From contig NZ_JACJPF010000044.1 of assembly GCF_014695915.1 (NCBI RefSeq), positions 1 to 64,000 of the forward strand: a stretch of 64,000 nucleotides of DNA, written 5' to 3'. This DNA comes from Trichocoleus sp. FACHB-40 (GTDB lineage: Bacteria; Cyanobacteriota; Cyanobacteriia; Cyanobacteriales; FACHB-T130). A program made the position numbers and the translations under genes. The notes beneath the pieces were generated by a model that saw only the letters and a list, made by a program, of their open reading frames with translations, was not told the origin of the DNA and did no database searches. Positions 1 to 64,000 of this stretch are shown here, in pieces. Each line of letters begins with the position of its first letter. The stretch's first letter is position 1.

Positions 1-638
1 CTTAATATTTTAAAAAATTATAGCATTTAATATGAGACGAGCTTTAAAAATTGATTTCAATTGAAGATTATGCCAATTGTCAAAGTAACCCCTTGCCGAG
101 GCAAGTGAATAACCACCACAAAGTCTAAAAATGGAATTATTTTTAGTTTATATATTTACCCTTTCACTACATATTTACCACCACCCATAGTATTTGCCTT
201 GGTAGCTGCTATTCTCTGTCTTCAGAAGAATCTATAAGAAATTCTTTAGAGGGACTTATAGCAACAATCAAGTGTATACGTCACTACTTGAAAAACAGCC
301 GATTTGAGTTTCAGTAATTGGCTAACAAGACTTAAAGGGAAACTAAGAGCCAAAGAAAGTATAGTCTTGGCACAGCAAGCATTTCACGCCGAGGTCTGAC
401 TAATGAAAAAGACAACTCTGGTTGCTATGCCTCTTTACGTCGATAGATGGTGTCACCGATTCTGTATAGCAAAAGGCAGAGTGCAGAAGGAAAAATATTG
501 ACAGGTAAAGGTTTCAGTATTTGGCTTTGTTGTAATCGCCTTGGCGACTGCTGTAACACTTCACTACGATTTACCGCTACGCAAAGAAGAAACCCTCTTT
601 GCGTAGCTAGAGGGTTTCTTCTTTGCGGTGAGAAAAAA
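1..638. other. Gene-free left end of the window
   Basis: No convincing gene was found. Two open frames of 82 and 100 codons overlap each other on opposite strands between 425 and 749, resemble no known family, and one runs into the M16 peptidase gene, so they look like chance frames. The stretch is AT-rich and ends in the nested inverted repeat at 577-627. Any gene it belongs to lies left of the window. Confidence 0.5.
577..627 (-). repeat. Nested inverted repeat downstream of the M16 peptidase gene
   Basis: A perfect 19-bp inverted repeat has arms at 580-598 and 609-627. A second 10-bp inverted repeat (577-586 with 597-606) shares the left arm, so the two hairpins exclude each other. It lies 12 bp beyond the stop codon of the minus-strand peptidase gene and could end its transcript, but no T-run follows on that strand, so a classical intrinsic terminator is not shown. 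Confidence 0.6.
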
Positions 639-1916
639 TTATGCTGGCTTAACGACAACCACACCGTAAGCATCTGCGGAGAGATGCTGTTGAGCAGCTA
701 TGCGAAGGTCTTCACCATCAAGGCTTTGAATTCGCGCCGGGTAAGTTAGGGCTGGCTCTAAGTCACCCATTAGAGAATGATAATAACCGTACAAGTTAGC
801 GCGATCGCTTGGCGATTCATTCCCAAAAATAAACCGATTCGCCACTTGTGTCCGGACGCGGGACATCTCAGCTTGGGTTACTAGCTCAGATTGTAAGGTA
901 CGGATGTGCTGCGCGATCGCTGCTTCTACCTCTGCCACATTCTCCACAGGTAACTGCGCCCCAATATAAAATACTCCCTGAAGCTGCTGGCTCATATTGC
1001 TCACCCCAATATGCGATACCAGGTGTCTATCTTCGCGCAAATCCCTAAACAGTCGCGACATCCGGCCTTGTCCCAAAATCACCGCCAACACATCCAGGGG
1101 GTAAGTTTCGGACAGTTGCTTTAATCCTGGCACTCGCCAAACCATCACCAGCCGCGCCTGCTGTACACTTTCGTCAACATACTCGCGCCGCACAATTTCT
1201 TTAAAAGCTGCTTCAGGGTTGCTTGTTATTTCTTGTTTGTTGTTTGTTGTTTGACTACCGTGTGTGGAAAATCCCTCTGCCACTATTTCAATTAATTCTT
1301 CTACAGGCAAATTGCCCACTACCGCCGCTGTCATCGCCTGGGGTTGATAGTTGCTGGCGTGGAAATCGCGCATCTGCTGCGCCGTCAACTGCTCAATTAC
1401 CGATGCTGGCCCCAGTACCGGACGGCGGTACGGCAACTGTTCAAATGCCACTTCCATCGCTTGTTGGAAAGTACGGCGACGGGGATTATCTTCCGAACGG
1501 CGAATTTCTTCTAAAACTACCAATCGCTCTCTTTCAAAGGCATCATCTGGAATGCTGGGATTCAGTACCACATCCAGCTGCAATGGTGCCAACTGGGCAA
1601 AATCTTTAGGGGCAGATGTAATGTAGTAGTGAGTGTAATCTTGGCTGGTAGCTGCGTTTGTCACCGCACCCCGCTGTTCAATCAGTAGCTCAAATTCCCC
1701 ACTTTTTAGCTGCGGCGTCCCTTTAAAAACCATGTGTTCCAAAAAGTGAGCCATTCCGTTGATGGGATCTGACTCAACACATGAGCCGACGTTTAGCCAA
1801 ATGTTGAGATTCACAGCCTCAAGAGGCATCTGCTGAGCCACAATGGTTAGACCGTTGGGCAACTTGTGCAGGGTGGGAGCGGGTGCAGGTGCGATTTTGA
1901 ACAGGGTTGAGGTCAT
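639..1916 (-). CDS. M16 family zinc metallopeptidase (processing-peptidase-like)
   Basis: A 425-residue protein with the inverted zinc-binding motif of M16 peptidases: HFLEH at residues 57-61, with the further zinc ligand Glu about 75 residues later in the LVVLEEIRR segment (136-137). The length fits the single-chain PqqL/mitochondrial-processing-peptidase-like group, whose members act as pairs of two-domain subunits. No signal peptide is visible, so a cytoplasmic role in degrading peptides is likely (family knowledge). The ATG start gives MTSTLFK. No partner M16 gene is visible in the window; one could lie left of it. Residues around 221-232 (QTTNNKQEIT) are encoded by three tandem TTGTTTG heptamers at 1233-1253, in a linker between the two halves. 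Substrate unknown. Confidence 0.9.
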   Translation of the reverse strand: MTSTLFKIAPAPAPTLHKLPNGLTIVAQQMPLEAVNLNIWLNVGSCVESDPINGMAHFLEHMVFKGTPQLKSGEFELLIEQRGAVTNAATSQDYTHYYITSAPKDFAQLAPLQLDVVLNPSIPDDAFERERLVVLEEIRRSEDNPRRRTFQQAMEVAFEQLPYRRPVLGPASVIEQLTAQQMRDFHASNYQPQAMTAAVVGNLPVEELIEIVAEGFSTHGSQTTNNKQEITSNPEAAFKEIVRREYVDESVQQARLVMVWRVPGLKQLSETYPLDVLAVILGQGRMSRLFRDLREDRHLVSHIGVSNMSQQLQGVFYIGAQLPVENVAEVEAAIAQHIRTLQSELVTQAEMSRVRTQVANRFIFGNESPSDRANLYGYYHSLMGDLEPALTYPARIQSLDGEDLRIAAQQHLSADAYGVVVVKPA

Positions 1917-2285
1917 GTGTTGTTCTACTGTTTCTTTTTTATTTTAACCAGTCTGGGGCAGCGTCCCCGTGCCAACTATCTCAGCTTTTGAGATAGCGAT
2001 CGCTTCTGCAAGGCAAGCATATTTCTCTTCTGATTCAATTCGTCAAGCTACTCAAAATAAATAATTATTATTTTATCTTTCAAAAAATTTTAAATAAATT
2101 TGCCACTTATTGTATTTTTCCCTACTTTAAAAATATGAAATTTCCTATCTTTAAACTACTTTTTTTAATGCCCCGTTTTTAAAGTAACCAAAAACTTTAA
2201 CGTTTTTCTCAACCTCTAGACAGATACTCTTGCTAGTTAGTTAGATTGAAACTAGAATTTATCCTAACAGGAGTAAGTTTTACTG
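1917..2285. other. Divergent spacer between M16 peptidase and histidine kinase
   Basis: AT-rich 369-bp spacer that must hold promoters for both flanking genes. It contains one HIP1 site near 1998. An AGGAG sequence at 2269-2273 lies 12 bp before the kinase ATG and supports that start. No hairpin, repeat or further gene was recognised. Confidence 0.5.
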
Positions 2286-4151
2286 ATGCTGAGTGTACTT
2301 TATCTAAGTACAAATACTTTCATTGCCGCGTGTTATTATACAATTGCATTCTTAATATTTCAGGGTCTTATACGAAGGCAGCATCTACTCAGCAATCCTC
2401 TTTTACTGGCAACTATCGCAGTTTTCTTCAGCGGCGCTCTTGGACATTCAGCCCACGTCGCCCTAGCTGTAGGCGGACATGAAAGCGCCTCAACCATTTT
2501 TGCAATTCAAGCAAGCATCGACCTAATAACTGTTCTAGCCGCTGGAACCTTAATTGCTCTGAGGCGTTACTACTCCATATTCAGCGAGGAGCAAGGGGTC
2601 TTCGCCGATACCCAAGACCAGCTAGAGCAGGCGAATGCTGATCTTTTCAAAGTAAACGCCAACTTGGAATCTTTGGTAGCAAAGCGCACCGAAGAGCTAT
2701 TGCAGACCAATCAAAAATTAGAAAGTGAAATTAGAGAGCGCAAGCAGGCAGAAGAAGAAACGCGGCATCTCCAAAATTTCCTTAATTCTGTAGTAGAAAA
2801 CCTGCCAATTGGGGTTTTTATCAAAGAAGCTAATGACCTGCGTTTTCTCTACTGCAACAAAGCCAGCGAAGAAATAACTGGCTATTTGAAAGAAGATGTA
2901 ATCGGCAAAAATGACTACGACTTATTTGCAGAAGAACAAGCTGATTTGTTAACAGCTCACGAGCGCAGAGTGCTGGGAAAACAAAAACTTTTGGATATTT
3001 CCGAACAACAAATTCAGACCAAACATAGAGGTTTAAGAATATTTCTCACTAGGAAAATACCGCTTCTCGACGAATCAGGAAGACCGCGATATTTACTAGG
3101 CATTTCCGAAGATATTACGGAGCGCAAGCAAGCTATTGAGGCGTTGCGGCAATCGGAAGCTGCACAAAAGCAATTAATTGCTTTTCTACGACAACAAACG
3201 ACTGAGTTAGAAACAGCAGTGCAAAAGCTGCAAAACACTCAATCCCAACTGGTTCAAAGTGAAAAAATGTCTAGTTTGGGGCAATTAGTTGCAGGTGTTG
3301 CTCACGAAATTAATAATCCAGTCAGCTTCATTTACGGCAATTTGACTTATGCAGATCAATATACTCAAGATTTGCTGCACTTGCTACACCTATACCAGCA
3401 TTATTATCCTCAGCCAGTAGCAGAAATCCAAGTTCAAGAGGAAAGTATTGACCTAGATTTCGTGCAAGAAGACTTATCTAAAATGCTGTCGTCGATGAAA
3501 CTGGGAGCAGACCGCATTCGCCAAATTGTCCTTAGCTTGCAGAACTTCTCTCGCAGCGATCAAGCGGAAAGTAAGCAACTTAATATTCACGAAGGGCTAG
3601 ATAGTACGCTGCTGATTTTACAGCATCGACTGAAAGCGAAGCTGGGAAATCCGGGAATTGAGCTGATTAAAGAGTACGGAGATTTGCCCCTCGTGCAGTG
3701 TTATGGTGGGGAGATAAATCAGGTATTTATGAATATCATCGCCAATGCAATTGATGCTCTGGAGGAGTACAGCTATCAGAATTTAGCTATTAGGACTATA
3801 GAAAATTTGCAGCCAAGTTTTGTACATGGATACCAAAAACCTCCAATTTTTAGCACTGAACCCCCAATTTCTATTAAGATTCGCACTGAGGTTTTAGCAA
3901 ATGACGGCAACCCTCGTGTACTGATTCGGATTCGAGACAACGGCCCAGGTATCCCCCCAGAAGTGAAGCCTAAGCTGTTTGACCCCTTCTTTACTACTAA
4001 ACCTGTTGGCAAAGGGGCAGGATTGGGCTTATCTATCAGCTATCAAATTGTGGTTGAGAAGCACGGCGGAGTCCTGAAGTGTTTCTCGGAAGTAGGAGAA
4101 GGAACCGAGTTCTGGATTGAAATCCCGATTAACCAGAGTAAAGATAGGTAG
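2286..4151 (+). CDS. Membrane sensor histidine kinase, short TM sensor + PAS
   Basis: A 621-residue sensor kinase. Order: three predicted membrane helices (about residues 10-28, 39-62, 76-92), a coiled coil (about 110-160), one PAS domain (about 165-285), a second coiled coil, then the kinase core. The phospho-acceptor is His340 in GVAHEINNP, followed by an N box (NQVFMNIIANAIDAL), a G1 box (DNGPGIP) and a G2 box (GAGLGLSIS). A long helical segment containing YADQYTQDLL lies between the H and N boxes and recurs in the kinases at 58628 and 60755. The TM region has the size and position of the ethylene-receptor sensor domain, but the copper-binding Cys is not in the expected place (GALGHSAH), so the ligand is unknown. 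No response regulator is adjacent. Confidence 0.9.
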   Translation: MLSVLYLSTNTFIAACYYTIAFLIFQGLIRRQHLLSNPLLLATIAVFFSGALGHSAHVALAVGGHESASTIFAIQASIDLITVLAAGTLIALRRYYSIFSEEQGVFADTQDQLEQANADLFKVNANLESLVAKRTEELLQTNQKLESEIRERKQAEEETRHLQNFLNSVVENLPIGVFIKEANDLRFLYCNKASEEITGYLKEDVIGKNDYDLFAEEQADLLTAHERRVLGKQKLLDISEQQIQTKHRGLRIFLTRKIPLLDESGRPRYLLGISEDITERKQAIEALRQSEAAQKQLIAFLRQQTTELETAVQKLQNTQSQLVQSEKMSSLGQLVAGVAHEINNPVSFIYGNLTYADQYTQDLLHLLHLYQHYYPQPVAEIQVQEESIDLDFVQEDLSKMLSSMKLGADRIRQIVLSLQNFSRSDQAESKQLNIHEGLDSTLLILQHRLKAKLGNPGIELIKEYGDLPLVQCYGGEINQVFMNIIANAIDALEEYSYQNLAIRTIENLQPSFVHGYQKPPIFSTEPPISIKIRTEVLANDGNPRVLIRIRDNGPGIPPEVKPKLFDPFFTTKPVGKGAGLGLSISYQIVVEKHGGVLKCFSEVGEGTEFWIEIPINQSKDR

Positions 4152-4168
4152 CTTCGCTAGCAGGAAAA

Positions 4169-4200
4169 CTAAACTTAATGTAATTTACTATTAAGTTTAG
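4169..4200 (-). terminator. Hairpin after the histidine kinase gene
   Basis: Perfect 11-bp inverted repeat (4169-4179 and 4190-4200) just after the kinase stop. The plus strand shows no T-run after it. Read on the minus strand it is followed by TTTT, so it would work better against antisense transcription. Functional role uncertain. Confidence 0.35.
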
Positions 4201-4356
4201 CTGGGTTGGCGGGATGCGATCGCTAATAACTTATACCATTTCACTTTTGTAAGGCTACACAACAGCTTATAAAGTTTGGGTAAAGAGAAGGTTATGGAAA
4301 TTACCCAGGTTTGCTCATATCATTAAGTAGTATGAAGAAATGTAAAAGATAATGTT

Positions 4357-5907
4357 ATGGCAAGCGATCGCATTGTCGTTATCGGTGCGGGAATTGGTGG
4401 TTTGACAGCTGCGGCGTTACTTGCTCGTCGAGGCTACCAAGTATTAGTTTTGGATCAAGCGCTGGTGCCTGGGGGATGTGCTTCCACATTTAAACGCAAA
4501 GGATTTACCTTTGATGTGGGAGCTACGCAAGTTGCTGGACTGGAACCGGGGGGAATTCATCACCGGATTTTTAATGAGTTAGAAATTGAACTACCAGCGG
4601 CGACACCTTGCGATCCAGCTTGTGCAGTGTATCTACCGGGGGAAACCTCACCGATTAATGTGTGGCGAAACCCCGATAAGTGGAAACTTGAGCGAACCCG
4701 GCAGTTTCCGGGAAGCGAACCATTTTGGCAACTGTTGGCAACTCTTTTTAAAGCAAGTTGGGCGTTTCAATCTCGCGATCCGGTACTACCGCCGCGAAAT
4801 TTGTGGGATTTGTGGCAACTGGCAAGAGCAGTTCGTCCGGGTACTTTGATTACTCTGCCTTACACTTTTTTGACGGTGGGGGATGCGCTGCGGCTATACG
4901 GGCTGGGCGATAATCAACGTTTGAGGACGTTTCTGGATTTGCAGCTAAAGCTTTATTCCCAGGTGGATGCTCAAAGTACAGCTTTGTTATACGCAGCAAC
5001 AGCTTTGAGTGTTTCCCAGGAACCGCAGGGATTATTTCATCTAAAGGGTAGTATGCAGGTTTTGAGCGATCGCTTAGTCTCCTGTTTAGAGCGAGACGGT
5101 GGCAAACTGTTGATGCGCCACACAGTAGAACGCATCCACACCACAAATGGTAAAGCTACTGCTGTCGTCATTCGCAATCAAAAAACCCAGGAAGTTTGGA
5201 CAGAACCCGCTGACCACGTTGTAGCAAATGTCACTGTGCAAAATCTGATGCAGCTGTTGGACACACAAACGCAACAAGCATTTTCCCAATCCAAAATCCA
5301 AAATCCGATCGATTCGTCCAAAATCCAAAATCGATATCGTCGTCGAGTAGATAAACTTCCCCCCTCATCGGGAGCGTTTGTGGTGTATCTCGGTGTAGAT
5401 GAGAGCGCTATTCCCCTAGGATGTCCGCCTCACTTGCAGTTTCTTTATGACTATGATGGCCCGATTGGGGAGAATAACTCTTTATTTGTTTCAGTTAGCC
5501 ACCCATTCGATGGTCGCGCACCAGAGGGGAAAGCCACTATCATCGCGTCTTCCTTCGTTGATACCCGAAATTGGTGGGAATGCGAGGATTATGAAGAACT
5601 GAAGCGAAAGTATACTGAGGATGCGATCGCACACCTTGGGCAATTCTTCCACCTGAAACCGGAAACTATTGTGCATCAAGAAGCCGCTACACCTCGCACC
5701 TTTGCCAATTTCACAGCTCGCGATCGCGGTATTGTTGGCGGTATTGGTCAAAGAGTTTCCACCTTCGGCCCCTTTGGCTTTGCCAATCGTACACCTGTCA
5801 ATCATTTGTGGCTAGTGGGCGACTCCACCCATCCCGGCGAAGGTACAGCAGGCGTTAGTTATTCAGCCCTTACTGTAGTAAGGCAAATCGAAAATACCAA
5901 AAACTGA
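4357..5907 (+). CDS. crtD: Carotenoid C-3',4' desaturase-like (CrtD-type) oxidoreductase
   Basis: A 516-residue FAD-dependent amine oxidase of the phytoene desaturase/CrtISO superfamily. The N-terminus has the dinucleotide-binding motif GAGIGGLTAA (about residues 11-20) and the family motif VPGGCASTFKRKG (about 44-56). The C-terminus has GDSTHPGEGTAGVSYSAL, the second FAD-contacting motif of this superfamily. GATQVAGLEPGGIHHRIF matches my memory of the cyanobacterial CrtD group, which desaturates C-3',4' in myxoxanthophyll synthesis. CrtH-type carotene isomerase is the main alternative. Residues about 311-328 (SQSKIQNPIDSSKIQN) come from four CCAAAAT heptamers and are not expected in the family. 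No other carotenoid gene is adjacent. Confidence 0.75.
   Translation: MASDRIVVIGAGIGGLTAAALLARRGYQVLVLDQALVPGGCASTFKRKGFTFDVGATQVAGLEPGGIHHRIFNELEIELPAATPCDPACAVYLPGETSPINVWRNPDKWKLERTRQFPGSEPFWQLLATLFKASWAFQSRDPVLPPRNLWDLWQLARAVRPGTLITLPYTFLTVGDALRLYGLGDNQRLRTFLDLQLKLYSQVDAQSTALLYAATALSVSQEPQGLFHLKGSMQVLSDRLVSCLERDGGKLLMRHTVERIHTTNGKATAVVIRNQKTQEVWTEPADHVVANVTVQNLMQLLDTQTQQAFSQSKIQNPIDSSKIQNRYRRRVDKLPPSSGAFVVYLGVDESAIPLGCPPHLQFLYDYDGPIGENNSLFVSVSHPFDGRAPEGKATIIASSFVDTRNWWECEDYEELKRKYTEDAIAHLGQFFHLKPETIVHQEAATPRTFANFTARDRGIVGGIGQRVSTFGPFGFANRTPVNHLWLVGDSTHPGEGTAGVSYSALTVVRQIENTKN
5291..5331. repeat. CCAAAAT heptamer repeats inside the crtD-like gene
   Basis: Four exact CCAAAAT copies in two tandem pairs (5291-5304 and 5318-5331) lie in frame within the desaturase gene. 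The same heptamer occurs in the rpoC1-rpoC2 spacer, and related forms occur in the kinase gene at 59.2 kb, so a dispersed short tandem repeat family has entered coding DNA. Confidence 0.85.
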
Positions 5908-5999
5908 TCAGCCTCTGAGAGTCACTCTGAACCCAGCTTGCGCGATCGCATATAAAGCAAGCATTTCAGTTTGTTAAAACAAACTTGAGTTTTCAGCCC

Positions 6000-6029
6000 G
6001 TAGACGCGAAGCGGCTTCTCGAAGAGTAC
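6000..6029. repeat. Short palindromic extragenic repeat
   Basis: The segment GTAGACGCGAAGCGGCTTCT plus its continuation forms an imperfect palindrome of the type scattered through many cyanobacterial genomes. It lies in the 216-bp spacer between the crtD-like and multi-PAS kinase genes. A separate 8-bp palindrome (AGTTTGTT/AACAAACT) lies near 5970. No function assigned. Confidence 0.4.
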
Positions 6030-6123
6030 TTTAGTTCAGGGCTGATTGCAACAAGTCTATTCTTGCTTCTCAGGTCGTCACAAGGTTAACTTTGACACAA
6101 TGTAGATAAAAACTCAAAAAAAT

Positions 6124-9100
6124 ATGCGTAGATTGAGAAGGCAAGTACGCTCTGTACAGGCTGCGCTAACGCCACAATTAAACCGTCAGCTAAAAGCCGA
6201 AAAAGCTAAACTACTGCATTACTACAATACTGAACTAGAAAAACAGGTACAGGAACGCACAGTAGAACAGAGGGCAGTTATCACTTCTTTAAACGCTGCA
6301 CTCTTGCAACTTCAACAACAACTTCAACAGGCGCAAACTGAACTCGATGAGTATCAGCGAGCATCTGATGCTCTGCGTGAAAGCGAGCCAAGGTTCCGTT
6401 CTCTGATTCAGACTGCTGGAAGCGTAATTATTTGCCTGTCACTCAGCTATCAAATTGTCGAGTGGAATCTTCAAGCCGAATGTATTTATGGCTGGAAAAG
6501 GGAAGAAGTTCTAGGGAAAAACTATTTTGAGTTATTCTTACCTAAACCAGTTCGGGCTACCTTCATTGCCAATATAAATAACGTACTAGCAGGAGAACTA
6601 TCCCAAGATTTTGAGAATGTAATTTTGAGCCGTGATGGACGTAAGCATATATTAAATTGGAACATTACCCGTTTAATGAATACCGAAGGCGTACCTTCTG
6701 GAGTTATTGTAATTGGGCAAGAGATTCCGGCTTGCAAAGCTGCTGAAAGAAAAATATATTTTCAATCGCGTCTACTAGATGCAGTTGGACAAGCAGTTAT
6801 TGCAACTAATTTAGATGGCACAATTATCTATTGGAACCGATATGCAGAAACATTATACGGCTGGTTAGCAGCGGAAGTATTAGGACAAAATATTATCAAC
6901 ATTACTCCGGCGCAGGTCTCAAAAGAGCAAGCATTTGAGATTATGTCCCGCTTACAGCTTGGTGAGAGTTGGTCAGGAGAATTTCTAATTCAACGTCGAG
7001 ACGGCTCTTGCTTCCCAGTGATAGTTAATAACGCGCCTATTCACGATGCAGAAGGGAAATTTATCGGCATTCTTGGTATTTCCGCAGAGATTACTGAGCG
7101 TAAGTTGGCTGAGGAAGCACTGGCTGCAAGTGAAGCTAAATTCCGTTCTCTGATTCAAAATAGTTCGGATATTATCACGATTCTTGATAGAGATGGAGTC
7201 ATTCAATATGAAAGCGACTCGATTGAAAAAATTTTAGGATATAAACCAAAAGATTTGATAGGTCAAAATTGTTTTGATTTAATTCATTTAGAAGATGTTA
7301 GTAATATAATTAAAATTTTCCATGAGTTCATTGAAAATCCAGGGATGACCTTAACGGTAGAGTACCGTTGGCGACATCAAAACGGATCTTGGTGTGCGCT
7401 TGAGTCAACTGCTAGCAACTTGCTGACTAACCCATTTGTAGCAGGCATTGTCGTCAATTCCCGCGATATTACAGAACGCAAAGCTGCTGAAGCTGCACTC
7501 AAGCAAGCTAATGAAAATCTAGAAATCCGAGTTGAACAACGTACTACTGCATTAAGAGAAGCTAACAATCAACTGCGGCAAGAAATTATGGAACGTCAGC
7601 AGGCGGAGTCAGCACTATGCCGTAGCGAACAGCAACTTTCTGATTTCTTCGAGAATGCTACTGTGAGTTTGCACTGGGTAGGAGCAAATGGGAACATTCT
7701 GCGGGTGAATCAAGCTGAACTAAACCTTCTAGGATACACGCGGGAGGAATATTTAGGACACCATATTAGCGAGTTCCACGCCGATCCTGAAGTAATTAAT
7801 GACATTTTGGAACGGTTAAATAGAAATGAAACGCTGCATAACTATCAAGCTCAACTTCGTTGTAAGGATGGCTCAATTAAGTATGTTCTTATTGACTCAA
7901 ATGTGTTATGGGAAAACGGCAAATTTATTCATACACGGTGCTTCAGCCGCGATATTACAGAAAACAAGCTATTAGAGGATGCGTTGCGAGAAAGTGAAGA
8001 ACGGTTTCGCTGTTTGAGTGCTTGTTCACCTGTGGGGATTTTTTTAATAGATATCTACGGTAACTGTACCTATACCAACCCCTGTTATCAAGCTATCTGT
8101 GGCTGCACTTTTGAGGAGAGTTTAGCACAAGGATGGTTGCACTTTATTCATCCGGAAGAACGCGATCGCGTTTTCTCCGACTGGTTAGCATATACTCGTG
8201 AAGGCAGAGAATACGCACCAGAGTTTCGCCTGCTTGTAGGAGAGGGAATCGTGCGTTGGGTTCACGTTCGCTCATCCCCCATGTTTTCAGATCAAGACGA
8301 ACTCATCGGTCATGTTGGCACAGTAGAAGATATAAGCGAAAGCCTACGGCAAACTACGCTACGCAAACTTGCCGAAGCAGAACTACACCGCCGCGAACAA
8401 GAATTCAAAGCATTAGCTGAAAATTCTCCTGACATCATTGCCCGATTTGACCGTGAATTTCGCCATCTTTACATCAACTCAGCTGTAGAACGGTCAATGG
8501 GAATCTCCCCCCAAACAACTATCGGTCAAAAGCCTTCAGAGTTAGAATTACCCCCAGAAACTTCCACTTACTTTCAACAGAGTATTCAACACGTTTTAGA
8601 CACCAAAGAAGAATGTATTATTGAATGGAATTTCCCGATACAATACGGTTATAAATACTATCAATCTCGTCTCGTTCCTGAATTTAATCGTGATAATTCA
8701 GTCGAGTCAGTATTAGCTGTTTCTCGTGACATCACAACTCAAAAACAGACCGAACAAGCGCTGCGTGATGCACTCCAAAGACTGAACTTTCATTTTGAAA
8801 ATTCGCCCTTAGCAGTCATAGAATGGGATTCAAACTTTCGTGTGTCCCGTTGGTCGCCGGAAGCCGAAAAAGTTTTCGGCTGGCATAGCGACGAAGTTCT
8901 AGGATTAAGTCCGAATAAATGGCAGTTTATCTTTGCCTCTGATATAAAAGCTGTTAATAGCACGATGGCGCGCTTAATCGACAGCAGCGAACAACGTAAT
9001 GTATCGCGAAATCGCAATTACACCAAGGATGGCTCAGTTGTTTATTGCGAATGGTACAATTCAGCGCTATTAGATGAATCAGGCAAATTAGTATCACTGC

Positions 9101-10248
9101 TGTCCCTAGTTCTCGATGTGACTGAGCGCAAAAAGATGGAAGAAGCTTTGCGCGAGAGTGAACAACGCTTCCGGACTATGGCTGATACTGTACCTGCAAT
9201 GATTTGGGTGGCAGAGGTTAACGGTGTTAGTACATTTTTTAACAAAGCTTGGCTAGATTTTACTGGACGCAGCCTCGAACAAGAATTAAACAACGGTTGG
9301 ATGGAAAGCATACATCCTGATGATTTATATAGTTTTATAGACACCTATTATTCAGCCTTCCATGACCGCCAACAAGTGCAGGCGGAATACCGCCTCAGGC
9401 GTGCTGATGGTAATTATCGTTGGGTTATCGATATGGGTATCCCACGCAATACACCCGATGGTAGCTTTGCTGGTTACATCGGCTCGTGCATAGACATAAC
9501 CGAGCGCAAACGGGCAGAAGAAGAAATTCTTAATGCTTTGAACAAAGAAAAAGAACTCAGCGAACTTAAATCTCGCTTTGTCTCCATAACTTCTCACGAG
9601 TTCCGCACACCTTTGAGCGTGATTTTGTCTTCCGCCGAACTACTTGAATATTACGGCGAACAATGGAGTCCAGAGGAAAGAATACAACAACTACATTTGA
9701 TTCAATCTTCTGTGCAGCACATGAACCAGTTGTTAAATGATGTGCTAACGATAGGTAAGGCAGAAGCAGGTAGACTAGAGTTTAATCCGGCACTGCTTGA
9801 GCTAGTAGAGTTCTGCCGCGCCTTAGTCGCCGAGATCCAACTTATAGATGCTGGACACACAATTGTCTTTGTCAGCCAATACCCTGTCCTCAGAGCTTGC
9901 ATAGATAAAAAACTGTTGCGGCAAATCCTGAGCAATTTGCTCTCGAATGCTATTAGGTATTCACCCCAGGGCAGAGCTATTCGTTTTGAACTCGCTTACC
10001 ATAATGGAGAGGCTACTTTTCAAATTCAAGACGAAGGCTGCGGCATTCCGGTAGAAGATCAAGGCAGATTGTTTGAGCCTTTCCATCGGGCAACCAATGT
10101 TACTAATATTACTGGTACGGGTTTAGGGTTAACAATTGTTAAAAGGTGTGTAGATTTACATCAGGGTAGGATTATGTTAGCCAGTCAAGTTGGAGTTGGC
10201 ACAACTTTTAGAGTCTGTCTTCCGGTGCATAACCAAATGAGGAGTTAG
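6124..10248 (+). CDS. Eight-PAS-domain soluble histidine kinase
   Basis: A 1374-residue kinase without membrane helices. An N-terminal coiled coil (about 1-80) is followed by eight PAS domains, recognisable by repeated entry motifs such as SEERFR and exit motifs such as DITERK, at roughly 87-200, 208-325, 330-450, 495-615, 620-740, 755-875, 880-1005 and 1010-1135. The kinase core is of the ordinary HisKA type: His1158 in TSHEFRTPL, N box LSNLLSNAIRYSP, G1 DEGCGIP, G2 GTGLGL. The protein probably integrates several cytoplasmic signals (inference). It lies 4 bp upstream of a receiver-kinase gene, the likely partner. The ATG start has no clear Shine-Dalgarno sequence. The PAS domains were counted by eye and could be off by one. 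Confidence 0.92.
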   Translation: MRRLRRQVRSVQAALTPQLNRQLKAEKAKLLHYYNTELEKQVQERTVEQRAVITSLNAALLQLQQQLQQAQTELDEYQRASDALRESEPRFRSLIQTAGSVIICLSLSYQIVEWNLQAECIYGWKREEVLGKNYFELFLPKPVRATFIANINNVLAGELSQDFENVILSRDGRKHILNWNITRLMNTEGVPSGVIVIGQEIPACKAAERKIYFQSRLLDAVGQAVIATNLDGTIIYWNRYAETLYGWLAAEVLGQNIINITPAQVSKEQAFEIMSRLQLGESWSGEFLIQRRDGSCFPVIVNNAPIHDAEGKFIGILGISAEITERKLAEEALAASEAKFRSLIQNSSDIITILDRDGVIQYESDSIEKILGYKPKDLIGQNCFDLIHLEDVSNIIKIFHEFIENPGMTLTVEYRWRHQNGSWCALESTASNLLTNPFVAGIVVNSRDITERKAAEAALKQANENLEIRVEQRTTALREANNQLRQEIMERQQAESALCRSEQQLSDFFENATVSLHWVGANGNILRVNQAELNLLGYTREEYLGHHISEFHADPEVINDILERLNRNETLHNYQAQLRCKDGSIKYVLIDSNVLWENGKFIHTRCFSRDITENKLLEDALRESEERFRCLSACSPVGIFLIDIYGNCTYTNPCYQAICGCTFEESLAQGWLHFIHPEERDRVFSDWLAYTREGREYAPEFRLLVGEGIVRWVHVRSSPMFSDQDELIGHVGTVEDISESLRQTTLRKLAEAELHRREQEFKALAENSPDIIARFDREFRHLYINSAVERSMGISPQTTIGQKPSELELPPETSTYFQQSIQHVLDTKEECIIEWNFPIQYGYKYYQSRLVPEFNRDNSVESVLAVSRDITTQKQTEQALRDALQRLNFHFENSPLAVIEWDSNFRVSRWSPEAEKVFGWHSDEVLGLSPNKWQFIFASDIKAVNSTMARLIDSSEQRNVSRNRNYTKDGSVVYCEWYNSALLDESGKLVSLLSLVLDVTERKKMEEALRESEQRFRTMADTVPAMIWVAEVNGVSTFFNKAWLDFTGRSLEQELNNGWMESIHPDDLYSFIDTYYSAFHDRQQVQAEYRLRRADGNYRWVIDMGIPRNTPDGSFAGYIGSCIDITERKRAEEEILNALNKEKELSELKSRFVSITSHEFRTPLSVILSSAELLEYYGEQWSPEERIQQLHLIQSSVQHMNQLLNDVLTIGKAEAGRLEFNPALLELVEFCRALVAEIQLIDAGHTIVFVSQYPVLRACIDKKLLRQILSNLLSNAIRYSPQGRAIRFELAYHNGEATFQIQDEGCGIPVEDQGRLFEPFHRATNVTNITGTGLGLTIVKRCVDLHQGRIMLASQVGVGTTFRVCLPVHNQMRS

Positions 10249-10252
10249 ACCT

Positions 10253-11371
10253 GTGAAGAAGATTCTGGTGATTGAAGACGAGCCAGCAGTTAGAAACAAC
10301 CTGCGCCTTCTGTTGAAGGCTGAAGGGTTTGAGTTTATCGGCGCAGAAAACGGTGATGTGGGCGTGAAATTTGCCACCATTCACAAACCCGATTTGATTA
10401 TCTGCGACATTATGATGCCAGATTTTGATGGTTACGCTGTGCTAAATACATTGCGCCAAGATAAGACTACGGCAATGATTCCCTTCATTTTTCTCACAGC
10501 TAAAGCGGATAGAGCAGACTTGCGCCAAGGGATGCAGTTGGGGGCTGATGATTATCTGACTAAGCCATTTACCAGGGCGGAATTGTTAGAAGCGATCGCT
10601 ATTCGTCTGAAAAAACAAGAAGCCGTTACCAATCTGCAAAATAAAATCCAAGAACTCCAAGAGTTAAATGTTAAGAAAGATGATTTGCTGGCTACAGTCT
10701 CCCACGAACTGCGTGCGCCTCTGGCAAATATGAAGATGATGATCCAAATGTTAGAAGTTATCCCTAATGAAGAACGAAAACAGCACTACAGGAAGCTATT
10801 AGAAGCCGAATGTGTCCGAGAGATGGATATGGTTAATAATATCTTGGATTGGCAAAGATTAGAATCTGAAATACAGGAAACATCTTTAGAAACTTTAATA
10901 TTACAATATTGGTTATCTAATATAATCGAGCCTTTTCAATTACGTATAGAACAGCGTCAGCAAATCCTCAAAGTTAATCTTCCTCCCCACCTTCCCCCAA
11001 TTACCTCAGACCGCGCGTGTCTGGAACAGATATTGAGAGAACTGGTTAATAATGCGTGTAAATATACGCCAAAATATGGAGAAATTTCCATCAGCGTCGA
11101 GTTGAATGATTCTGCTAGAGAAAGCAACTCAACGACAACAGTTATTTTTAAGATTGCTAATCAAGCCGAAATAGCGGCGGCGTATTTACCTAAAATATTC
11201 GATAAATTTTATCGGGTTCCTGATGCTGATTTTTGGAAACAAGGTGGAAGCGGATTAGGTTTGGCTCTGGTGCATCAGTTAGTGGAAAAACTAGAAGGAA
11301 CTATTCAGGGAAAAAGCTCCGATGGTTGGACTACATTTACTGTGCAGATACCTACTACAATCAGCCCGTAA
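10253..11371 (+). CDS. Response regulator receiver-histidine kinase hybrid
   Basis: A 372-residue protein with an N-terminal receiver domain (about 1-120: acidic pair Glu8/Asp9, phospho-acceptor Asp52 in CDIMMPDFDG, Lys104 in LTKPF) followed by HisKA (His151 in TVSHELRAPL) and HATPase (N box LRELVNNACKYTP, G2 GSGLGLAL). The start is GTG at 10253, supported by AGGAG about 9 bp upstream inside the end of the preceding gene. The 4-bp gap to the eight-PAS kinase indicates co-transcription. This order (receiver first, kinase second) suits a relay in which the upstream kinase phosphorylates Asp52 and that controls the local kinase (inference). No output domain or DNA-binding domain is present, so a further regulator elsewhere is needed. 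Confidence 0.93.
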   Translation: MKKILVIEDEPAVRNNLRLLLKAEGFEFIGAENGDVGVKFATIHKPDLIICDIMMPDFDGYAVLNTLRQDKTTAMIPFIFLTAKADRADLRQGMQLGADDYLTKPFTRAELLEAIAIRLKKQEAVTNLQNKIQELQELNVKKDDLLATVSHELRAPLANMKMMIQMLEVIPNEERKQHYRKLLEAECVREMDMVNNILDWQRLESEIQETSLETLILQYWLSNIIEPFQLRIEQRQQILKVNLPPHLPPITSDRACLEQILRELVNNACKYTPKYGEISISVELNDSARESNSTTTVIFKIANQAEIAAAYLPKIFDKFYRVPDADFWKQGGSGLGLALVHQLVEKLEGTIQGKSSDGWTTFTVQIPTTISP

Positions 11372-11377
11372 TAGGAT

Positions 11378-11440
11378 GGGAATTGGGAATTGGGAATTGG
11401 GAAGAATCTTACCTAGTCCCCAGTCCCCAGCCCCCAGTCC
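11378..11440. repeat. Heptamer repeats between convergent genes
   Basis: Tandem GGGAATT units are followed by several TCCCCAG-type units. The G-rich and C-rich halves are roughly complementary and could fold into a hairpin in the gap between the converging receiver-kinase gene and the minus-strand repeat protein. It may act as a bidirectional transcription barrier, but there is no T-run. Confidence 0.6.
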
Positions 11441-13660
11441 CTAATTCGACGTTGTTTCGAGGGGAGTTGGAGGCTCTATGCTTTTTTTCCAAGCCTCAAT
11501 TGAAGCTTGAGCATCAGAGTAGGCGGATGTACCGCTGGGGATATTTTGCGCGATCGCGATCGCTCTTCGCAAGTCGTTCCTAGACTGATCCTGCGCCATC
11601 GATAAAAGTTGGTAACTCCAGCGATTAATGGCTTCTCTAGCTTGGGAACCGACTCGCGCCGAGTTACGCACCTCTTGGGCTGTTTGCACGGCTTGGGCGA
11701 TCGCATCCGGTGTCCCTGGACTCGCTAACTGATAAGCTGATTGCAAAATCTCAGTAGATCGCAGTTCCCGACGCCAGCCTTTAATTTTTTCCTGAGCTTC
11801 ACCGTAAAGCGCCCTTCCCGCTTTAACTTGTCCAGCGGAGTTAATAGCGCCAGGAAGATTGCCAGAAACCGCCAAAGCTCTTGCTTGGTCGAGGTAAGGC
11901 TGATCCTCTATCCGTTGGATTCGGTTAGTCCAGCGGCCGATTTGCCTTTGAGCCTCTTGATACAACGCCCGTCCTGGCTGAATCTGCTCCGCTGTAGCAA
12001 TAGCGCCGGATAAATCGCCTGCATCAGCCAAGGCTTTCGCTTGATCCATGTAAGGCTGGTCTTGCTGACGCTCAATTCTTTCAGTCCACTGGCGGATTTT
12101 GCCCCTAGCCTCGCTATATAGGGCGCGTCCTTGGCGAATTTGACTAGCTTGGTTAATGGCTTCAGAGAGGGAACCAGCATCGCCATAATTCGCGTATTGT
12201 TCGGCGCTGTCGAGATAGGGACGGTCTTCTATAGTTTCAATTTGACTTGTCCAGTTACTAATTTGCGCTCTTGCTTGCGAGTAACGGGGATTAGTGCTGG
12301 GAATCAGCTGCGCTTCCGCAATCGCTGCTGATAAATCGCCTACAGTTCCACCTTTTGCCAGTTCTCCCGCCCGTTCTAGATGCGCCACATCTTCAATTTC
12401 TCGCTGCCAACGAGTTATTAATTCCTGGGCTTTATCGTATAGTGGTCGCCCTAAATCTAGCTTTTGGGCAAGCGCGATCGCTTCTTCCAAATCTGTTACA
12501 GTTCCTTGTGCGGCGCGAGACTGAGCATTAGCCAAATCGTTTAAATCTTGAGCCTCTACTTGTAGATTGAGACTTTCGGGAATTTTATTCGTAATTAAAA
12601 TTACGGTTTGCCAGTCTTTTCTATCTAGCGCCTCTTGAGCCATATCAATTAATTTCCGCCCAAAGTCCGTCACCGCGCCTTGAGCTTCCTTATATGCCAA
12701 ACTGTTTGCAGGAATTGCCTGTGCTAGTTTGATCGCCTCCAAGAGATTATTTAATCCCCCGCTTCTTGCCAGCTGGAACGCTTTATCTAACTTGGCGCTT
12801 TCTTCCCGCGCCGCCTGAATCAAATTAACCAGTTCATCGTACTTGGTAGTAGCCCAGTAGTTATTTCCTAAATAAACCAGTTGCACTGCTTCCCGAAAAG
12901 CCTGAGTCCAGTTAGACTCGCGCACTTCATCAGTGGCTTTTTGATAATATCCTTCTGCCTTTGACCAAATAGACTGCCAGCGAGTTACGCGCTCATCTAC
13001 TAACTTGTAAGCAGGAACGCCAGTGGGAATTTTCCTCGCCACTGCGATCGCTTCCTCCAATTTTCCCGCTTGGAAAGATTCCTCGCCTAATTTCAAGATA
13101 TCCAGTGACCACTCTTCCAAATTGCGGTCAATTTCTGGACGCAGGGGGTGATCTTTTGGCAGAGAATTCACCAACGCGATCGCTGAAAGCAAATTGTCCG
13201 CCGTCTGCTTAGAAGCCGCTATCTGAGCGCAGGTTAGTCGTAGCGAAGCACTAGCAGTAGGCCAAAAAATCGCTGGGCAATTAGGCAAAGCTGGCAGCTT
13301 AAACAACAGCGCCACCGCCATAAATCCCATCCCACCAGAGAGCAGGACGACCAACGCCCCCCAAAACGCCCAGCTTGTCGGCAAGCGCAAACCCCTCTTT
13401 TTCTTATTAGGTTTCTGGGGTTCTTCTGTCGGTGACTGGGGCTGTAAAGATGGATTAGGCTCAAGCCCTTGTAGAGAACTATTAACCGCCGAACGGCTAG
13501 GACGACTATCTTGTGGAGATGAGCGTTTAGGAGCGGGTGCCTTTGGGGAGACGCGATCGCTCGGACTCCCAGAGGCAGGCGATTTCTTATCTCCTGACCA
13601 ACCGCGATTGGAAGACTTGCCTAAACGCCCGCGCTCTGGAATTTCCGGATTTCTGGTCAT
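11441..13660 (-). CDS. Single-pass membrane protein with tandem helical repeats
   Basis: A 739-residue protein. Residues 1-95 are polar, rich in Pro, Ser and Lys, and probably cytoplasmic. One membrane helix follows (about 95-120: WGALVVLLSGGMGFMAVALL). The rest is a long helical region of TPR-like repeats. The C-terminal half shows clear near-identical units carrying GRALYxEAxxxIxxWxxxI, then EDxPYLDxAxxLAxxGxLxxAI, each about 50-60 residues. Cyanobacterial proteins of this build are sometimes labelled chromosome segregation ATPase, but no ATPase motif is visible here. A scaffold or periplasmic adaptor role is possible; function unknown. It converges on the receiver-kinase gene across a repeat-filled gap. 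Confidence 0.8.
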   Translation of the reverse strand: MTRNPEIPERGRLGKSSNRGWSGDKKSPASGSPSDRVSPKAPAPKRSSPQDSRPSRSAVNSSLQGLEPNPSLQPQSPTEEPQKPNKKKRGLRLPTSWAFWGALVVLLSGGMGFMAVALLFKLPALPNCPAIFWPTASASLRLTCAQIAASKQTADNLLSAIALVNSLPKDHPLRPEIDRNLEEWSLDILKLGEESFQAGKLEEAIAVARKIPTGVPAYKLVDERVTRWQSIWSKAEGYYQKATDEVRESNWTQAFREAVQLVYLGNNYWATTKYDELVNLIQAAREESAKLDKAFQLARSGGLNNLLEAIKLAQAIPANSLAYKEAQGAVTDFGRKLIDMAQEALDRKDWQTVILITNKIPESLNLQVEAQDLNDLANAQSRAAQGTVTDLEEAIALAQKLDLGRPLYDKAQELITRWQREIEDVAHLERAGELAKGGTVGDLSAAIAEAQLIPSTNPRYSQARAQISNWTSQIETIEDRPYLDSAEQYANYGDAGSLSEAINQASQIRQGRALYSEARGKIRQWTERIERQQDQPYMDQAKALADAGDLSGAIATAEQIQPGRALYQEAQRQIGRWTNRIQRIEDQPYLDQARALAVSGNLPGAINSAGQVKAGRALYGEAQEKIKGWRRELRSTEILQSAYQLASPGTPDAIAQAVQTAQEVRNSARVGSQAREAINRWSYQLLSMAQDQSRNDLRRAIAIAQNIPSGTSAYSDAQASIEAWKKSIEPPTPLETTSN

Positions 13661-13823
13661 AGCTTACTCACACCACAATACGCTTCGCCTCGGACGAATG
13701 CTTTTCTAGCACATACAGTAGTTGCAATGCTACTCCTATAAGCTAGAAAAAGCTACCTCTATCCGGAGTTGTTTTCTAATTGCTAATTGTTCATTTAGCC
13801 ATCTTCACCTTAGCCATTTACAG

Positions 13824-14723
13824 CTAAACAGACCCTGCTCGTAAATCTTCAATCAGTGCCGCTAATTCGTCACTACTCGCTTGGTAAACTTCTCCGCAAA
13901 AATGACAAGTAGCTTCTGCTCCATCATCTTTTTCAATCATGTCTTGCAGTTCTGCTTCACCCAGCATCTTTAATGCACCCAAAACCCGACGCATGGAGCA
14001 ACCACAGTGAAAACGTACCATTTGGACTTCTGGTAATATTACCAGACCCATGTCTCCCAGTAGCTGTTCAAAAATTTCCGGCAGCGTCTTACCAGCCTGT
14101 AACAAAGGGGTAAACCCCGCCAGCGATTGCATTCGAGATTCTAAAGTTTGCACCAGTTGCTCGTCTCGCTCCGCCTTGGGCATGATTTGCAACAGTAACC
14201 CGCCAGACGCGGTTACTTTGCCAGCCTCCAGAAATACACCCACCACTAGCGCCGAGGGTGTCTGTTCGGATGTCACCAGGTAATGAGCGACATCATCCCC
14301 AATTTCGCCCGAAACCAGCTCAACGGTACTGGAATAGGGGTAGCCGTATCCAACATCGCGCACCACATACAGGTATCCTTCCCGACCTATAGCACCGCCT
14401 ACATCGAGTTTCCCTTTGGCATTCGGAGGCAGTTCCACAGTTGGGTTTTCCACATAACCCCGCACCGTTCCGTCTAATCCCGCGTCTACAAGCAGCCCAC
14501 CTAGCGGCCCACTGCCCTTGACGCGGATGTTGACCCTTGACCCCTCACGCTTCATGCTAGAGGCAAGTAATAGTCCCGATGACATAGCGCGTCCCAGCGC
14601 CGCACTCGCTACGTAGGATAGGTTGTGCCGCTGTTTAGCTTCTTGTGCAAGGCGTGTTGTGATGACACCAACGGCGCGAATTCCACCCTCTGCCGCTGTA
14701 GCCCGAATTAACTGATCAGCCAT
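13824..14723 (-). CDS. hslO: Redox-regulated chaperone Hsp33
   Basis: A 299-residue protein of standard Hsp33 length. The C-terminal zinc centre is present: CGC (Cys240, Cys242) and CHFC (Cys273, Cys276). These bind zinc when reduced and form disulfides during oxidative stress, which switches on holdase activity (family knowledge). The N-terminal part has the family-typical segments GRAMSSGLLLASSMK and VKGSGPLGG. Cytoplasmic. It stands alone on the minus strand, 163 bp from the membrane repeat protein, so it probably has its own promoter in the AT-rich stretch right of 14724. Confidence 0.96.
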   Translation of the reverse strand: MADQLIRATAAEGGIRAVGVITTRLAQEAKQRHNLSYVASAALGRAMSSGLLLASSMKREGSRVNIRVKGSGPLGGLLVDAGLDGTVRGYVENPTVELPPNAKGKLDVGGAIGREGYLYVVRDVGYGYPYSSTVELVSGEIGDDVAHYLVTSEQTPSALVVGVFLEAGKVTASGGLLLQIMPKAERDEQLVQTLESRMQSLAGFTPLLQAGKTLPEIFEQLLGDMGLVILPEVQMVRFHCGCSMRRVLGALKMLGEAELQDMIEKDDGAEATCHFCGEVYQASSDELAALIEDLRAGSV

Positions 14724-15015
14724 GAAAAAACCTTACATTTCTTAACAGACTCTATTTTTATTGTAAGCATGGCGGCACGAGTGATGGCGCATCTCTTGTT
14801 TCTTATCACTTGAATCGCCCCTGGAACTGCTTTTTAGAAATAAACACTAAACGATTTTTATAATAAAAAAATAACTATAATTGTACAAAATAAATAAAAA
14901 TATTTATAAAATAGGCTAAAAAAAACATATCAAATTAGCTGTATTCAATACAATTAGTTAGGATAGGTAGATAGAAATTTTTGTACCAGTAACAACTAAC
15001 AACAAAAAACTCCTT
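14724..15015. other. AT-rich divergent spacer
   Basis: A 292-bp spacer between hslO and the plus-strand gene at 15016. Positions about 14835-15010 are strongly A+T rich. It must hold promoters for both genes. No repeat, hairpin or gene was recognised. Confidence 0.45.
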
Positions 15016-15405
15016 ATGCTAGGAACCTTTCAACAAAGCCATCTCAGAATTGAAGTAAATTCCCCAGCAACAGCCATCGGCGACAGCCTGCTGCGTACAA
15101 ACCTGTTGCGCCAGTGGCTATGGTCGCAGCGCTTTCCCGCTGGACTACCGGAACAACTGCATGAGGGATTAACCTACACGAGTTGGGCGGGACTCGTAGC
15201 GATAGAACACAAGGTGGAAATAGCCCAACCCCACTGTCTGCGACTGATTCTGAGTCAAGGAATTGACGGTTATCACGAGTGGTACTGGGGAGAAAATTGG
15301 GTGCAGTCGCGTCTGGAAGGGATATCTCTGCTACCGCTGAATGTAGGGCAGACCCTAAGTTTGCTTCAGCTGAAGCAATTTCTGGCATCCCAATCTAAAA
15401 AGTAA
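15016..15405 (+). CDS. Conserved cyanobacterial protein of unknown function
   Basis: A 129-residue soluble protein. Alternating strands and a GYHEWYWGENWVQSRLEGIS segment give it the look of a small alpha/beta domain, but no catalytic motif is visible. The compact size, good codon use and the intrinsic terminator right after it support a real gene. It resembles conserved hypothetical proteins found in many cyanobacteria, from memory and without a name. It is divergent from hslO; no functional link can be claimed. Confidence 0.7.
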   Translation: MLGTFQQSHLRIEVNSPATAIGDSLLRTNLLRQWLWSQRFPAGLPEQLHEGLTYTSWAGLVAIEHKVEIAQPHCLRLILSQGIDGYHEWYWGENWVQSRLEGISLLPLNVGQTLSLLQLKQFLASQSKK

Positions 15406-15443
15406 CATTCTCATTCCCAGTTTCGGGCTGGAAATGCAAGTTG

Positions 15444-15491
15444 TGAGGCTATGCCTCAGGCAATATTATAGGAGGGAGAGCCTCCTTTTTT
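15444..15491 (+). terminator. Intrinsic terminator after the 15016 gene
   Basis: A hairpin AGGAGG-GAGAG-CCTCCT (15470-15486) runs straight into a T-tract (15487-15491), the classical rho-independent form on the plus strand. A small preceding hairpin TGAGGC-TAT-GCCTCA lies at 15444-15458. Confidence 0.75.
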
Positions 15492-15537
15492 CGTTCCAAG
15501 TCAGAGATTGGGAATTAGGGGATTGAGGAATCTAACC

Positions 15538-15640
15538 TATAGCAATCCTATTTAAGTTGTGAAAAAGTATTCGCCCTGGTGTAGGAACACGGCACTGCCG
15601 TGTCCCTACAGAAGTTCACGAATCATTTAGGATTGCTATA
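15538..15640. repeat. MITE-like element, TATAGCAATCCTA ends, copy 1
   Basis: A 103-bp element starting TATAGCAATCCTA and ending with the inverse (TAGGATTGCTATA). The terminal inverted repeats are imperfect over about 26 bp. The core is a second palindrome, GTAGGAACACGGCA paired with TGCCGTGTCCCTAC. A copy with almost the same ends but a different core lies at 16797-16895. No open frame inside, so it would have to be moved in trans. Confidence 0.8.
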
Positions 15641-15678
15641 CAACTACAACTATTCTTAAGTGAACTAATTTGATAAGA

Positions 15679-15711
15679 AAAAGGCCGTTTTCTTATTGAA
15701 AACGGCCTTTT
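15679..15711 (-). terminator. Bidirectional intrinsic terminator
   Basis: Perfect 14-bp stem AAAAGGCCGTTTTC (15679-15692) with its complement (15698-15711) and a TTATT loop, with A- and T-rich flanks on both sides, so it can act in either direction. It most likely terminates the minus-strand DUF928 gene that ends at 15794. Confidence 0.8.
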
Positions 15712-15793
15712 ATTCTAGCGGAGACAAACTTAATTTTGTATTACTAGGGATTGGTCAGGAGGCGATTGAGAAGACGTTACCCCAGTCCCCAGT

Positions 15794-16654
15794 TTACTGC
15801 TTCACCAGTTGTTGCCGCTCCATATCTGTTACTTCCTTGAGTCCAACTGTTTCTAAGAGCAACAGAAAATCATTGCGGATAAATTGATCGTTGGGGTTAG
15901 CAGTACGGGCTGCTGAAATTGCTGCTAGAGTGTCATACCATAAACTAGCACCAGCATAGATTGCTGCCTTGTCAAAGTCTGAATTAGCCGCTGCGAGTTG
16001 TTCCAATAGAGCAGGTGATGCTTGTACGCGCTTAATCCTTGCCTGAGCTATAGGATTAACAGAGGGTCGATCGGGATTGCAAAGCAGTGTTACTGTCCAG
16101 CGGTATTGCCGTCCCGGAACCAGTTCTGGCAGGTCTTTGGGCATTTGGAGCTGATTAATTCCAGCCTTGGGTTTATCTATCTGTTGCTGAATGATTGGTT
16201 TGGGTACTCCTGGTTCCACCAGTGTAAAGTTGATCGGTACTCCAGGGTCAGCTGACAGATACCAGAAAAAGGTGGGATGACTTGATGCAGTCAATCCGGT
16301 GTGATTTTTCGGAACTAGCAAAGTTAGAGATACAGAGGCAGCTTCACCGCATGAGCCGCGGGAGCCAGTGCCTCTGGTGCCGCTGGGAGCGTCGAGATCG
16401 TCGGGTGGCTGATAGCGCACTTGGGTGCCAGTGCCTTTGGTGTCTTTCGGCGCACCTATGTCACCAGGCTCAAACCTAGAATCAGCTTGAGCTTTCAGCA
16501 CAACATCTGCGTAAGCCATCGAGTTAAACCCTAGATCGCTAGATACACGATTGAATATCGAATTGAGGGGAGTATCGATTAAGCCGAAGAACTGGATCAA
16601 AAGAATTGATGCAGTTCCGGTTACTGTAGTAGCGAATTGACGGGAAGTAGCCAT
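15794..16654 (-). CDS. DUF928 family exported protein (TPS locus)
   Basis: A 286-residue protein with an N-terminal hydrophobic segment (about 8-28), suggesting export or anchoring, a low-complexity stretch rich in Gly, Thr and Arg (residues about 60-100), and then the DUF928 core with SLTLLVPKNHTGLT, HPTFFWYL and YRWTVTLLC. Such proteins are found in cyanobacteria, often next to CHAT-TPR and haemagglutinin genes; the function is not known. Here it is the last minus-strand gene of the TPS locus, about 300 bp downstream of tpsA, separated by a MITE-like element, and followed by a strong terminator. Periplasmic help in secretion or envelope attachment is inference only. Confidence 0.85.
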   Translation of the reverse strand: MATSRQFATTVTGTASILLIQFFGLIDTPLNSIFNRVSSDLGFNSMAYADVVLKAQADSRFEPGDIGAPKDTKGTGTQVRYQPPDDLDAPSGTRGTGSRGSCGEAASVSLTLLVPKNHTGLTASSHPTFFWYLSADPGVPINFTLVEPGVPKPIIQQQIDKPKAGINQLQMPKDLPELVPGRQYRWTVTLLCNPDRPSVNPIAQARIKRVQASPALLEQLAAANSDFDKAAIYAGASLWYDTLAAISAARTANPNDQFIRNDFLLLLETVGLKEVTDMERQQLVKQ

Positions 16655-16796
16655 AAATATACACAGATGTTGTGATGCCCGTAGTTTTTTTTACTACACG
16701 TTGGCGATCGCATTTTCCATATTTCTGACTTTTTCCCGGATTCCTTCGGGTCTTTGGCTGGAAACGAGAATAATCTCACTCAAGCAAAACCTGATA

Positions 16797-16895
16797 TATA
16801 GCAATGCTATTTGAGTTGTGAGCCAGCCCTTCAGATACCGGACTTCGAGAGAGAAGTCGGGTATCTCGCCTTCACGAATCATTTAGGACTGCTAT
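16797..16895. repeat. MITE-like element, TATAGCAAT ends, copy 2
   Basis: A 99-bp element with the same outer ends as the copy at 15538-15640 (TATAGCAATGCTATTTGAG at the left; CACGAATCATTTAGGACTGC at the right). Its core is a different palindrome, GATACCGGACTTC paired with GAAGTCGGGTATC. That core is the one seen in the elements at 22867 and 49471. It lies between tpsA and the DUF928 gene. Confidence 0.8.
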
Positions 16896-16953
16896 CCCTG
16901 CCTTGGCAGTGTAAACAATGCTAAATTTTTAACGCATAACTAATGATTTAGGA

Positions 16954-19707
16954 TTAATCAGCTTTTTTCGGCTGAGTGTCTGGATGGCAAATTAAATCCT
17001 TAGCACTGGCAGGTTCCAGCTTTTGAGCAGCTGTAGCGACGAGAATGCGTCCATCTGCCGTAGCGGTCATTGCTTGGGCTTCAACAACGCGATCGCCTAG
17101 TTTCCAATTTTGGGAATTGGGAATTGGGAATTGGGAATTGGGAATTGCCTCTTGTTCACCTTGTTCCTCTTGTCCCTCCTCAAGGGGTTGGACATCTACG
17201 AGACGGTAGCGATCGCTTTGTGCATCATAAGGAGTCGGCTGTAAACCACCCGTACCCGTGACTGTGAAACTTCCCCGTTCCACATTGCGCCGCGCCAGAC
17301 AACTACCAGCCACCACTTGATCGGGACTAACAAAATTAGCTGCTAACGGCGAAATCGAATTTTGTAAAAAGGTGAAATCTGGCACATCGACTACACCATT
17401 GGTGCCAAATCTAGAGGAAGCTGAAATATCAACGCGACCGTTATTACGAAATATCCTGGCATCAACAAAGTCTTTGCGAACCGGAGCATATTTGTCATAG
17501 ATAAAAGCAGGGATATCTCTACCCGTGATGTTTCCTCCTGGGCCATTTTCAGCAGCCGCCAGAAGGTCGCTATCTTCCAGAGCAATGAATTGTGAAGATT
17601 CTGGGTTAGTTCCCACGAGAACGACATCGCCGCCGCCACCGTCGCCATTAAAAACGCTGGTGCTAATCAGGCTACTATTACGCAGGCTGATATCTTTAGC
17701 AGAAATCACGATATTACCACCGCCAGTTTGCAAAGACTCGGCTGTAATGCTGCCGCCGTCCATCGTTATGTCTTGGCTCATCGTCATAATAATGTCCCCG
17801 GCGCTGCCTGTTGCTGCACTGCTGACACTAACTCCAGCGCCATCAGTTATCGAAAGCGACCGAGAATTAATAATAATCCCGCCGCCTTTGCCGCTGCTTC
17901 CCTGGCTTGCCGTACTAGCAATGCCAGTTTGTAATGATGTCGGTGGTGCATTATTACCTTTAAGAGAAATAGAATCTTCAACTACCAAAAGTATAACGCC
18001 AGCGTTACCTTGTCCTTGAGTTTCAGTTGTTAATCCACCACCATTAGTAGCAGAAAAAGACTTACTAACCATAATGATACCGCCGCCCGATCCTGTTGCT
18101 TCTTGTGCTACACCACTTAATATCCCGATGCCATTTTCTATAGAAACCGAATCTTTTGCTAACACAAATACAGCGCCAGCATTTCCTATTCCTCCAGTGC
18201 TGGTATTAATTTGAGCGCCGTTTTTTATGGTAAGCGTTCCAGTTTCGATACCAATAGAAGCAATGAGATCCCCACCTGTGGCTAATGAATCGCCAAAAAT
18301 ATTCCCAGCCAGAGTATCAAGATTTCCCACAGCTCCGGGTTGTATAGTGCTAAGAATTGCAGTACCATTACCTTCTAAAGAAACCGAGTCTGTAGCTTCT
18401 AAAAATATCAATCCTGCATTTCCTAAACCATTTTCCCGCACCAAAGTTTGCAGTTGAGCGCCGTCTTGTAGGGAAATTGAAGGAGAGTTAATAACAATAC
18501 CACCAGCATTGCCGATTCCTGTGGATTCCACAGTGCTGAAAATACCACTTCCATCGCCTGTAAGAGAGACATTGTTTGTAGCTTGTAAAGATATTACTCC
18601 GGCATTTCCAATACCACCTCCACGCACTAGAGTTTGTAATTGAGCGCCATCTTTTACTGAAATTGAAGGAGCGGTGATAATAATACCGCCAGCCTTGCCT
18701 ACTCCTTGAGATTCCACAGTGCTGAGAATTTTACTTTCGCCTGTGATTGAAACGTTTTCTGTAGCCGCAATTAATACTAAACCAGCATTTTCTGGTTCAT
18801 AGATACTGGTAGCTAGTTCCGCTTTATTTTCTATAGAAACTGTTTTGCCTCTAATGAAAATACCGCCAGCATCAAATTTGTTACCGATTGCAGCACTTGT
18901 ATTAATCCTTGAGCCATTGGTAATTAATACATCTGCATTTTGGACTCCTTGGGCATCAGCTTGAGCAAAATCTACAAAGGGAACGCTGCCAAAAAACTTT
19001 AACCCTAGTTCTCCTGCTCCTGCTAATCCCGTTAACTCGATAATACCGCTTAGGGAAGTTAATACACCGCCATCAAGTGTTACATTGCCGCCTAAAAGCA
19101 AGATACTATTACCATCATTTACTCGCAACCCGTTCAGCGAGCCGGGATTTATCGGATTTGCATCTGGAGTTACGGAGCGATTGATGATATTTCCGGCGGC
19201 AATTTGATTAAATAGCAGGGCAGAAGGAGCTACATTTAGTATTTGTGATGGTAGTGGTTGAGCGCGATCGCTACTGAAAACATCGCCATTAGCTAACCGG
19301 AGAGCATTGGCAGTTGTTGCTACAAAGGAACCACCAATATTGAGCGAAGAATTTTCCCCAAAGATGATGCCGTTGGGATTGATTAGAAATAAGTTAGCTG
19401 TACCGTTTGCTCTGAGCAAACCATCAATATTTGAGATAGATGTACCTGTGACGCGATTGATAATGTTCTGAACATCAAAGGCATTGTTGAAATAAGCGCT
19501 ACCGCCGTTGGGTACAGAAAATTCTGAAAAACTGTGAAATAAGTTGCTTCCAGTTCTGAGTCCTCCATTAATCGTAAAGTTGTTGCCAGGTGTAACTGTA
19601 GTAGGAACACTGCCATCAGAAGAGATTTGAGCAATGGCAGGAATGGGGAGAGAAAGGCACAAGGCTAAAGGGAAAAGGGAAAAAGCAAGAAATGGGTAAT
19701 TTTTCAT
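16954..19707 (-). CDS. TpsA: filamentous haemagglutinin-type two-partner secreted protein
   Basis: A 917-residue exoprotein. A signal peptide (cleavage likely after AIA, residue 26) is followed by the TPS recognition domain: NNFTINGG (42-49), LFHSFSEFSVPNGG (56-69) and the NPNGI motif at 110-114, which in this family is recognised by the TpsB pore. Residues about 180-700 are Gly/Asn/Ser-rich repeats (GNAGVI, GGIIINS, SISLQDGAQL) expected to form a right-handed beta-helix. The C-terminal segment has a Cys pair around SCLARR and SAKDLICHP. Five exact GGGAATT heptamers at 17112-17146 encode IPNSQFPIPNSQ near the C-terminus. Its likely pore, TpsB, is divergent at 22708. Adhesion or contact function is inferred from the family. 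Confidence 0.92.
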   Translation of the reverse strand: MKNYPFLAFSLFPLALCLSLPIPAIAQISSDGSVPTTVTPGNNFTINGGLRTGSNLFHSFSEFSVPNGGSAYFNNAFDVQNIINRVTGTSISNIDGLLRANGTANLFLINPNGIIFGENSSLNIGGSFVATTANALRLANGDVFSSDRAQPLPSQILNVAPSALLFNQIAAGNIINRSVTPDANPINPGSLNGLRVNDGNSILLLGGNVTLDGGVLTSLSGIIELTGLAGAGELGLKFFGSVPFVDFAQADAQGVQNADVLITNGSRINTSAAIGNKFDAGGIFIRGKTVSIENKAELATSIYEPENAGLVLIAATENVSITGESKILSTVESQGVGKAGGIIITAPSISVKDGAQLQTLVRGGGIGNAGVISLQATNNVSLTGDGSGIFSTVESTGIGNAGGIVINSPSISLQDGAQLQTLVRENGLGNAGLIFLEATDSVSLEGNGTAILSTIQPGAVGNLDTLAGNIFGDSLATGGDLIASIGIETGTLTIKNGAQINTSTGGIGNAGAVFVLAKDSVSIENGIGILSGVAQEATGSGGGIIMVSKSFSATNGGGLTTETQGQGNAGVILLVVEDSISLKGNNAPPTSLQTGIASTASQGSSGKGGGIIINSRSLSITDGAGVSVSSAATGSAGDIIMTMSQDITMDGGSITAESLQTGGGNIVISAKDISLRNSSLISTSVFNGDGGGGDVVLVGTNPESSQFIALEDSDLLAAAENGPGGNITGRDIPAFIYDKYAPVRKDFVDARIFRNNGRVDISASSRFGTNGVVDVPDFTFLQNSISPLAANFVSPDQVVAGSCLARRNVERGSFTVTGTGGLQPTPYDAQSDRYRLVDVQPLEEGQEEQGEQEAIPNSQFPIPNSQNWKLGDRVVEAQAMTATADGRILVATAAQKLEPASAKDLICHPDTQPKKAD
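17112..17146. repeat. Five tandem GGGAATT heptamers inside tpsA
   Basis: Five exact tandem copies of GGGAATT lie in frame in tpsA. On the coding strand three units (21 bp) make seven residues, so the peptide also repeats with a period of seven. The same heptamer occurs between convergent genes at 11378. Confidence 0.95.
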
Positions 19708-19765
19708 TTGGGAGGTAATTGGTAATTGTCTTCTTTCTCAGTCCGCAGCTTAGGAACGAGGATTT

Positions 19766-22492
19766 TTACAGCCAGTTTCCGATGAGGATAAAAGGCGACC
19801 AAAGAGCAGGATGGTTGTAGTCGAAATTGGCGATCATTTTAAGTTGAGCTTTTTGAAGTGCTTCTACTTTGGTAATTCCTGGTTGGCTTAGTTGCGTATA
19901 AAATTCTTCAATTAGCGGAACTGTAGCTTCGTCGTTGATAAACCACAGAGTAGCAAGTGCGCTTTCCACTCCGGCGCGAACTGCTACGCCAGCAATTCCC
20001 AAGGCGGAACGATTGTCACCAGCGGCGGTTTGACAAGCACTCAAGGTTAGGAGTTTGACTGCTGGTTTACCAGGACGCGATCGCAATAAGTTATCAATTT
20101 GCTCGATACTAATTTGCTCGTCATACCCTAATAAAAAGGTGTTCTCGGCATCTACTCCAAATTTGCCGTGTGTCGCCATGTGAACGACCGGGTAGCTATC
20201 TTGCTGGAGTTGGGTTTGCAAGTTTTCCAGGGTGAAGGCGTTGTCTACTAGGGGAGTACCGCCAAGAATTTGTTTGACGGCTTTCACCTCGGCTTCAACA
20301 TTCATTAGCGGCGCAAATGGCGGTTTTTCGACAGTTAAGCCCATAATTAAAGCTTTCAGCTTGCGCCTGTCTTGGGATTGACTGTTAGTAAGGTTGATGC
20401 TGGGTGTGGTAGCGATCGCATATTTCTGAATTAAAAATTCTTTGCCATCATGCAGCGCTGACATCGGTATCTGTCGCATTACCCCATCATTAATGAAGAC
20501 TAAGGTACGCAATTTGGAGGCAGCTAAATCTGCCTCCATTGGGCGAATCAGTAAGTTGTAAACTTTTTGGGCTTGGGGGAGATATTCTTCGCTTCCCCGA
20601 TTTTCTAACAAGTTGCGTAACAGCTCGATTTCTTTTTCTAGTTGCTGTTTGCCAATTTCTACCTTATAGCTGCTCATTGTCCCATTGGGACGTTGAAAAA
20701 TCATTTCGGTGCGGTCGTCCAAAATGACTGAGTAAATTGCCGCTGCATTGGTGTCAGAAATAGCTCCATTTATCTGGCTATTATTTAGTGCTACTTGCAC
20801 GCAATCATCGCCAAAGAAATTTTGCAATTCTGCTAACTTCAGGGATTCTAAGGTGCCGATAACAGTTTTGAGAGAATTGTCTTTTTGTAGGGGGTAAGCA
20901 TTGCGGCTATTATTTTGAGCTACAAGCTTTGAATCTTCTGCTACAATGCTTCGCCCGTAAAGTTGATTCTCAGTTGCTAACAATAACTCCATCAGTCCTC
21001 GGTAAACTGGCTCCACGTCGTCGCGGAAGTTAAATTGCAACTCTTTGTTAGCTACAACGATGTCGCCGCGAATACTTTGGAGAGTAGCGATCGCGCCCTT
21101 AAAAGATGCGATCGCTTGACTTTGTTTATTGATGGCTTTATAAATCCGCCCCGCCTGCCATTGCCAACGATACAAACTATCCGCAGCATTCACTTTTTGT
21201 GCAGCTAATTGAGCTTCACCTGTCAACAAGAGCGCTTTTTCATATCCCCTAGAAACTTCGTACAAATTCCCTAAGCTACCAAGAGCAAAAGATTCGGCGC
21301 GACTATCGCCAATATTTTTAGCAATGGTGAGGGCTTTTTCTAATATCCAAACTGGAAATTCTGAAATACGATTCGCCGCTTCTTCTGTGGAATTTTGACG
21401 CTTTAAACTGTCGGCAATATTAATTAAGGCGTATGCTTTATCTCGCGAATCTGGCGCTTGTTCTATTAAGGCGAGTGCAGAGTTGCGGTTATTGGCAATT
21501 TCTGCCAAATTGGGCGAAGGCGATCGCTCTAACAGGCGGTTCAAATTCAGCAAAGCTTGTATAGCCGATCCGCTTCCCCCTACTTCTACACTTTCTTGAA
21601 AAGAGGACTGAGCAGCGTCTACATCATTTTCTGCCAGTTTTGTCAACTCTTTGAACTGCGGATCTCCTTCTAGACGAGCCAAAGTTGCCTGGTAGCGATA
21701 TCGCTCAGCTCGACTCAGATAAACATTGCCACGATTATTTAGAGCAGTGCTTTGGAGATTATTAGATTGCAGTTCGCGGGAAATTTTCAGGCTAGCGTCG
21801 TGAGCTGCTAATGCTTGCTCGTAGTCGCCTAATGCCCAGTAAGCATTTCCCAAAGCTCCTTGGGCTGCGGCTTGCGTGGACTTGTCGGAAATTTTAATAG
21901 CAAGCTGTAAAAGTGCGATCGCTTTTCGATACTGTCCTAAATCGCTGTAAGCTTGCGCTTGTTCTGTCAACAATTTCGCTATTTGGCGATCCGACTTGCC
22001 ATCTTTTGCGTAAATTTGAATCGCTTGCTCCCAGGAAGCGATCGCTCGATCTATTTTGCCAGTCTGGCGATAAGCTACTGCCAGGTTAGTGTGAATAACA
22101 GCCCGATCTTTGGCTTGTTTAGTTTGCGCGAGTGCTTCTTGCCAAAGCGCGATCGCTTCTGTAAAATTTCCTACTTGATAGCGTTCAATCCCCTGTTGCA
22201 CCAGCGCCACAGAGGAAGTAGAAGCGATAACGCTTGTCTGGTGAGTTGTTACCCAATACTTTTCGGTTAACTTCTCCCCTACAAGGAGAGGTTCCGGCAA
22301 TTTCTCCCCCTTCCCTGATAGGGAAGGGGGTTGGGGGGTTAAGTCTGCCTGATCCGCAACAGGTTGAGTGGCTACCAACACCTCTGCTGACTTGATCGGC
22401 AAAGCGTTGAGCGCAAAACAAAGAATAAACCCCGACAAAAATAAAAGACTGAAGCGATGCCAACGCTTGCATATTATGTATAGTTCAGTCAT
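19766..22492 (-). CDS. Exported CHAT-domain (caspase-like) protease with TPR repeats
   Basis: A 908-residue protein. An N-terminal hydrophobic segment (about 14-32) predicts export or anchoring. TPR-like helical repeats fill about residues 95-480 (for example AVIHTNLAVAYRQTGKIDRA). The C-terminal CHAT domain (about 600-908) keeps the caspase-like dyad: His775 in HMATHG and Cys820 in LSACQTA, both intact. The family is named for caspase and HetF associated with TPRs. Residues 51-76 are encoded by a palindromic repeat at 22266-22342. It is 58 bp upstream of tpsA on the same strand, so the two are probably co-transcribed. If the N-terminus is a signal peptide the protease acts outside the cytoplasm, where TpsA passes (inference). 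Substrate unknown. Confidence 0.92.
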   Translation of the reverse strand: MTELYIICKRWHRFSLLFLSGFILCFALNALPIKSAEVLVATQPVADQADLTPQPPSLSGKGEKLPEPLLVGEKLTEKYWVTTHQTSVIASTSSVALVQQGIERYQVGNFTEAIALWQEALAQTKQAKDRAVIHTNLAVAYRQTGKIDRAIASWEQAIQIYAKDGKSDRQIAKLLTEQAQAYSDLGQYRKAIALLQLAIKISDKSTQAAAQGALGNAYWALGDYEQALAAHDASLKISRELQSNNLQSTALNNRGNVYLSRAERYRYQATLARLEGDPQFKELTKLAENDVDAAQSSFQESVEVGGSGSAIQALLNLNRLLERSPSPNLAEIANNRNSALALIEQAPDSRDKAYALINIADSLKRQNSTEEAANRISEFPVWILEKALTIAKNIGDSRAESFALGSLGNLYEVSRGYEKALLLTGEAQLAAQKVNAADSLYRWQWQAGRIYKAINKQSQAIASFKGAIATLQSIRGDIVVANKELQFNFRDDVEPVYRGLMELLLATENQLYGRSIVAEDSKLVAQNNSRNAYPLQKDNSLKTVIGTLESLKLAELQNFFGDDCVQVALNNSQINGAISDTNAAAIYSVILDDRTEMIFQRPNGTMSSYKVEIGKQQLEKEIELLRNLLENRGSEEYLPQAQKVYNLLIRPMEADLAASKLRTLVFINDGVMRQIPMSALHDGKEFLIQKYAIATTPSINLTNSQSQDRRKLKALIMGLTVEKPPFAPLMNVEAEVKAVKQILGGTPLVDNAFTLENLQTQLQQDSYPVVHMATHGKFGVDAENTFLLGYDEQISIEQIDNLLRSRPGKPAVKLLTLSACQTAAGDNRSALGIAGVAVRAGVESALATLWFINDEATVPLIEEFYTQLSQPGITKVEALQKAQLKMIANFDYNHPALWSPFILIGNWL
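22266..22342. repeat. Palindromic repeat in frame inside the CHAT gene
   Basis: A 77-bp element bounded by GTTAAC and GTTAA contains two palindromes: CCCCTACAAGGAGAGG-type and CCCTTCCCTGATAGGGAAGG. On the coding strand it gives the peptide LTPQPPSLSGKGEKL and following residues, just after the signal segment. A fragment of the same kind (CCTACAAGGGGAGAGGT) lies in a spacer near 44351-44367. Confidence 0.75.
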
Positions 22493-22520
22493 GTATCATT
22501 AGGTAGATTATCGTTATTTT

Positions 22521-22554
22521 AGTGGAGATACTTTCAATTGTCTGTATCTCCACT
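22521..22554. promoter_or_regulatory. Inverted repeat between CHAT-tpsA and tpsB
   Basis: A perfect 10-bp inverted repeat, AGTGGAGATA (22521-22530) and TATCTCCACT (22545-22554), lies in the 215-bp divergent spacer of the TPS locus. Its position suits an operator or a leader hairpin shared by both transcripts (inference). Confidence 0.45.
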
Positions 22555-22566
22555 GAACTATTTGAG

Positions 22567-22720
22567 TAGTTTTACGGAATCTTACCGAACCAAACCGTAG
22601 ATTTACGGATGTAAAACCATGAGTTATAAGGATTTGGTGATTCGTACAACTTTCTACACCTCAACTCAATAGTTTTACTGAATCATTGACGAACCGTAGA
22701 TTTACTGATGGAAGCCATGA
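22567..22720 (+). repeat. Direct duplication of the tpsB leader
   Basis: Copy 1 (22567-22622) and copy 2 (22670-22720) match over most of about 51-56 bp: TAGTTTTAC(G/T)GAATC, GAACC, CGTAGATTTAC(G/T)GATG and an ATGA. Each ends at an ATG; only the second opens the tpsB frame. The first is followed by a short dead frame. Repeated TTAC(C/G)GA motifs inside copy 1 could be sites for a direct-repeat-binding regulator (inference). Confidence 0.7.
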
Positions 22721-24792
22721 ATTCTAAGCTGTTTGCGATCAATACAGGGTTGTTATGTCTCAGCTGGAGTTTCCTGGCTCTTACGCGCTCGCCAGCTTGG
22801 GCCAGAAATCCAGAAAATACGCTGATGCAACAGGATACAGCAGCTTGCAGTCGGATGAAGTCCAGCCTATGTGGAGAGATACCCGACTTCTCCAAAAAGT
22901 CGGGTATCTGTGTACCTTACTCACCCGAAAAGGCCTGTAGTACCATCGCCGCCTCACCGTCTAGCCTTGACCATTACCGAAATTTTTCCAAAGGTGAAAT
23001 AGTCGGCTCAGACAGCCAGCAATTAAAATTGCACAGCTCAAATTCAGTCCGTTTTAACGGAGGGCTATTAGACGAGGAATTGATTCCCCAAGGGGACAGC
23101 AAAGAAGCAGAAAATTCAGAGTGTAGCAAATCTGACGAGCAGGATTGCACAGTTGCACAATTACCACAGACACCGCCTCAAATCCCGCCCGGAACTGTGG
23201 AACCCCCAGGCTCTAATCTGGAACCTTTGCCCACACCCCAGGAGACACCAACACCGGAACCTTTGCTCCAAACACCAGAGCCAGAACCAACTGAAACTCC
23301 ACCGGGTGAAGGAGTGAGAGTCAAAATCAAGAGCATTAAGGTTTTGGGGAGTACCGTCTTTTCGCCAGAAAAATTACAGGAAATTGTACAACCCTTTATC
23401 GGTAATGAAGCAACTTTTGAACAACTGTTAGAGATTCGCACTGCGATTACAAATTTATACACTCGCGATCGCTACACTACCTCCGGCGCATTTTTGCCGC
23501 CCCAAGATGTAACCAGTGGTGAGATTACAATTCAGGTAATAGAAGGAGCGATAGAAAAAGTTGAAATTCAGGGGTTAAATAGGCTCAGAGAAAATTATGT
23601 GCGATCGCGCATCGAACGTGCCTCCCGACGTCCAGTTAATCTGCAACGTCTGGAAGAAGCGTTACAATTATTACAACTGAATCCGCTGCTAAGTTCAGTA
23701 CAAGCCGAACTGACAGCCGGAACTGCTCCCGGACTAAGTATATTAACGCTCTCGCTGAAGGAAACGCCGCCCATCACCACCGCGTTCCTGTTGGAAAATC
23801 GAGAGTCTCCCAGCGTTGGGGAAATCAGAGGAACAGTTGCCGCCAGTCACAATAATTTACTGGGATATGGCGATCGCTTCGCCGTCGAATATGGACTAAC
23901 TGAAGGTATCCGAAGTTACAGCTTAAGCTACGATATTCCCGTAAATTCCCTTGATGGCACCCTCAGCCTGCGCTATGGGAACAACAGCAGCAAGATTATA
24001 GAGGAACCCTTTGCGCCGCTAAATATTGAAGGTGAAGCGCAAACTGTATCACTCTCGTTCCGTCAACCAATTATCCGCACACCTAGTACAGAATTTGCAG
24101 TTGCAGTATCAGCTGATTGGCGACAAAGCCAGACTTATATATTAGGTGAGATACCCTTTTCTTTTTCGGAAGGGCCAGAAAATGGCTTGTCCACAGTCAC
24201 CGCTTTGCGTTTTAGTCAAGAGTGGACAAATCGCTCATCTAACAGAGTTTTTGCAGCGCGATCGCAATTTAGCGTAGGCGTGAACGCTTTAAACGCCACC
24301 ATCAACGAAGCCGCAGCTGATGGGCAATTTTTCAGTTGGGTAGGACAATTTCAGTACGTTCAGGCTCTCGGACGCAACGTCGTTTTAATCGCCCGTACAG
24401 GTATCCAGCTTTCCAACGACACGCTACTTTCCCTAGAACAATTTAGTATCGGTGGCGTTGATACAGTGCGCGGCTACCGACAAAATCAAAGAGTTGCAGA
24501 TAATGGCTTTCTTGGATCGGTAGAAGTGCGCTTTCCCCTCATCCGCGAACCTGATGGAATTGGAATTATCCAAATAGCTCCATTTTTTGATATCGGAACC
24601 GTTTGGAATAACAATAGTGAAATCGCAACTCCCCAAACTCTTTCTAGCGTTGGTTTAGGATTGCGCTGGGAACTTTCCCCATATTTTTTAGCCCGTTTAG
24701 ATTGGGGAATTCCCCTCACCTCTATCGACAATCAAGGCGGCTCCCTGCAAGACAGTGGACTCCATTTCTCCTTCCGTCTGCAACCGTTTTAA
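22708..24792 (+). CDS. TpsB: ShlB/FhaC-type outer-membrane pore of two-partner secretion
   Basis: A 694-residue outer-membrane translocator. Signal peptide (residues about 4-32, ending SPAWA), a variable linker that is Pro/Glu/Thr-rich (about 155-205), two POTRA-type domains (about 205-360, starting VRVKIKSIKVLGSTVFSPEKL), then a 16-strand beta-barrel of the ShlB family with FSIGGVDTVRGY (the conserved VRGY loop that plugs the pore) and a C-terminal Phe. It should export the TpsA encoded at 16954. Start: ATG 22708 or ATG 22717; the second begins MNSKLFA and is preceded by GGAAG. Residues 54-78 (in LCGEIPDFSKKSG) are encoded by a MITE-like element. It is divergent from the CHAT gene. Confidence 0.93.
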   Translation: MEAMNSKLFAINTGLLCLSWSFLALTRSPAWARNPENTLMQQDTAACSRMKSSLCGEIPDFSKKSGICVPYSPEKACSTIAASPSSLDHYRNFSKGEIVGSDSQQLKLHSSNSVRFNGGLLDEELIPQGDSKEAENSECSKSDEQDCTVAQLPQTPPQIPPGTVEPPGSNLEPLPTPQETPTPEPLLQTPEPEPTETPPGEGVRVKIKSIKVLGSTVFSPEKLQEIVQPFIGNEATFEQLLEIRTAITNLYTRDRYTTSGAFLPPQDVTSGEITIQVIEGAIEKVEIQGLNRLRENYVRSRIERASRRPVNLQRLEEALQLLQLNPLLSSVQAELTAGTAPGLSILTLSLKETPPITTAFLLENRESPSVGEIRGTVAASHNNLLGYGDRFAVEYGLTEGIRSYSLSYDIPVNSLDGTLSLRYGNNSSKIIEEPFAPLNIEGEAQTVSLSFRQPIIRTPSTEFAVAVSADWRQSQTYILGEIPFSFSEGPENGLSTVTALRFSQEWTNRSSNRVFAARSQFSVGVNALNATINEAAADGQFFSWVGQFQYVQALGRNVVLIARTGIQLSNDTLLSLEQFSIGGVDTVRGYRQNQRVADNGFLGSVEVRFPLIREPDGIGIIQIAPFFDIGTVWNNNSEIATPQTLSSVGLGLRWELSPYFLARLDWGIPLTSIDNQGGSLQDSGLHFSFRLQPF
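22867..22939. repeat. MITE-like element in frame inside tpsB
   Basis: A 73-bp segment of tpsB is the reverse complement of the left two-thirds of the intergenic element at 49471-49579. The shared parts are a terminal TACAG, TTTTCGGG(C/T)GAGT, GGTACACAGATACCCGACTT, the complementary AAGTCGGGTATCTCTCCA and ATAG. It is in frame, has no stop codon, and encodes about 25 residues between the signal peptide and the Pro-rich linker. Confidence 0.85.
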
Positions 24793-24796
24793 AGAG

Positions 24797-25117
24797 ATTT
24801 TGACTTGTACTCAGCTATTAGCGGGTTTACGGTTTAACCAGAATTTAATTCAAAGTTTGTTCAGAGAGGAAGTTATGCGTGAATCCGTAATCTACCAAGA
24901 TATTATCCAAAAGGGACGGGAAGAAGGAAAGCAGGAAGAGGCGCTAAAGATGGTTATGCGATCGCTTACCCGCCTGTGCGGTACACTTGACTCCAATCTG
25001 TAAAGACGCATTGAGGCGCTATCCGTTACTCAACTGGAAGATTTGAATGAGGCGTTGTTAGATTTCGCCGATGCTACCGATTTAGAGGACTGGTTACAGG
25101 AATATCAAGGAAGGTAA
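24797..25117 (+). pseudogene. Remnant of an Rpn/DUF4351-type PD-(D/E)XK nuclease gene
   Basis: The frame reading LLAGLRFNQNLIQSLFREE, then ESVIYQDIIQKGREEGKQEE and MRSLTRLCGTLDSNL is the C-terminal part of the cyanobacterial Rpn-family (recombination-promoting nuclease/transposase-like) proteins. A TAA at 25001-25003 interrupts it, but the same frame continues with RRIEALSVTQLEDLNEALL and DLEDWLQEYQGR to the natural stop at 25115-25117. The catalytic N-terminal half is missing: the tpsB stop lies directly upstream. So this is a truncated copy further broken by one nonsense change, probably CAA to TAA. Confidence 0.75.
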
Positions 25118-25293
25118 GGCTTCTGGTAGAGGATGCGATCGCGCTTTACCTTACTCATTCTCATTACGGTGAATTTTGGCGCATAATTTTGCGCGATCGC
25201 GCTTGTGTTTTCCTCAATTTTCAGCGATTGAGTGTCGATGGCAATGGGATAGGTTTTGTCACTGAGTATCAGCTCAGAGGAAATGTCTATGGC
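25118..25293. other. Gap with an open frame lacking a start
   Basis: A plus-strand frame ending at 25305 reads LLVEDAIALYLTHSHYGEFW and ends LRGNVYGLVF. It has no start codon of its own and overlaps the end of the minus-strand NACHT gene. It may be another gene remnant next to the Rpn fragment. No family was recognised. Confidence 0.25.
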
Positions 25294-28260
25294 TTAGTTT
25301 TCTAGGATAGACACTATAGGAAATTCAATAACTGTTATATCTTCTTCTGCTTCTGTACGTGTACTGTAAACTCGACCGTGCCAAGCCCGATGAAAGTCTG
25401 GGTAATTCATCTTTATGGCACAATACCAAATATCTTCGTAGTAATTTTTTTCTACATAATTTTCCTTTTCCATATAGTGTTTTAGAAGAGCAACTATACA
25501 TAACCAAGTATCCATGTTTTTTAGATTTAGTACAATTCCTTGACTGGCTAATCTTTCCTGCTTACAGTCAAAAAATGAATAAAGGATGCTTGAGTCAAGT
25601 TGCTTCAATTTCTCCAAAGATTGCTGCCATAATTGCCGTTCTTTCTCTAGGTCTGATATTCCGTTTATTAGTTCGCAAAGAACCTTAATAGCTTGCTGTT
25701 TGTACTGCTGAGTTCTCCCTAAAGTAGAGGCGGCTTGCAAACGTTCCCAAGGCTCCTGACTAGGGTTGATAAACTTCTTGAGAACCCTAATTGCATCTGG
25801 ATTTTCTGGGTCAGTTCCTAGCAAGTTACAAGCAGCTAGTAGAGGAATATTTACTATAATATCGCCCCGCTCGCTGTTTAGCATCTCAGTCAGCGTCTTG
25901 ATAGCCTTCGGGTGGCGGGGAGAGATTTGTCCTAAGGTAGAGGCAGCATTAAGACGTAAACCTTGATTGCGATCGATTAAATCCGTCAAGAAGTCAATCG
26001 CCTCCGGGCTACCGCAGTCAAGTTCTCCTAAGAAATTAGCAGCTTCTAGACAAACCCAGTCAGGTAAGTCGGTATTCCATAACTGCTGCTTTAGAAAGTT
26101 AACAGCTTCTCGTTTATCTGGGTTAATTTTTCCTAAAAAAAATGCTGCTTCTAGTGGGAGTTCTTTATCGTCGATGTTAGTATTCATCAACTTAGTCAGG
26201 GCAGCAATAACTTTTGAGTTACCAGTGCCGATTTGCATTAAGCTGTTAAAGACTTTCCAACGAGCATCATCATCCAAAAAATCGCTGTCTAGCGCCTTAA
26301 TCAAAACATTGATAACTCTTGTACGATCGGTTTCTAGTAAAGTCGCCCAAATTGCTGGATTAACAACCCTATCAACTCCTGTAGGCGAGTCGTGTTCTGT
26401 GGCATACTCGACAAGCCTTGCCACAATCCAATCAGCACCGATACAGTCTCTAAATTCTGCAATGCCAGCAGCGGCTAGAAAAAGCGCTAGATACCAGTAG
26501 AAGTCCCAGCACCCATCCTCAAACTCAATCAATGCCCGGATAAAATCCTCCTTTTGCTGCTTTGGTACTTCTTCCTCTGGTCGCCCTAACCACAGCAAAA
26601 TTATCTCTTTCCACTGTGGCTCAAAAATACGGTAAGAGTTTCGTGCTGGTTTGGGGTTGTTATTGTCGTGTTCGCGGGGTAAAAAATAATCCCAATCATC
26701 AATCACACAAGCTGCAAAATATTCCTGAAACGTGGGATGGAAGAAGGCATATACTTTTTCATCGGTTTCTGCATCCTTGTAGACAAAATTCAGCCAATGC
26801 AACTTTTCAGTTGCTAACTTAAACAAGTCTTCCCCCATGACATCGAGCGCAAAACTCTCTCGTATTCCAAACCGGGATTTTTCTTTATCAATTGCTTTCC
26901 GTGCCAGCAGCCCCAGCGCTGTGTTTAACTCCTTACGCTTTATCGCATTTGTGGAAAATTGTTCTTGTTTCCAATCATAGAAAGCTCGCGTAAATTGCTC
27001 GTAAAGCGCGGCTTTAGTTTCTGGTAAATCGCCTTGGCGGAAATACCAGCTTTGACACAGCAACGACAGCCGCAGGGGGTTTTTGACTAAATCTCGGATA
27101 CGCTGATGTCTGTCTTCATCTAGCTTTTCCCGTAACGGTTCCCCTAGTTCTGGTTTGTCAGTTTGGGAGAACCACTCACAGATAAACTGTCTCACTTGAT
27201 CTGGTTTATTGCTTTCCCCATAGCTAAAGTCCAAGGTGCGATAAGTATCAAAACCCGGTAAAGCATTAACACTTGCATCCCAGACATTTTGCCGACAAGT
27301 CACCACAGTTCGCGCATCAGCAACCCAGCCTGTAAGGTGTTCTTCTCTAATTTTGCGTAAAGCTTCGACGGGTGAGGATGCTGGCATTTCGTCCACTCCA
27401 TCCAACAGCAGCAACACTTGACCGCTTTTGAACAGATTTTCTAGTTCTTTCTGCTGTTCTGTGACATCTGAAGTTTTAAGCGCGTCTTTTAGCCACTTCT
27501 GACGCAGGTATTCTTCTAAACTTTTATCTCTCAAACTACCCAGAGAAACCCAAATTGGGAAACCTGGTGTTTTTGGAGAGAATGCGATCGCTTCTAGCAG
27601 AGTAGTTTTCCCGGCTCCCGGTTCGCCAATGATGGCGATGCGTCTCCCTTGGCTCTTTTTGCTTTGTCCCTGCGTAATAACTTGCTCTAGAAACTCGTGA
27701 TGCTCATAAGTTTGGGTGATTTCTTCCTCATGTAGCTGGAAAAAACCCGATCCTTGCTCTGGTGAAACAGAGAAATCGTCGCTACGTCTGGGTTGGTGTT
27801 TGCGCTCGACTAATCCCAGCTCTACATAAAATGCTTTAGAAACTACCTCGGTAGCTTGTCGTCTGATGTTTAGTTTCTGAGACTCCAGCATATCGCGGCA
27901 AATTTGTGTCCAGTCATGAGACGCGATCGCGCTACCAGTCTCAGAATCTTTGTGTTGCTGTTGTTCTAAATACACTTTTTCCAGGCAAGCTTGCACTCTC
28001 TTAACCTTGCCTTTGTACTCGGAGTTTATTTCAGGAAAACTCTGTGAAAGCTTATCGAATATCTCCTTCATGCGCTTGTTATAGGTCTGAAGAGCTTTCT
28101 CAGGTTCACCTCCTATAACTTCATCTGCAATATCCTGATTTTTCTTATCGATGTTCTGCCGAGCAAATCTGACCAGTAAAACTGCTTCCTGCGGCACAGT
28201 CAGCTCATGGTCAGAGGCTATCACTTTTAGAAAATTATCCCAGCCATCCCATAATTTCAT
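25294..28260 (-). CDS. NACHT-HEAT STAND NTPase (NLR-like)
   Basis: A 988-residue protein. Residues 1-100 form a helical region with a possible helix-turn-helix look (TVPQEAVLLVRFARQN, NQDIADEVIGGEPEKAL). A linker (DWTQICRDMLESQKLNIRRQ, about 117-134) typical of cyanobacterial NACHT proteins precedes the NACHT module: Walker A GEPGAGKT at 212-219, Walker B LLLLDGVDE at 283-291, sensor-like VVTCRQNVWD. The C-terminal half has repeated helical pairs (AANFLGELDCGSPEAIDFL, AASTLGQISPRHPKAIKTL) of HEAT type. STAND ATPases of this build act as ligand-triggered switches, and several bacterial relatives are antiphage defence proteins. A defence role here is inference. No toxin effector domain is visible unless the N-terminus is one. 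Confidence 0.9.
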   Translation of the reverse strand: MKLWDGWDNFLKVIASDHELTVPQEAVLLVRFARQNIDKKNQDIADEVIGGEPEKALQTYNKRMKEIFDKLSQSFPEINSEYKGKVKRVQACLEKVYLEQQQHKDSETGSAIASHDWTQICRDMLESQKLNIRRQATEVVSKAFYVELGLVERKHQPRRSDDFSVSPEQGSGFFQLHEEEITQTYEHHEFLEQVITQGQSKKSQGRRIAIIGEPGAGKTTLLEAIAFSPKTPGFPIWVSLGSLRDKSLEEYLRQKWLKDALKTSDVTEQQKELENLFKSGQVLLLLDGVDEMPASSPVEALRKIREEHLTGWVADARTVVTCRQNVWDASVNALPGFDTYRTLDFSYGESNKPDQVRQFICEWFSQTDKPELGEPLREKLDEDRHQRIRDLVKNPLRLSLLCQSWYFRQGDLPETKAALYEQFTRAFYDWKQEQFSTNAIKRKELNTALGLLARKAIDKEKSRFGIRESFALDVMGEDLFKLATEKLHWLNFVYKDAETDEKVYAFFHPTFQEYFAACVIDDWDYFLPREHDNNNPKPARNSYRIFEPQWKEIILLWLGRPEEEVPKQQKEDFIRALIEFEDGCWDFYWYLALFLAAAGIAEFRDCIGADWIVARLVEYATEHDSPTGVDRVVNPAIWATLLETDRTRVINVLIKALDSDFLDDDARWKVFNSLMQIGTGNSKVIAALTKLMNTNIDDKELPLEAAFFLGKINPDKREAVNFLKQQLWNTDLPDWVCLEAANFLGELDCGSPEAIDFLTDLIDRNQGLRLNAASTLGQISPRHPKAIKTLTEMLNSERGDIIVNIPLLAACNLLGTDPENPDAIRVLKKFINPSQEPWERLQAASTLGRTQQYKQQAIKVLCELINGISDLEKERQLWQQSLEKLKQLDSSILYSFFDCKQERLASQGIVLNLKNMDTWLCIVALLKHYMEKENYVEKNYYEDIWYCAIKMNYPDFHRAWHGRVYSTRTEAEEDITVIEFPIVSILEN

Positions 28261-28451
28261 AACGCGATCGCAGTCTCGACAGGTTCTCAGCTTCTTGATT
28301 ACGAACTTAACCTATTACTCAGCCAATCTCAACTAGAAGAATTCTTCTACTTTACTAGAAGTTATTAGGGACTAGGAATTAGCAAAAGTTCCTCTTAGCA
28401 TGAATTTAATGCTAAATCCAGCACTCCAAACTAAGTTAAAGAGGCAAATTT

Positions 28452-28616
28452 ATGGACTGCTTTCAGTATGTAATCCCTGGCTTAGAGCAATTCTTCCCAA
28501 CGGAAATAGAACGGAATAACTCAAATTCAACTGACGAAAAACTAGAAAGTCAGACTGACATCAAGAACCATTCGGAGTTTCAAAATCTAGAGCCTGAGCC
28601 TGAATCTTTTTCCTAA
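28452..28616 (+). CDS. Possible 54-residue small protein
   Basis: ATG at 28452 preceded by GAGG 7 bp upstream opens a 54-residue frame ending TAA at 28614-28616. The protein starts MDCFQYVIPGLEQFFP and ends in an acidic tail (LEPEPESFS). A 7-bp palindrome TTAGCAT/ATGCTAA (28395-28415) lies upstream, where an operator could sit. No family recognised; coding status rests on the ribosome site and frame only. Confidence 0.35.
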   Translation: MDCFQYVIPGLEQFFPTEIERNNSNSTDEKLESQTDIKNHSEFQNLEPEPESFS

Positions 28617-28662
28617 TCTGCGTCTAATATACCCTGTGAATAGAATTCACGATTGTAAAAAC

Positions 28663-28862
28663 GTAGGGACGGGTTTGAAACCATCGGTGTCAATTTAAGC
28701 CCCGGCGAATGAATTCGCGGCTACAAAAACCAAGTCCGCCTGCCTTGGCTAACGGATCGAGATTCTTATAACCCGCGCAGGCGGGTTTTGTTTGTATAGC
28801 TGCGGTTTCAACCGCCAAGCTAACGTTAAGTTGACACCAATGGTTTGAAACCCGCCCCTACC
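28663..28862. repeat. Nested composite palindromic repeat, copy A
   Basis: Outer inverted arms GTAGGGACGGGTTTGAAACC plus ATCGGTGTCAATTTAAGC (28663-28700) pair with the inverse at about 28819-28860. Inside lie a palindrome GGCGAATGAATTCG with CGGCTACAAAAAC, a central hairpin AACCCGCGCAGGCGGGTT, and TGCGGTTTCAACCGC. Copy B is at 55301-55575. Confidence 0.85.
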
Positions 28863-28887
28863 ATGCTAAGAGTAATCAACAATTCTA

Positions 28888-28939
28888 AAACCTGCGTAGG
28901 CAGGTTTTGTCTGTGTAGCCGCGACTTTAGTCGCCAGGG
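28888..28939. repeat. Partial copy of the composite repeat
   Basis: The segment AACCTGCGTAGGCAGGTTTT followed by GTCTGTGTAGCCGCGACTTT and AGTCGCC is a diverged copy of the right half of the composite element at 28663-28862. It abuts the 3' end of the usp gene. Confidence 0.7.
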
Positions 28940-28954
28940 CTTCTTTTTTAACTC

Positions 28955-29380
28955 TTATCCCGGCTTTACCACTAGCACAGAACATGGAGCATCTGTAACA
29001 ACTTGGCTACTAACAGAACCTTCTAAAATTCGCTTTAACCCAGTTAAACCACGACTGCCAATCACAATCAAATCAACCTGATAGATATTAGCAAGGCGAA
29101 TAATTTCTTCAGCGGGATCGCCAGTGACAATTTCTAGCTCGCTGTCGCAATTTAGGTCAACCTGATAAGATTGCAGCTGCTTTTCAATCTGCCGATAGGG
29201 TAAATCCTCAGAACACGTCTGCGGACGGTCAACGGCAATTTCCACCTCAGACTCAGACGAAGGAATGACATGAGAGAGGATGATTTTGGTCGCTGGCTGT
29301 ATTTGCAGTTCTTTCAAAGACTCAATCACTCGCTCCGAAAGTTCTGAACCATCCAAAGCCACCAGAATAGTTTTTAGCAC
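28955..29380 (-). CDS. Universal stress protein A family protein
   Basis: A 141-residue cytoplasmic UspA-fold protein. It begins KTILVALDGSELSE and has the ATP-binding signature G-2x-G-9x-G-S in GSRGLTGLKRILEGS near the C-terminus, so it belongs to the nucleotide-binding class. The start is GTG at 29380, fixed by AAGGAG about 10 bp upstream. It begins 12 bp after the hisD stop, so it is likely co-transcribed with hisD. The role in stress tolerance is family-level knowledge; no specific partner is known. Confidence 0.93.
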   Translation of the reverse strand: MLKTILVALDGSELSERVIESLKELQIQPATKIILSHVIPSSESEVEIAVDRPQTCSEDLPYRQIEKQLQSYQVDLNCDSELEIVTGDPAEEIIRLANIYQVDLIVIGSRGLTGLKRILEGSVSSQVVTDAPCSVLVVKPG

Positions 29381-29392
29381 CCAAAAATCTCC

Positions 29393-30700
29393 TTACTCAT
29401 CAGTCGGCTTCTCTGTTCGCAGTCGCACCGAGTCAGCGTGGGAAGGCAGACCCTCAGCTTGAGCGAGAATCTGAATAGCGTTGCTAACCTTCTGGAGCGC
29501 TGTAGGAGAGTATTGTATCAGGCTGGAGTGTTTCATAAAGGTTTCTACTCCCAGCGCTGAGGCGTATCGGGCGGCGCCAGAGGTGGGCAAGGTGTGATTA
29601 GGCCCTGCCAAATAATCTCCCACGGCTTCCGGCGTTGAGTTACCCAGGAATATAGCACCAGCGTGGCGAATTTTTTCGAGTATTTCCCAAGGTTCTTGCA
29701 CCTCAAGCTCTAGGTGTTCCGGGGCGAACTCATTGGAAAGTTCTGCGGCAACATTCAAAGAGTCAACTACAACAATTAAGCCGTAGTGCGCGATCGCTTT
29801 CTCTGTCAGTAGCCGTCGCGGATGATTCTCCAGCTGTCGCTCTACCTCTAACTGTACTTTCTTCGCCAACCCTGCATCCGTTGTCACCAGAATTGCCGCT
29901 GCCATCGGGTCGTGTTCTGCCTGTGCCAACATATCAGCCGCTACGTATACCGGGTTGGCAGCACCATCGGCAATCACCAGCACCTCCGAAGGGCCAGCCA
30001 GGGAGTCAATCCCCACTGTGCCATACACGAGTTTTTTCGCCAAGGTGACATATATATTACCGGGGCCTGTAATGACATCTACCTTTGGGATAGTTTCAGT
30101 CCCATAGGCCAAAGCCGCGATCGCTTGTGCGCCCCCTACCCGATAAATTTCCTGTACTCCTGCTTCCTGAGCAGCCACCAGCACCGCCGCGTTAATGGTT
30201 TTCCCTTGCCCTGGTGGTGTCACCATCACAATTCGAGGGACACCAGCCACCTTGGCTGGAATGGCGTTCATCAACACCGTACTGGGATAGCTTGCCCTAC
30301 CGCCAGGAACGTAAAGTCCGGCTTTGTCTACAGGCGTGTAGCGCTTCCCTAGGACTATTTCATCCTCCCCGAATTGCACCCAAGATTTCGGGATGCGCTG
30401 TCGGTGGAACGCTTCTATCTGTTGACGTGCCAGCCCAATCGCGTCTAGTAACTCCTTGGACACCTGCTGATAGGCAGCATCCAGTTCTGAGCCACTGACT
30501 CGCAATTGTTCAGCCGTAAAACTTTGCCCGTCAAATTCAGCCGTGTAGTGCAGCAGGGCTTTGTCGCCTTGCCGTTTCACAGCCTGTAAGACTTCCCGAA
30601 CAGTTGCCTCTTTGTGGACAATCTGATCGTCGTGTGTGCGATCGCAAATACGCCGCAGTTCAGTTTTTGCCTCAGCTACCTGAGTAATGATTCGCAGCAT
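29393..30700 (-). CDS. hisD: Histidinol dehydrogenase
   Basis: A 435-residue enzyme that oxidises L-histidinol to L-histidine with two NAD+, the last two steps of histidine synthesis; zinc-dependent and cytoplasmic. Visible family signatures: YVPGGRASYPSTVLMNAIPA, GVQEIYRVGGAQAIAALAYG, VDVITGPGNIYVTLAKK, the zinc-site segment LAQAEHDPMA, and ANEFAPEHLEL-type NEFAPEHLE. Full length with an ATG start. No other his gene is adjacent, as usual in cyanobacteria. It is followed by a usp gene 12 bp downstream and is divergent from rpsT. Confidence 0.97.
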   Translation of the reverse strand: MLRIITQVAEAKTELRRICDRTHDDQIVHKEATVREVLQAVKRQGDKALLHYTAEFDGQSFTAEQLRVSGSELDAAYQQVSKELLDAIGLARQQIEAFHRQRIPKSWVQFGEDEIVLGKRYTPVDKAGLYVPGGRASYPSTVLMNAIPAKVAGVPRIVMVTPPGQGKTINAAVLVAAQEAGVQEIYRVGGAQAIAALAYGTETIPKVDVITGPGNIYVTLAKKLVYGTVGIDSLAGPSEVLVIADGAANPVYVAADMLAQAEHDPMAAAILVTTDAGLAKKVQLEVERQLENHPRRLLTEKAIAHYGLIVVVDSLNVAAELSNEFAPEHLELEVQEPWEILEKIRHAGAIFLGNSTPEAVGDYLAGPNHTLPTSGAARYASALGVETFMKHSSLIQYSPTALQKVSNAIQILAQAEGLPSHADSVRLRTEKPTDE

Positions 30701-30904
30701 GGAGTCGGAATCACCATCTAGGAATTACCCGCACGAGTTCAGGTCAAACATCATTCTCATCAGTTCAGACGATCCAGCGATTCGCCTTTACTCGTTTCTA
30801 TAGCTTAACTGGATTTTTCCAGGGATCGCTATACTATTTAGAGAGATGCTATATTAATCTATCTAGTTATCTTTCTTACCTGTACTAAAATTTCCCTCAA
30901 GACT
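30701..30904. promoter_or_regulatory. Divergent hisD/rpsT promoter region
   Basis: A TATACT (30830-30835) with TTAACT 19 bp upstream, and a further TATATT (30850-30855), are candidate -10/-35 elements facing rpsT. CTGG-ATTTTT-CCAG forms a small hairpin between them. Assignment is by eye and tentative. Confidence 0.35.
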
Positions 30905-31249
30905 GTGGCCAATACTAAGTCAGCTCTCAAGCGAGTCCAAATAGCCGAACGCAACCGTGTGCGTAATAAGACCTACAAATCAGCTGTGAAGACGCTGATG
31001 AAGAATTACATGAGTGCCGTTCAAACCTACGCAGCCAATCCGTCTCCGGAATTACTGCAAGAGGTTGAGAGTCGGATGTCAGCGGCTTACAGCAAAATTG
31101 ACAAAGCGGTAAAGCGGGGAGTGTTGCATACCAACAATGGCTCTCGGAAAAAATCCCGTCTTGCCAAAGCTCTCAAACGGACACTTCCCCAAACCGCAAC
31201 GGGAACAACATCAGATTCAGCGACGACTGAGGATACGGCTGATTCTTAG
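30905..31249 (+). CDS. rpsT: 30S ribosomal protein S20
   Basis: A 114-residue protein that binds 16S rRNA early in 30S assembly. The N-terminus [20 protein letters not shown] and [20 protein letters not shown] are typical. The start is GTG at 30905. It is longer than most S20 proteins (about 85-100 residues) because of a Thr/Ser/Asp-rich acidic tail after residue 95. The spacer to tatD (31250-31357) contains degenerate TAACGAC-type heptamers. Confidence 0.97.
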
Positions 31250-31357
31250 CTCTCAAGAGCTTGTTGTCAGTTGTCATTAGTCCTTAGTTCATAACACAGG
31301 CATCCCGCTTGTGTCCTTAGCCTTAACCAATGGCTAACGACTAACGATCAATAACTA

Positions 31358-32164
31358 ATGACTCAACGTATGCAGTTGATCGACAGCCACGTTCATATAA
31401 ACTTTGATGTTTTCCAGTCGGATCTGGAGGCATTACAAGAGCGCTGGCGGGAAGCGGGGGTGGTTCGGCTGGTGCATTCGTGCGTCGAGCCTGCTGAGTT
31501 TGCTAGTATTCAAATGCTAGCGAACCGCTTTCCCGAACTACACTTCGCTGTGGGGTTACATCCCCTAGATGCCGAAAAGTGGACATCAGAGACTGCCGAA
31601 GGAATTCGGTCGCTGGCGATTTCTGACAGCAGAGTTGTAGCCATTGGCGAAACTGGGCTAGATTTTTACAAAGCCCAAGATTGGGCGCAGCAAAAAATGG
31701 TATTTGAGGCGCAGCTATTGTTGGCCCATCAACTAGATTTGCCTGTAATTATCCACTGCCGCGATGCCGCCGTCGCGATGCGAGAACTATTGCAAGATTT
31801 CTGGAAAGACATTGCTCCGGTGCGGGGTGTTATGCACTGCTGGGGAGGCACACCAGAAGAATCGCAATGGTTTTTGGATCTGGGCTTTTATATAAGCCTC
31901 AGCGGAATCGTGACATTTAAAAATGCCACACAGATTCAGGAATCGGCGAAAATTATCCCAAGCGATCGCCTCCTGATTGAAACCGACTGCCCCTTCCTCG
32001 CACCAGTTCCCAAGCGTGGCAAGCGCAACGAGCCTGCCTATGTTCGCTATGTGGCAGAATGTCTAGCCTCGCTTCGGGGTGTCTCTCTAGAGACTATAGC
32101 AGCGCAAACCACCGAAAATGCTTGTAAATTGTTTCGCCTTCCTGATGAGTCAGGACTCACGTAA
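31358..32164 (+). CDS. tatD: TatD family metal-dependent deoxyribonuclease
   Basis: A 268-residue TIM-barrel hydrolase. Metal ligands are visible: HVH (His11, His13), [15 protein letters not shown] and the C-terminal ETDCPFLAP. The family has 3'-5' DNase activity and is linked to DNA repair and degradation; the exact substrate is not settled for this member. The start may be ATG 31358 or ATG 31370 (MQLIDSHVH); the second matches the usual family N-terminus. It lies between rpsT and rpoB on the same strand, and may be transcribed with rpsT. Confidence 0.93.
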
Positions 32165-32706
32165 AGGACACACATCACAGGAAAATTGAGAATTTCCGGT
32201 TGCCTGTTCCTGTTAACTTAGAATTATTAACCTAGTTAGCAGTAAAATGTCAACCAAAAAACTAAATCTGCGTCATAATATTTAATAGACCGGCTATGAC
32301 CAAAATTCTTTCAGTAAAAGTGCGATCGCATCCTCAGCGTAATGAAGACACTTCAACCGCAAGCCCTACACCGTCCTTATATCAGGTAAATAAGCACTAA
32401 ATATTTTCTTTGAGCTTTCCTTTAAGACATTCCTGAGACGTTGCGGTACTGCCAACAGCGGTAGTTAACGTCTCAGGATATTATTGCGAATCGCTCGTCC
32501 TTGTGTTAGAGAGAGATTCCATACCCCGTCATATTTGGCAGGATGCAGCATGAAGCCAGAAAAAAGAAGGCTCCCGCCAAAAACAAGAAGTTCCTGTATG
32601 GAAGCTTTTCTCATCCGCCCATACAACCTACGCTCTGTATGGGCAAAAAGCCATAGCCCTGTTCTCCAAGATTGCTGAGGCCCGAATTGTTAGAGAGAGG
32701 AAACGC
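32165..32706 (+). promoter_or_regulatory. Long rpoB leader/promoter region
   Basis: A 542-bp region with no convincing gene; a 64-codon frame (32484-32678) looks like chance. It must hold the rpoB operon promoter. It contains the long inverted repeat at 32432-32477 and ends in a strong ribosome site, AGAGAGG at 32694-32700, 6 bp before the rpoB ATG. One HIP1-type site is near 32323. Confidence 0.6.
32432..32477 (+). promoter_or_regulatory. Long hairpin upstream of rpoB
   Basis: A perfect 11-bp stem CCTGAGACGTT (32432-32442) and AACGTCTCAGG (32467-32477) encloses a second stem TACTGC/GCGGTA, so the RNA would fold into an extended two-part hairpin. No T-run follows, so it is not a terminator by form. 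A leader element for feedback control of RNA polymerase synthesis, or an operator, is possible (inference). Confidence 0.5.
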
Positions 32707-35700
32707 ATGAATAGTCAGACCGAAACCACCGCCGCTTATATGTTGCCAGACCTGGTTGAAATCCAAAGAGCCAGCTTCCGCTGGTTTTTGGAAGAAGGTC
32801 TGATTGAAGAACTCGACTCCTTTAGTCCTATCACCGACTATACAGGCAAACTAGAGCTGCATTTCTTGGGCAAAAACTACAAACTCAAGCGGCCCAAGTA
32901 CGATGTGGACGAGGCGAAGCGGCGGGATGCCAGCTACGCAGTGCAGATGTACGTCCCCACCAGGCTGATTAATAAAGAAGATGGAACCATCAAGGAACAA
33001 GATGTTTTCATCGGCGATTTGCCTTTGATGACAGACCGAGGCACCTTTATTATCAACGGTGCTGAGCGAGTTATTGTTAACCAGATTGTCCGCTCTCCCG
33101 GAGTTTATTACAAATCCGAGACAGACAAAAACGGTCGCCGCACCTACTCAGCTTCCTTGATTCCCAACCGGGGGGCGTGGCTGAAATTTGAGACAGATAA
33201 AAATGACCTGGTGTGGGTGCGAATTGACAAAACCCGCAAACTCTCAGCGCAGGTATTGCTGAAGTCGCTGGGACTTTCTGACTCGGAAATTTTCGATGCC
33301 TTGCGCCACCCGGAATATTTCCAGAAAACGATTGAGAAAGAAGGGCAATTCTCCGAAGAAGAAGCTCTAATGGAACTTTATCGCAAGCTGCGTCCGGGGG
33401 AACCACCCACCGTGTCCGGGGGACAGCAGTTATTGGAGTCGCGCTTTTTTGACCCGAAGCGGTATGACTTGGGTCGAGTGGGACGCTATAAGCTGAATAA
33501 GAAGTTGCGCCTGTCTGTCCCAGATACGATGCGGGTGCTTACTGCCACGGATATTTTGGCAGCAGTAGACTATTTGATAAATCTGGAATTTGACATCGGT
33601 CAGACGGATGATATTGACCACTTGGGAAATCGGCGGGTGCGCTCGGTGGGCGAACTGTTGCAGAACCAGGTACGGGTGGGCTTAAACCGTTTAGAGCGGA
33701 TTATCCGGGAGCGGATGACGGTAAGCGATGCGGCTACCTTGACTCCGGCATCTTTGGTGAACCCGAAGCCTTTAGTGGCGGCTATTAAGGAATTTTTTGG
33801 GTCGTCGCAGTTGTCGCAGTTTATGGATCAGACGAATCCATTGGCGGAGCTGACCCACAAGCGGAGACTGTCGGCGCTAGGCCCTGGGGGACTGACGCGG
33901 GAACGGGCTGGTTTTGCGGTGCGAGATATTCACCCCAGTCACTACGGACGGATTTGCCCGATTGAAACACCAGAAGGCCCGAATGCCGGACTGATTGGTT
34001 CTTTGGCGACTCATGCGCGGGTGAATGCCTATGGGTTTATTGAGACACCCTTCTGGAAGTGTGATAAGGGGCGGGTGATGAAGGAAATTGCCCCCCAGTA
34101 CATGACGGCGGATGAGGAGGATGATTTGCGAGTGGCACCGGGGGATATTCCGGTGAACGAGCAGGAGATGATTCAGGGCGAATTGGTGCCAGTGCGCTAT
34201 CGTCAGGAATTCACCACCACAACGCCGGATCAGGTGGACTATGTGGCAGTGTCTCCGGTGCAGATTATTTCTGTAGCGACTTCGTTGATTCCGTTTTTGG
34301 AACACGATGATGCGAACCGGGCTTTGATGGGCTCGAACATGCAGCGGCAGGCGGTGCCATTGTTGCAACCAGAGCGTCCTTTAGTGGGGACTGGTTTGGA
34401 GGCGCAGGCGGCTCGGGACTCTGGGATGGTGATCGTGTGTCGCGATGAGGGGGAAGTTACTTATGTGGATGCGACGAAGATCAAGGTAAGGGCGCTGGAT
34501 GGAAACTCCGAACCGACTGGGCCGGAGACTCTGTATGAGTTACAGAAGTATCAGCGTTCTAACCAGGATACGTGTCTGAATCAGCGACCCCTGGTGTATG
34601 AAGGCGATCACGTAGTTGCCGGACAGGTGATGGCAGACGGAAGCGCTACTGAGGGCGGAGAACTCGCTCTGGGGCAGAACATCTTGGTGGCTTATATGCC
34701 TTGGGAAGGGTATAACTACGAAGATGCTATCTTGATTAGCGAACGTCTAGTTTATGACGATGTGTATACTTCTATACACATTGAGAAGTACGAGATAGAA
34801 GCGCGGCAAACCAAGCTGGGACCGGAGGAGATTACGCGGGAGATTCCCAACGTCGGCGAAGATTCGCTGCGGCAACTTGACGAAACGGGGATTATCCGGA
34901 TTGGTGCCTGGGTGGAAGCAGGGGATATTCTGGTAGGGAAAGTGACACCCAAGGGGGAATCTGACCAGCCGCCGGAAGAGAAGCTGCTGCGGGCAATCTT
35001 CGGAGAAAAGGCGCGGGACGTGCGGGACAATTCGCTGCGGGTGCCGAACGGAGAGAAAGGCCGCGTGGTGGACGTGCGAGTTTTCACCAGAGAGCAAGGT
35101 GACGAACTGCCGCCTGGGGCGAACATGGTGGTGCGTGTCTATGTGGCGCAGAAGCGGAAGATTCAGGTAGGCGACAAGATGGCGGGACGGCACGGGAATA
35201 AAGGAATTATTTCCCGCATCCTACCAGGGGAAGATATGCCTTACCTGCCGGATGGAACGCCTGTGGACATCGTGCTGAACCCCTTGGGAGTACCGAGCCG
35301 GATGAACGTGGGGCAGGTGTTTGAGTGCTTGCTGGGATGGGCTGGCGAGAACCTGGGAGTGCGCTTCAAGGTGACGCCCTTTGACGAGATGCACGGAGCA
35401 GAGAAGAGCCGGGAGTCGGTACACGGGAAGCTGGAGGAAGGGAAGAAGAAGACGGGGAAAGATTGGCTGTTTACTAACGACTTAAATGCCGGGAAGATTC
35501 AGGTATTTGATGGGCGGACTGGAGAGCCATTCGACCGTCCGATAACGGTGGGCAAAGCTTATATGTTGAAGCTAGTTCACTTGGTGGACGACAAGATCCA
35601 CGCTCGTTCCACAGGGCCGTACTCGTTGGTGACGCAGCAACCCTTGGGAGGGAAGGCGCAACAAGGAGGACAGCGATTTGGTGAGATGGAAGTATGGGCG

Positions 35701-36027
35701 CTGGAGGCATTTGGCGCAGCTTACATCTTGCAGGAGTTGCTGACGGTGAAATCTGACGATATGCAGGGGCGGAATGAGGCGCTGAATGCGATCGTTAAGG
35801 GTAAGGCAATACCGCGACCAGGAACGCCCGAATCTTTCAAAGTGCTGATGCGAGAGCTGCAATCTCTGTGTTTAGATATCGCCGTCCACAAAGTAGAGAC
35901 CACGGAAGACGGAACCACGGGCCACGTTGAGGTGGACTTGATGGCGGATGTGTCGAATCGGCGGACACCAACGCGACCGACTTATGAATCTCTGACCCGC
36001 GAAGAGCTAGAAGAAGACGAAGTGTAA
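32707..36027 (+). CDS. rpoB: DNA-directed RNA polymerase subunit beta
   Basis: A 1106-residue catalytic subunit, of usual cyanobacterial length. Recognisable regions: rifampicin-site segment [20 protein letters not shown], then [18 protein letters not shown] and [36 protein letters not shown]; and the C-terminal [20 protein letters not shown]. First gene of rpoB-rpoC1-rpoC2. Start ATG 32707, supported by AGAGAGG 6 bp upstream. The gap to rpoC1 is 126 bp and is filled with heptamer repeats. Confidence 0.99.
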
Positions 36028-36029
36028 AG

Positions 36030-36150
36030 AAGGTAAAAGGTAAAAGGTAAAAAAAGAAAAAATATTTCCTTTTTCTTGATTTTTTGCCTTTTGCCTTTTA
36101 ACTTTTACCTTTTCTTTTTTGCCTTTTAACTTTTTACTTTTGACTTCTTT
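36030..36150. repeat. Heptamer repeats in the rpoB-rpoC1 spacer
   Basis: Tandem AAAAGGT units on the left and TTTTGCC/TTTTACC units on the right flank an AATATTT centre. The halves are complementary (AAAAGGTAAAAG against CTTTTACCTTTT), so the operon mRNA could fold here. No Shine-Dalgarno sequence is evident before the rpoC1 ATG. The layout resembles the stretch encoding the signal peptide of the fusion protein at 54.3 kb. Confidence 0.8.
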
Positions 36151-36153
36151 AGT

Positions 36154-38031
36154 ATGAGAAATCAGCTAGAACAGCGGTTTGATTACGTAAAAATTGCTCT
36201 GGCATCGCCAAAGCGAATTCAGGAATGGGGACAAAGAACTCTACCTAATGGTCAAGCCGTAGGTGAAGTTACGAAACCCGAAACAATAAATTACCGGACG
36301 CTCAAACCAGAGATGGATGGTCTCTTCTGCGAGCGCATCTTTGGCCCAGCAAAAGATTGGGAGTGTCACTGCGGCAAATACAAGCGGGTGCGTCACAGAG
36401 GGATTGTCTGCGAACGCTGCGGTGTGGAAGTCACGGAATCGCGAGTGCGCCGTCATCGCATGGGCTATATAAAACTAGCCGCTCCCGTGGCACACGTCTG
36501 GTATCTCAAAGGTATTCCCAGCTATATGTCAATTCTGCTGGATATGCCTCTGCGGGATGTGGAGCAGATTGTCTATTTCAATGCCTATGTGGTGCTTAGC
36601 CCCGGCAATGCGGATAATCTGACTTACAAGCAGTTGCTCACAGAAGACCAATGGCTGGAAATTGAGGAGCAGCTGTATAGCGAAGATTCTACCTTGCAAG
36701 GTGTGGAGGTGGGAATCGGAGCAGAAGCGCTGCAACGTCTCTTGCAGGACATTAACTTAGAAGCAGAGGCGGAGTCCCAAAGAAAGGAAATTGAGCAAGC
36801 CAAAGGTCAAAAGCGGGCAAAGCTGATTAAGCGCCTGCGGGTGATTGACAACTTCATCGCTACGGGATCAAAACCAGAGTGGATGGTGTTGACAATGATT
36901 CCGGTGATTCCGCCAGATTTGCGCCCAATGGTGCAGCTGGATGGAGGCAGGTTTGCTACTTCTGACTTGAATGACCTGTATCGGCGGGTGATTAACCGCA
37001 ACAATCGTCTAGCCCGATTGCAGGAAATTTTGGCACCAGAAATTATTGTCCGCAACGAAAAGCGGATGTTGCAAGAAGCGGTAGATGCTCTGATTGACAA
37101 TGGTCGTCGGGGACGCACGGTGGTAGGAGCGAATAACCGACCCCTGAAGTCTCTATCGGACATTATTGAGGGTAAGCAAGGACGCTTCCGCCAAAACTTG
37201 TTGGGTAAGCGGGTAGATTACTCCGGACGTTCCGTGATTGTGGTGGGGCCAAAGCTGAAAATTCACCAGTGCGGTTTGCCACGAGAAATGGCGATTGAGC
37301 TGTTCCAACCGTTTGTGATTCATCGACTGATTCGCGGCGGCTTGGTGAATAATATCAAGGCAGCTAAAAAGCTGATTCAGCGATCCGACGCTGCTATATG
37401 GGATGTGCTGGAAGACGTGATTGCGGGACACCCGGTGTTACTGAACCGCGCACCAACGCTTCACCGTCTGGGAATTCAAGCTTTTGAGCCGATTCTAGTA
37501 GAGGGTCGAGCTATTCAACTGCACCCGTTAGTATGTCCGGCGTTTAATGCGGACTTTGACGGCGACCAAATGGCGGTTCACGTGCCGCTTTCTCTGGAAG
37601 CTCAGGCAGAGGCGCGGTTACTGATGCTGGCATCTAATAACATTCTCTCACCAGCGACTGGACGACCGATTGTTACGCCGAGTCAGGACATGGTGTTGGG
37701 CTGCTATTACCTGACGGCGGAAAACCCGGCAGCAACCAAGGGGGCGGGATGTTACTTTGCCAGCTTGAATGATGCCCTCTTAGCCTATGAGCAGTCGGCG
37801 GTGGATTTACACGCCTACATCTGGGTACGCTTTGACGGTGTGGTAGAAAATGATAAACCGGATTTGGAGCCGGAAAAGGTGGAAACCTTGGCTGATGGCA
37901 CGGTGTGGAAAACCTACAAGTTCCGCCGCCTTCGTGAAGATAAGCAAGGGAATGTTTTGACTCAATACATTCGGACTACGCCTGGGCGAATTATCTACAA
38001 CAAGACGGTTCAAGAAGCCTTAGCAGGCTAA
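36154..38031 (+). CDS. rpoC1: RNA polymerase subunit gamma (N-terminal part of beta')
   Basis: A 625-residue protein corresponding to the N-terminal part of bacterial beta', as in cyanobacteria and chloroplasts. Zinc site: [13 protein letters not shown] followed by CERCGVEV (residues about 70-90). The catalytic metal-binding motif NADFDGDQM is intact. Other landmarks: [16 protein letters not shown] and [16 protein letters not shown]. It works with RpoC2 to form the full beta' function. The spacer to rpoC2 (162 bp) carries repeats. Confidence 0.99.
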
Positions 38032-38040
38032 GTAGATTTT

Positions 38041-38167
38041 GGATTTTGGATTGGGGTTGCTCACCAGGAAGTAAGAAATTGTAAGGGAAACTGAGTAACT
38101 TTTTAATCCAAAATCCGAAGTCTTTGCACTGGCTTAATCATCAGAGGCGGAGAAACTCCAACCTCTG
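38041..38167. repeat. Repeat-built hairpins in the rpoC1-rpoC2 spacer
   Basis: GGATTTTGGATT (38041-38052) pairs perfectly with AATCCAAAATCC (38105-38116); both arms are built from the CCAAAAT heptamer. A second hairpin CAGAGG...CCTCTG (38142-38167) with an inner GGAG/CTCC stem follows. A run of AAAATCC units continues to the rpoC2 start. Confidence 0.8.
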
Positions 38168-38193
38168 CAAAATCCATAAACTAAAATCCAAAA

Positions 38194-41100
38194 ATGGCAG
38201 AGCAACCTGAAATCAAAAATATTTTTCACAACCGAATGGTTGATAAAGGGCAGCTGAAGAAGCTGGTTGCCTGGGCCTTTACCCACTATGGGTCAGCCCG
38301 GACATCACAAATGGCCGATAGGCTGAAAGATTTAGGCTTCCATTACGCGACCAAAGCGGGTGTTTCTATCAGCGTGGATGACTTGCAGGTGCCGGATTCC
38401 AAGCGGGATCTGCTGGAAGCGGCTGAGACGGAAATTCGCGCTACAGAGGCCCGCTATGCGCGAGGAGAAATTACGGAAGTAGAGCGTTTCCAAAAGGTAA
38501 TTGATACCTGGAACAGCACCTCTGAGTCACTAAAAGATGAGGTGGTTCGCAACTTCCGGAAGAAAGACCCTTTGAACTCCGTGTATATGATGGCGTTTTC
38601 TGGGGCGCGGGGAAATATTTCCCAGGTGCGCCAGTTGGTGGGGATGCGTGGTTTGATGGCAGACCCCCAAGGGGAAATTATTGACTTGCCGATTAAGACC
38701 AATTTCCGGGAAGGTCTGACGGTGACGGAATACATCATCTCTTCTTATGGAGCGCGGAAGGGATTGGTGGATACTGCTTTGCGGACGGCGGATTCGGGAT
38801 ATCTGACCCGACGCTTGGTGGATGTGTCCCAGGATGTGATTGTGCGGGAAGTGGACTGCGGCACCCCAAGAGGGGTGAAGGTTACGGCAATGACTTCTGG
38901 CGATCGCGTCTTGATTCCACTGGGCGACCGTCTTTTGGGCCGAGTTTTGGCAGAGGATGTGATTCACCCCACCACTGGAGAAGTGGTGATGACTAGAAAT
39001 CAGCCGTTGTCAGAAGAATTGGCACAAGCAGTGGCTGCATCTGGGGTAGAAGAAGTGATCGTGCGATCGCCTCTGACTTGCGAAGCTGCGAGATCCGTCT
39101 GTCAGTCTTGTTACGGATGGAGTTTGGCCCACGGACACCCGGTCGATTTGGGAGAAGCCGTCGGGATTATTGCCGCCCAGAGTATCGGGGAACCGGGAAC
39201 CCAGCTGACGATGCGGACGTTCCACACCGGAGGAGTATTCACCGGAGAGGTTGCCAGACAAGTGAGAGCGCCCTTTGATGGGAAGGTGCGTTTCAGCCGG
39301 GGGATGCGGACGCGCCCCTTAAGAACTCGGCACGGGGAAGATGCTCTGTTGGTGGAATCTAACAATGGGGCATTGGTATTGGAACCTGCTTCCGGAGGGG
39401 AAGCAACGACAATTCCTCTGACTCAGGCTTCAACCCTATACTGCAATACTGGAGACACAGTAACCGAGGGAGTGCTATTGGCAGAGGTAGCAATTGTTGC
39501 CCCGACCAAGGCACACACTGAAAAAGCTGCCAAGGACGTAACAACCGACTTGGCGGGAGAAGTGAAATTTGAAGGATTGCTGCCAGAAGAGAAAACCGAC
39601 CGTCAAGGGAACACCACCCGAATTGCAGCGCGGGGTGGTTTGTTGTGGATTCTCTCAGGGGAAGTTTACAACTTGCCGCCTGGGGCAGAAGCAGTAGTCC
39701 AGAATGGTACGATGGTGGATCACCAAGACGTGCTAGCAGAAACCAAATTGGTGAGTGAGCATGGAGGAGTGGTGCGCCTGAAGGCGGAGACTGGCAGTTC
39801 TAGGGGTCGAGAGATTGAAATCATCACGGCTTCTGTACTGCTAGACCAAGCGCGGGTGCGGTCAGAAACGACCGCTGGGCGAGACCACTACACGATTTAC
39901 ACTGGCGAGTCGCAACGCTTTCAGTTGAAGGCGGCACCAGGGACGAAGGTGCAGAATCACGCGGTGGTTGCGGAGTTGATAGACGACCGCTATCGCACCA
40001 CCACCGGGGGAATTATTAAATACGCCGGGGTGGAAGTTGCCAAAAAAGCAAAAGCCAAGCTGGGGTATGAAGTCATCAAAGGCGGGACGCTGCTGTGGAT
40101 ACCGGAAGAGTCCCACGAGGTGAATAAGGATATTTCCTTGTTACAGGTTGAGGACGCTCAATATGTAGAAGTCGGGACTGAGGTCGTTAAAGATATCTTC
40201 TGTCAGACTTCGGGTCTGGTGGAAGTGACGCAAAAAAATGATATTCTGCGGGAGATTGTGATTAAGCCTGGGGATCTGCATCTGGTGGACGACCCAGAGG
40301 CAGTGATGGGGAAAGACGCAACTCTGTTTTATCCGGGACAGGAAATAGTTCCTGGGCTGGTGACAAACGAACTGCGGTACGTTGAATTTGTGGAGACTCC
40401 AGAGGGCCCAGCATTGTTGCTGCGTCCGGTGGTGGAGTTCCAAGTACCCGATGAACCAAGCGTACCTTCCCAAGCATCGCTTTCCAGCAAAGGACGATAT
40501 ACCATTGAGCTGCGCGCGGTGCAGCGGCTGCCATATAAAGATGGGGAGCGGGTGAAGTCAAAAGAAGCGCTGGAACTGTTGCGGACGCAGTTGGTGCTGG
40601 AAATTGGCGCTGGAGGCGAGCAAGATAGCTCAGCGGAAGGGGCGGGTTTGAAACCTGCGTCTATAGCGGGGCTGGAACTGCTGGCAGCGGATATTGAGTT
40701 GTTGCCAATCGACAGGACTGATGACTCCGGCGGGAGTTCTGAGCCAGAAGATTCAACTCAAAGCTTAAGCCGAGAAACTCAAAACTATTCCGAGTATCGG
40801 TTGCAACTGCTGGTGTCTGAGACGCTGGTGATCCGGCGGGATACGGTGGCAGATCCTTTGAGCGGCAGCACGCACACCCGGATTATGGTGACGGATGGGC
40901 AGCAAATAGAGCCGGGGGCGGTTGTGGCGCGAACTGAGATTCAGTGCAAAGACGCGGGAGAAGTGCGCGGGATTCGTCCTGGGGATGCTTCGATTCGTCG
41001 GGTGCTGCTGATTCGGGATAGCGATCGCGTAACGATTGAAACATCAGGAGCGAAGCCTACCGTAAAGCCGGGAACGCTATTGGTGTCGGGGACTCCGCTT

Positions 41101-42279
41101 GCGCCGGGACTGCCAACACCGGAATCCGGTCAAGTGCTTTCAGTAACCGAGAATTCAGTAACTTTGCGTTTGGCGCGTCCTTACCGAGTGTCTTCGGGAG
41201 CTGTGCTGCACATTGACGATGGCGATTTGGTGCAGCGGGGGGATAACCTGGTGCTGCTGGTGTTTGAACGAGCCAAGACTGGGGATATCATCCAGGGTTT
41301 GCCCAGGATTGAGGAACTGCTAGAAGCTCGGAAACCGAAGGAGGCGTGTATTTTAACACGCCGATCCGGGACGACGCAGGTGGTTTATGGCTCGCAGCAG
41401 GAAGCTGAGGAAATTAAGGTAATCGAGGCGGATGGGGTAGTAGCTGACTACCCGCTAGGCCCTGGTCAGAACGTGATTATCGGTGACGGTATGAGCGTGG
41501 AGACAGCGGAAGCGCTGACGGATGGCCCTGCGAACCCGCACGAGATTCTGGAGATTTTCTTTGACCATTATCGCGAGACGATGGGCATCTATGAAGCAGC
41601 GCTAGGGGCATTGCAGAAAGTCCAGACCTTCCTGGTGAACGAGGTGCAGTCGGTGTATCAATCGCAGGGGATTGATATTTCTGACAAGCATATTGAGGTG
41701 ATAGTACGGCAGATGACCTCCAAGGTGCGGGTGGATGATGGTGGGGACACGATCATGCTGCCTGGGGAACTGGTGGAGTTGCGGCAGATAGAGCAAGTCA
41801 ACGAAGCGATCGCCATCACCGGAGGAGCGCCAGCACAATACACGCCAATGTTGCTGGGGATTACCAAAGCTAGTTTGAACACAGACAGCTTTATCTCTGC
41901 GGCATCTTTCCAAGAGACGACGCGGGTGCTGACCGAGGCGGCGATCGAAGGTAAATCTGACTGGTTGCGCGGTCTCAAGGAGAACGTGATCATCGGACGA
42001 CTGATTCCAGCCGGAACCGGGTTCAACGCCTTTGAGGAAGCAAACAACGAGACGGTTGACTTTACTGGGGCATTTGCAGGCGGACTCGATGTTGAGGAAG
42101 ACGCACTGGATGTGGTGCTGGATGACCGCACAGCACGCGCTTACAATCCCGGAATGGGATTTGAGGAACGACCCACTTACGGAATGGGAAGCGATCGCAC
42201 TTCCTTCCCCCCGGTTCTAGATGATGACGAACTCGTTGATGATGATGACGATGGCGACTTTGAGGATGACGAGGACTAA
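38194..42279 (+). CDS. rpoC2: RNA polymerase subunit beta' (C-terminal part)
   Basis: A 1361-residue subunit. Landmarks: zinc site [13 protein letters not shown] (about 295-307), the trigger-loop region [24 protein letters not shown] split over 318-341, the large cyanobacterial insertion of sandwich-barrel hybrid motifs (about 345-985), and the C-terminal region with [20 protein letters not shown]. The C-terminus is extremely acidic ([19 protein letters not shown]). Near 40637-40655, inside the variable insertion, the DNA GGGCGGGTTTGAAACC closely matches an arm of the composite repeat at 28.7 kb. Last gene of the operon, followed by a strong terminator. Confidence 0.98.
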
Positions 42280-42346
42280 AGAAAGGGGCTAGGGACTACG
42301 GACTGGCATAAGTCTTGCCCAGTCTCCAGTACAGTACCCCGCAAAG

Positions 42347-42384
42347 GAAAGGGCGCACAATTAGCTTGTGCGCCCTTTCTTTTT
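42347..42384 (+). terminator. Intrinsic terminator of the rpoB-rpoC1-rpoC2 operon
   Basis: Perfect 14-bp stem GAAAGGGCGCACAA (42347-42360) with its complement (42366-42379), a TTAGC loop and a T-run at 42380-42384. It lies between converging rpoC2 and the htrA-type gene and may also help on the other strand. Confidence 0.9.
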
Positions 42385-42407
42385 ACTTACCGAAGAGCTT
42401 GCCTTTT

Positions 42408-43625
42408 CTAAGATTGTTCTTGCAGTTCGCCAGTGCGGATGCCGATAGACGTAGTCTCTCTGCCGCGTTGCACTTTCATCTCTAGCATCTGACCGATGCG
42501 ACTACTATCTACGATGCGCTGTAACTCGGCGGCGGTTTCCACTGCTTGTCCGTCAATCTGGACAATTACATCCCCCCGACGCATTCCAGATGCTGCTGCT
42601 GGAGTATTTGGCAGAACTCGCACCACTAAAATGCCATTGATTTCCGGCACCTCAAAGGGAGCATTTGGGTCGCTGTTATTTTCAGATGCTACTTCTGGTG
42701 TTAGGGTTGCCATCTGGATACCCAGATAGGGATGGGGAACTTTTTCCCCGCGTGCTAGTGCGCTGGAGATTACTTTAGCCTTATTGATGGGAATCGCAAA
42801 GCCAATACCCATCGCATCGGCGCGAATTGCCGTGTTGATGCCAATAACTTCGCCTTGCTGATTTAATAATGGCCCGCCGGAGTTGCCGGGATTAATCGCT
42901 GCATCAGTTTGAATGAAGTCTATCCGTTTGTCGGGAATACCGACTTGGGCGCTGGAGCGTTTGAGGGTGCTGATAATTCCCAAGGTAACGGTATTATCCA
43001 ATCCTAGAGGATTGCCGACTGCGATCGCCCAGTCTCCTACTTGCACCTCGTTAGAATCTCCTAGTGGTGCCACTGGCAAATCGCTGCTGTCATTAATCTT
43101 AATTACTGCCAAATCTGTCACCGGATCTGCACCTTGTACTTTTCCTTCCAAGGTACGTCCATCCTTGAGTCTCACAGTCACCTTATCGGCTCGATTCACT
43201 ACATGGGAATTTGTTAGGATAATTCCGCTCTTGTCAATAATGAAACCAGAGCCTTGACCGCGCAGACGCTCTTGCATAGGGCCTCTTGGCAATTCTTCGC
43301 CAAAAAAACGCCGGAAGAAGGGATCGTCAAATAATGGATCCGGGTTGCGGTTGACTGTACGCTCGGTATCAATCCTTACTACAGCTTTACCCACCCGATT
43401 CACCGCTGCGGTAACAAAACTGCCAGCAGCTGTTTCGGGAATTCTGGAGATAGTGCTTTGTGCCAGTAGCTCCGGGGCCTCTTGATATGATGAAAATTTC
43501 TTAGGAGCAACCCCGGCTTGAGATGGCAGGACGCGATAAACGCCAGCTGTCAGAATGGCTCCTAGAAGGATGGAAAATACATAGGTAGCGATTTGACGTG
43601 GAAATTGAGAAAATGGAAACTGCAT
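42408..43625 (-). CDS. HtrA/Deg-type serine protease
   Basis: A 405-residue envelope protease like the cyanobacterial HhoA/HhoB/HtrA group. The N-terminal hydrophobic segment (about 13-31) is a signal anchor. The trypsin-like catalytic triad is complete: His141 (TNSHVV), Asp171 (TDLAVI) and Ser249 (GNSGGP). One PDZ domain follows (about 300-400, with GILVVRVLPNTPAAASGMRR). It degrades or refolds damaged proteins in the periplasm or membrane, usually as trimers or larger cages. Which of the three paralogues it is cannot be told from sequence alone. It is divergent from a metal-sensor gene. Confidence 0.95.
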   Translation of the reverse strand: MQFPFSQFPRQIATYVFSILLGAILTAGVYRVLPSQAGVAPKKFSSYQEAPELLAQSTISRIPETAAGSFVTAAVNRVGKAVVRIDTERTVNRNPDPLFDDPFFRRFFGEELPRGPMQERLRGQGSGFIIDKSGIILTNSHVVNRADKVTVRLKDGRTLEGKVQGADPVTDLAVIKINDSSDLPVAPLGDSNEVQVGDWAIAVGNPLGLDNTVTLGIISTLKRSSAQVGIPDKRIDFIQTDAAINPGNSGGPLLNQQGEVIGINTAIRADAMGIGFAIPINKAKVISSALARGEKVPHPYLGIQMATLTPEVASENNSDPNAPFEVPEINGILVVRVLPNTPAAASGMRRGDVIVQIDGQAVETAAELQRIVDSSRIGQMLEMKVQRGRETTSIGIRTGELQEQS

Positions 43626-43804
43626 AGCATCAATTTTTAGCTTCGTGATGGTCTAGGCGGCAACAATAAATAGCCCTACAGCTATTTTTACAGTGGAATT
43701 GGCTTTCCTCAGACGCGATCGCTGATGCGGTTTTCCCTACATCCCAAATTTCTTTAAACTACCAGAGGTACTGACCCTCAGATAGGTTAGATTATGTTAT
43801 ACAG
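43626..43804. promoter_or_regulatory. Divergent spacer htrA-type/InrS-like
   Basis: A 179-bp spacer. An imperfect inverted repeat CAGAGGTACTGACCCTCAG near 43760-43780 and a TATGTT/TATAC region just before 43805 are candidates for an operator and -10 box of the metal-sensor gene. CsoR-family regulators often control themselves or neighbours, but no consensus site is clearly present. Confidence 0.3.
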
Positions 43805-44191
43805 ATGCCTTATGGACGACTCTACATGATTGGATCGAACCCTAAACTTGACCAAAACTTTCCCATTCAGGATCATCCGCATCCGCATACTCATGAGGAT
43901 CAAGAGTCGCCCCATCATCACGTTCACAGCGAAGAATCACTGCGACGAGTAATTAACCGCCTATCTCGGATTGAAGGACATATCCGGGGCATTAAGACGA
44001 TGGTACAGGAAAGCCGCCCCTGTCCTGATGTCCTCGTGCAGGTTGCTGCCGTGCGGGGTGCTTTGGATCGGGTGGCGCGGATGATTTTGGATGAGCATTT
44101 AACTGAGTGTATCGGTCGTGCTGCCAAAGAAGGCAATATTGAAGTTGAAATCGAAGAGTTAAAGGCTGCTTTAGATAGATTTCTGCCTTAA
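43805..44191 (+). CDS. CsoR/RcnR-family metal sensor, InrS-like
   Basis: A 128-residue, mostly helical DNA-binding protein of the DUF156 family. Ligand positions Cys73, His98 and Cys102 keep the 25- and 4-residue spacing of the nickel sensor InrS (Cys53, His78, Cys82, from memory), and a His-rich N-terminal arm (His24, 26, 28, 30, 37, 38, 39, 41) adds possible ligands. Such proteins repress exporter genes until metal binds. The start could be ATG 43805 or ATG 43826. No metal exporter is next to it, so its target is elsewhere or is the divergent protease gene (inference). Copper-type CsoR is the alternative. Confidence 0.88.
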   Translation: MPYGRLYMIGSNPKLDQNFPIQDHPHPHTHEDQESPHHHVHSEESLRRVINRLSRIEGHIRGIKTMVQESRPCPDVLVQVAAVRGALDRVARMILDEHLTECIGRAAKEGNIEVEIEELKAALDRFLP

Positions 44192-44259
44192 TTTAAGAAA
44201 TCAATCTCGACTCAGGGTGATGGCTGCATTGCGTTTTTCTCTATATCTACTTGACAAAG

Positions 44260-44283
44260 AACCCTGTTCGCAGGGTTTTTTTG
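44260..44283 (+). terminator. Intrinsic terminator after the metal-sensor gene
   Basis: Hairpin AACCCTG-TTCG-CAGGGTT with a stable UUCG-type loop followed by a T-run to 44283. It lies 69 bp after the stop codon of the sensor gene. Confidence 0.85.
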
Positions 44284-44293
44284 TATCAAGGAT

Positions 44294-44371
44294 GCTATAG
44301 CGGTTCGTAGTTGAGTGGAATACAAACCTAACGATTTTACGCGGTTTCCTACAAGGGGAGAGGTCATGGGT
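44294..44371. repeat. Fragments of palindromic repeats
   Basis: TATAGCGGTTCGTAGTTGAG (44297 on) resembles the outer end of the composite element at 55301, and CCTACAAGGGGAGAGGT (about 44351-44367) resembles the repeat inside the CHAT gene. They look like decayed or partial copies; no full element is visible. Confidence 0.45.
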
Positions 44372-44431
44372 CAAATTCAGAAGCGATCGCGCTAAAACTA
44401 AAAAAGTATCATAGCGGCAAGCAAATGACTT

Positions 44432-44992
44432 ATGAGCATAGCTATTAAACCTAAACTGACCTTAGAAGAGTTTCTAAAACTTCCAGAAACTAAGCCTGCA
44501 TCAGAATTTATCAATGAAGAAATTATTCAGAAGCCGATGCCTCAAGGTGAACACAGCCTACTTCAAGGTAAACTCTGCGAAGTAATTAATCGAGTCGCTA
44601 AAAGCCAGAAAATTGCTTATGCTTTCCCAGAATTGCGCTGCACTTTTGGCGGTGATGTAATCGTCCCTGATATTGCTGTATTTCGATGGGAAAGAATCCC
44701 CATTGAACCATCAGGGAGAATTGCTAATCACTTTGAAATTCATCCTGATTGGGTGATTGAGATTCTTTCCCCAAACCAAAGACAAACTAAAGTGTTTAGT
44801 AAGTTGTTGCATTGTTCGCAACACGGCACCGAGTTAGGTTGGTTAATAGACCCAGAAGAGGCTTCTATTATAGTAATGTTTCCCGGTCAGCGAGTGGAAC
44901 TATTTACAGGTGCTAATCAGTTGCCAATTCTTACTGGAGTCGAGTTGAAACTAACACATGAACAAGTTTTTGGTTGGTTGACTTTTATTTAA
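44432..44992 (+). CDS. Uma2 family (DUF820) putative endonuclease
   Basis: A 186-residue protein with the restriction-endonuclease-like fold of the Uma2 family, greatly expanded in cyanobacteria. Start motif LTLEEFLKLPETKPASEFIN; the PD-(D/E)XK-type acidic residues lie in VIVPDIAVFR (Asp) and WVIEILSP (Glu), followed by a basic region with NQRQTKV. The biological role is not established; nuclease activity is predicted from the fold. Start ATG 44432. It stands between a terminator and menH, and no toxin or antitoxin partner is adjacent. Confidence 0.88.
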   Translation: MSIAIKPKLTLEEFLKLPETKPASEFINEEIIQKPMPQGEHSLLQGKLCEVINRVAKSQKIAYAFPELRCTFGGDVIVPDIAVFRWERIPIEPSGRIANHFEIHPDWVIEILSPNQRQTKVFSKLLHCSQHGTELGWLIDPEEASIIVMFPGQRVELFTGANQLPILTGVELKLTHEQVFGWLTFI

Positions 44993-45124
44993 GTTCAGGT
45001 GAAAGTGCGCGAAATCTCCTTCATTGCACGCTTCGCCTACTTTGCTGCCTCCGGGAGAATGCGATCGCATTCGTAAAGCCACTTGTTATATATCAAATAG
45101 GCTTTCTTAAAGTATTTATATAAA

Positions 45125-45922
45125 ATGAATTTTGACAATTATCAATTTCATTATTCTTTCAGTGGTAGCAAAGATAAGCCACTGATTCTTTTTTTGCATG
45201 GATTTTTGGGAGATAGCAATGAATTCAATCAAGTTATATCCTTATTGTCTGACCAATTTTGTTGTCTCGCCGTTGACCTTCCAGGTCATGGAAAAACTAG
45301 AATAATCGCTGGAGATGATTGCTACAGAATGGCAAACACTGCCCACGCATTAATCAAACTACTAGATAGTTTAAACATTCAAAAATGTTTTTTAGTAGGT
45401 TATTCGATGGGTGGACGTTTAGCTTTGTATCTAGCTCTTAATTTTCCTAAATATTTTCATAAAGTAGTTTTAGAATCGGCATCTCCAGGCTTGAAGACTG
45501 AACACCAACAATGGGAAAGAAGTCAACGGGATTTTGAAATAGCCCATCAATTAGAAACAACTAATTTTACATCTTTTCTATCAAACTGGTATAATCAACC
45601 GCTTTTTGCTTCTCTTAAAAAACACCCAGAATTTGAGCGTCTCGTAGAGTATCGTTTACAAAATAATCCAATAGAGTTGGCTAAGTCATTGCGTAATTTA
45701 AGTAGTGGATGTCAGCCTTCTTTGTGGGAGAACTTAAAAGAAAATAAAACGCTTCTGCTTTTGCTGGTTGGGGAATATGATGAGAAATTTATTAATATTA
45801 ATTCGGAAATGGCTAGTTTGTGTGAATCAGCGAAGTTGAACATCATTAAAACTTGTGGACATAATGTTCATTTTGAAAATCTGAATGACTTCGTTAAAAA
45901 TGTTAGACTGTTTTTAAGTTAA
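45125..45922 (+). CDS. menH: MenH-type alpha/beta hydrolase (SHCHC synthase)
   Basis: A 265-residue alpha/beta hydrolase. Oxyanion segment LHGFLGDSNEF (24-34), LPGHGKT (52-58), nucleophile Ser94 in GYSMGG, a late Asp in GEYDEKF and His in CGHNVHFEN complete the triad. The HGFLG and GYSMGGRLALY signatures match MenH, which removes pyruvate from SEPHCHC in menaquinone synthesis; cyanobacteria use the same route for phylloquinone. The codon composition is noticeably more AT-rich than in the neighbouring genes. No other men gene is adjacent, so the symbol rests on motif likeness; a related hydrolase is possible. Confidence 0.8.
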   Translation: MNFDNYQFHYSFSGSKDKPLILFLHGFLGDSNEFNQVISLLSDQFCCLAVDLPGHGKTRIIAGDDCYRMANTAHALIKLLDSLNIQKCFLVGYSMGGRLALYLALNFPKYFHKVVLESASPGLKTEHQQWERSQRDFEIAHQLETTNFTSFLSNWYNQPLFASLKKHPEFERLVEYRLQNNPIELAKSLRNLSSGCQPSLWENLKENKTLLLLLVGEYDEKFININSEMASLCESAKLNIIKTCGHNVHFENLNDFVKNVRLFLS

Positions 45923-46002
45923 GAATCATTGTAATTTTGGTGTTATTACCTCAACGTATGGCAATGGGTACCAAAAAATCGTAAGTTTATGGGAATTAAA
46001 TT

Positions 46003-46389
46003 ATGGAAACCACAGGAATTCATCACGTCGCCATCATTTGCTCTGACTATAAAAAATCAAAACAATTTTATGTAGAAGTTTTAGGATTTTCCGTTATAAA
46101 AGAAACATTCAGAGAAGAAAGAAATTCTTATAAATTAGATTTAAGAGTTGGTAGCAGCGCTCAAATAGAATTATTTTCGTTTCCTAATCCGCCTCAAAGA
46201 GTGAGTCGCCCAGAAGCTTGCGGATTGAGGCATTTAGCTTTTGTAGTTGAAAATATAGATAAATCAGTTTGCTATTTAAAATCTAAAGATATACAAGTAG
46301 AAGATATTAGAATCGATGAAATTACTGGCAAGCGGTTTACTTTCTTTAGCGATCCAGATGGATTACCTTTAGAGATTTACGAGAACTAG
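46003..46389 (+). CDS. VOC (glyoxalase I-like) metalloprotein, YaeR/GloA2 type
   Basis: A 128-residue vicinal-oxygen-chelate protein with two beta-alpha-beta-beta-beta modules. Likely metal ligands: His8 (GIHHVAI), Glu in QIELFSF, His in GLRHLAFVV and Glu in LPLEIYEN. It resembles the SMU1112c/YaeR group, whose reaction is not firmly known; glyoxalase I activity should not be assumed. It follows menH by 80 bp with similar AT-rich codon use, so the two may form a transcription unit. Confidence 0.85.
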   Translation: METTGIHHVAIICSDYKKSKQFYVEVLGFSVIKETFREERNSYKLDLRVGSSAQIELFSFPNPPQRVSRPEACGLRHLAFVVENIDKSVCYLKSKDIQVEDIRIDEITGKRFTFFSDPDGLPLEIYEN

Positions 46390-46453
46390 AAAAACTGCCT
46401 CAAATCAGAATATTTTGAGAAAGGTGCGTTAAGAATAACGTAACGCACCCTAA

Positions 46454-46626
46454 GAGGATGTCCTAGAAGTGTCAAAAGTTAGCTTGATCCCCTCAGCCCC
46501 CGCGCTAACGCGCCGCTGCGCTAGAGAAAAGGGGGGAGAATTAAGTCTTAGTCCCCCTTAAAAAGAGGGATGCAAGGGGGATCTCGACCGTCTAAGCGTC
46601 TCGATTATGACTTTTCAGACATCCTC
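46454..46626. mobile_element. MITE with GAGGATGTC ends and TAA target duplication
   Basis: A 173-bp element with terminal inverted repeats GAGGATGTC...GACATCCTC; the inner ends (AAAAGT/ACTTTT) are also related. It is flanked by TAA on both sides (46451-46453 and 46627-46629), which looks like a 3-bp target-site duplication. No open reading frame of note inside; a transposase would have to act in trans. Confidence 0.75.
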
Positions 46627-46663
46627 TAAGAAATCTGGTTTCTTTTTTGGCTTATGCCTTTTT

Positions 46664-47326
46664 TCACCCAGAGGCTTTTAGTTCCTCTTTCAGCATTTGC
46701 TGATAAATCCTCGGCAACTTGCTACTCATGGAATTGTTTTCTATCCCATACCCTAAACTTGTCCAAGTGCCAGAAAGCCGCCGCAAAACCTGATTTATCT
46801 TACCTTGCCGCAGTAACTCAGAAATGTTAACACCCCAAGCACCTGCGTCGCTCAACCAAGCATAAACCACCGCATCCTGAAATTCCGCCTCAAAGCTATA
46901 AGACTGCCAAAACATAAACTCAAACGGATGTGGATGATAGCGCTTAGCCTTCTCAAACCAAGTCGTGTTGATCATCTGATAGCGTCCCGCCGCAGTTGAG
47001 CAATTTCCCATATTTGGGCCATTAACAATTGTGACGCACTGCTGAGGGTGATTGCTGAGGTCGCGGACGCGATCGCCACCGTAGATCACTGAGTAAGGAT
47101 GAGCCACATTTGCTTCGCTGGCAGAAATTGTCCGCATCAAAGCGCGAATATAAGGATCGCCTCCCTGCATCACCAGAGGCTGTGTCCCGTCTGCCCCTCC
47201 AGATGGGTCTAATACTAGGCGCGATAGCGGTTTTTCGCAAGCCCTTATGTAAAAGAGCAAGCATAGCAATCCAATGATGCCAGCGATCGCCGCGGTTCTC
47301 TGCTTTTTAGGTGACGTCTCAATCAT
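46664..47326 (-). CDS. Membrane-anchored lambda-lysozyme-like (GH104) muramidase
   Basis: A 220-residue protein with one N-terminal membrane helix (about 12-28) and a domain matching lambda endolysin R in order and spacing: catalytic Glu71 in ISASEAN, YSVIYGGDRVRDLSNHP, then STAAGRYQMINTTWF, and SGTWTSLGYGIEN. Such enzymes are lytic transglycosylases that cleave peptidoglycan. The membrane anchor, the lack of phage genes nearby and the 4-bp overlap with the preceding SDR gene suggest a domesticated wall-remodelling enzyme (inference). The N-terminus would place the domain in the periplasm. Confidence 0.88.
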   Translation of the reverse strand: MIETSPKKQRTAAIAGIIGLLCLLFYIRACEKPLSRLVLDPSGGADGTQPLVMQGGDPYIRALMRTISASEANVAHPYSVIYGGDRVRDLSNHPQQCVTIVNGPNMGNCSTAAGRYQMINTTWFEKAKRYHPHPFEFMFWQSYSFEAEFQDAVVYAWLSDAGAWGVNISELLRQGKINQVLRRLSGTWTSLGYGIENNSMSSKLPRIYQQMLKEELKASG

Positions 47327-47985
47327 GCTACCTCAGCAAAAAGTTGCTCCCAGCTTTTTGGAGAAGCTTCCGGCTTAGCAATGACTTCCACAATTTTGTT
47401 TTGAGCCGCTGGTTGAAATAGTGCTTCCACACACGTCTGCGCCACTTTCTGACGGGGAATGCTGCCACTCAAAGACAGGGTATCTGCGTTATACATTACC
47501 ACCGAGTCTGAGCTGTCTTCATTCTTCAGACCCCCTGGACGCACAATTGTGTAAGTCAAACCGCTTTTCTGAATATACTCCTCAGCTTGCTTCTTCCAGA
47601 CGAGAATCAGCCAGAAAAGGTTCAGCGGATGGAAAAATTGAGAAGCACCAATTGAAGAAACCAGTACAAATTGCTCAATTCCCTTAGCTTTGGCTGCATC
47701 TACTAAATTTTTTGTGCCTTCGTAGTCTACCTTGTACGGTGCAGTCGGGTCAAAACCTGGTGCGGCACCAGTAGCACATAACACTACCGTACTATCACCC
47801 AAAGCAACACTGAGAGTTTCTGGCTTCAACACATCCCCAACTACTAATTCCGCCGCATCTGGGAGAATTCCCCTAGCTTTTTCCCTGTTCCGTACTAACG
47901 CCCGAACAGGTATATTTCGCTTCACCAGTTCTTGTACAATCCGGCGACCAGTTTCTCCCGTTGCCCCTGCTACAAATGCTTTCAT
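47323..47985 (-). CDS. SDR-type NAD(P)-binding protein (atypical SDR)
   Basis: A 220-residue atypical short-chain dehydrogenase. The glycine-rich motif GATGETGRR at 8-16 binds NAD(P); LVSSIGAS and YTIVRPGGL follow family positions. The YxxxK catalytic pair of classical SDRs is not obvious, which is common in the atypical group (NmrA/Ycf39-like, Tic62-like). It probably acts as a regulator or an oxidoreductase with unknown substrate. The stop codon overlaps the lysozyme-like gene start by ATGA, indicating translational coupling. Confidence 0.88.
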   Translation of the reverse strand: MKAFVAGATGETGRRIVQELVKRNIPVRALVRNREKARGILPDAAELVVGDVLKPETLSVALGDSTVVLCATGAAPGFDPTAPYKVDYEGTKNLVDAAKAKGIEQFVLVSSIGASQFFHPLNLFWLILVWKKQAEEYIQKSGLTYTIVRPGGLKNEDSSDSVVMYNADTLSLSGSIPRQKVAQTCVEALFQPAAQNKIVEVIAKPEASPKSWEQLFAEVA

Positions 47986-48204
47986 CCCTTTCTCCGTATA
48001 TTACACGTGTCCACTTTTGAATTCGCAAGCTATGCTTATTGGACAGAGAAAATTTTTATTTTGCAGTAAAGTCCAACTTTTCAATTGTATGAACTATGAG
48101 GCGTTGTCGTCTTTTAGAAAAAAAATGCAATTTATGGAAACAATTGGACTCTTTGGGGGAATCCTTTATATAGGGAAACGGCAACCATCGCAGGAGAGCA
48201 GGTG

Positions 48205-48876
48205 ATGCAGTCACAATTTGTTGATAGTCAAGCGATTGAGATTCAGTCAGCAATGTGCAATCTAGAACCAAGTTTCATGGAGTTAGACAATTTAGTTGTA
48301 GAAGCCGACAGTACGATTGAGCCAACGCGGTTTCACACTCGCTTTGAAGACAGCATGGAACTGTATACCGATGCTCACACAGTAGCTAAGTATCTGGATA
48401 CTCACCAAGGTTGGTTCTGTCGCTGTGCCCACCCGATGGCAGCCCAACCCCTGGGAGAAAACGGCTATTCGCTAGTAATAGGGCGTTTTGGAGCTTTTGG
48501 CTATGAGGTAGAGCCAAAAATCGGCTTAGAACTGCTACCCCACGATCGCGGCGTTTATCGTATCCAAACGATACCGATTCCAGATTACGTGGCTCCGGGC
48601 TATGAGGTTGACTATAAAGCGGTGATGGAATTGGTGGAAGTACCGACAGATGGGTTAACCATCACCCGCGTTCAGTGGCAGCTGGATTTAACAGTTTACC
48701 TGCGGTTTCCCAAGTTTATTTACAAGTTGCCCAAGTCTGCGATCCAGAATACAGGCGATCGCTTACTCGCGCAAATCGTCCGCCAAGTTTCCCGCCGTCT
48801 CACCCACAAAGTGCAGGAAGACTTTCACACCACTCTCGGCTTACCCTTACCGAAAAAAGCGAGAAAAAAGGGCTAA
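48205..48876 (+). CDS. DUF1997 family protein
   Basis: A 223-residue soluble protein conserved in cyanobacteria and plastids (DUF1997), of unknown biochemical function. Visible landmarks: FCRCAHPM, GRFGAFGYEVEPKIGLEL and TVYLRFPKFIYKLPKSAIQ; a basic C-terminal tail KKARKKG. It looks like a lipid- or START-type beta-rich domain, without proof. ATG 48205 is chosen over GTG 48202 because CAGGAG lies 8 bp upstream. Confidence 0.85.
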   Translation: MQSQFVDSQAIEIQSAMCNLEPSFMELDNLVVEADSTIEPTRFHTRFEDSMELYTDAHTVAKYLDTHQGWFCRCAHPMAAQPLGENGYSLVIGRFGAFGYEVEPKIGLELLPHDRGVYRIQTIPIPDYVAPGYEVDYKAVMELVEVPTDGLTITRVQWQLDLTVYLRFPKFIYKLPKSAIQNTGDRLLAQIVRQVSRRLTHKVQEDFHTTLGLPLPKKARKKG

Positions 48877-48878
48877 TG

Positions 48879-48920
48879 GCTAATGGCTAATAGGTCTTGA
48901 ACTAGCTATTAGCCATTAGC
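48879..48920. terminator. Heptamer-built hairpin between convergent genes
   Basis: GCTAATGGCTAATAG (48879-48893) pairs perfectly with its inverse (48906-48920). The arms are TAATGGC-type heptamers. It sits between the stops of the DUF1997 and DUF4079 genes. No T-run, so termination is plausible but unproven. Confidence 0.55.
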
Positions 48921-48924
48921 TAGG

Positions 48925-49464
48925 TTACATCTTGCTAATAATCCTTTGCAAAATTTCCACACCACTGAAAGCTTGCCAGGCAAACAGCGCCAAGAGAGCA
49001 GAATTCAACACAATGTGAGTGTAACGCGCCCAATCGTGACCCTTTTGCATATAGGGAGACAGGGAAGCTGAAACCGCAATCATACCTGTCATGCCTAACC
49101 CAGCTAGAAGGTGAGGCCCAAAAAACAGTTTTTCATTGTTGATGTAAGTAGCGCCCATACCGATAAGCGTACCGATTACCATCAACCCTAAAAGCACTGA
49201 ACCTACCTGGTAGTGCCGGACATTATATCTGCCTTTAATCAGCTCTTTCTTGGCTTCCCCTTCAGCATATCTAGTTTTTCGGAGTTTAACGCCTAAATAG
49301 AGGGCATAGACGGATACACCTAGCAGCACCCACATTAAAGCTGGGTGAATGAAATTAAGCCAGGGTTTAATCGAGACGGGGATCTCCAAGCTCATAAGAT
49401 TCGGATTATTAAGGAACTTTATAAAAATTAGCATAATCCCCATCTGTCCTTGGGTAGTGGCCAT
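48925..49464 (-). CDS. DUF4079 family membrane protein
   Basis: A protein of up to 179 residues with four membrane helices, in the DUF4079 family of cyanobacteria and plant chloroplasts. Family segment IHPALMWVLLGVSVYALYLG is followed by a charged loop LRKTRYAEGEAKK, and HYQVGSVLLGLMVIGTLIGM, HLLAGLGMTGM and THIVLNSALLALFAWQ. Function not established. The start at 49464 gives 23 extra residues; ATG at 49395 (MSLEIPVSIKPW) is an equally good start and may be the true one. The upstream repeat element begins 7 bp before the longer start. Confidence 0.82.
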   Translation of the reverse strand: MATTQGQMGIMLIFIKFLNNPNLMSLEIPVSIKPWLNFIHPALMWVLLGVSVYALYLGVKLRKTRYAEGEAKKELIKGRYNVRHYQVGSVLLGLMVIGTLIGMGATYINNEKLFFGPHLLAGLGMTGMIAVSASLSPYMQKGHDWARYTHIVLNSALLALFAWQAFSGVEILQRIISKM

Positions 49465-49470
49465 TACTTA

Positions 49471-49579
49471 TACAGCGCTTTTCGGGCGAGTGAGGTAAGG
49501 TACACAGATACCCGACTTCTCCAAGAAGTCGGGTATCTCTCCAGATAGCCTGTACTTCATTCGACTGGAAGCCGCTGTA
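49471..49579. repeat. MITE-like element with AGATACCCGACTT core
   Basis: A 109-bp element with imperfect inverted ends (TACAGCGC...GCCGCTGTA) and a central perfect palindrome AGATACCCGACTTCT with AGAAGTCGGGTATCT. It lies between DUF4079 and the RND gene. A 73-bp portion recurs inverted inside tpsB at 22867-22939, and the core also occurs in the 16797 element. Confidence 0.85.
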
Positions 49580-49631
49580 AAAACGATTATCTCGTTCCTA
49601 GTCAGAGATTATGAACGAGATAATTGCTTGG

Positions 49632-52600
49632 TTATTTAAGTTTTATCTGTTCCTTTTTGCTTTGTGAAGGACTTGGGTGTTCCTTGCTTCGAAAAGCCTT
49701 GCGAGATTTCTTTTTAAAACTAAATCGCGGCAATTTCACAGATGGGAACTGGTGCAGCAGCACGTAGAAGCAGGGAATAATAAACAACGTTAGCAGTGTC
49801 GCCAGAGATAGACCGGAAAACACCACAACGCCTAGCGGTTGCAGAAATTCTGAGCCTTCCCCGATTCCCAGCGCCAAAGGAAACAAGCCGAGAACCGTGG
49901 TGATGGTGGTCATCATAATCGCTCTCAGGCGCATGGGAGCCGCTTTTAAAATCGCCGCTTGTCGGTCGATGCCTTCTTGTTCGTGAATCTGGTTAGCCAA
50001 CTCCACCATGATGATGGCGTTGTTTACCACAATCCCCACCAGCAGCACCGCACCGACTAGCACCGTAGCACCGATAGGGGTTTGGGTGATATAAAGCCCC
50101 AGAATTCCGCCCGCTAAAGCCAGCGGTACCGTGAGCATAATCACCAAGGGGTCAATTAAGGAGTTGTATTGTACCGCCATAACGACGAAAACCAAGAAAG
50201 CAGCTAAACCTCCTAAAATTGTCAAGGAGTTTTGCAACTGCTGATTCGTTTCCGCTGTCGAACTGGGTATCACGCTCACACCTTCAGGTAATCGCAAATT
50301 CCCCAGTACCTCGTCTACCTCTGTCAGGGCGTCGCTGAGGTTAGCTCCTTCGCTCAGACTACCCGCAATGATAAAAACCTGTCGTTGGTTAATCCGCTGA
50401 ACTTCACCGGGGGCTTGACCTTCGGAAATGGTCGCGACATCACCCAACCGAACTAAGCTGTTGTTATTGACAAATAAGGGAATTTGTGCAAGCTGAGAAG
50501 CGCGTTCTACAGATTCTTCATTGAATTGTACGCGCACATCTACTAAGCGATCGCCTCTTTGCAACTGAGTCGGGACTGACCCCTCGATTGCCGTCTGGAT
50601 CGTTTGCCCAATGTCTTGCGTCGTCAAACCCAACTCTTCTGCACGCTCCCAATCTGGTCGAATCTGCACTTCTGGTTGTCGAGAGTCAGCATCAGGTCGG
50701 AAAGTTGCACTTTTTACCTGCTCATCCAAGGCTTGCAGCGCTTGCCGCCCCGCTTGTTGCAACCGCTGCTCATCGTTTCCCTGGAGGATGATATCCACAT
50801 CCGCCCCCCGCACTGGCGAGTTACTGAGGATAATCCCTCGTACCTGACCGGGATTCAATCGCAGACGAATCCCCGCCAAATTAAGTTTGTTAAACTCCTG
50901 ATTGACTTTTTCGACAAACTTCTCGACATCTGTACCTTGCTTGAGAGTAATCGAGCTGGAAGCTCGGAGGGGATTGGCATTGGTGGTACTGCCGAACAGA
51001 GAACCTCCGGCTGTGCTAAATACATAGTCGCTTTCTGGCTGTTTAACCAGGATTTCGTCCACCAGTTTCATCACTTTTTGGTTAGTTTCCACGCTAGTTC
51101 CAGGAGGAAACTGGGCAAACAAATTTGCTTGACCTGTATTAATCCGAGGCAGAATTTCTTGAGGAATTTGACCGACCATCCACAAACTACTGCCGCCGAA
51201 AAGCAGAATTATCGCGGCGATTACTAACAACCGATAACGCACTACTCCAGTCAGAAAGCGGGTATAGCTGCCAGTCGCTGCCTCAAATCGGCGGTTAAAT
51301 TCCCGCAAAGGCCAAAACTTACCTACGCCACTCGACCACTGGATTGCCAACAACCGGGAACTGAGTGCTGGCACCACTGTCAGCGCCACCAATAGGGAGG
51401 CAGCTACAGAAAAACTAATGGTAAGAATTAATTCATTAAATAGCAGGGAGAAAAAGCCACCAATCAGCAAAAACGGCAGCACAGACACCAAGTTAGTAGT
51501 CGTAGAGGCAATTAGCGCCGATTCCACCTCGCGACCACTGCGTTCTGCTTGATCGATTACTTGCTGGCTATTCATGCGGGCTTTGCTATCCTGACCCGGA
51601 ATCATGCCAGCACCTTCGGCAATTGTCTCCATCATCACGATAGAGTTGTCTACGACAATCCCCACACCCAGCGCCAAACCACCTAAGCTGAAAATGTTGA
51701 TGGAAAGTCCAAATAGCTGCATTAAGATAATCGCCGCGATAGTCGCTAGAGGAATGGCGATGATAATAATTAAAGTTTGACGGGCGCTACCTAGAAATAG
51801 CATCACCGCCACCGCTGCCAACCCTGCACCCAGCAATCCGGAACTGGTCACGTTGGAGATGGAGTTGCTGATAAATTTCGACTCATCCAGCGTTGCTAAC
51901 AGTTTCATGTCTTCGGGAATTACCCCAGCTTGGCGCAGTTCTTCGATCCGTTTTTTAACTGCATCCACAACCTCGATAGTATTAGCATCCGGTTGCTTTT
52001 GGATGCTGAGTTTTACCGCTGGTTGCCCATTCAGATAGACAAATACCCGCTGGTCTTCTGTCCCATCAATGACTTCGGCAAAATCTCTTAGATAAACGCG
52101 AGATTGCGGTAAAAGCGCGGGGGTTTGCGCTCCTACTGCGCTGGGGGTTGGGGAACCAACTTCAAAGGAGAGATTGCTAATTTCTTGGGCATTCTGAAAG
52201 CGTCCGACGGTACGGGTAAGCGGTTCGGAGTCAGCGCCTTGCAGACGACCGCCAGAGATATCCTGGTTGCGATCGCCCAAAGCATTTAACACGTCTACCA
52301 AACTCACCCCTAGCGCCTGTAAGCGATTCAGGTCAATTTGCACCCGCACTTGTTCTTCCACACCACCCGCAATATCGACGGCGGCGACACCATTGACTAC
52401 ACCGAGTTCGCGGGATAATTCTTCATCGGCAAATACTCGTAAATCTGCATCCCCCAAGGAAGCAGATTGCAGCGCCACTTCGTAAACGGGCAGCTGGGAG
52501 GGGTCAACTTTAAATAAGCGGGCATCTTCGATGGTACTGGGGAGCCTGCTGCGACCCCGGTTAAAGGCAGCAGTGGCATCGTTTAGCGCTTGGTCAATGT

Positions 52601-52907
52601 TGCCACCCGGTTCAAAGTACAAGTCTAAACTTACCTGCCCTTCGCGGGTTTGGGAGTAAACTTGCACCACTCCTTGTGTGGCGCTCAAAGTTTCTTCTAG
52701 CGGCTTAGTGATTTCGTCAACTGCTACCTCTGGAGAGATTCCAGGGGCTTCTAGCCGCACCCCAATCCGGGGATAGGTGATAGACGGCAACAAATCAACT
52801 TGCAGTTGGGAGAGAAAGAAGACTCCTAGCACCAACGTAGTGATGGTGAGCATGAGTGTGCCGATGTGACGGCGGATGGCGATCGCGCTTAAGCTAAATC
52901 CAGACAT
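49632..52907 (-). CDS. RND efflux permease (AcrB/HAE1-like)
   Basis: A 1091-residue inner-membrane proton antiporter with the twofold RND layout: TM1 near 14-30, a large periplasmic loop, TM2-6 (about 340-540), a second loop, TM8-12 (about 865-1060). The proton-relay Asp in TM4 is single (GIVVDNSIVMMETIAEG), rather than the double Asp of AcrB. Segments FEPGGNIDQALNDATAAFNRG and PPGTSVETNQKVMKLVDEIL fit the hydrophobe/amphiphile group. It works with the fusion protein encoded 40 bp upstream on the same strand and an unlinked TolC. Substrates cannot be told. Confidence 0.93.
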   Translation of the reverse strand: MSGFSLSAIAIRRHIGTLMLTITTLVLGVFFLSQLQVDLLPSITYPRIGVRLEAPGISPEVAVDEITKPLEETLSATQGVVQVYSQTREGQVSLDLYFEPGGNIDQALNDATAAFNRGRSRLPSTIEDARLFKVDPSQLPVYEVALQSASLGDADLRVFADEELSRELGVVNGVAAVDIAGGVEEQVRVQIDLNRLQALGVSLVDVLNALGDRNQDISGGRLQGADSEPLTRTVGRFQNAQEISNLSFEVGSPTPSAVGAQTPALLPQSRVYLRDFAEVIDGTEDQRVFVYLNGQPAVKLSIQKQPDANTIEVVDAVKKRIEELRQAGVIPEDMKLLATLDESKFISNSISNVTSSGLLGAGLAAVAVMLFLGSARQTLIIIIAIPLATIAAIILMQLFGLSINIFSLGGLALGVGIVVDNSIVMMETIAEGAGMIPGQDSKARMNSQQVIDQAERSGREVESALIASTTTNLVSVLPFLLIGGFFSLLFNELILTISFSVAASLLVALTVVPALSSRLLAIQWSSGVGKFWPLREFNRRFEAATGSYTRFLTGVVRYRLLVIAAIILLFGGSSLWMVGQIPQEILPRINTGQANLFAQFPPGTSVETNQKVMKLVDEILVKQPESDYVFSTAGGSLFGSTTNANPLRASSSITLKQGTDVEKFVEKVNQEFNKLNLAGIRLRLNPGQVRGIILSNSPVRGADVDIILQGNDEQRLQQAGRQALQALDEQVKSATFRPDADSRQPEVQIRPDWERAEELGLTTQDIGQTIQTAIEGSVPTQLQRGDRLVDVRVQFNEESVERASQLAQIPLFVNNNSLVRLGDVATISEGQAPGEVQRINQRQVFIIAGSLSEGANLSDALTEVDEVLGNLRLPEGVSVIPSSTAETNQQLQNSLTILGGLAAFLVFVVMAVQYNSLIDPLVIMLTVPLALAGGILGLYITQTPIGATVLVGAVLLVGIVVNNAIIMVELANQIHEQEGIDRQAAILKAAPMRLRAIMMTTITTVLGLFPLALGIGEGSEFLQPLGVVVFSGLSLATLLTLFIIPCFYVLLHQFPSVKLPRFSFKKKSRKAFRSKEHPSPSQSKKEQIKLK

Positions 52908-52947
52908 GGTAATTGCTAATTGCTAATTGGTGAATCCCGATTGCCCA

Positions 52948-54387
52948 TTACTGAGTTTCAGAAAGAACACTTAAGCGCACTGGCTCACCATCTTTTAGCG
53001 GCTTACCACTACGGCTTACGAATCTCTCTCCTGGTTTTAAACCAGAGAGAATTTCGACTTTTCCATTTGCGCGATCGCCTACTGTCACCGATCGAGCCTG
53101 CACTGTTGGCTGTTTCCCGTTTCTGTCCAAAACAAATACTGTCGCTTGGCTAGATTTAGGATTTTCGATTTGGGATGTTGAATTGCGTGCCTGCTCAGGA
53201 GCGGTTGCGGCACCACCGCTTCTAGCCTCTCTGCTCCCCTGACCCTCTGTGGGTGAGCTTGCCCCGCCCCTACCGCCGGGTCTCTCTTGCAAGGCAGTTT
53301 GTGGCACCAATACCCGTTCGGAGGCAGTTGACGAAAAGCTCACCCGTGCAAGTAGTCCGCTGCTAATCTCGCCTTTAGGGTTGGCAATTGTGACTTCCAC
53401 TGGGATTTGACGAGCCGCTACATTCGCTGCGGGAGAAATGCGAACTACTTCTCCAAGAAACTCTCTGTTTGCAAAAGCGTCTAGCTGTACTCGTACCGAT
53501 TGCCCAATCCGAATTTTTGACAGTTCTAATTCTGAAACTGGCACCACCACTGTGACGCGACTGAAATCTCCAATTTTCAAGATTTCACTACCTGGGTTCG
53601 CCAAATCGCCTGGTTCTATCCCTTTGGAAACGACAACGCCGCTAATTGGGGAAGTTAATACTGAATAGGATTGGCGTTCGCGACTTTGAGCCAGTACAGA
53701 TTGTTGCGCCTTAACTCTGCCTTGAGCCGCTACGACTGCTTGCTGTTCTGTACTCACCTGTGCCTGAGCAGAGAGCAAAGCTTGTTGAGCCGTTTGAGCC
53801 TCTGTTTGGGCTAATTCTGCTTGTTGCTGAGCGATCGCGCCTTGCCGCGCCAATCCAGCCAGTCGAGCCGCGTCCCTCTGTGCTTGCTGCAATTGAGCTT
53901 TTGCCTGTTCTACCTGTGTCCGTGCATTGCCTACCTGAGTTCGGGCGCGTGCCACTTCCGATTGAAGAGTTGCAAGTTCGGCTTGCGCCTGATTGACGTT
54001 GGTTAACAATATTGTGTCATCCAACTGGGCAACAATTTGACCCTGCGCCACTGTATCTCCCACGTCCGCTTTGAGAGATAGCAGTCGTCCTTCCACTTGG
54101 GGTTGTACCGAGACTTCCCGAACCGGGCGAGTGGTGCCGATAAACTTTATCTCTTCTTGGAGAGTGTCGGTACGAGCGATCGCTACATCCACTGGGGTTA
54201 TCCCTCCGGCTCCTCCCCGTTGTTGCTGTTGTGGAGCTTGAGCATCCGCTTGCTGCTGCGGTAAAATACCACAACTTGACAAGTAAGGCAATAATAAAAA
54301 GGCGAAAGGCAAAAGAAATATTCTTTGACTTTTGCTTTTTCCTTCTTGCTGTGTCTTTTGATTTTTAGTAGATAATTCAGCAGACAT
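52948..54387 (-). CDS. RND periplasmic adaptor (membrane fusion) lipoprotein
   Basis: An AcrA/HlyD-type adaptor of about 479 residues. Signal peptide with lipobox LSSCG predicts a lipid-anchored protein. Lipoyl half-motif VQPQVEGRLLSLKADVGDTV, a long coiled-coil hairpin rich in Gln and Ala (about 120-225), the second lipoyl half, and a beta-barrel. ATG at 54387 is chosen; GTG at 54402 adds five residues. Much of the signal peptide (FLLPFAFLLLPYL) is encoded by GCCTTTT-type repeats. A further repeat-like insertion (QIENPKSSQ, about 53150-53177) lies near the C-terminus. It is 40 bp ahead of the permease gene. Confidence 0.9.
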   Translation of the reverse strand: MSAELSTKNQKTQQEGKSKSQRIFLLPFAFLLLPYLSSCGILPQQQADAQAPQQQQRGGAGGITPVDVAIARTDTLQEEIKFIGTTRPVREVSVQPQVEGRLLSLKADVGDTVAQGQIVAQLDDTILLTNVNQAQAELATLQSEVARARTQVGNARTQVEQAKAQLQQAQRDAARLAGLARQGAIAQQQAELAQTEAQTAQQALLSAQAQVSTEQQAVVAAQGRVKAQQSVLAQSRERQSYSVLTSPISGVVVSKGIEPGDLANPGSEILKIGDFSRVTVVVPVSELELSKIRIGQSVRVQLDAFANREFLGEVVRISPAANVAARQIPVEVTIANPKGEISSGLLARVSFSSTASERVLVPQTALQERPGGRGGASSPTEGQGSREARSGGAATAPEQARNSTSQIENPKSSQATVFVLDRNGKQPTVQARSVTVGDRANGKVEILSGLKPGERFVSRSGKPLKDGEPVRLSVLSETQ

Positions 54388-54402
54388 AAAATTAAATGGC
54401 AC

Positions 54403-54655
54403 GGTGAGGTTCCAATCAGGAGACTATCGGGCTGACCGCCCGACGGGGCGATAAACTAGAAATAGGGTGGCTGTGTATTTAGACTGAAGATACTTTACAA
54501 AGGTTTACTTGTAATCATAAATTGCAAATCGAATTTCTTTAGTCAGCCATAAGTCACGGATATTATTCATCTGCTTCTGTTTTCGAGCAGAAAATCTACC
54601 TTAAGGTACATGACATCTGCTATTGTTTCTTTTAAGAGTTTGATAAATTTAAAAA
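54403..54655. other. Divergent spacer upstream of the RND pair
   Basis: A 253-bp spacer that must contain the RND promoter on the minus strand and that of the secreted protein gene on the plus strand. AT-rich from about 54480. GCCCGACGGGGC near 54440 is a small GC palindrome. No gene or larger repeat seen. Confidence 0.4.
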
Positions 54656-55264
54656 TTGCTTTACCAAGTTTTACAAATTAACAAATTATTTCCACGCCTG
54701 ATTCTAGCGATCGCTGGAATCGTAGTAGTAGCGTCTGCAAACAAACCAGTTCAGGCGCGACCAGCTGAAATATTTACTCCCCATCTACAAGAAATTCAAA
54801 GCAATTTGCCGCTGGGGTTGGTAATGCGCTTACCATCTCAAATTCAACTTAGTGGCTTTCCAGATATAGATTTTTCTAAGTTAATTGTCCGCGTCTTTCC
54901 CTCGGAAACTCCAGCAGGTTTAACAGTTAGCCTGTTTACCTGTATCAGTGGCCCCCAACCCTGCTTACTCGGCAGTTTTTCGGTAGCGAGGAATACTTCG
55001 CCCAATGCTATCCGAGATTTAGAAAAACATAAAGCTACAGGCGATCGCATCACCTTAAAGCCCAATATTAAAGGATATCTATTGGAAGGCTCAAAGCAAA
55101 AACCCGCCTATGAATTTTCCTCTGTGATGTGGCAGCAGGACAACCTGATTTATCGAGTGAGTCTTCCGCAAGCAGAACGGTTAAGTATGCTGTTCATGGC
55201 ATATTCAATGGCTAATGAAGCGCCACTACGTCGCGTTGTTTCTCCTCCAATTATTGGAAGATAA
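54656..55264 (+). CDS. Putative exported protein of unknown function
   Basis: A protein of about 202 residues with an N-terminal hydrophobic segment (LILAIAGIVVVASA, about 15-30) and a likely signal cleavage near VQARPA. The rest is beta-rich (LPLGLVMRLPSQIQLSG, PAGLTVSLFTCISGPQPC) with two cysteines that could form a disulfide in the periplasm. No family was recognised with confidence. The start is uncertain: TTG at 54656 is the earliest; no ribosome site is clear. It is followed by a composite repeat. Confidence 0.6.
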   Translation: MLYQVLQINKLFPRLILAIAGIVVVASANKPVQARPAEIFTPHLQEIQSNLPLGLVMRLPSQIQLSGFPDIDFSKLIVRVFPSETPAGLTVSLFTCISGPQPCLLGSFSVARNTSPNAIRDLEKHKATGDRITLKPNIKGYLLEGSKQKPAYEFSSVMWQQDNLIYRVSLPQAERLSMLFMAYSMANEAPLRRVVSPPIIGR

Positions 55265-55300
55265 GAAAAGTCTGGATATTGCGGATAGCAAAACGAGAAA

Positions 55301-55575
55301 TATAGCGGTTCTCACTTGTAGGCGTTATAGCCACCTTGGTAGGGACATGGCAATGCCCATTAGTGTTAACTTAAGCCCTGGCGAATGGAATTCGCGGCTA
55401 CAAAAACGAAGTCCGCCTGCGCGGACTAACGGAAAATTAAGACTTTTGAAACCCGCGCACCATCCGGGTTTTGTTTGTATAGCTGCGGTTTCAACCGCCA
55501 AGCTTAAATTGACACCGATGGGCCATGCCATGTCCCTACAGATGTATCGCGCCCAATCCTTGAATTGCTATACTC
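55301..55575. repeat. Nested composite palindromic repeat, copy B
   Basis: Layers from outside in: TATAGCGGTTC / inverse GAATTGCTATA; GGTAGGGACATGGCAATGCC / inverse; GTGTTAACTTAAGC / GCTTAAATTGACAC; then GGCGAATGGAATTCG with CGGCTACAAAAACG, a central hairpin and TGCGGTTTCAACCGC. The inner layers match copy A (28663), while the outer layer differs. It fills the 316-bp spacer; no gene inside. Confidence 0.85.
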
Positions 55576-55580
55576 CCTGA

Positions 55581-56309
55581 TTAATCAACAATAATTGTGC
55601 GTAAACGATTAATCTGGTCATCCGTAATCCCAATTTTATGTAAGTATGCGATCGCGCCACCATACTTTTCTTGCAAGTAATTTAAAGTGTCCACCATTGT
55701 TTCATGCTCACATTCAAATATGTGCGCGTAGCCATTGCGTCTTGCTACTTCCAGGTCTTTTTCAAACAACGGGGCCAGGTAAGATTCACTTAAGGCATAA
55801 TCTTGGGCGATTGTCTCTGCTGGCACGTTAGCTATACTTAGCAAGAACGCAATGATCAGACCAGTCCGATCTTTCCCAGCTGAGCAATGCACTACCATAG
55901 GAAACGAACTGGTTGTTATTGTCTCAAAAATGACTTTCATTTGTTTCTGACAGGAATCCAGCAGTAAAGAATACTGTTCTAGCAGTGTTTTCGCTTGCAT
56001 CAGAGCAGATACAACTTCATTACCAAATAGTGGCAGGTTTAGATAAGTTACTACTTTTGATTTTGAGAAGACATTGGGAGCATTGTTCACTTCAAACACA
56101 CGACGCAAATCAACAATTGTTTGCACACCGTAATCTATAAGTGCTTGCTGGCTTTCTGGAGTGAGACGATGCAGACTATCTGCCCGTAAAACTTGTCGCC
56201 AGCGCGTATGGCAACCATCTAAAGTAGCATAACCGCCGATGTCGCGGATGTTGTAGCTACCTTGCAGTGGCAAGTGACGTTGTGCAGGTTCCTGTGGAAT
56301 TAAAGACAT
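55581..56309 (-). CDS. Tyrosine/dual-specificity protein phosphatase (Y_phosphatase3 type)
   Basis: A 242-residue protein with the phosphatase P-loop HCSAGKDRTG at 141-150 (nucleophile Cys142, Arg148) and the family N-terminal signature GSYNIRDIGGY (18-28). The HCxxGKDRTG form is that of the Y_phosphatase3 family, which can act on phosphotyrosine, phosphoinositides or both. The general acid probably lies in the LPLFGNE loop. It begins 14 bp after the Ser/Thr kinase stop on the same strand, so a shared transcript is likely. Confidence 0.9.
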   Translation of the reverse strand: MSLIPQEPAQRHLPLQGSYNIRDIGGYATLDGCHTRWRQVLRADSLHRLTPESQQALIDYGVQTIVDLRRVFEVNNAPNVFSKSKVVTYLNLPLFGNEVVSALMQAKTLLEQYSLLLDSCQKQMKVIFETITTSSFPMVVHCSAGKDRTGLIIAFLLSIANVPAETIAQDYALSESYLAPLFEKDLEVARRNGYAHIFECEHETMVDTLNYLQEKYGGAIAYLHKIGITDDQINRLRTIIVD

Positions 56310-56323
56310 GAGGCAAAAGATGA

Positions 56324-58459
56324 TTACTGAGGAGCAGTAGATGTAGAGGGCGTTGCAGCAGGGGTTTCCACGCCGAGGTCGAGTTGATAATCAACGGGTT
56401 CAGAGTTTTCAGAAATTACTACAAATTCGTAGTAGCCTGATTGAGGAAGTTTTCCCGACCAAGTTGTTTGTGTCGAGTCTTCCAGCAGTGGGGGAACGGC
56501 GGTGGTTGGAGGATAAAGGGAAAGGCGGAGTTTTGGATTATTTGTGAAAGTGAGTGCCAGCAATTGATCTTTGTTAAAGTTGGCGATGAAGGCCTTGCCT
56601 TCTCTGGGTTTGAGGGTGCCTCTGACTCGTTTCCCAACCGCGCCAGGATCGAAGCGAATGGTTTCTAAAGCGTCTCCAGCCTGCAATGCCTTGACTTTCT
56701 CGGCAACTATCGCGTGCCATACTTGACCAATCGGTTGTGCGAGAAAATCTTTACCGCGCTGCTCTGGGAATAGCTGGAAAAATACTACATCAGCTAGGTC
56801 GTAGAGGGCGCGGCTGGAAAGACGCAGCTGGTTGACTTGCTCCTTAAAGCGATCGCGATCTTCCTGCTGGTAGCTTCCCAAGCGCTGGCGCGACGCACCG
56901 CTCAAGTTCGCCTGCTCCAACTTATCGAGCAACTGGGCGGCTGTTTGATCCCAACTCAGGCGCAATTGCTCAAATTCTGAACCATTGCCGAGAATTTTCC
57001 CCCGTTGTTCTGGGTTTTGTGTCCAGAAAGTTTCATTTACCCAGTTTACGTAGAAATTGTAGTCAACACCCAAACTAATGCGGCGATCGCGCAGCTGTTG
57101 CTTGCGATCGCGTTCCGCCGCCGAATACTGCGGCGAAGGATTTTCCTGATCGGTTGGCGCAGTGGAATTATCTGAGGAGTTAGAGTCAGATCCTTTGTCC
57201 TCGGAACCAGTCATCGACTGTATCCACAAATTTCCAGCCCACCAGCCGAGTCCAGTAGCACCAGTAATCACCAGCGCCACCAGCAAAATTTTACCTAATA
57301 TGCCGACAAATGGGGATTGGCGTTTGGGGATTGTAGGTTGGGGTTTCGCAGTAAGCGGCTCCCCTTTCTGTTGATGGGAGGGTTGAGCGTGAAGGTTGGC
57401 GATTGGCGGTTGATGGGGGCGGTATGAGGGAGGAGAAACAGCCTGTGTGGGTTCTATCGGTGGTGGCGCTGGGGGCTGAGTAGGAGGCAAATCAGTAGAA
57501 GGTATATTGACAGAGAGAGCTTGGAGAACTTCTCTGGCAGATTGGTAGCGATCGCTTATCCTCCGAGACAGCATTTTATCCAGGACATCTCCCAGCATCG
57601 GACTAAGATTAATTTCCCGCCGCCAGTTCCACTTCAGCGTCTCGCTATCAATTATCTCGTGGGGTTGTTTGAGCGTAAGCAAAACTAACAAACTTGCTGC
57701 CAAAGCGTACAAATCGCTGTTGGGAAAAACCAATCCCTTGTCCATCTGCTCGTCAGGAGCGTATCCCCGCTTTCCTAAGCGAGTAGCGATCAAAGGCGGG
57801 GAATTGCCACTTCCCAAAGTAAACTGCGATTCCACCGTTGCTGCAACTTCCTTCACGCCGCCAAAGTCAATCAGCACCGGAAGCTGATCGGAACTCCGCA
57901 AAATCATGTTTTCTGGAGAAATATCGCGGTGAATCACCCCCAGCGAGTGGATATACTCCAACACTGGCAGAATGTGCAGTAGAATTTGGCGTACTTCCCC
58001 TTCACTAAACCGTAACCCCTGAGATTTTCGAGCATCGAGCAACGAACGGTAGGTTTGACCCTCCACATAGTCCTGTACTAAAAACAGATATCCTTTGCTT
58101 TGCTGGTTCACCCGAAACATTTCTCGAAAGTTGGGGATTTGCGAATGTCGCAGCTTGTAGAGTACGCCCGCCTCTCGCTCAAATAGTTCCTCAGCTTTCT
58201 GCAAAGCATAAGCGCCTTGAACCTTGGGAGCAAATTCCTTTAAAACACAAGGTTCATTGAATCGGTTCAAGTCTTCCGCCAGATAAGTGCGTCCAAAGCC
58301 ACCATGCCCCAGTTCGCGCACAATGCGATAGCGATCGCCTAAAATCATCCCGGTCACAATATTATTGCTGACGAACTCCGGCAGCGGTTCGCCACAATGC
58401 TGACAAAAGCGGCAATCGGTGGGATTCTCGTGTCCTTTGGTGCAATACAGGGGCATCAT
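56324..58459 (-). CDS. Serine/threonine protein kinase with zinc ribbon and membrane anchor
   Basis: About 711 residues. N-terminal zinc ribbon (Cys6, Cys16, Cys19, Cys22 in CTKGHENPTDCRFCQHCGE), kinase domain about 40-315 with glycine loop LGHGGFGRTYLAED, Lys in CVLKEF, catalytic loop HRDISPENM (Ser replaces the usual Lys after HRDI) and DFGG. A Pro-rich linker leads to a membrane helix (about 385-405: ILLVALVITGATGLGWW) and an extracytoplasmic domain with a likely beta-rich C-terminal module. The earliest start, TTG at 58489, adds ten residues; ATG at 58459 (MMPLYCTKGHEN) matches the usual zinc-ribbon start. Followed by a phosphatase gene. Confidence 0.92.
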   Translation of the reverse strand: MMPLYCTKGHENPTDCRFCQHCGEPLPEFVSNNIVTGMILGDRYRIVRELGHGGFGRTYLAEDLNRFNEPCVLKEFAPKVQGAYALQKAEELFEREAGVLYKLRHSQIPNFREMFRVNQQSKGYLFLVQDYVEGQTYRSLLDARKSQGLRFSEGEVRQILLHILPVLEYIHSLGVIHRDISPENMILRSSDQLPVLIDFGGVKEVAATVESQFTLGSGNSPPLIATRLGKRGYAPDEQMDKGLVFPNSDLYALAASLLVLLTLKQPHEIIDSETLKWNWRREINLSPMLGDVLDKMLSRRISDRYQSAREVLQALSVNIPSTDLPPTQPPAPPPIEPTQAVSPPSYRPHQPPIANLHAQPSHQQKGEPLTAKPQPTIPKRQSPFVGILGKILLVALVITGATGLGWWAGNLWIQSMTGSEDKGSDSNSSDNSTAPTDQENPSPQYSAAERDRKQQLRDRRISLGVDYNFYVNWVNETFWTQNPEQRGKILGNGSEFEQLRLSWDQTAAQLLDKLEQANLSGASRQRLGSYQQEDRDRFKEQVNQLRLSSRALYDLADVVFFQLFPEQRGKDFLAQPIGQVWHAIVAEKVKALQAGDALETIRFDPGAVGKRVRGTLKPREGKAFIANFNKDQLLALTFTNNPKLRLSLYPPTTAVPPLLEDSTQTTWSGKLPQSGYYEFVVISENSEPVDYQLDLGVETPAATPSTSTAPQ

Positions 58460-58627
58460 TAACCTGGGGCGATTCTGTGGAAGATTCAAGTTAGGTATAA
58501 CAAATTGACCGAGAATATACCAACTGCTCCGTCTTTAAAAATAATTCTTTGTATTCTTCAAATCTACTTTCCCCTGCCTCAGTGGGAATACTAAATTCGA
58601 GGCATATCGTGGCGTTAGATATTAAAA

Positions 58628-60575
58628 ATGAAATTTTTTGCATTGCCCAAATCGGCGGTACGGTTGACAGCCGTGGTGTTTGTTGCTGTCATCTACTATA
58701 GTGCTGCTAAACTTGGGCTTTTACTGGTTTCCCTCCCTGGAAACGTAACACCAGTTTGGCCTCCGGCAGGTATCGCCTTGGCAGCTATCCTACGGCTGGG
58801 TTATGGCGTTTGAGCCTGGTATCTGGCTGGAGGAGTTCCTTGCCGTCAGCACTTCGATCGACAGATCGCCAGCCGTGGTGTTTGCAGTTGCTAGTGGCTG
58901 TGCCGTGGGAGATGCCTTGACACCGGTGTTGGGTGCTTTTTTAATACACCGATTTATCGGGTACAGCAATCTGCTAAATCGGGTGAGTAGCGTTTTTAAC
59001 TTTGTATTAATTGGAGGGATGCTGATCTGGTTAGTAGCTGCCAGCTTCGGCACCACCAGTATGTGTCTGGGTGGCATTGCACCTTGGAGTGCTTATAAAG
59101 CGATTTGGTGGACTTGGTGGCTTGGGAATGTAGGTGGCGTTCTCGTCTTCACACCAGTGCTGCTAATTTGGAGCCAACCAATTTCAAATTTTAGATTGCC
59201 GATTTTGGATTGGGCGTTGCTAAAAACAGGTAAAACCCGCAAGCAATTTAAAAATCGAAAATTTAAAATCCAAAATCTAAAATTCGTTGAGGCTGTACTT
59301 TTGGGAGCGCTGGTGATGTTCGTTAGCTATATCACCTTTAGGCATGGGTATTCCATCGAATATATGCTGATTCCCCTACTCGTATGGGCGGCGTTTCGGT
59401 TTGGTCAACGCGGCGCAACGCTGTCAATCCTCATGGTGTCCGGAATGGCAATTTTGGGTACGGTCAAAGGTTTGGGTCCGTTTGTCCGCGAGTCGCGCAA
59501 CGAATCACTTTTATTATTGGATTCGTTTATCGGTGCCGTTGCCGTCACGACTCTGGTTTTGGCAGCAGCGATCGCAGAACGCGAACAGGCGCAGAACGCA
59601 ATGCTACAATCAGAAACCAATTTGCGAGAAAAAGCTGCTCAGCTCGAATTTACCTTACGAGATTTACAACAAACTCCAGCTAAACTAATTCAAACCGAAA
59701 AAATGTCCTCTCTGGGGCAGCTGGTCGCCGGAGTTGCCCACGAAATCAACAACCCTGTTAACTTCATCTACGGCAATCTCACCTACGCAGATCAATACAC
59801 CCAAGATTTGCTCAATCTCCTCTCCCTCTACCAGCAGCACTATCCTCAACCCGTTGCAGCAATTCAAGATAAACAAGAAGTTATTGATCTTGATTTCTTG
59901 ATGACAGACCTACCTAAACTGCTTTCTTCAATGAAGGTGGGAGCTAATCGAATTCAACAGATTGTCCTGTCTTTACGCAACTTCTCCCGCGTAGATGAAT
60001 CAGGAATGAAGTCGGTTGACATTCACGATGGGCTAGATAGCACTCTGCTAATCTTACAAAATCGATTCAAAGCCCGATCTGGGCATCCTGGTATTCAGGT
60101 GATCAAACAGTATGATTCCCTGCCATTAGTGGAGTGTTACGCAGGACAACTAAACCAAGTATTTATGAATATTCTTGCCAATGCTATTGATGCTTTGGAA
60201 CTGGAAACTGGGAACATGGGACTAAGGGACGAGTGCACCTGTTCACCTCCTAATCCCCAATCCTCAATTTCCCATTCCCCAGTCACCACTCAAGAGTCCC
60301 CAATCCCTACAATTTCGATTTCTACCAAAGTTCGAGACGACAATCTAGCAGTTATTAAAATTGCAGACAATGGTTCAGGTATGACTGAAAATGTGAAAAA
60401 ACAACTATTTGACCCGTTTTTTACTACGAAGCCAATAGGCAAAGGCACTGGTTTAGGTTTAGCTATTAGCTATCAGATTGTTGTAGAAAAACACCAAGGT
60501 AATTTAAAGTGTATTTCAGAAGTTGGACAGGAAAGACAATTTATTATTGAAATTCCGATTGTACATAAAAATTAA
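58628..60575 (+). pseudogene. MASE1 sensor histidine kinase, frameshifted near residue 61
   Basis: The first frame (58628-58813) reads MASE1 helices: YYSAAKLGLLLVSLPGNVTP, then WPPAGIALAAILRLGYGV, and stops at TGA. The second frame (58803-60575) continues as PGIWLEEFL, with membrane helices, then the kinase core: GVAHEINNPVNFIYGN, N box NQVFMNILANAIDAL, G1 DNGSGM, G2 GTGLGLAIS. Removing one A at about 58813 joins the frames as LGYGVWPGIWL, the expected MASE1 sequence. So this is one gene with a single-base insertion: either a recent pseudogene or a sequencing error. Segments at 59188-59285 and 60227-60310 are repeat-derived insertions. Confidence 0.85.
59188..59285. repeat. Hairpin of GATTTTGG-type repeats inside the MASE1 kinase gene
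   Basis: AAATTTTAGATTGCCGATTT with TGGATTGGG on the left is largely complementary to AAAATCCAAAATCTAAAATT on the right. It encodes the loop NFRLPILDWALL through KFKIQNLKF between membrane helices, in frame. Confidence 0.65.
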
Positions 60576-60754
60576 AATTTTGTGGCTTAGGCAAACGGTT
60601 TCGGCGCGTGGCTATGATCGCTTAGCGTCTGGTTGATTACAGTGATACAAAATCATTCTAATGTGTTTTCGATCACACTGGGAATTAAAGTATTGCCTTA
60701 AACAGATAGAGGGGGCAATTCTTATATTAGTAAAATATATAGGTCTGACAAGCA

Positions 60755-62992
60755 ATGCAAATCAATACATCTAGCCAAAAATTGATTAACGAAGCTGCCC
60801 TGAAGCAACTAGAAGAAGCTCTACTGATGAGCGAGCAAAGATTCCATGCTACCTTTGAGCAAACTGTTGTTGGCATTGCCCATATAGCATTAGATGGAGG
60901 GTGGCTGCGAGTTAACAAAAAATTTTGTAAGATTTTAGGCTATAGCCATGAGGAATTGCTAACTTTATCGCTTACAGATATTACCCACCCGGACGATATT
61001 GATATTAATCTTTCATCTATAAGTCAGCTATTGACAGGCAAAATTCAGACGTTCTCAATTGAGAAGCGCTACATCCACAAAAGCGGTTTTTGTGTCTGGA
61101 TTAATTTATCTCAGTCTCTTGTGCTTAAACCTTCTGGGGAACCAGACTATTTTATAGCAACTATCGAAGACATCTCGCGGCGCAAAGCTGCCCAGGAAGC
61201 GCTAGAGAAAGCAAATGAACAATTAGAACTCAGAGTAGAAGAACGTACAGCGGAACTGAAAAATACTATAAGTTTATTAAGCAACGCTTACGCCCAACTT
61301 AAAAGACAAATTAGCACTTCCTCTGAAAAGCAACATCAACAAATCATTCTTGATGCCATGCCAGCGATGATTTGGTTCAAAGATAGAGAAAATCGAATTT
61401 TAAAAATAAATAAAGCTGCTGCCGCATGGATGGGGATGAACGTGGAAGATATCGAAGGCAGATCTACCTATGATATTTATCCTGCTCAAGCAGCAAAATA
61501 TCATCAAAACGACCTAGAAGTAATCAATTCTAGAAAGCCTAGACTTGGAATCATTGAAAAAATAAAAACCTACTCAGGAGAAAATATCTGGCTTAATCTA
61601 GATAGAGTTCCTTGGCATGATGACGAGGGAAATATTGGGGGTGTCGTAGTTTTTGCCAGAGATATTACAGCGCAGAAACTGGCAGAAGAAGCACTTTTAT
61701 TGCTGAGAAAGGCCGTAGAATCTTCTAGCGATGCAATTGCTATGACCGATATTAATGGCACTTCCATCTATCACAACCATGCTTTTATAAATTTGTTTGG
61801 ATACACTGTAGATGAACTAAACAATGCTGGGGGACAGGCGATAGTTTACACCGATTCGTTGGTAGTACAAGAGGTGTTTTCTACAGTGATGAAAGGTGAC
61901 TCTTGGCGGGGGGAAGTAGAGATTAAAACAAAGAGCGATCGCATTGTACCAATTTCGCTTCGTGCTGATGCCATTAAAGACAAAACTGGCAAGATTATCG
62001 GGCTAGTTAGCATTTGTAATGATATCACCAAACGCAAGCACGCAGAGTCCCAATTAAAACAACAAGCGACTCAGTTGGAACAAACCGTGCGGGAACTTCA
62101 GCAGACACAATCCCAGCTGATTCAAACCGAAAAATTGTCTAGTTTAGGGCAGCTAGTTGCTGGTGTCGCCCATGAAATCAATAACCCCGTTAGCTTTATT
62201 CACGGCAATCTACCCCATGTTTGGGATTACGCCGAAGATTTACTGGGTTTAGTAACGCTTTATCAGCAAGAATACCCCAATCCCACACCAGAAATTTTGG
62301 ATGAAATAGAAGCCATTGACCTCAATTTTATTAGGTCAGATTTGCCCAAAATGCTATCTTCAATAAAAGTGGGAACGCAACGCATTTGTGAAATTGTGCG
62401 TAGCTTGCGAAACTTTTCTCGCCTCGACGAAGCGATGATGAAAGGTGTTGATCTGCACGAAGGTATCGACAGCACTCTGATGATTTTGCATAACCGTCTA
62501 AGAGCAAGTCCAGATCATCCAGGTATTCAGGTAATCAAAGAATATGGAAAGTTACCCCTTGTTGAGTGCTACGCCGGGCCACTTAATCAGGTGTTCATGA
62601 ATCTCATTGGCAATGCAATTGATGCTTTGGAAGAGTTAGTAGCCAGCCGTCAGTTGTCAATTGTAAATGGAAAAATTGCTGACAATCCCCAGATTCGTAT
62701 TCACACTGAAGTTATAGAAAAAGACAAAGTTTCAATCCGAATTTATGATAATGGCTCAGGAATGCCAGAATCGGTAAGGAAGCGGCTATTTGACCCCTTC
62801 TTTACGACAAAAGCAGTAGGCAAAGGTACAGGTTTAGGCTTATCAATTTCGCACTCAATTATTGTACAAAAACACGGCGGAAATTTAAGATGTATTTCTG
62901 CACCAGGAGAGGGCACCGAGTTTATCATCGAAATTCCAATTTACCAACCAAATCAGGAACCGCCCCATGTGTTAGATGAAACTGAAATTTAA
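60755..62992 (+). CDS. Triple-PAS soluble histidine kinase
   Basis: A 745-residue kinase without membrane helices. PAS1 about 20-145 (SEQRFHATFEQTVVGIAH, exit DISRRKAAQ), a coiled coil, PAS2 about 185-310 (LDAMPAMIWFKDRENRIL), PAS3 about 315-430 (AVESSSDAIAMTDINGTSIY), then coiled coil and kinase: His near 472 in GVAHEINNP, N box NQVFMNLIGNAIDALEE, G1 DNGSGMP, G2 GTGLGLSIS. The core is closely similar to those at 2286 and 58628, including the long H-to-N insertion. No receiver or regulator gene is adjacent. Start ATG 60755. Confidence 0.92.
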   Translation: MQINTSSQKLINEAALKQLEEALLMSEQRFHATFEQTVVGIAHIALDGGWLRVNKKFCKILGYSHEELLTLSLTDITHPDDIDINLSSISQLLTGKIQTFSIEKRYIHKSGFCVWINLSQSLVLKPSGEPDYFIATIEDISRRKAAQEALEKANEQLELRVEERTAELKNTISLLSNAYAQLKRQISTSSEKQHQQIILDAMPAMIWFKDRENRILKINKAAAAWMGMNVEDIEGRSTYDIYPAQAAKYHQNDLEVINSRKPRLGIIEKIKTYSGENIWLNLDRVPWHDDEGNIGGVVVFARDITAQKLAEEALLLLRKAVESSSDAIAMTDINGTSIYHNHAFINLFGYTVDELNNAGGQAIVYTDSLVVQEVFSTVMKGDSWRGEVEIKTKSDRIVPISLRADAIKDKTGKIIGLVSICNDITKRKHAESQLKQQATQLEQTVRELQQTQSQLIQTEKLSSLGQLVAGVAHEINNPVSFIHGNLPHVWDYAEDLLGLVTLYQQEYPNPTPEILDEIEAIDLNFIRSDLPKMLSSIKVGTQRICEIVRSLRNFSRLDEAMMKGVDLHEGIDSTLMILHNRLRASPDHPGIQVIKEYGKLPLVECYAGPLNQVFMNLIGNAIDALEELVASRQLSIVNGKIADNPQIRIHTEVIEKDKVSIRIYDNGSGMPESVRKRLFDPFFTTKAVGKGTGLGLSISHSIIVQKHGGNLRCISAPGEGTEFIIEIPIYQPNQEPPHVLDETEI

Positions 62993-63123
62993 GTACAAAG
63001 GTTCACCAAGAAAATCGCAGTTAGTAGTAGCGCGTAAGGGCTGAAATGCTGGATTGATAAAATTCTCAAAATCCAAATTTCCAAGATTATAGGCTTGCTT
63101 TACCCAACAAATTAGGATAGACG

Positions 63124-63212
63124 CGCTAGTAGATTAGGGTTGAGGTGAGCATTACCCAACACAACATGATCATTTGTTAGGTTTCGCTGTGGCTCAACCC
63201 AACTTACTAGCG
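63124..63212. repeat. Inverted-repeat element with CGCTAGTA ends
   Basis: An 89-bp element: CGCTAGTAGATTAGGGTTGAG at its left pairs with the inverse of CTCAACCCAACTTACTAGCG at its right, with few mismatches. A TGATCATT palindrome lies in the middle. It lies in the spacer between the triple-PAS kinase and the PaaK-like gene. No other copy was noticed in the window. Confidence 0.65.
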
Positions 63213-63256
63213 ATCAGCACTATAAGGGGAAGCACTTTCAAAAAAGAGAGGCAACA

Positions 63257-64000
63257 ATGCAGGAAGAACAAAGTCAACGGGCAATTATAGCTTTTCAAGC
63301 ATTCCTAAATACACCCTTTCAGGAGTTACTTGAAGAGCATTGCAATTCTTCTCCAGAAGCTGCTGCTAGGCAATTATTTCAGGATGTTGCTGCTAGTATA
63401 CCCGCTTACAAAGCTTTTCTGAAAGAACAGGGTGTCAATCCTTCATCTATTCAAAGTTACCAGGATTTTCAAAAGCTTCCCCTGATTACTAAAGAGAATT
63501 ACCTGTCGCGTCACTCACTCCCAGACTTGTGCCGGAATGGGCAATTAGAAAGCTGCGACATAATTGCTGTTTCATCAGGTTCTACTGGCAAGCCTACATT
63601 TTGTCCTCGCTTTTTGAGTGATGAATTTCAGATTGCTACACGTTTTGAGCAAATTTTTTACGATAGCTTTTATGCTGACACGCGCCGCACCTTAGCTGTA
63701 ATTTGCTTTGCTTTGGGAACTTGGGTGGGGGGAATGTACACAACAAATTGCTGTCGCTATCTTGCCAGTAAAGGCTACCCCATTACTGTTATTACTCCCG
63801 GAAATAACAAAGAAGAAATATTCCGAGTTGTGCAGGAACTTGGTTCAGCATTTGAGCAAGTTGTACTGTTGGGATACCCGCCGTTTATTAAGGATGTTAT
63901 TGATAGCGGCATTGCACGGGGTGTAGAGTGGCAAAAATATCAAATAAAAATGGTTTTTACTGGAGAAGTTTTTAGTGAAGAATGGCGTAGTCTTGTAGGT
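63257..64000 (+). CDS. PaaK-like AMP-dependent ligase (partial, runs off the window)
   Basis: 248 codons are visible from ATG 63257, preceded by AGAGAGG. The protein resembles phenylacetate-CoA ligase-type adenylating enzymes: YKAFLKEQGVNPSSIQSYQD, FQKLPLITKENY, then the ATP-binding loop SSGSTGKPT at 106-114 and GEVFSEEWR near the end. These enzymes activate a carboxylic acid as its adenylate. The actual substrate, and whether a CoA-transfer step follows, cannot be told. The C-terminal half lies outside the window. Confidence 0.85.
   Translation, partial: MQEEQSQRAIIAFQAFLNTPFQELLEEHCNSSPEAAARQLFQDVAASIPAYKAFLKEQGVNPSSIQSYQDFQKLPLITKENYLSRHSLPDLCRNGQLESCDIIAVSSGSTGKPTFCPRFLSDEFQIATRFEQIFYDSFYADTRRTLAVICFALGTWVGGMYTTNCCRYLASKGYPITVITPGNNKEEIFRVVQELGSAFEQVVLLGYPPFIKDVIDSGIARGVEWQKYQIKMVFTGEVFSEEWRSLVG

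Follow-up and report, generated by a model that had tools for sequence, protein, structure and literature searches.

All three long genes of the TPS locus in the window, the whole 64,000-nucleotide stretch of Trichocoleus sp. FACHB-40 DNA that we analyzed, carry an in-frame repeat. We conclude that these inserts very probably come from three genome-wide families of small repeats, selfish or born of slippage, which are tolerated as filler, by a process that is proteome-wide and not specific to export. All three repeats have copies dispersed through the genome, each as a family of its own, and in the part of the genome that was surveyed the same kinds of repeat lie in genes of all classes, with exported proteins represented as often as expected by chance.

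Table 1. Genes, repeats and related elements in the window
Feature	Position	Strand	Basis
tpsA, secreted partner with TPS domain (PF05860)	16954-19707	-	domain search
TPR-CHAT gene (PF12770), exported, with signal segment	19766-22492	-	domain search
tpsB, POTRA_2 and ShlB	22708-24792	+	domain search
Heptamer array (TTGGGAA)5.4, read in tpsA as AIPNSQFPIPNSQN	17110-17147	-	TRF
75-bp double-hairpin dispersed repeat, read in CHAT gene as LTPQPPSLSGKGEKLPEPLLVGEKLT	22266-22342	-	BLAST, profile search, folding
MITE-like element read in tpsB after the signal peptide (hairpin core 22876-22910)	22836-22939	+	sister-copy alignment, profile search
Intergenic sister copy of the tpsB element (83% over 109 bp)	49471-49579	-	alignment
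Intergenic ~105-bp MITE with TATAGCAATCC-type ends, containing the tpsB hairpin core	16791-16896		
Second MITE with TATAGCAATCC-type ends, different hairpin	15538-15640		
Intergenic TTGGGAA array, control for variability (27 bp; 90 bp in G040, a 63-bp change; ~6 kb from tpsA array)	11377-11403		

Results

In the TPS locus, tpsB is divergent from tpsA and the TPR-CHAT gene (Table 1). Tandem-repeat scanning, folding, BLAST and profile searches recovered the three repeats where the initial annotation had placed them, apart from a correction to the start of the tpsB element, and a domain search put all three outside folded domains. Domain coordinates, family membership and comparison with orthologues likewise agree with the view that these are three distinct families, independently inserted in linkers. 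Each of these linkers is variable, and aligning orthologues, the check that had been proposed, indeed found the repeat peptides absent or different in other genera. Three side observations concern a 2-copy, 186-bp internal repeat of tpsA (18322-18693, 72%), which is protein-level and unrelated to the dispersed families; a NACHT-HEAT gene adjoining tpsB (26432-28682), which is only 89.6% identical to its counterpart in strain G040, although the locus is otherwise at 97%; and records labeled Nitrospira, Nitrospirae, Bacteroidales, Syntrophobacteraceae and Alphaproteobacteria (L108, L110-L114) in which a TpsB homologue lies no more than a few kb from a TPR-CHAT gene, labels by which the TPS-CHAT association extends outside cyanobacteria.

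The tpsA array consists of 5.4 copies with a 100% match (TRF score 76), a pattern that occurred 0 times in 100 shuffles of the window. It encodes aa 853-866 in the C-terminal linker, with the TPS domain at aa 26-272, and the conserved W.LGD...EAQ motif resumes after it, in frame. Most homologues are without this insert, but the corresponding linker has other repeats in some lineages: Symplocastrum torsivum has AATCCCC units, Argonema and its relatives a GGGAGAG(G/T) octamer, and UBA11372 a run like GGGGGCAGA. Different G-rich 7/8-mers have thus been gained in at least 4 lineages (at least 3 besides the window strain), which marks the linker as a tolerant site that has been colonized at least 4 times. 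Such repeats occur in 8 of 43 tpsA linkers, some of which are near-duplicates, versus none of the 43 tails that precede them upstream (P = 0.005).

The CHAT repeat, at aa 49-76 of a protein whose TPR/CHAT domains begin near aa 99, folds as two adjoining hairpins (-35.5 kcal/mol). BLAST returned 20 intervals genome-wide, some of them a single copy matched on both strands, and a profile search found 29 copies in 2.05 Mb, 8 of them intragenic. Its hosts are unrelated conserved proteins that read it in frame (MenC, RmlB, a hydantoinase-like enzyme and CHAT proteins), and both orientations are used in genes. Copies have no preferred open frames, with 2.5 open per copy versus 2.7 in shuffles. The closest orthologues outside the genus share 52-55% identity, and no inspected N-terminus of an orthologue from another genus had the repeat peptide in the stretch that separates the signal segment from the TPRs. 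The genome encodes another exported TPR-CHAT protein (L139:5363-8335, minus strand), in which the 75-bp repeat falls within the CHAT-domain span. A conserved two-hairpin structure was ruled out, as the G040 copy folds differently.

The MITE-like element of tpsB does follow the signal peptide, but alignment with its 83% sister copy moves its start ~30 bp upstream of the one first proposed, to ~22836. It encodes aa 43-77, and the POTRA domain starts at aa 206. In orthologues the signal peptide is recognizable (matched in L081 and L093), and the stretch between it and the IPPG linker is short or different. Among copies, similarity to the element reaches 104-109 bp only with the sister copy, and short, imperfect TACAGC/GCTGTA-type inverted ends are found in 2 copies. 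The hairpin core has 26 profile copies in 2.05 Mb and is intragenic in 1 of them, that in tpsB, so that our conclusion can be generalized only from the heptamers and the CHAT repeat. Most of the remaining cores lie within ~105-bp intergenic MITEs with TATAGCAATCC-type ends. The two MITEs with such ends in Table 1 flank a DUF928 gene and combine common ends with unlike hairpins inside, as though the central part could be swapped.

We then considered which genes host inserts, using ~2.05 Mb of the 6.38-Mb genome, taken in stretches, with 1,576 genes called by a home-made hexamer model. This sequence holds 346 merged arrays of period 7, 14 or 21, with AATTCCC among the commonest units; the 231 heptamer arrays of repeat-type units comprise 136 intergenic arrays, 42 fully within coding cores, and a remainder at gene edges. 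Inserts of any kind were found in 44 of the 1,576 genes (19 cytosolic, 9 exported, 5 inner membrane and 11 other). The initial annotation had linked the repeats to exported proteins, a link that the genome count does not bear out: the 9 exported hosts, assigned by a crude hydrophobicity rule, compare with 7.6 ± 2.5 expected (P = 0.34), and we therefore reject enrichment among exported proteins. Moreover, 3 of the 9 are the TPS locus itself and several others are over-calls, including RmlB and a chorismate-binding enzyme, both wrongly filed by this rule, and a histidine kinase. Elsewhere, the hosts are mostly cytosolic enzymes, with NCBIfam assignments including MutS2, TilS, citramalate synthase, RmlB, MenC, CobN and CobD. 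In MutS2 (L129:15521-18040, minus strand), a 13.4-copy heptamer array lies within the ATPase domain, where its ~34 residues (414-447) stand just before the Walker-B-like LILLDEVGAGTD segment and have no counterpart in solved MutS2. Compared with solved structures, RmlB has ~40 extra residues, and the insert of citramalate synthase directly precedes the conserved HTHND segment.

What permits insertion into genes is frame openness. Because 7 and 3 are coprime, every frame of one strand reads the same 7-residue cycle, and a heptamer without stops in one frame has none in the other two frames of that strand; for example, AATTCCC reads NSQFPIP, or GNWELGI on the other strand, and AATCCCC reads NPQSPIP or GDWGLGI. 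Heptamers open on both strands formed 38 intragenic and 63 intergenic arrays (38/101), versus 4 and 73 for other heptamers (4/77; odds ratio 11, Fisher P = 1.3e-7). The claim that each insert keeps the frame held in both strains, where tpsA, the CHAT gene and tpsB are all intact. Since closed units are removed from genes, openness explains this without any special role for the inserts. The coding strand was C-rich in 33 intragenic arrays and not in 9 (P = 3e-4).

Finally, we compared parts of G040, a genome of the same species (~97% identity), covering 5 coding and 14 intergenic arrays. Position and length of the tpsA, CHAT and tpsB inserts are unchanged between the two strains, so that the frequent length change expected of contingency-type repeats was not seen in these genes. 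Of the 5 coding arrays, 4 were unchanged and 1, in MutS2, was shorter in G040 by exactly 21 bp, or three units, whereas 7 of the 14 intergenic arrays had changed length, some by non-multiples of 3. Inserts accumulate residue changes at ~5-15 times the rate of the remaining protein, with pN values of 0.167 versus 0.011 for CHAT, 0.069 versus 0.004 for tpsB, and 0.061 versus 0.010 (whole gene) for tpsA, from small numbers of nonsynonymous changes (2 to 10 per insert). Within inserts, pN/pS is ~0.6-1.2, against ~0.06-0.16 outside the CHAT and tpsB linkers and ~0.15 for the whole of tpsA. The tpsA array is still 38 bp in G040, where GGG has become TGG in three units, leaving two of the five G3 tracts seen in the window. 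In addition, the CHAT hairpin loop (22309-22327) reads CTGATAG in one strain and CTATCAG in the other (G040 records L282/L283), the tpsB core (22889-22899) is likewise inverted (CTCCAA-type versus TTGGAG-type), and an intergenic copy (C57:47035) has the same loop flip. These differences fit inversion of the loop through template switching, a process that PMC8794818 deals with.

Discussion

In the reading that we favor, repeats would land in, or grow inside, linkers of the three genes, and would persist where they happen to be free of stops and have a net length that is a multiple of three; for heptamer arrays, only the total length would have to keep phase. Selection would purge coding sequence of closed heptamers and of lengths that break the frame; what is left would be a weakly constrained spacer peptide, presumably translated and near-neutral for protein function. 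The initial annotation had seen in these repeats tolerated, perhaps useful, variation of exported proteins. Tolerance stands; usefulness does not, given the fixed lengths in two strains, the pN/pS of ~0.6-1.2 and the loss in G040 of both the G-quadruplex tracts and the two-hairpin structure of CHAT, and neither does export, for which the surveyed sequence has no enrichment.

A more functional variant of this reading, conceivable though unlikely, is that open heptamer arrays and hairpin repeats are a proteome-wide source of new linkers in this lineage, with slippage in three-unit steps and loop flips giving frame-safe variation that is sometimes used, e.g., in linkers colonized repeatedly, like the C-terminal one of TpsA. 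It also seems improbable to us that the repeats form a diversification device for exported proteins, in which hairpins that flip and arrays of the contingency type would vary linkers in a secreted or surface system. Inserts do occur in all three genes of the locus, with a simulated P = 0.036 for any three adjacent carriers; this value is post hoc, the families having been picked from the same locus, and we give little weight to an arrangement that is only mildly unusual. The tpsA linker gains arrays recurrently, and inversion of the tpsB core and CHAT loop changes residues at constant length. However, exported hosts are not enriched in the 2.05 Mb surveyed, the three lengths do not differ between two strains in which intergenic arrays do, the flip is also seen in an intergenic copy, and longer arrays sit in cytosolic enzymes.

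We consider it very improbable that the heptamer array works at the DNA or RNA level, through template-strand G-quadruplexes that tune expression as proposed for the GGGNATC repeats of Xanthomonas and Nostoc (PMC4692102). The five G3 tracts on the non-coding strand of tpsA would suit such a role, as would the C-rich coding strand, a bias like that in PMC4692102. Yet the two tracts left in G040 are too few for such a structure, which rules out a conserved quadruplex retaining at least 4 tracts, and avoidance of G-rich mRNA fits the strand bias equally well. That the inserts mark a locus decaying into pseudogenes is hardly credible: the linkers evolve fast, but intact frames in both strains and low pN/pS elsewhere in the genes indicate purifying selection.

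Taking the inserts as tolerated filler, ~3% of the examined genes of a free-living cyanobacterium carry frame-open dispersed repeats, even in the MutS2 ATPase domain, and a simple rule describes which repeats are compatible with genes: a stop-free 7-mer supercycle and a length in phase. It would accordingly be a mistake to regard such peptides as a mark of exported proteins.

Small repeats fused in frame within genes are known from Rickettsia, enterobacteria and Neisseria, and for two Neisseria elements, of 107 and 155 bp, Delihas described the same open/closed rule. Rickettsia palindromic elements (Ogata et al. 2000; reviewed in PMC2229807 and PMC10969869) are hairpin repeats in frame within unrelated conserved proteins and are thought to be neutral or slightly harmful. 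The CHAT repeat resembles them as a small dispersed hairpin in frame in its enzyme and CHAT hosts; unlike them, it belongs to a different organism, is used in both orientations, has no open-frame excess, preferred frame or conserved peptide, and is intragenic in only 8 of 29 copies. The tpsB element and the ~105-bp intergenic MITEs resemble the MITEs and REP-like small dispersed repeats of bacteria (many-copy elements of ~100 bp that form hairpins and have short inverted ends; PMC10969869, PMC3733652) in hairpin form, size and copy number, and the short, imperfect ends seen in 2 copies of the tpsB element may be a further likeness. For in-frame heptamers in cyanobacterial enzymes, our literature search found only the Nostoc/Xanthomonas paper (PMC4692102). 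There, the GGGGA(C/T)T heptanucleotide repeats (STRR) of Nostoc PCC 7120 are 68% intergenic, and hence 32% intragenic, and the heptamers of Nostoc and Xanthomonas are under-represented on the coding strand, which the C-richness of our coding strands matches. The arrays described here are similarly G-rich, dispersed, perfect or near-perfect tandem 7-mers that are mostly intergenic with an intragenic fraction. Beyond that system, we show the units, of which GGGAATT is one of several, the openness rule, hosts among conserved enzymes and a difference of 21 bp between strains, and thereby add a cyanobacterial case of a known phenomenon, with a host list, an openness test and a strain comparison.
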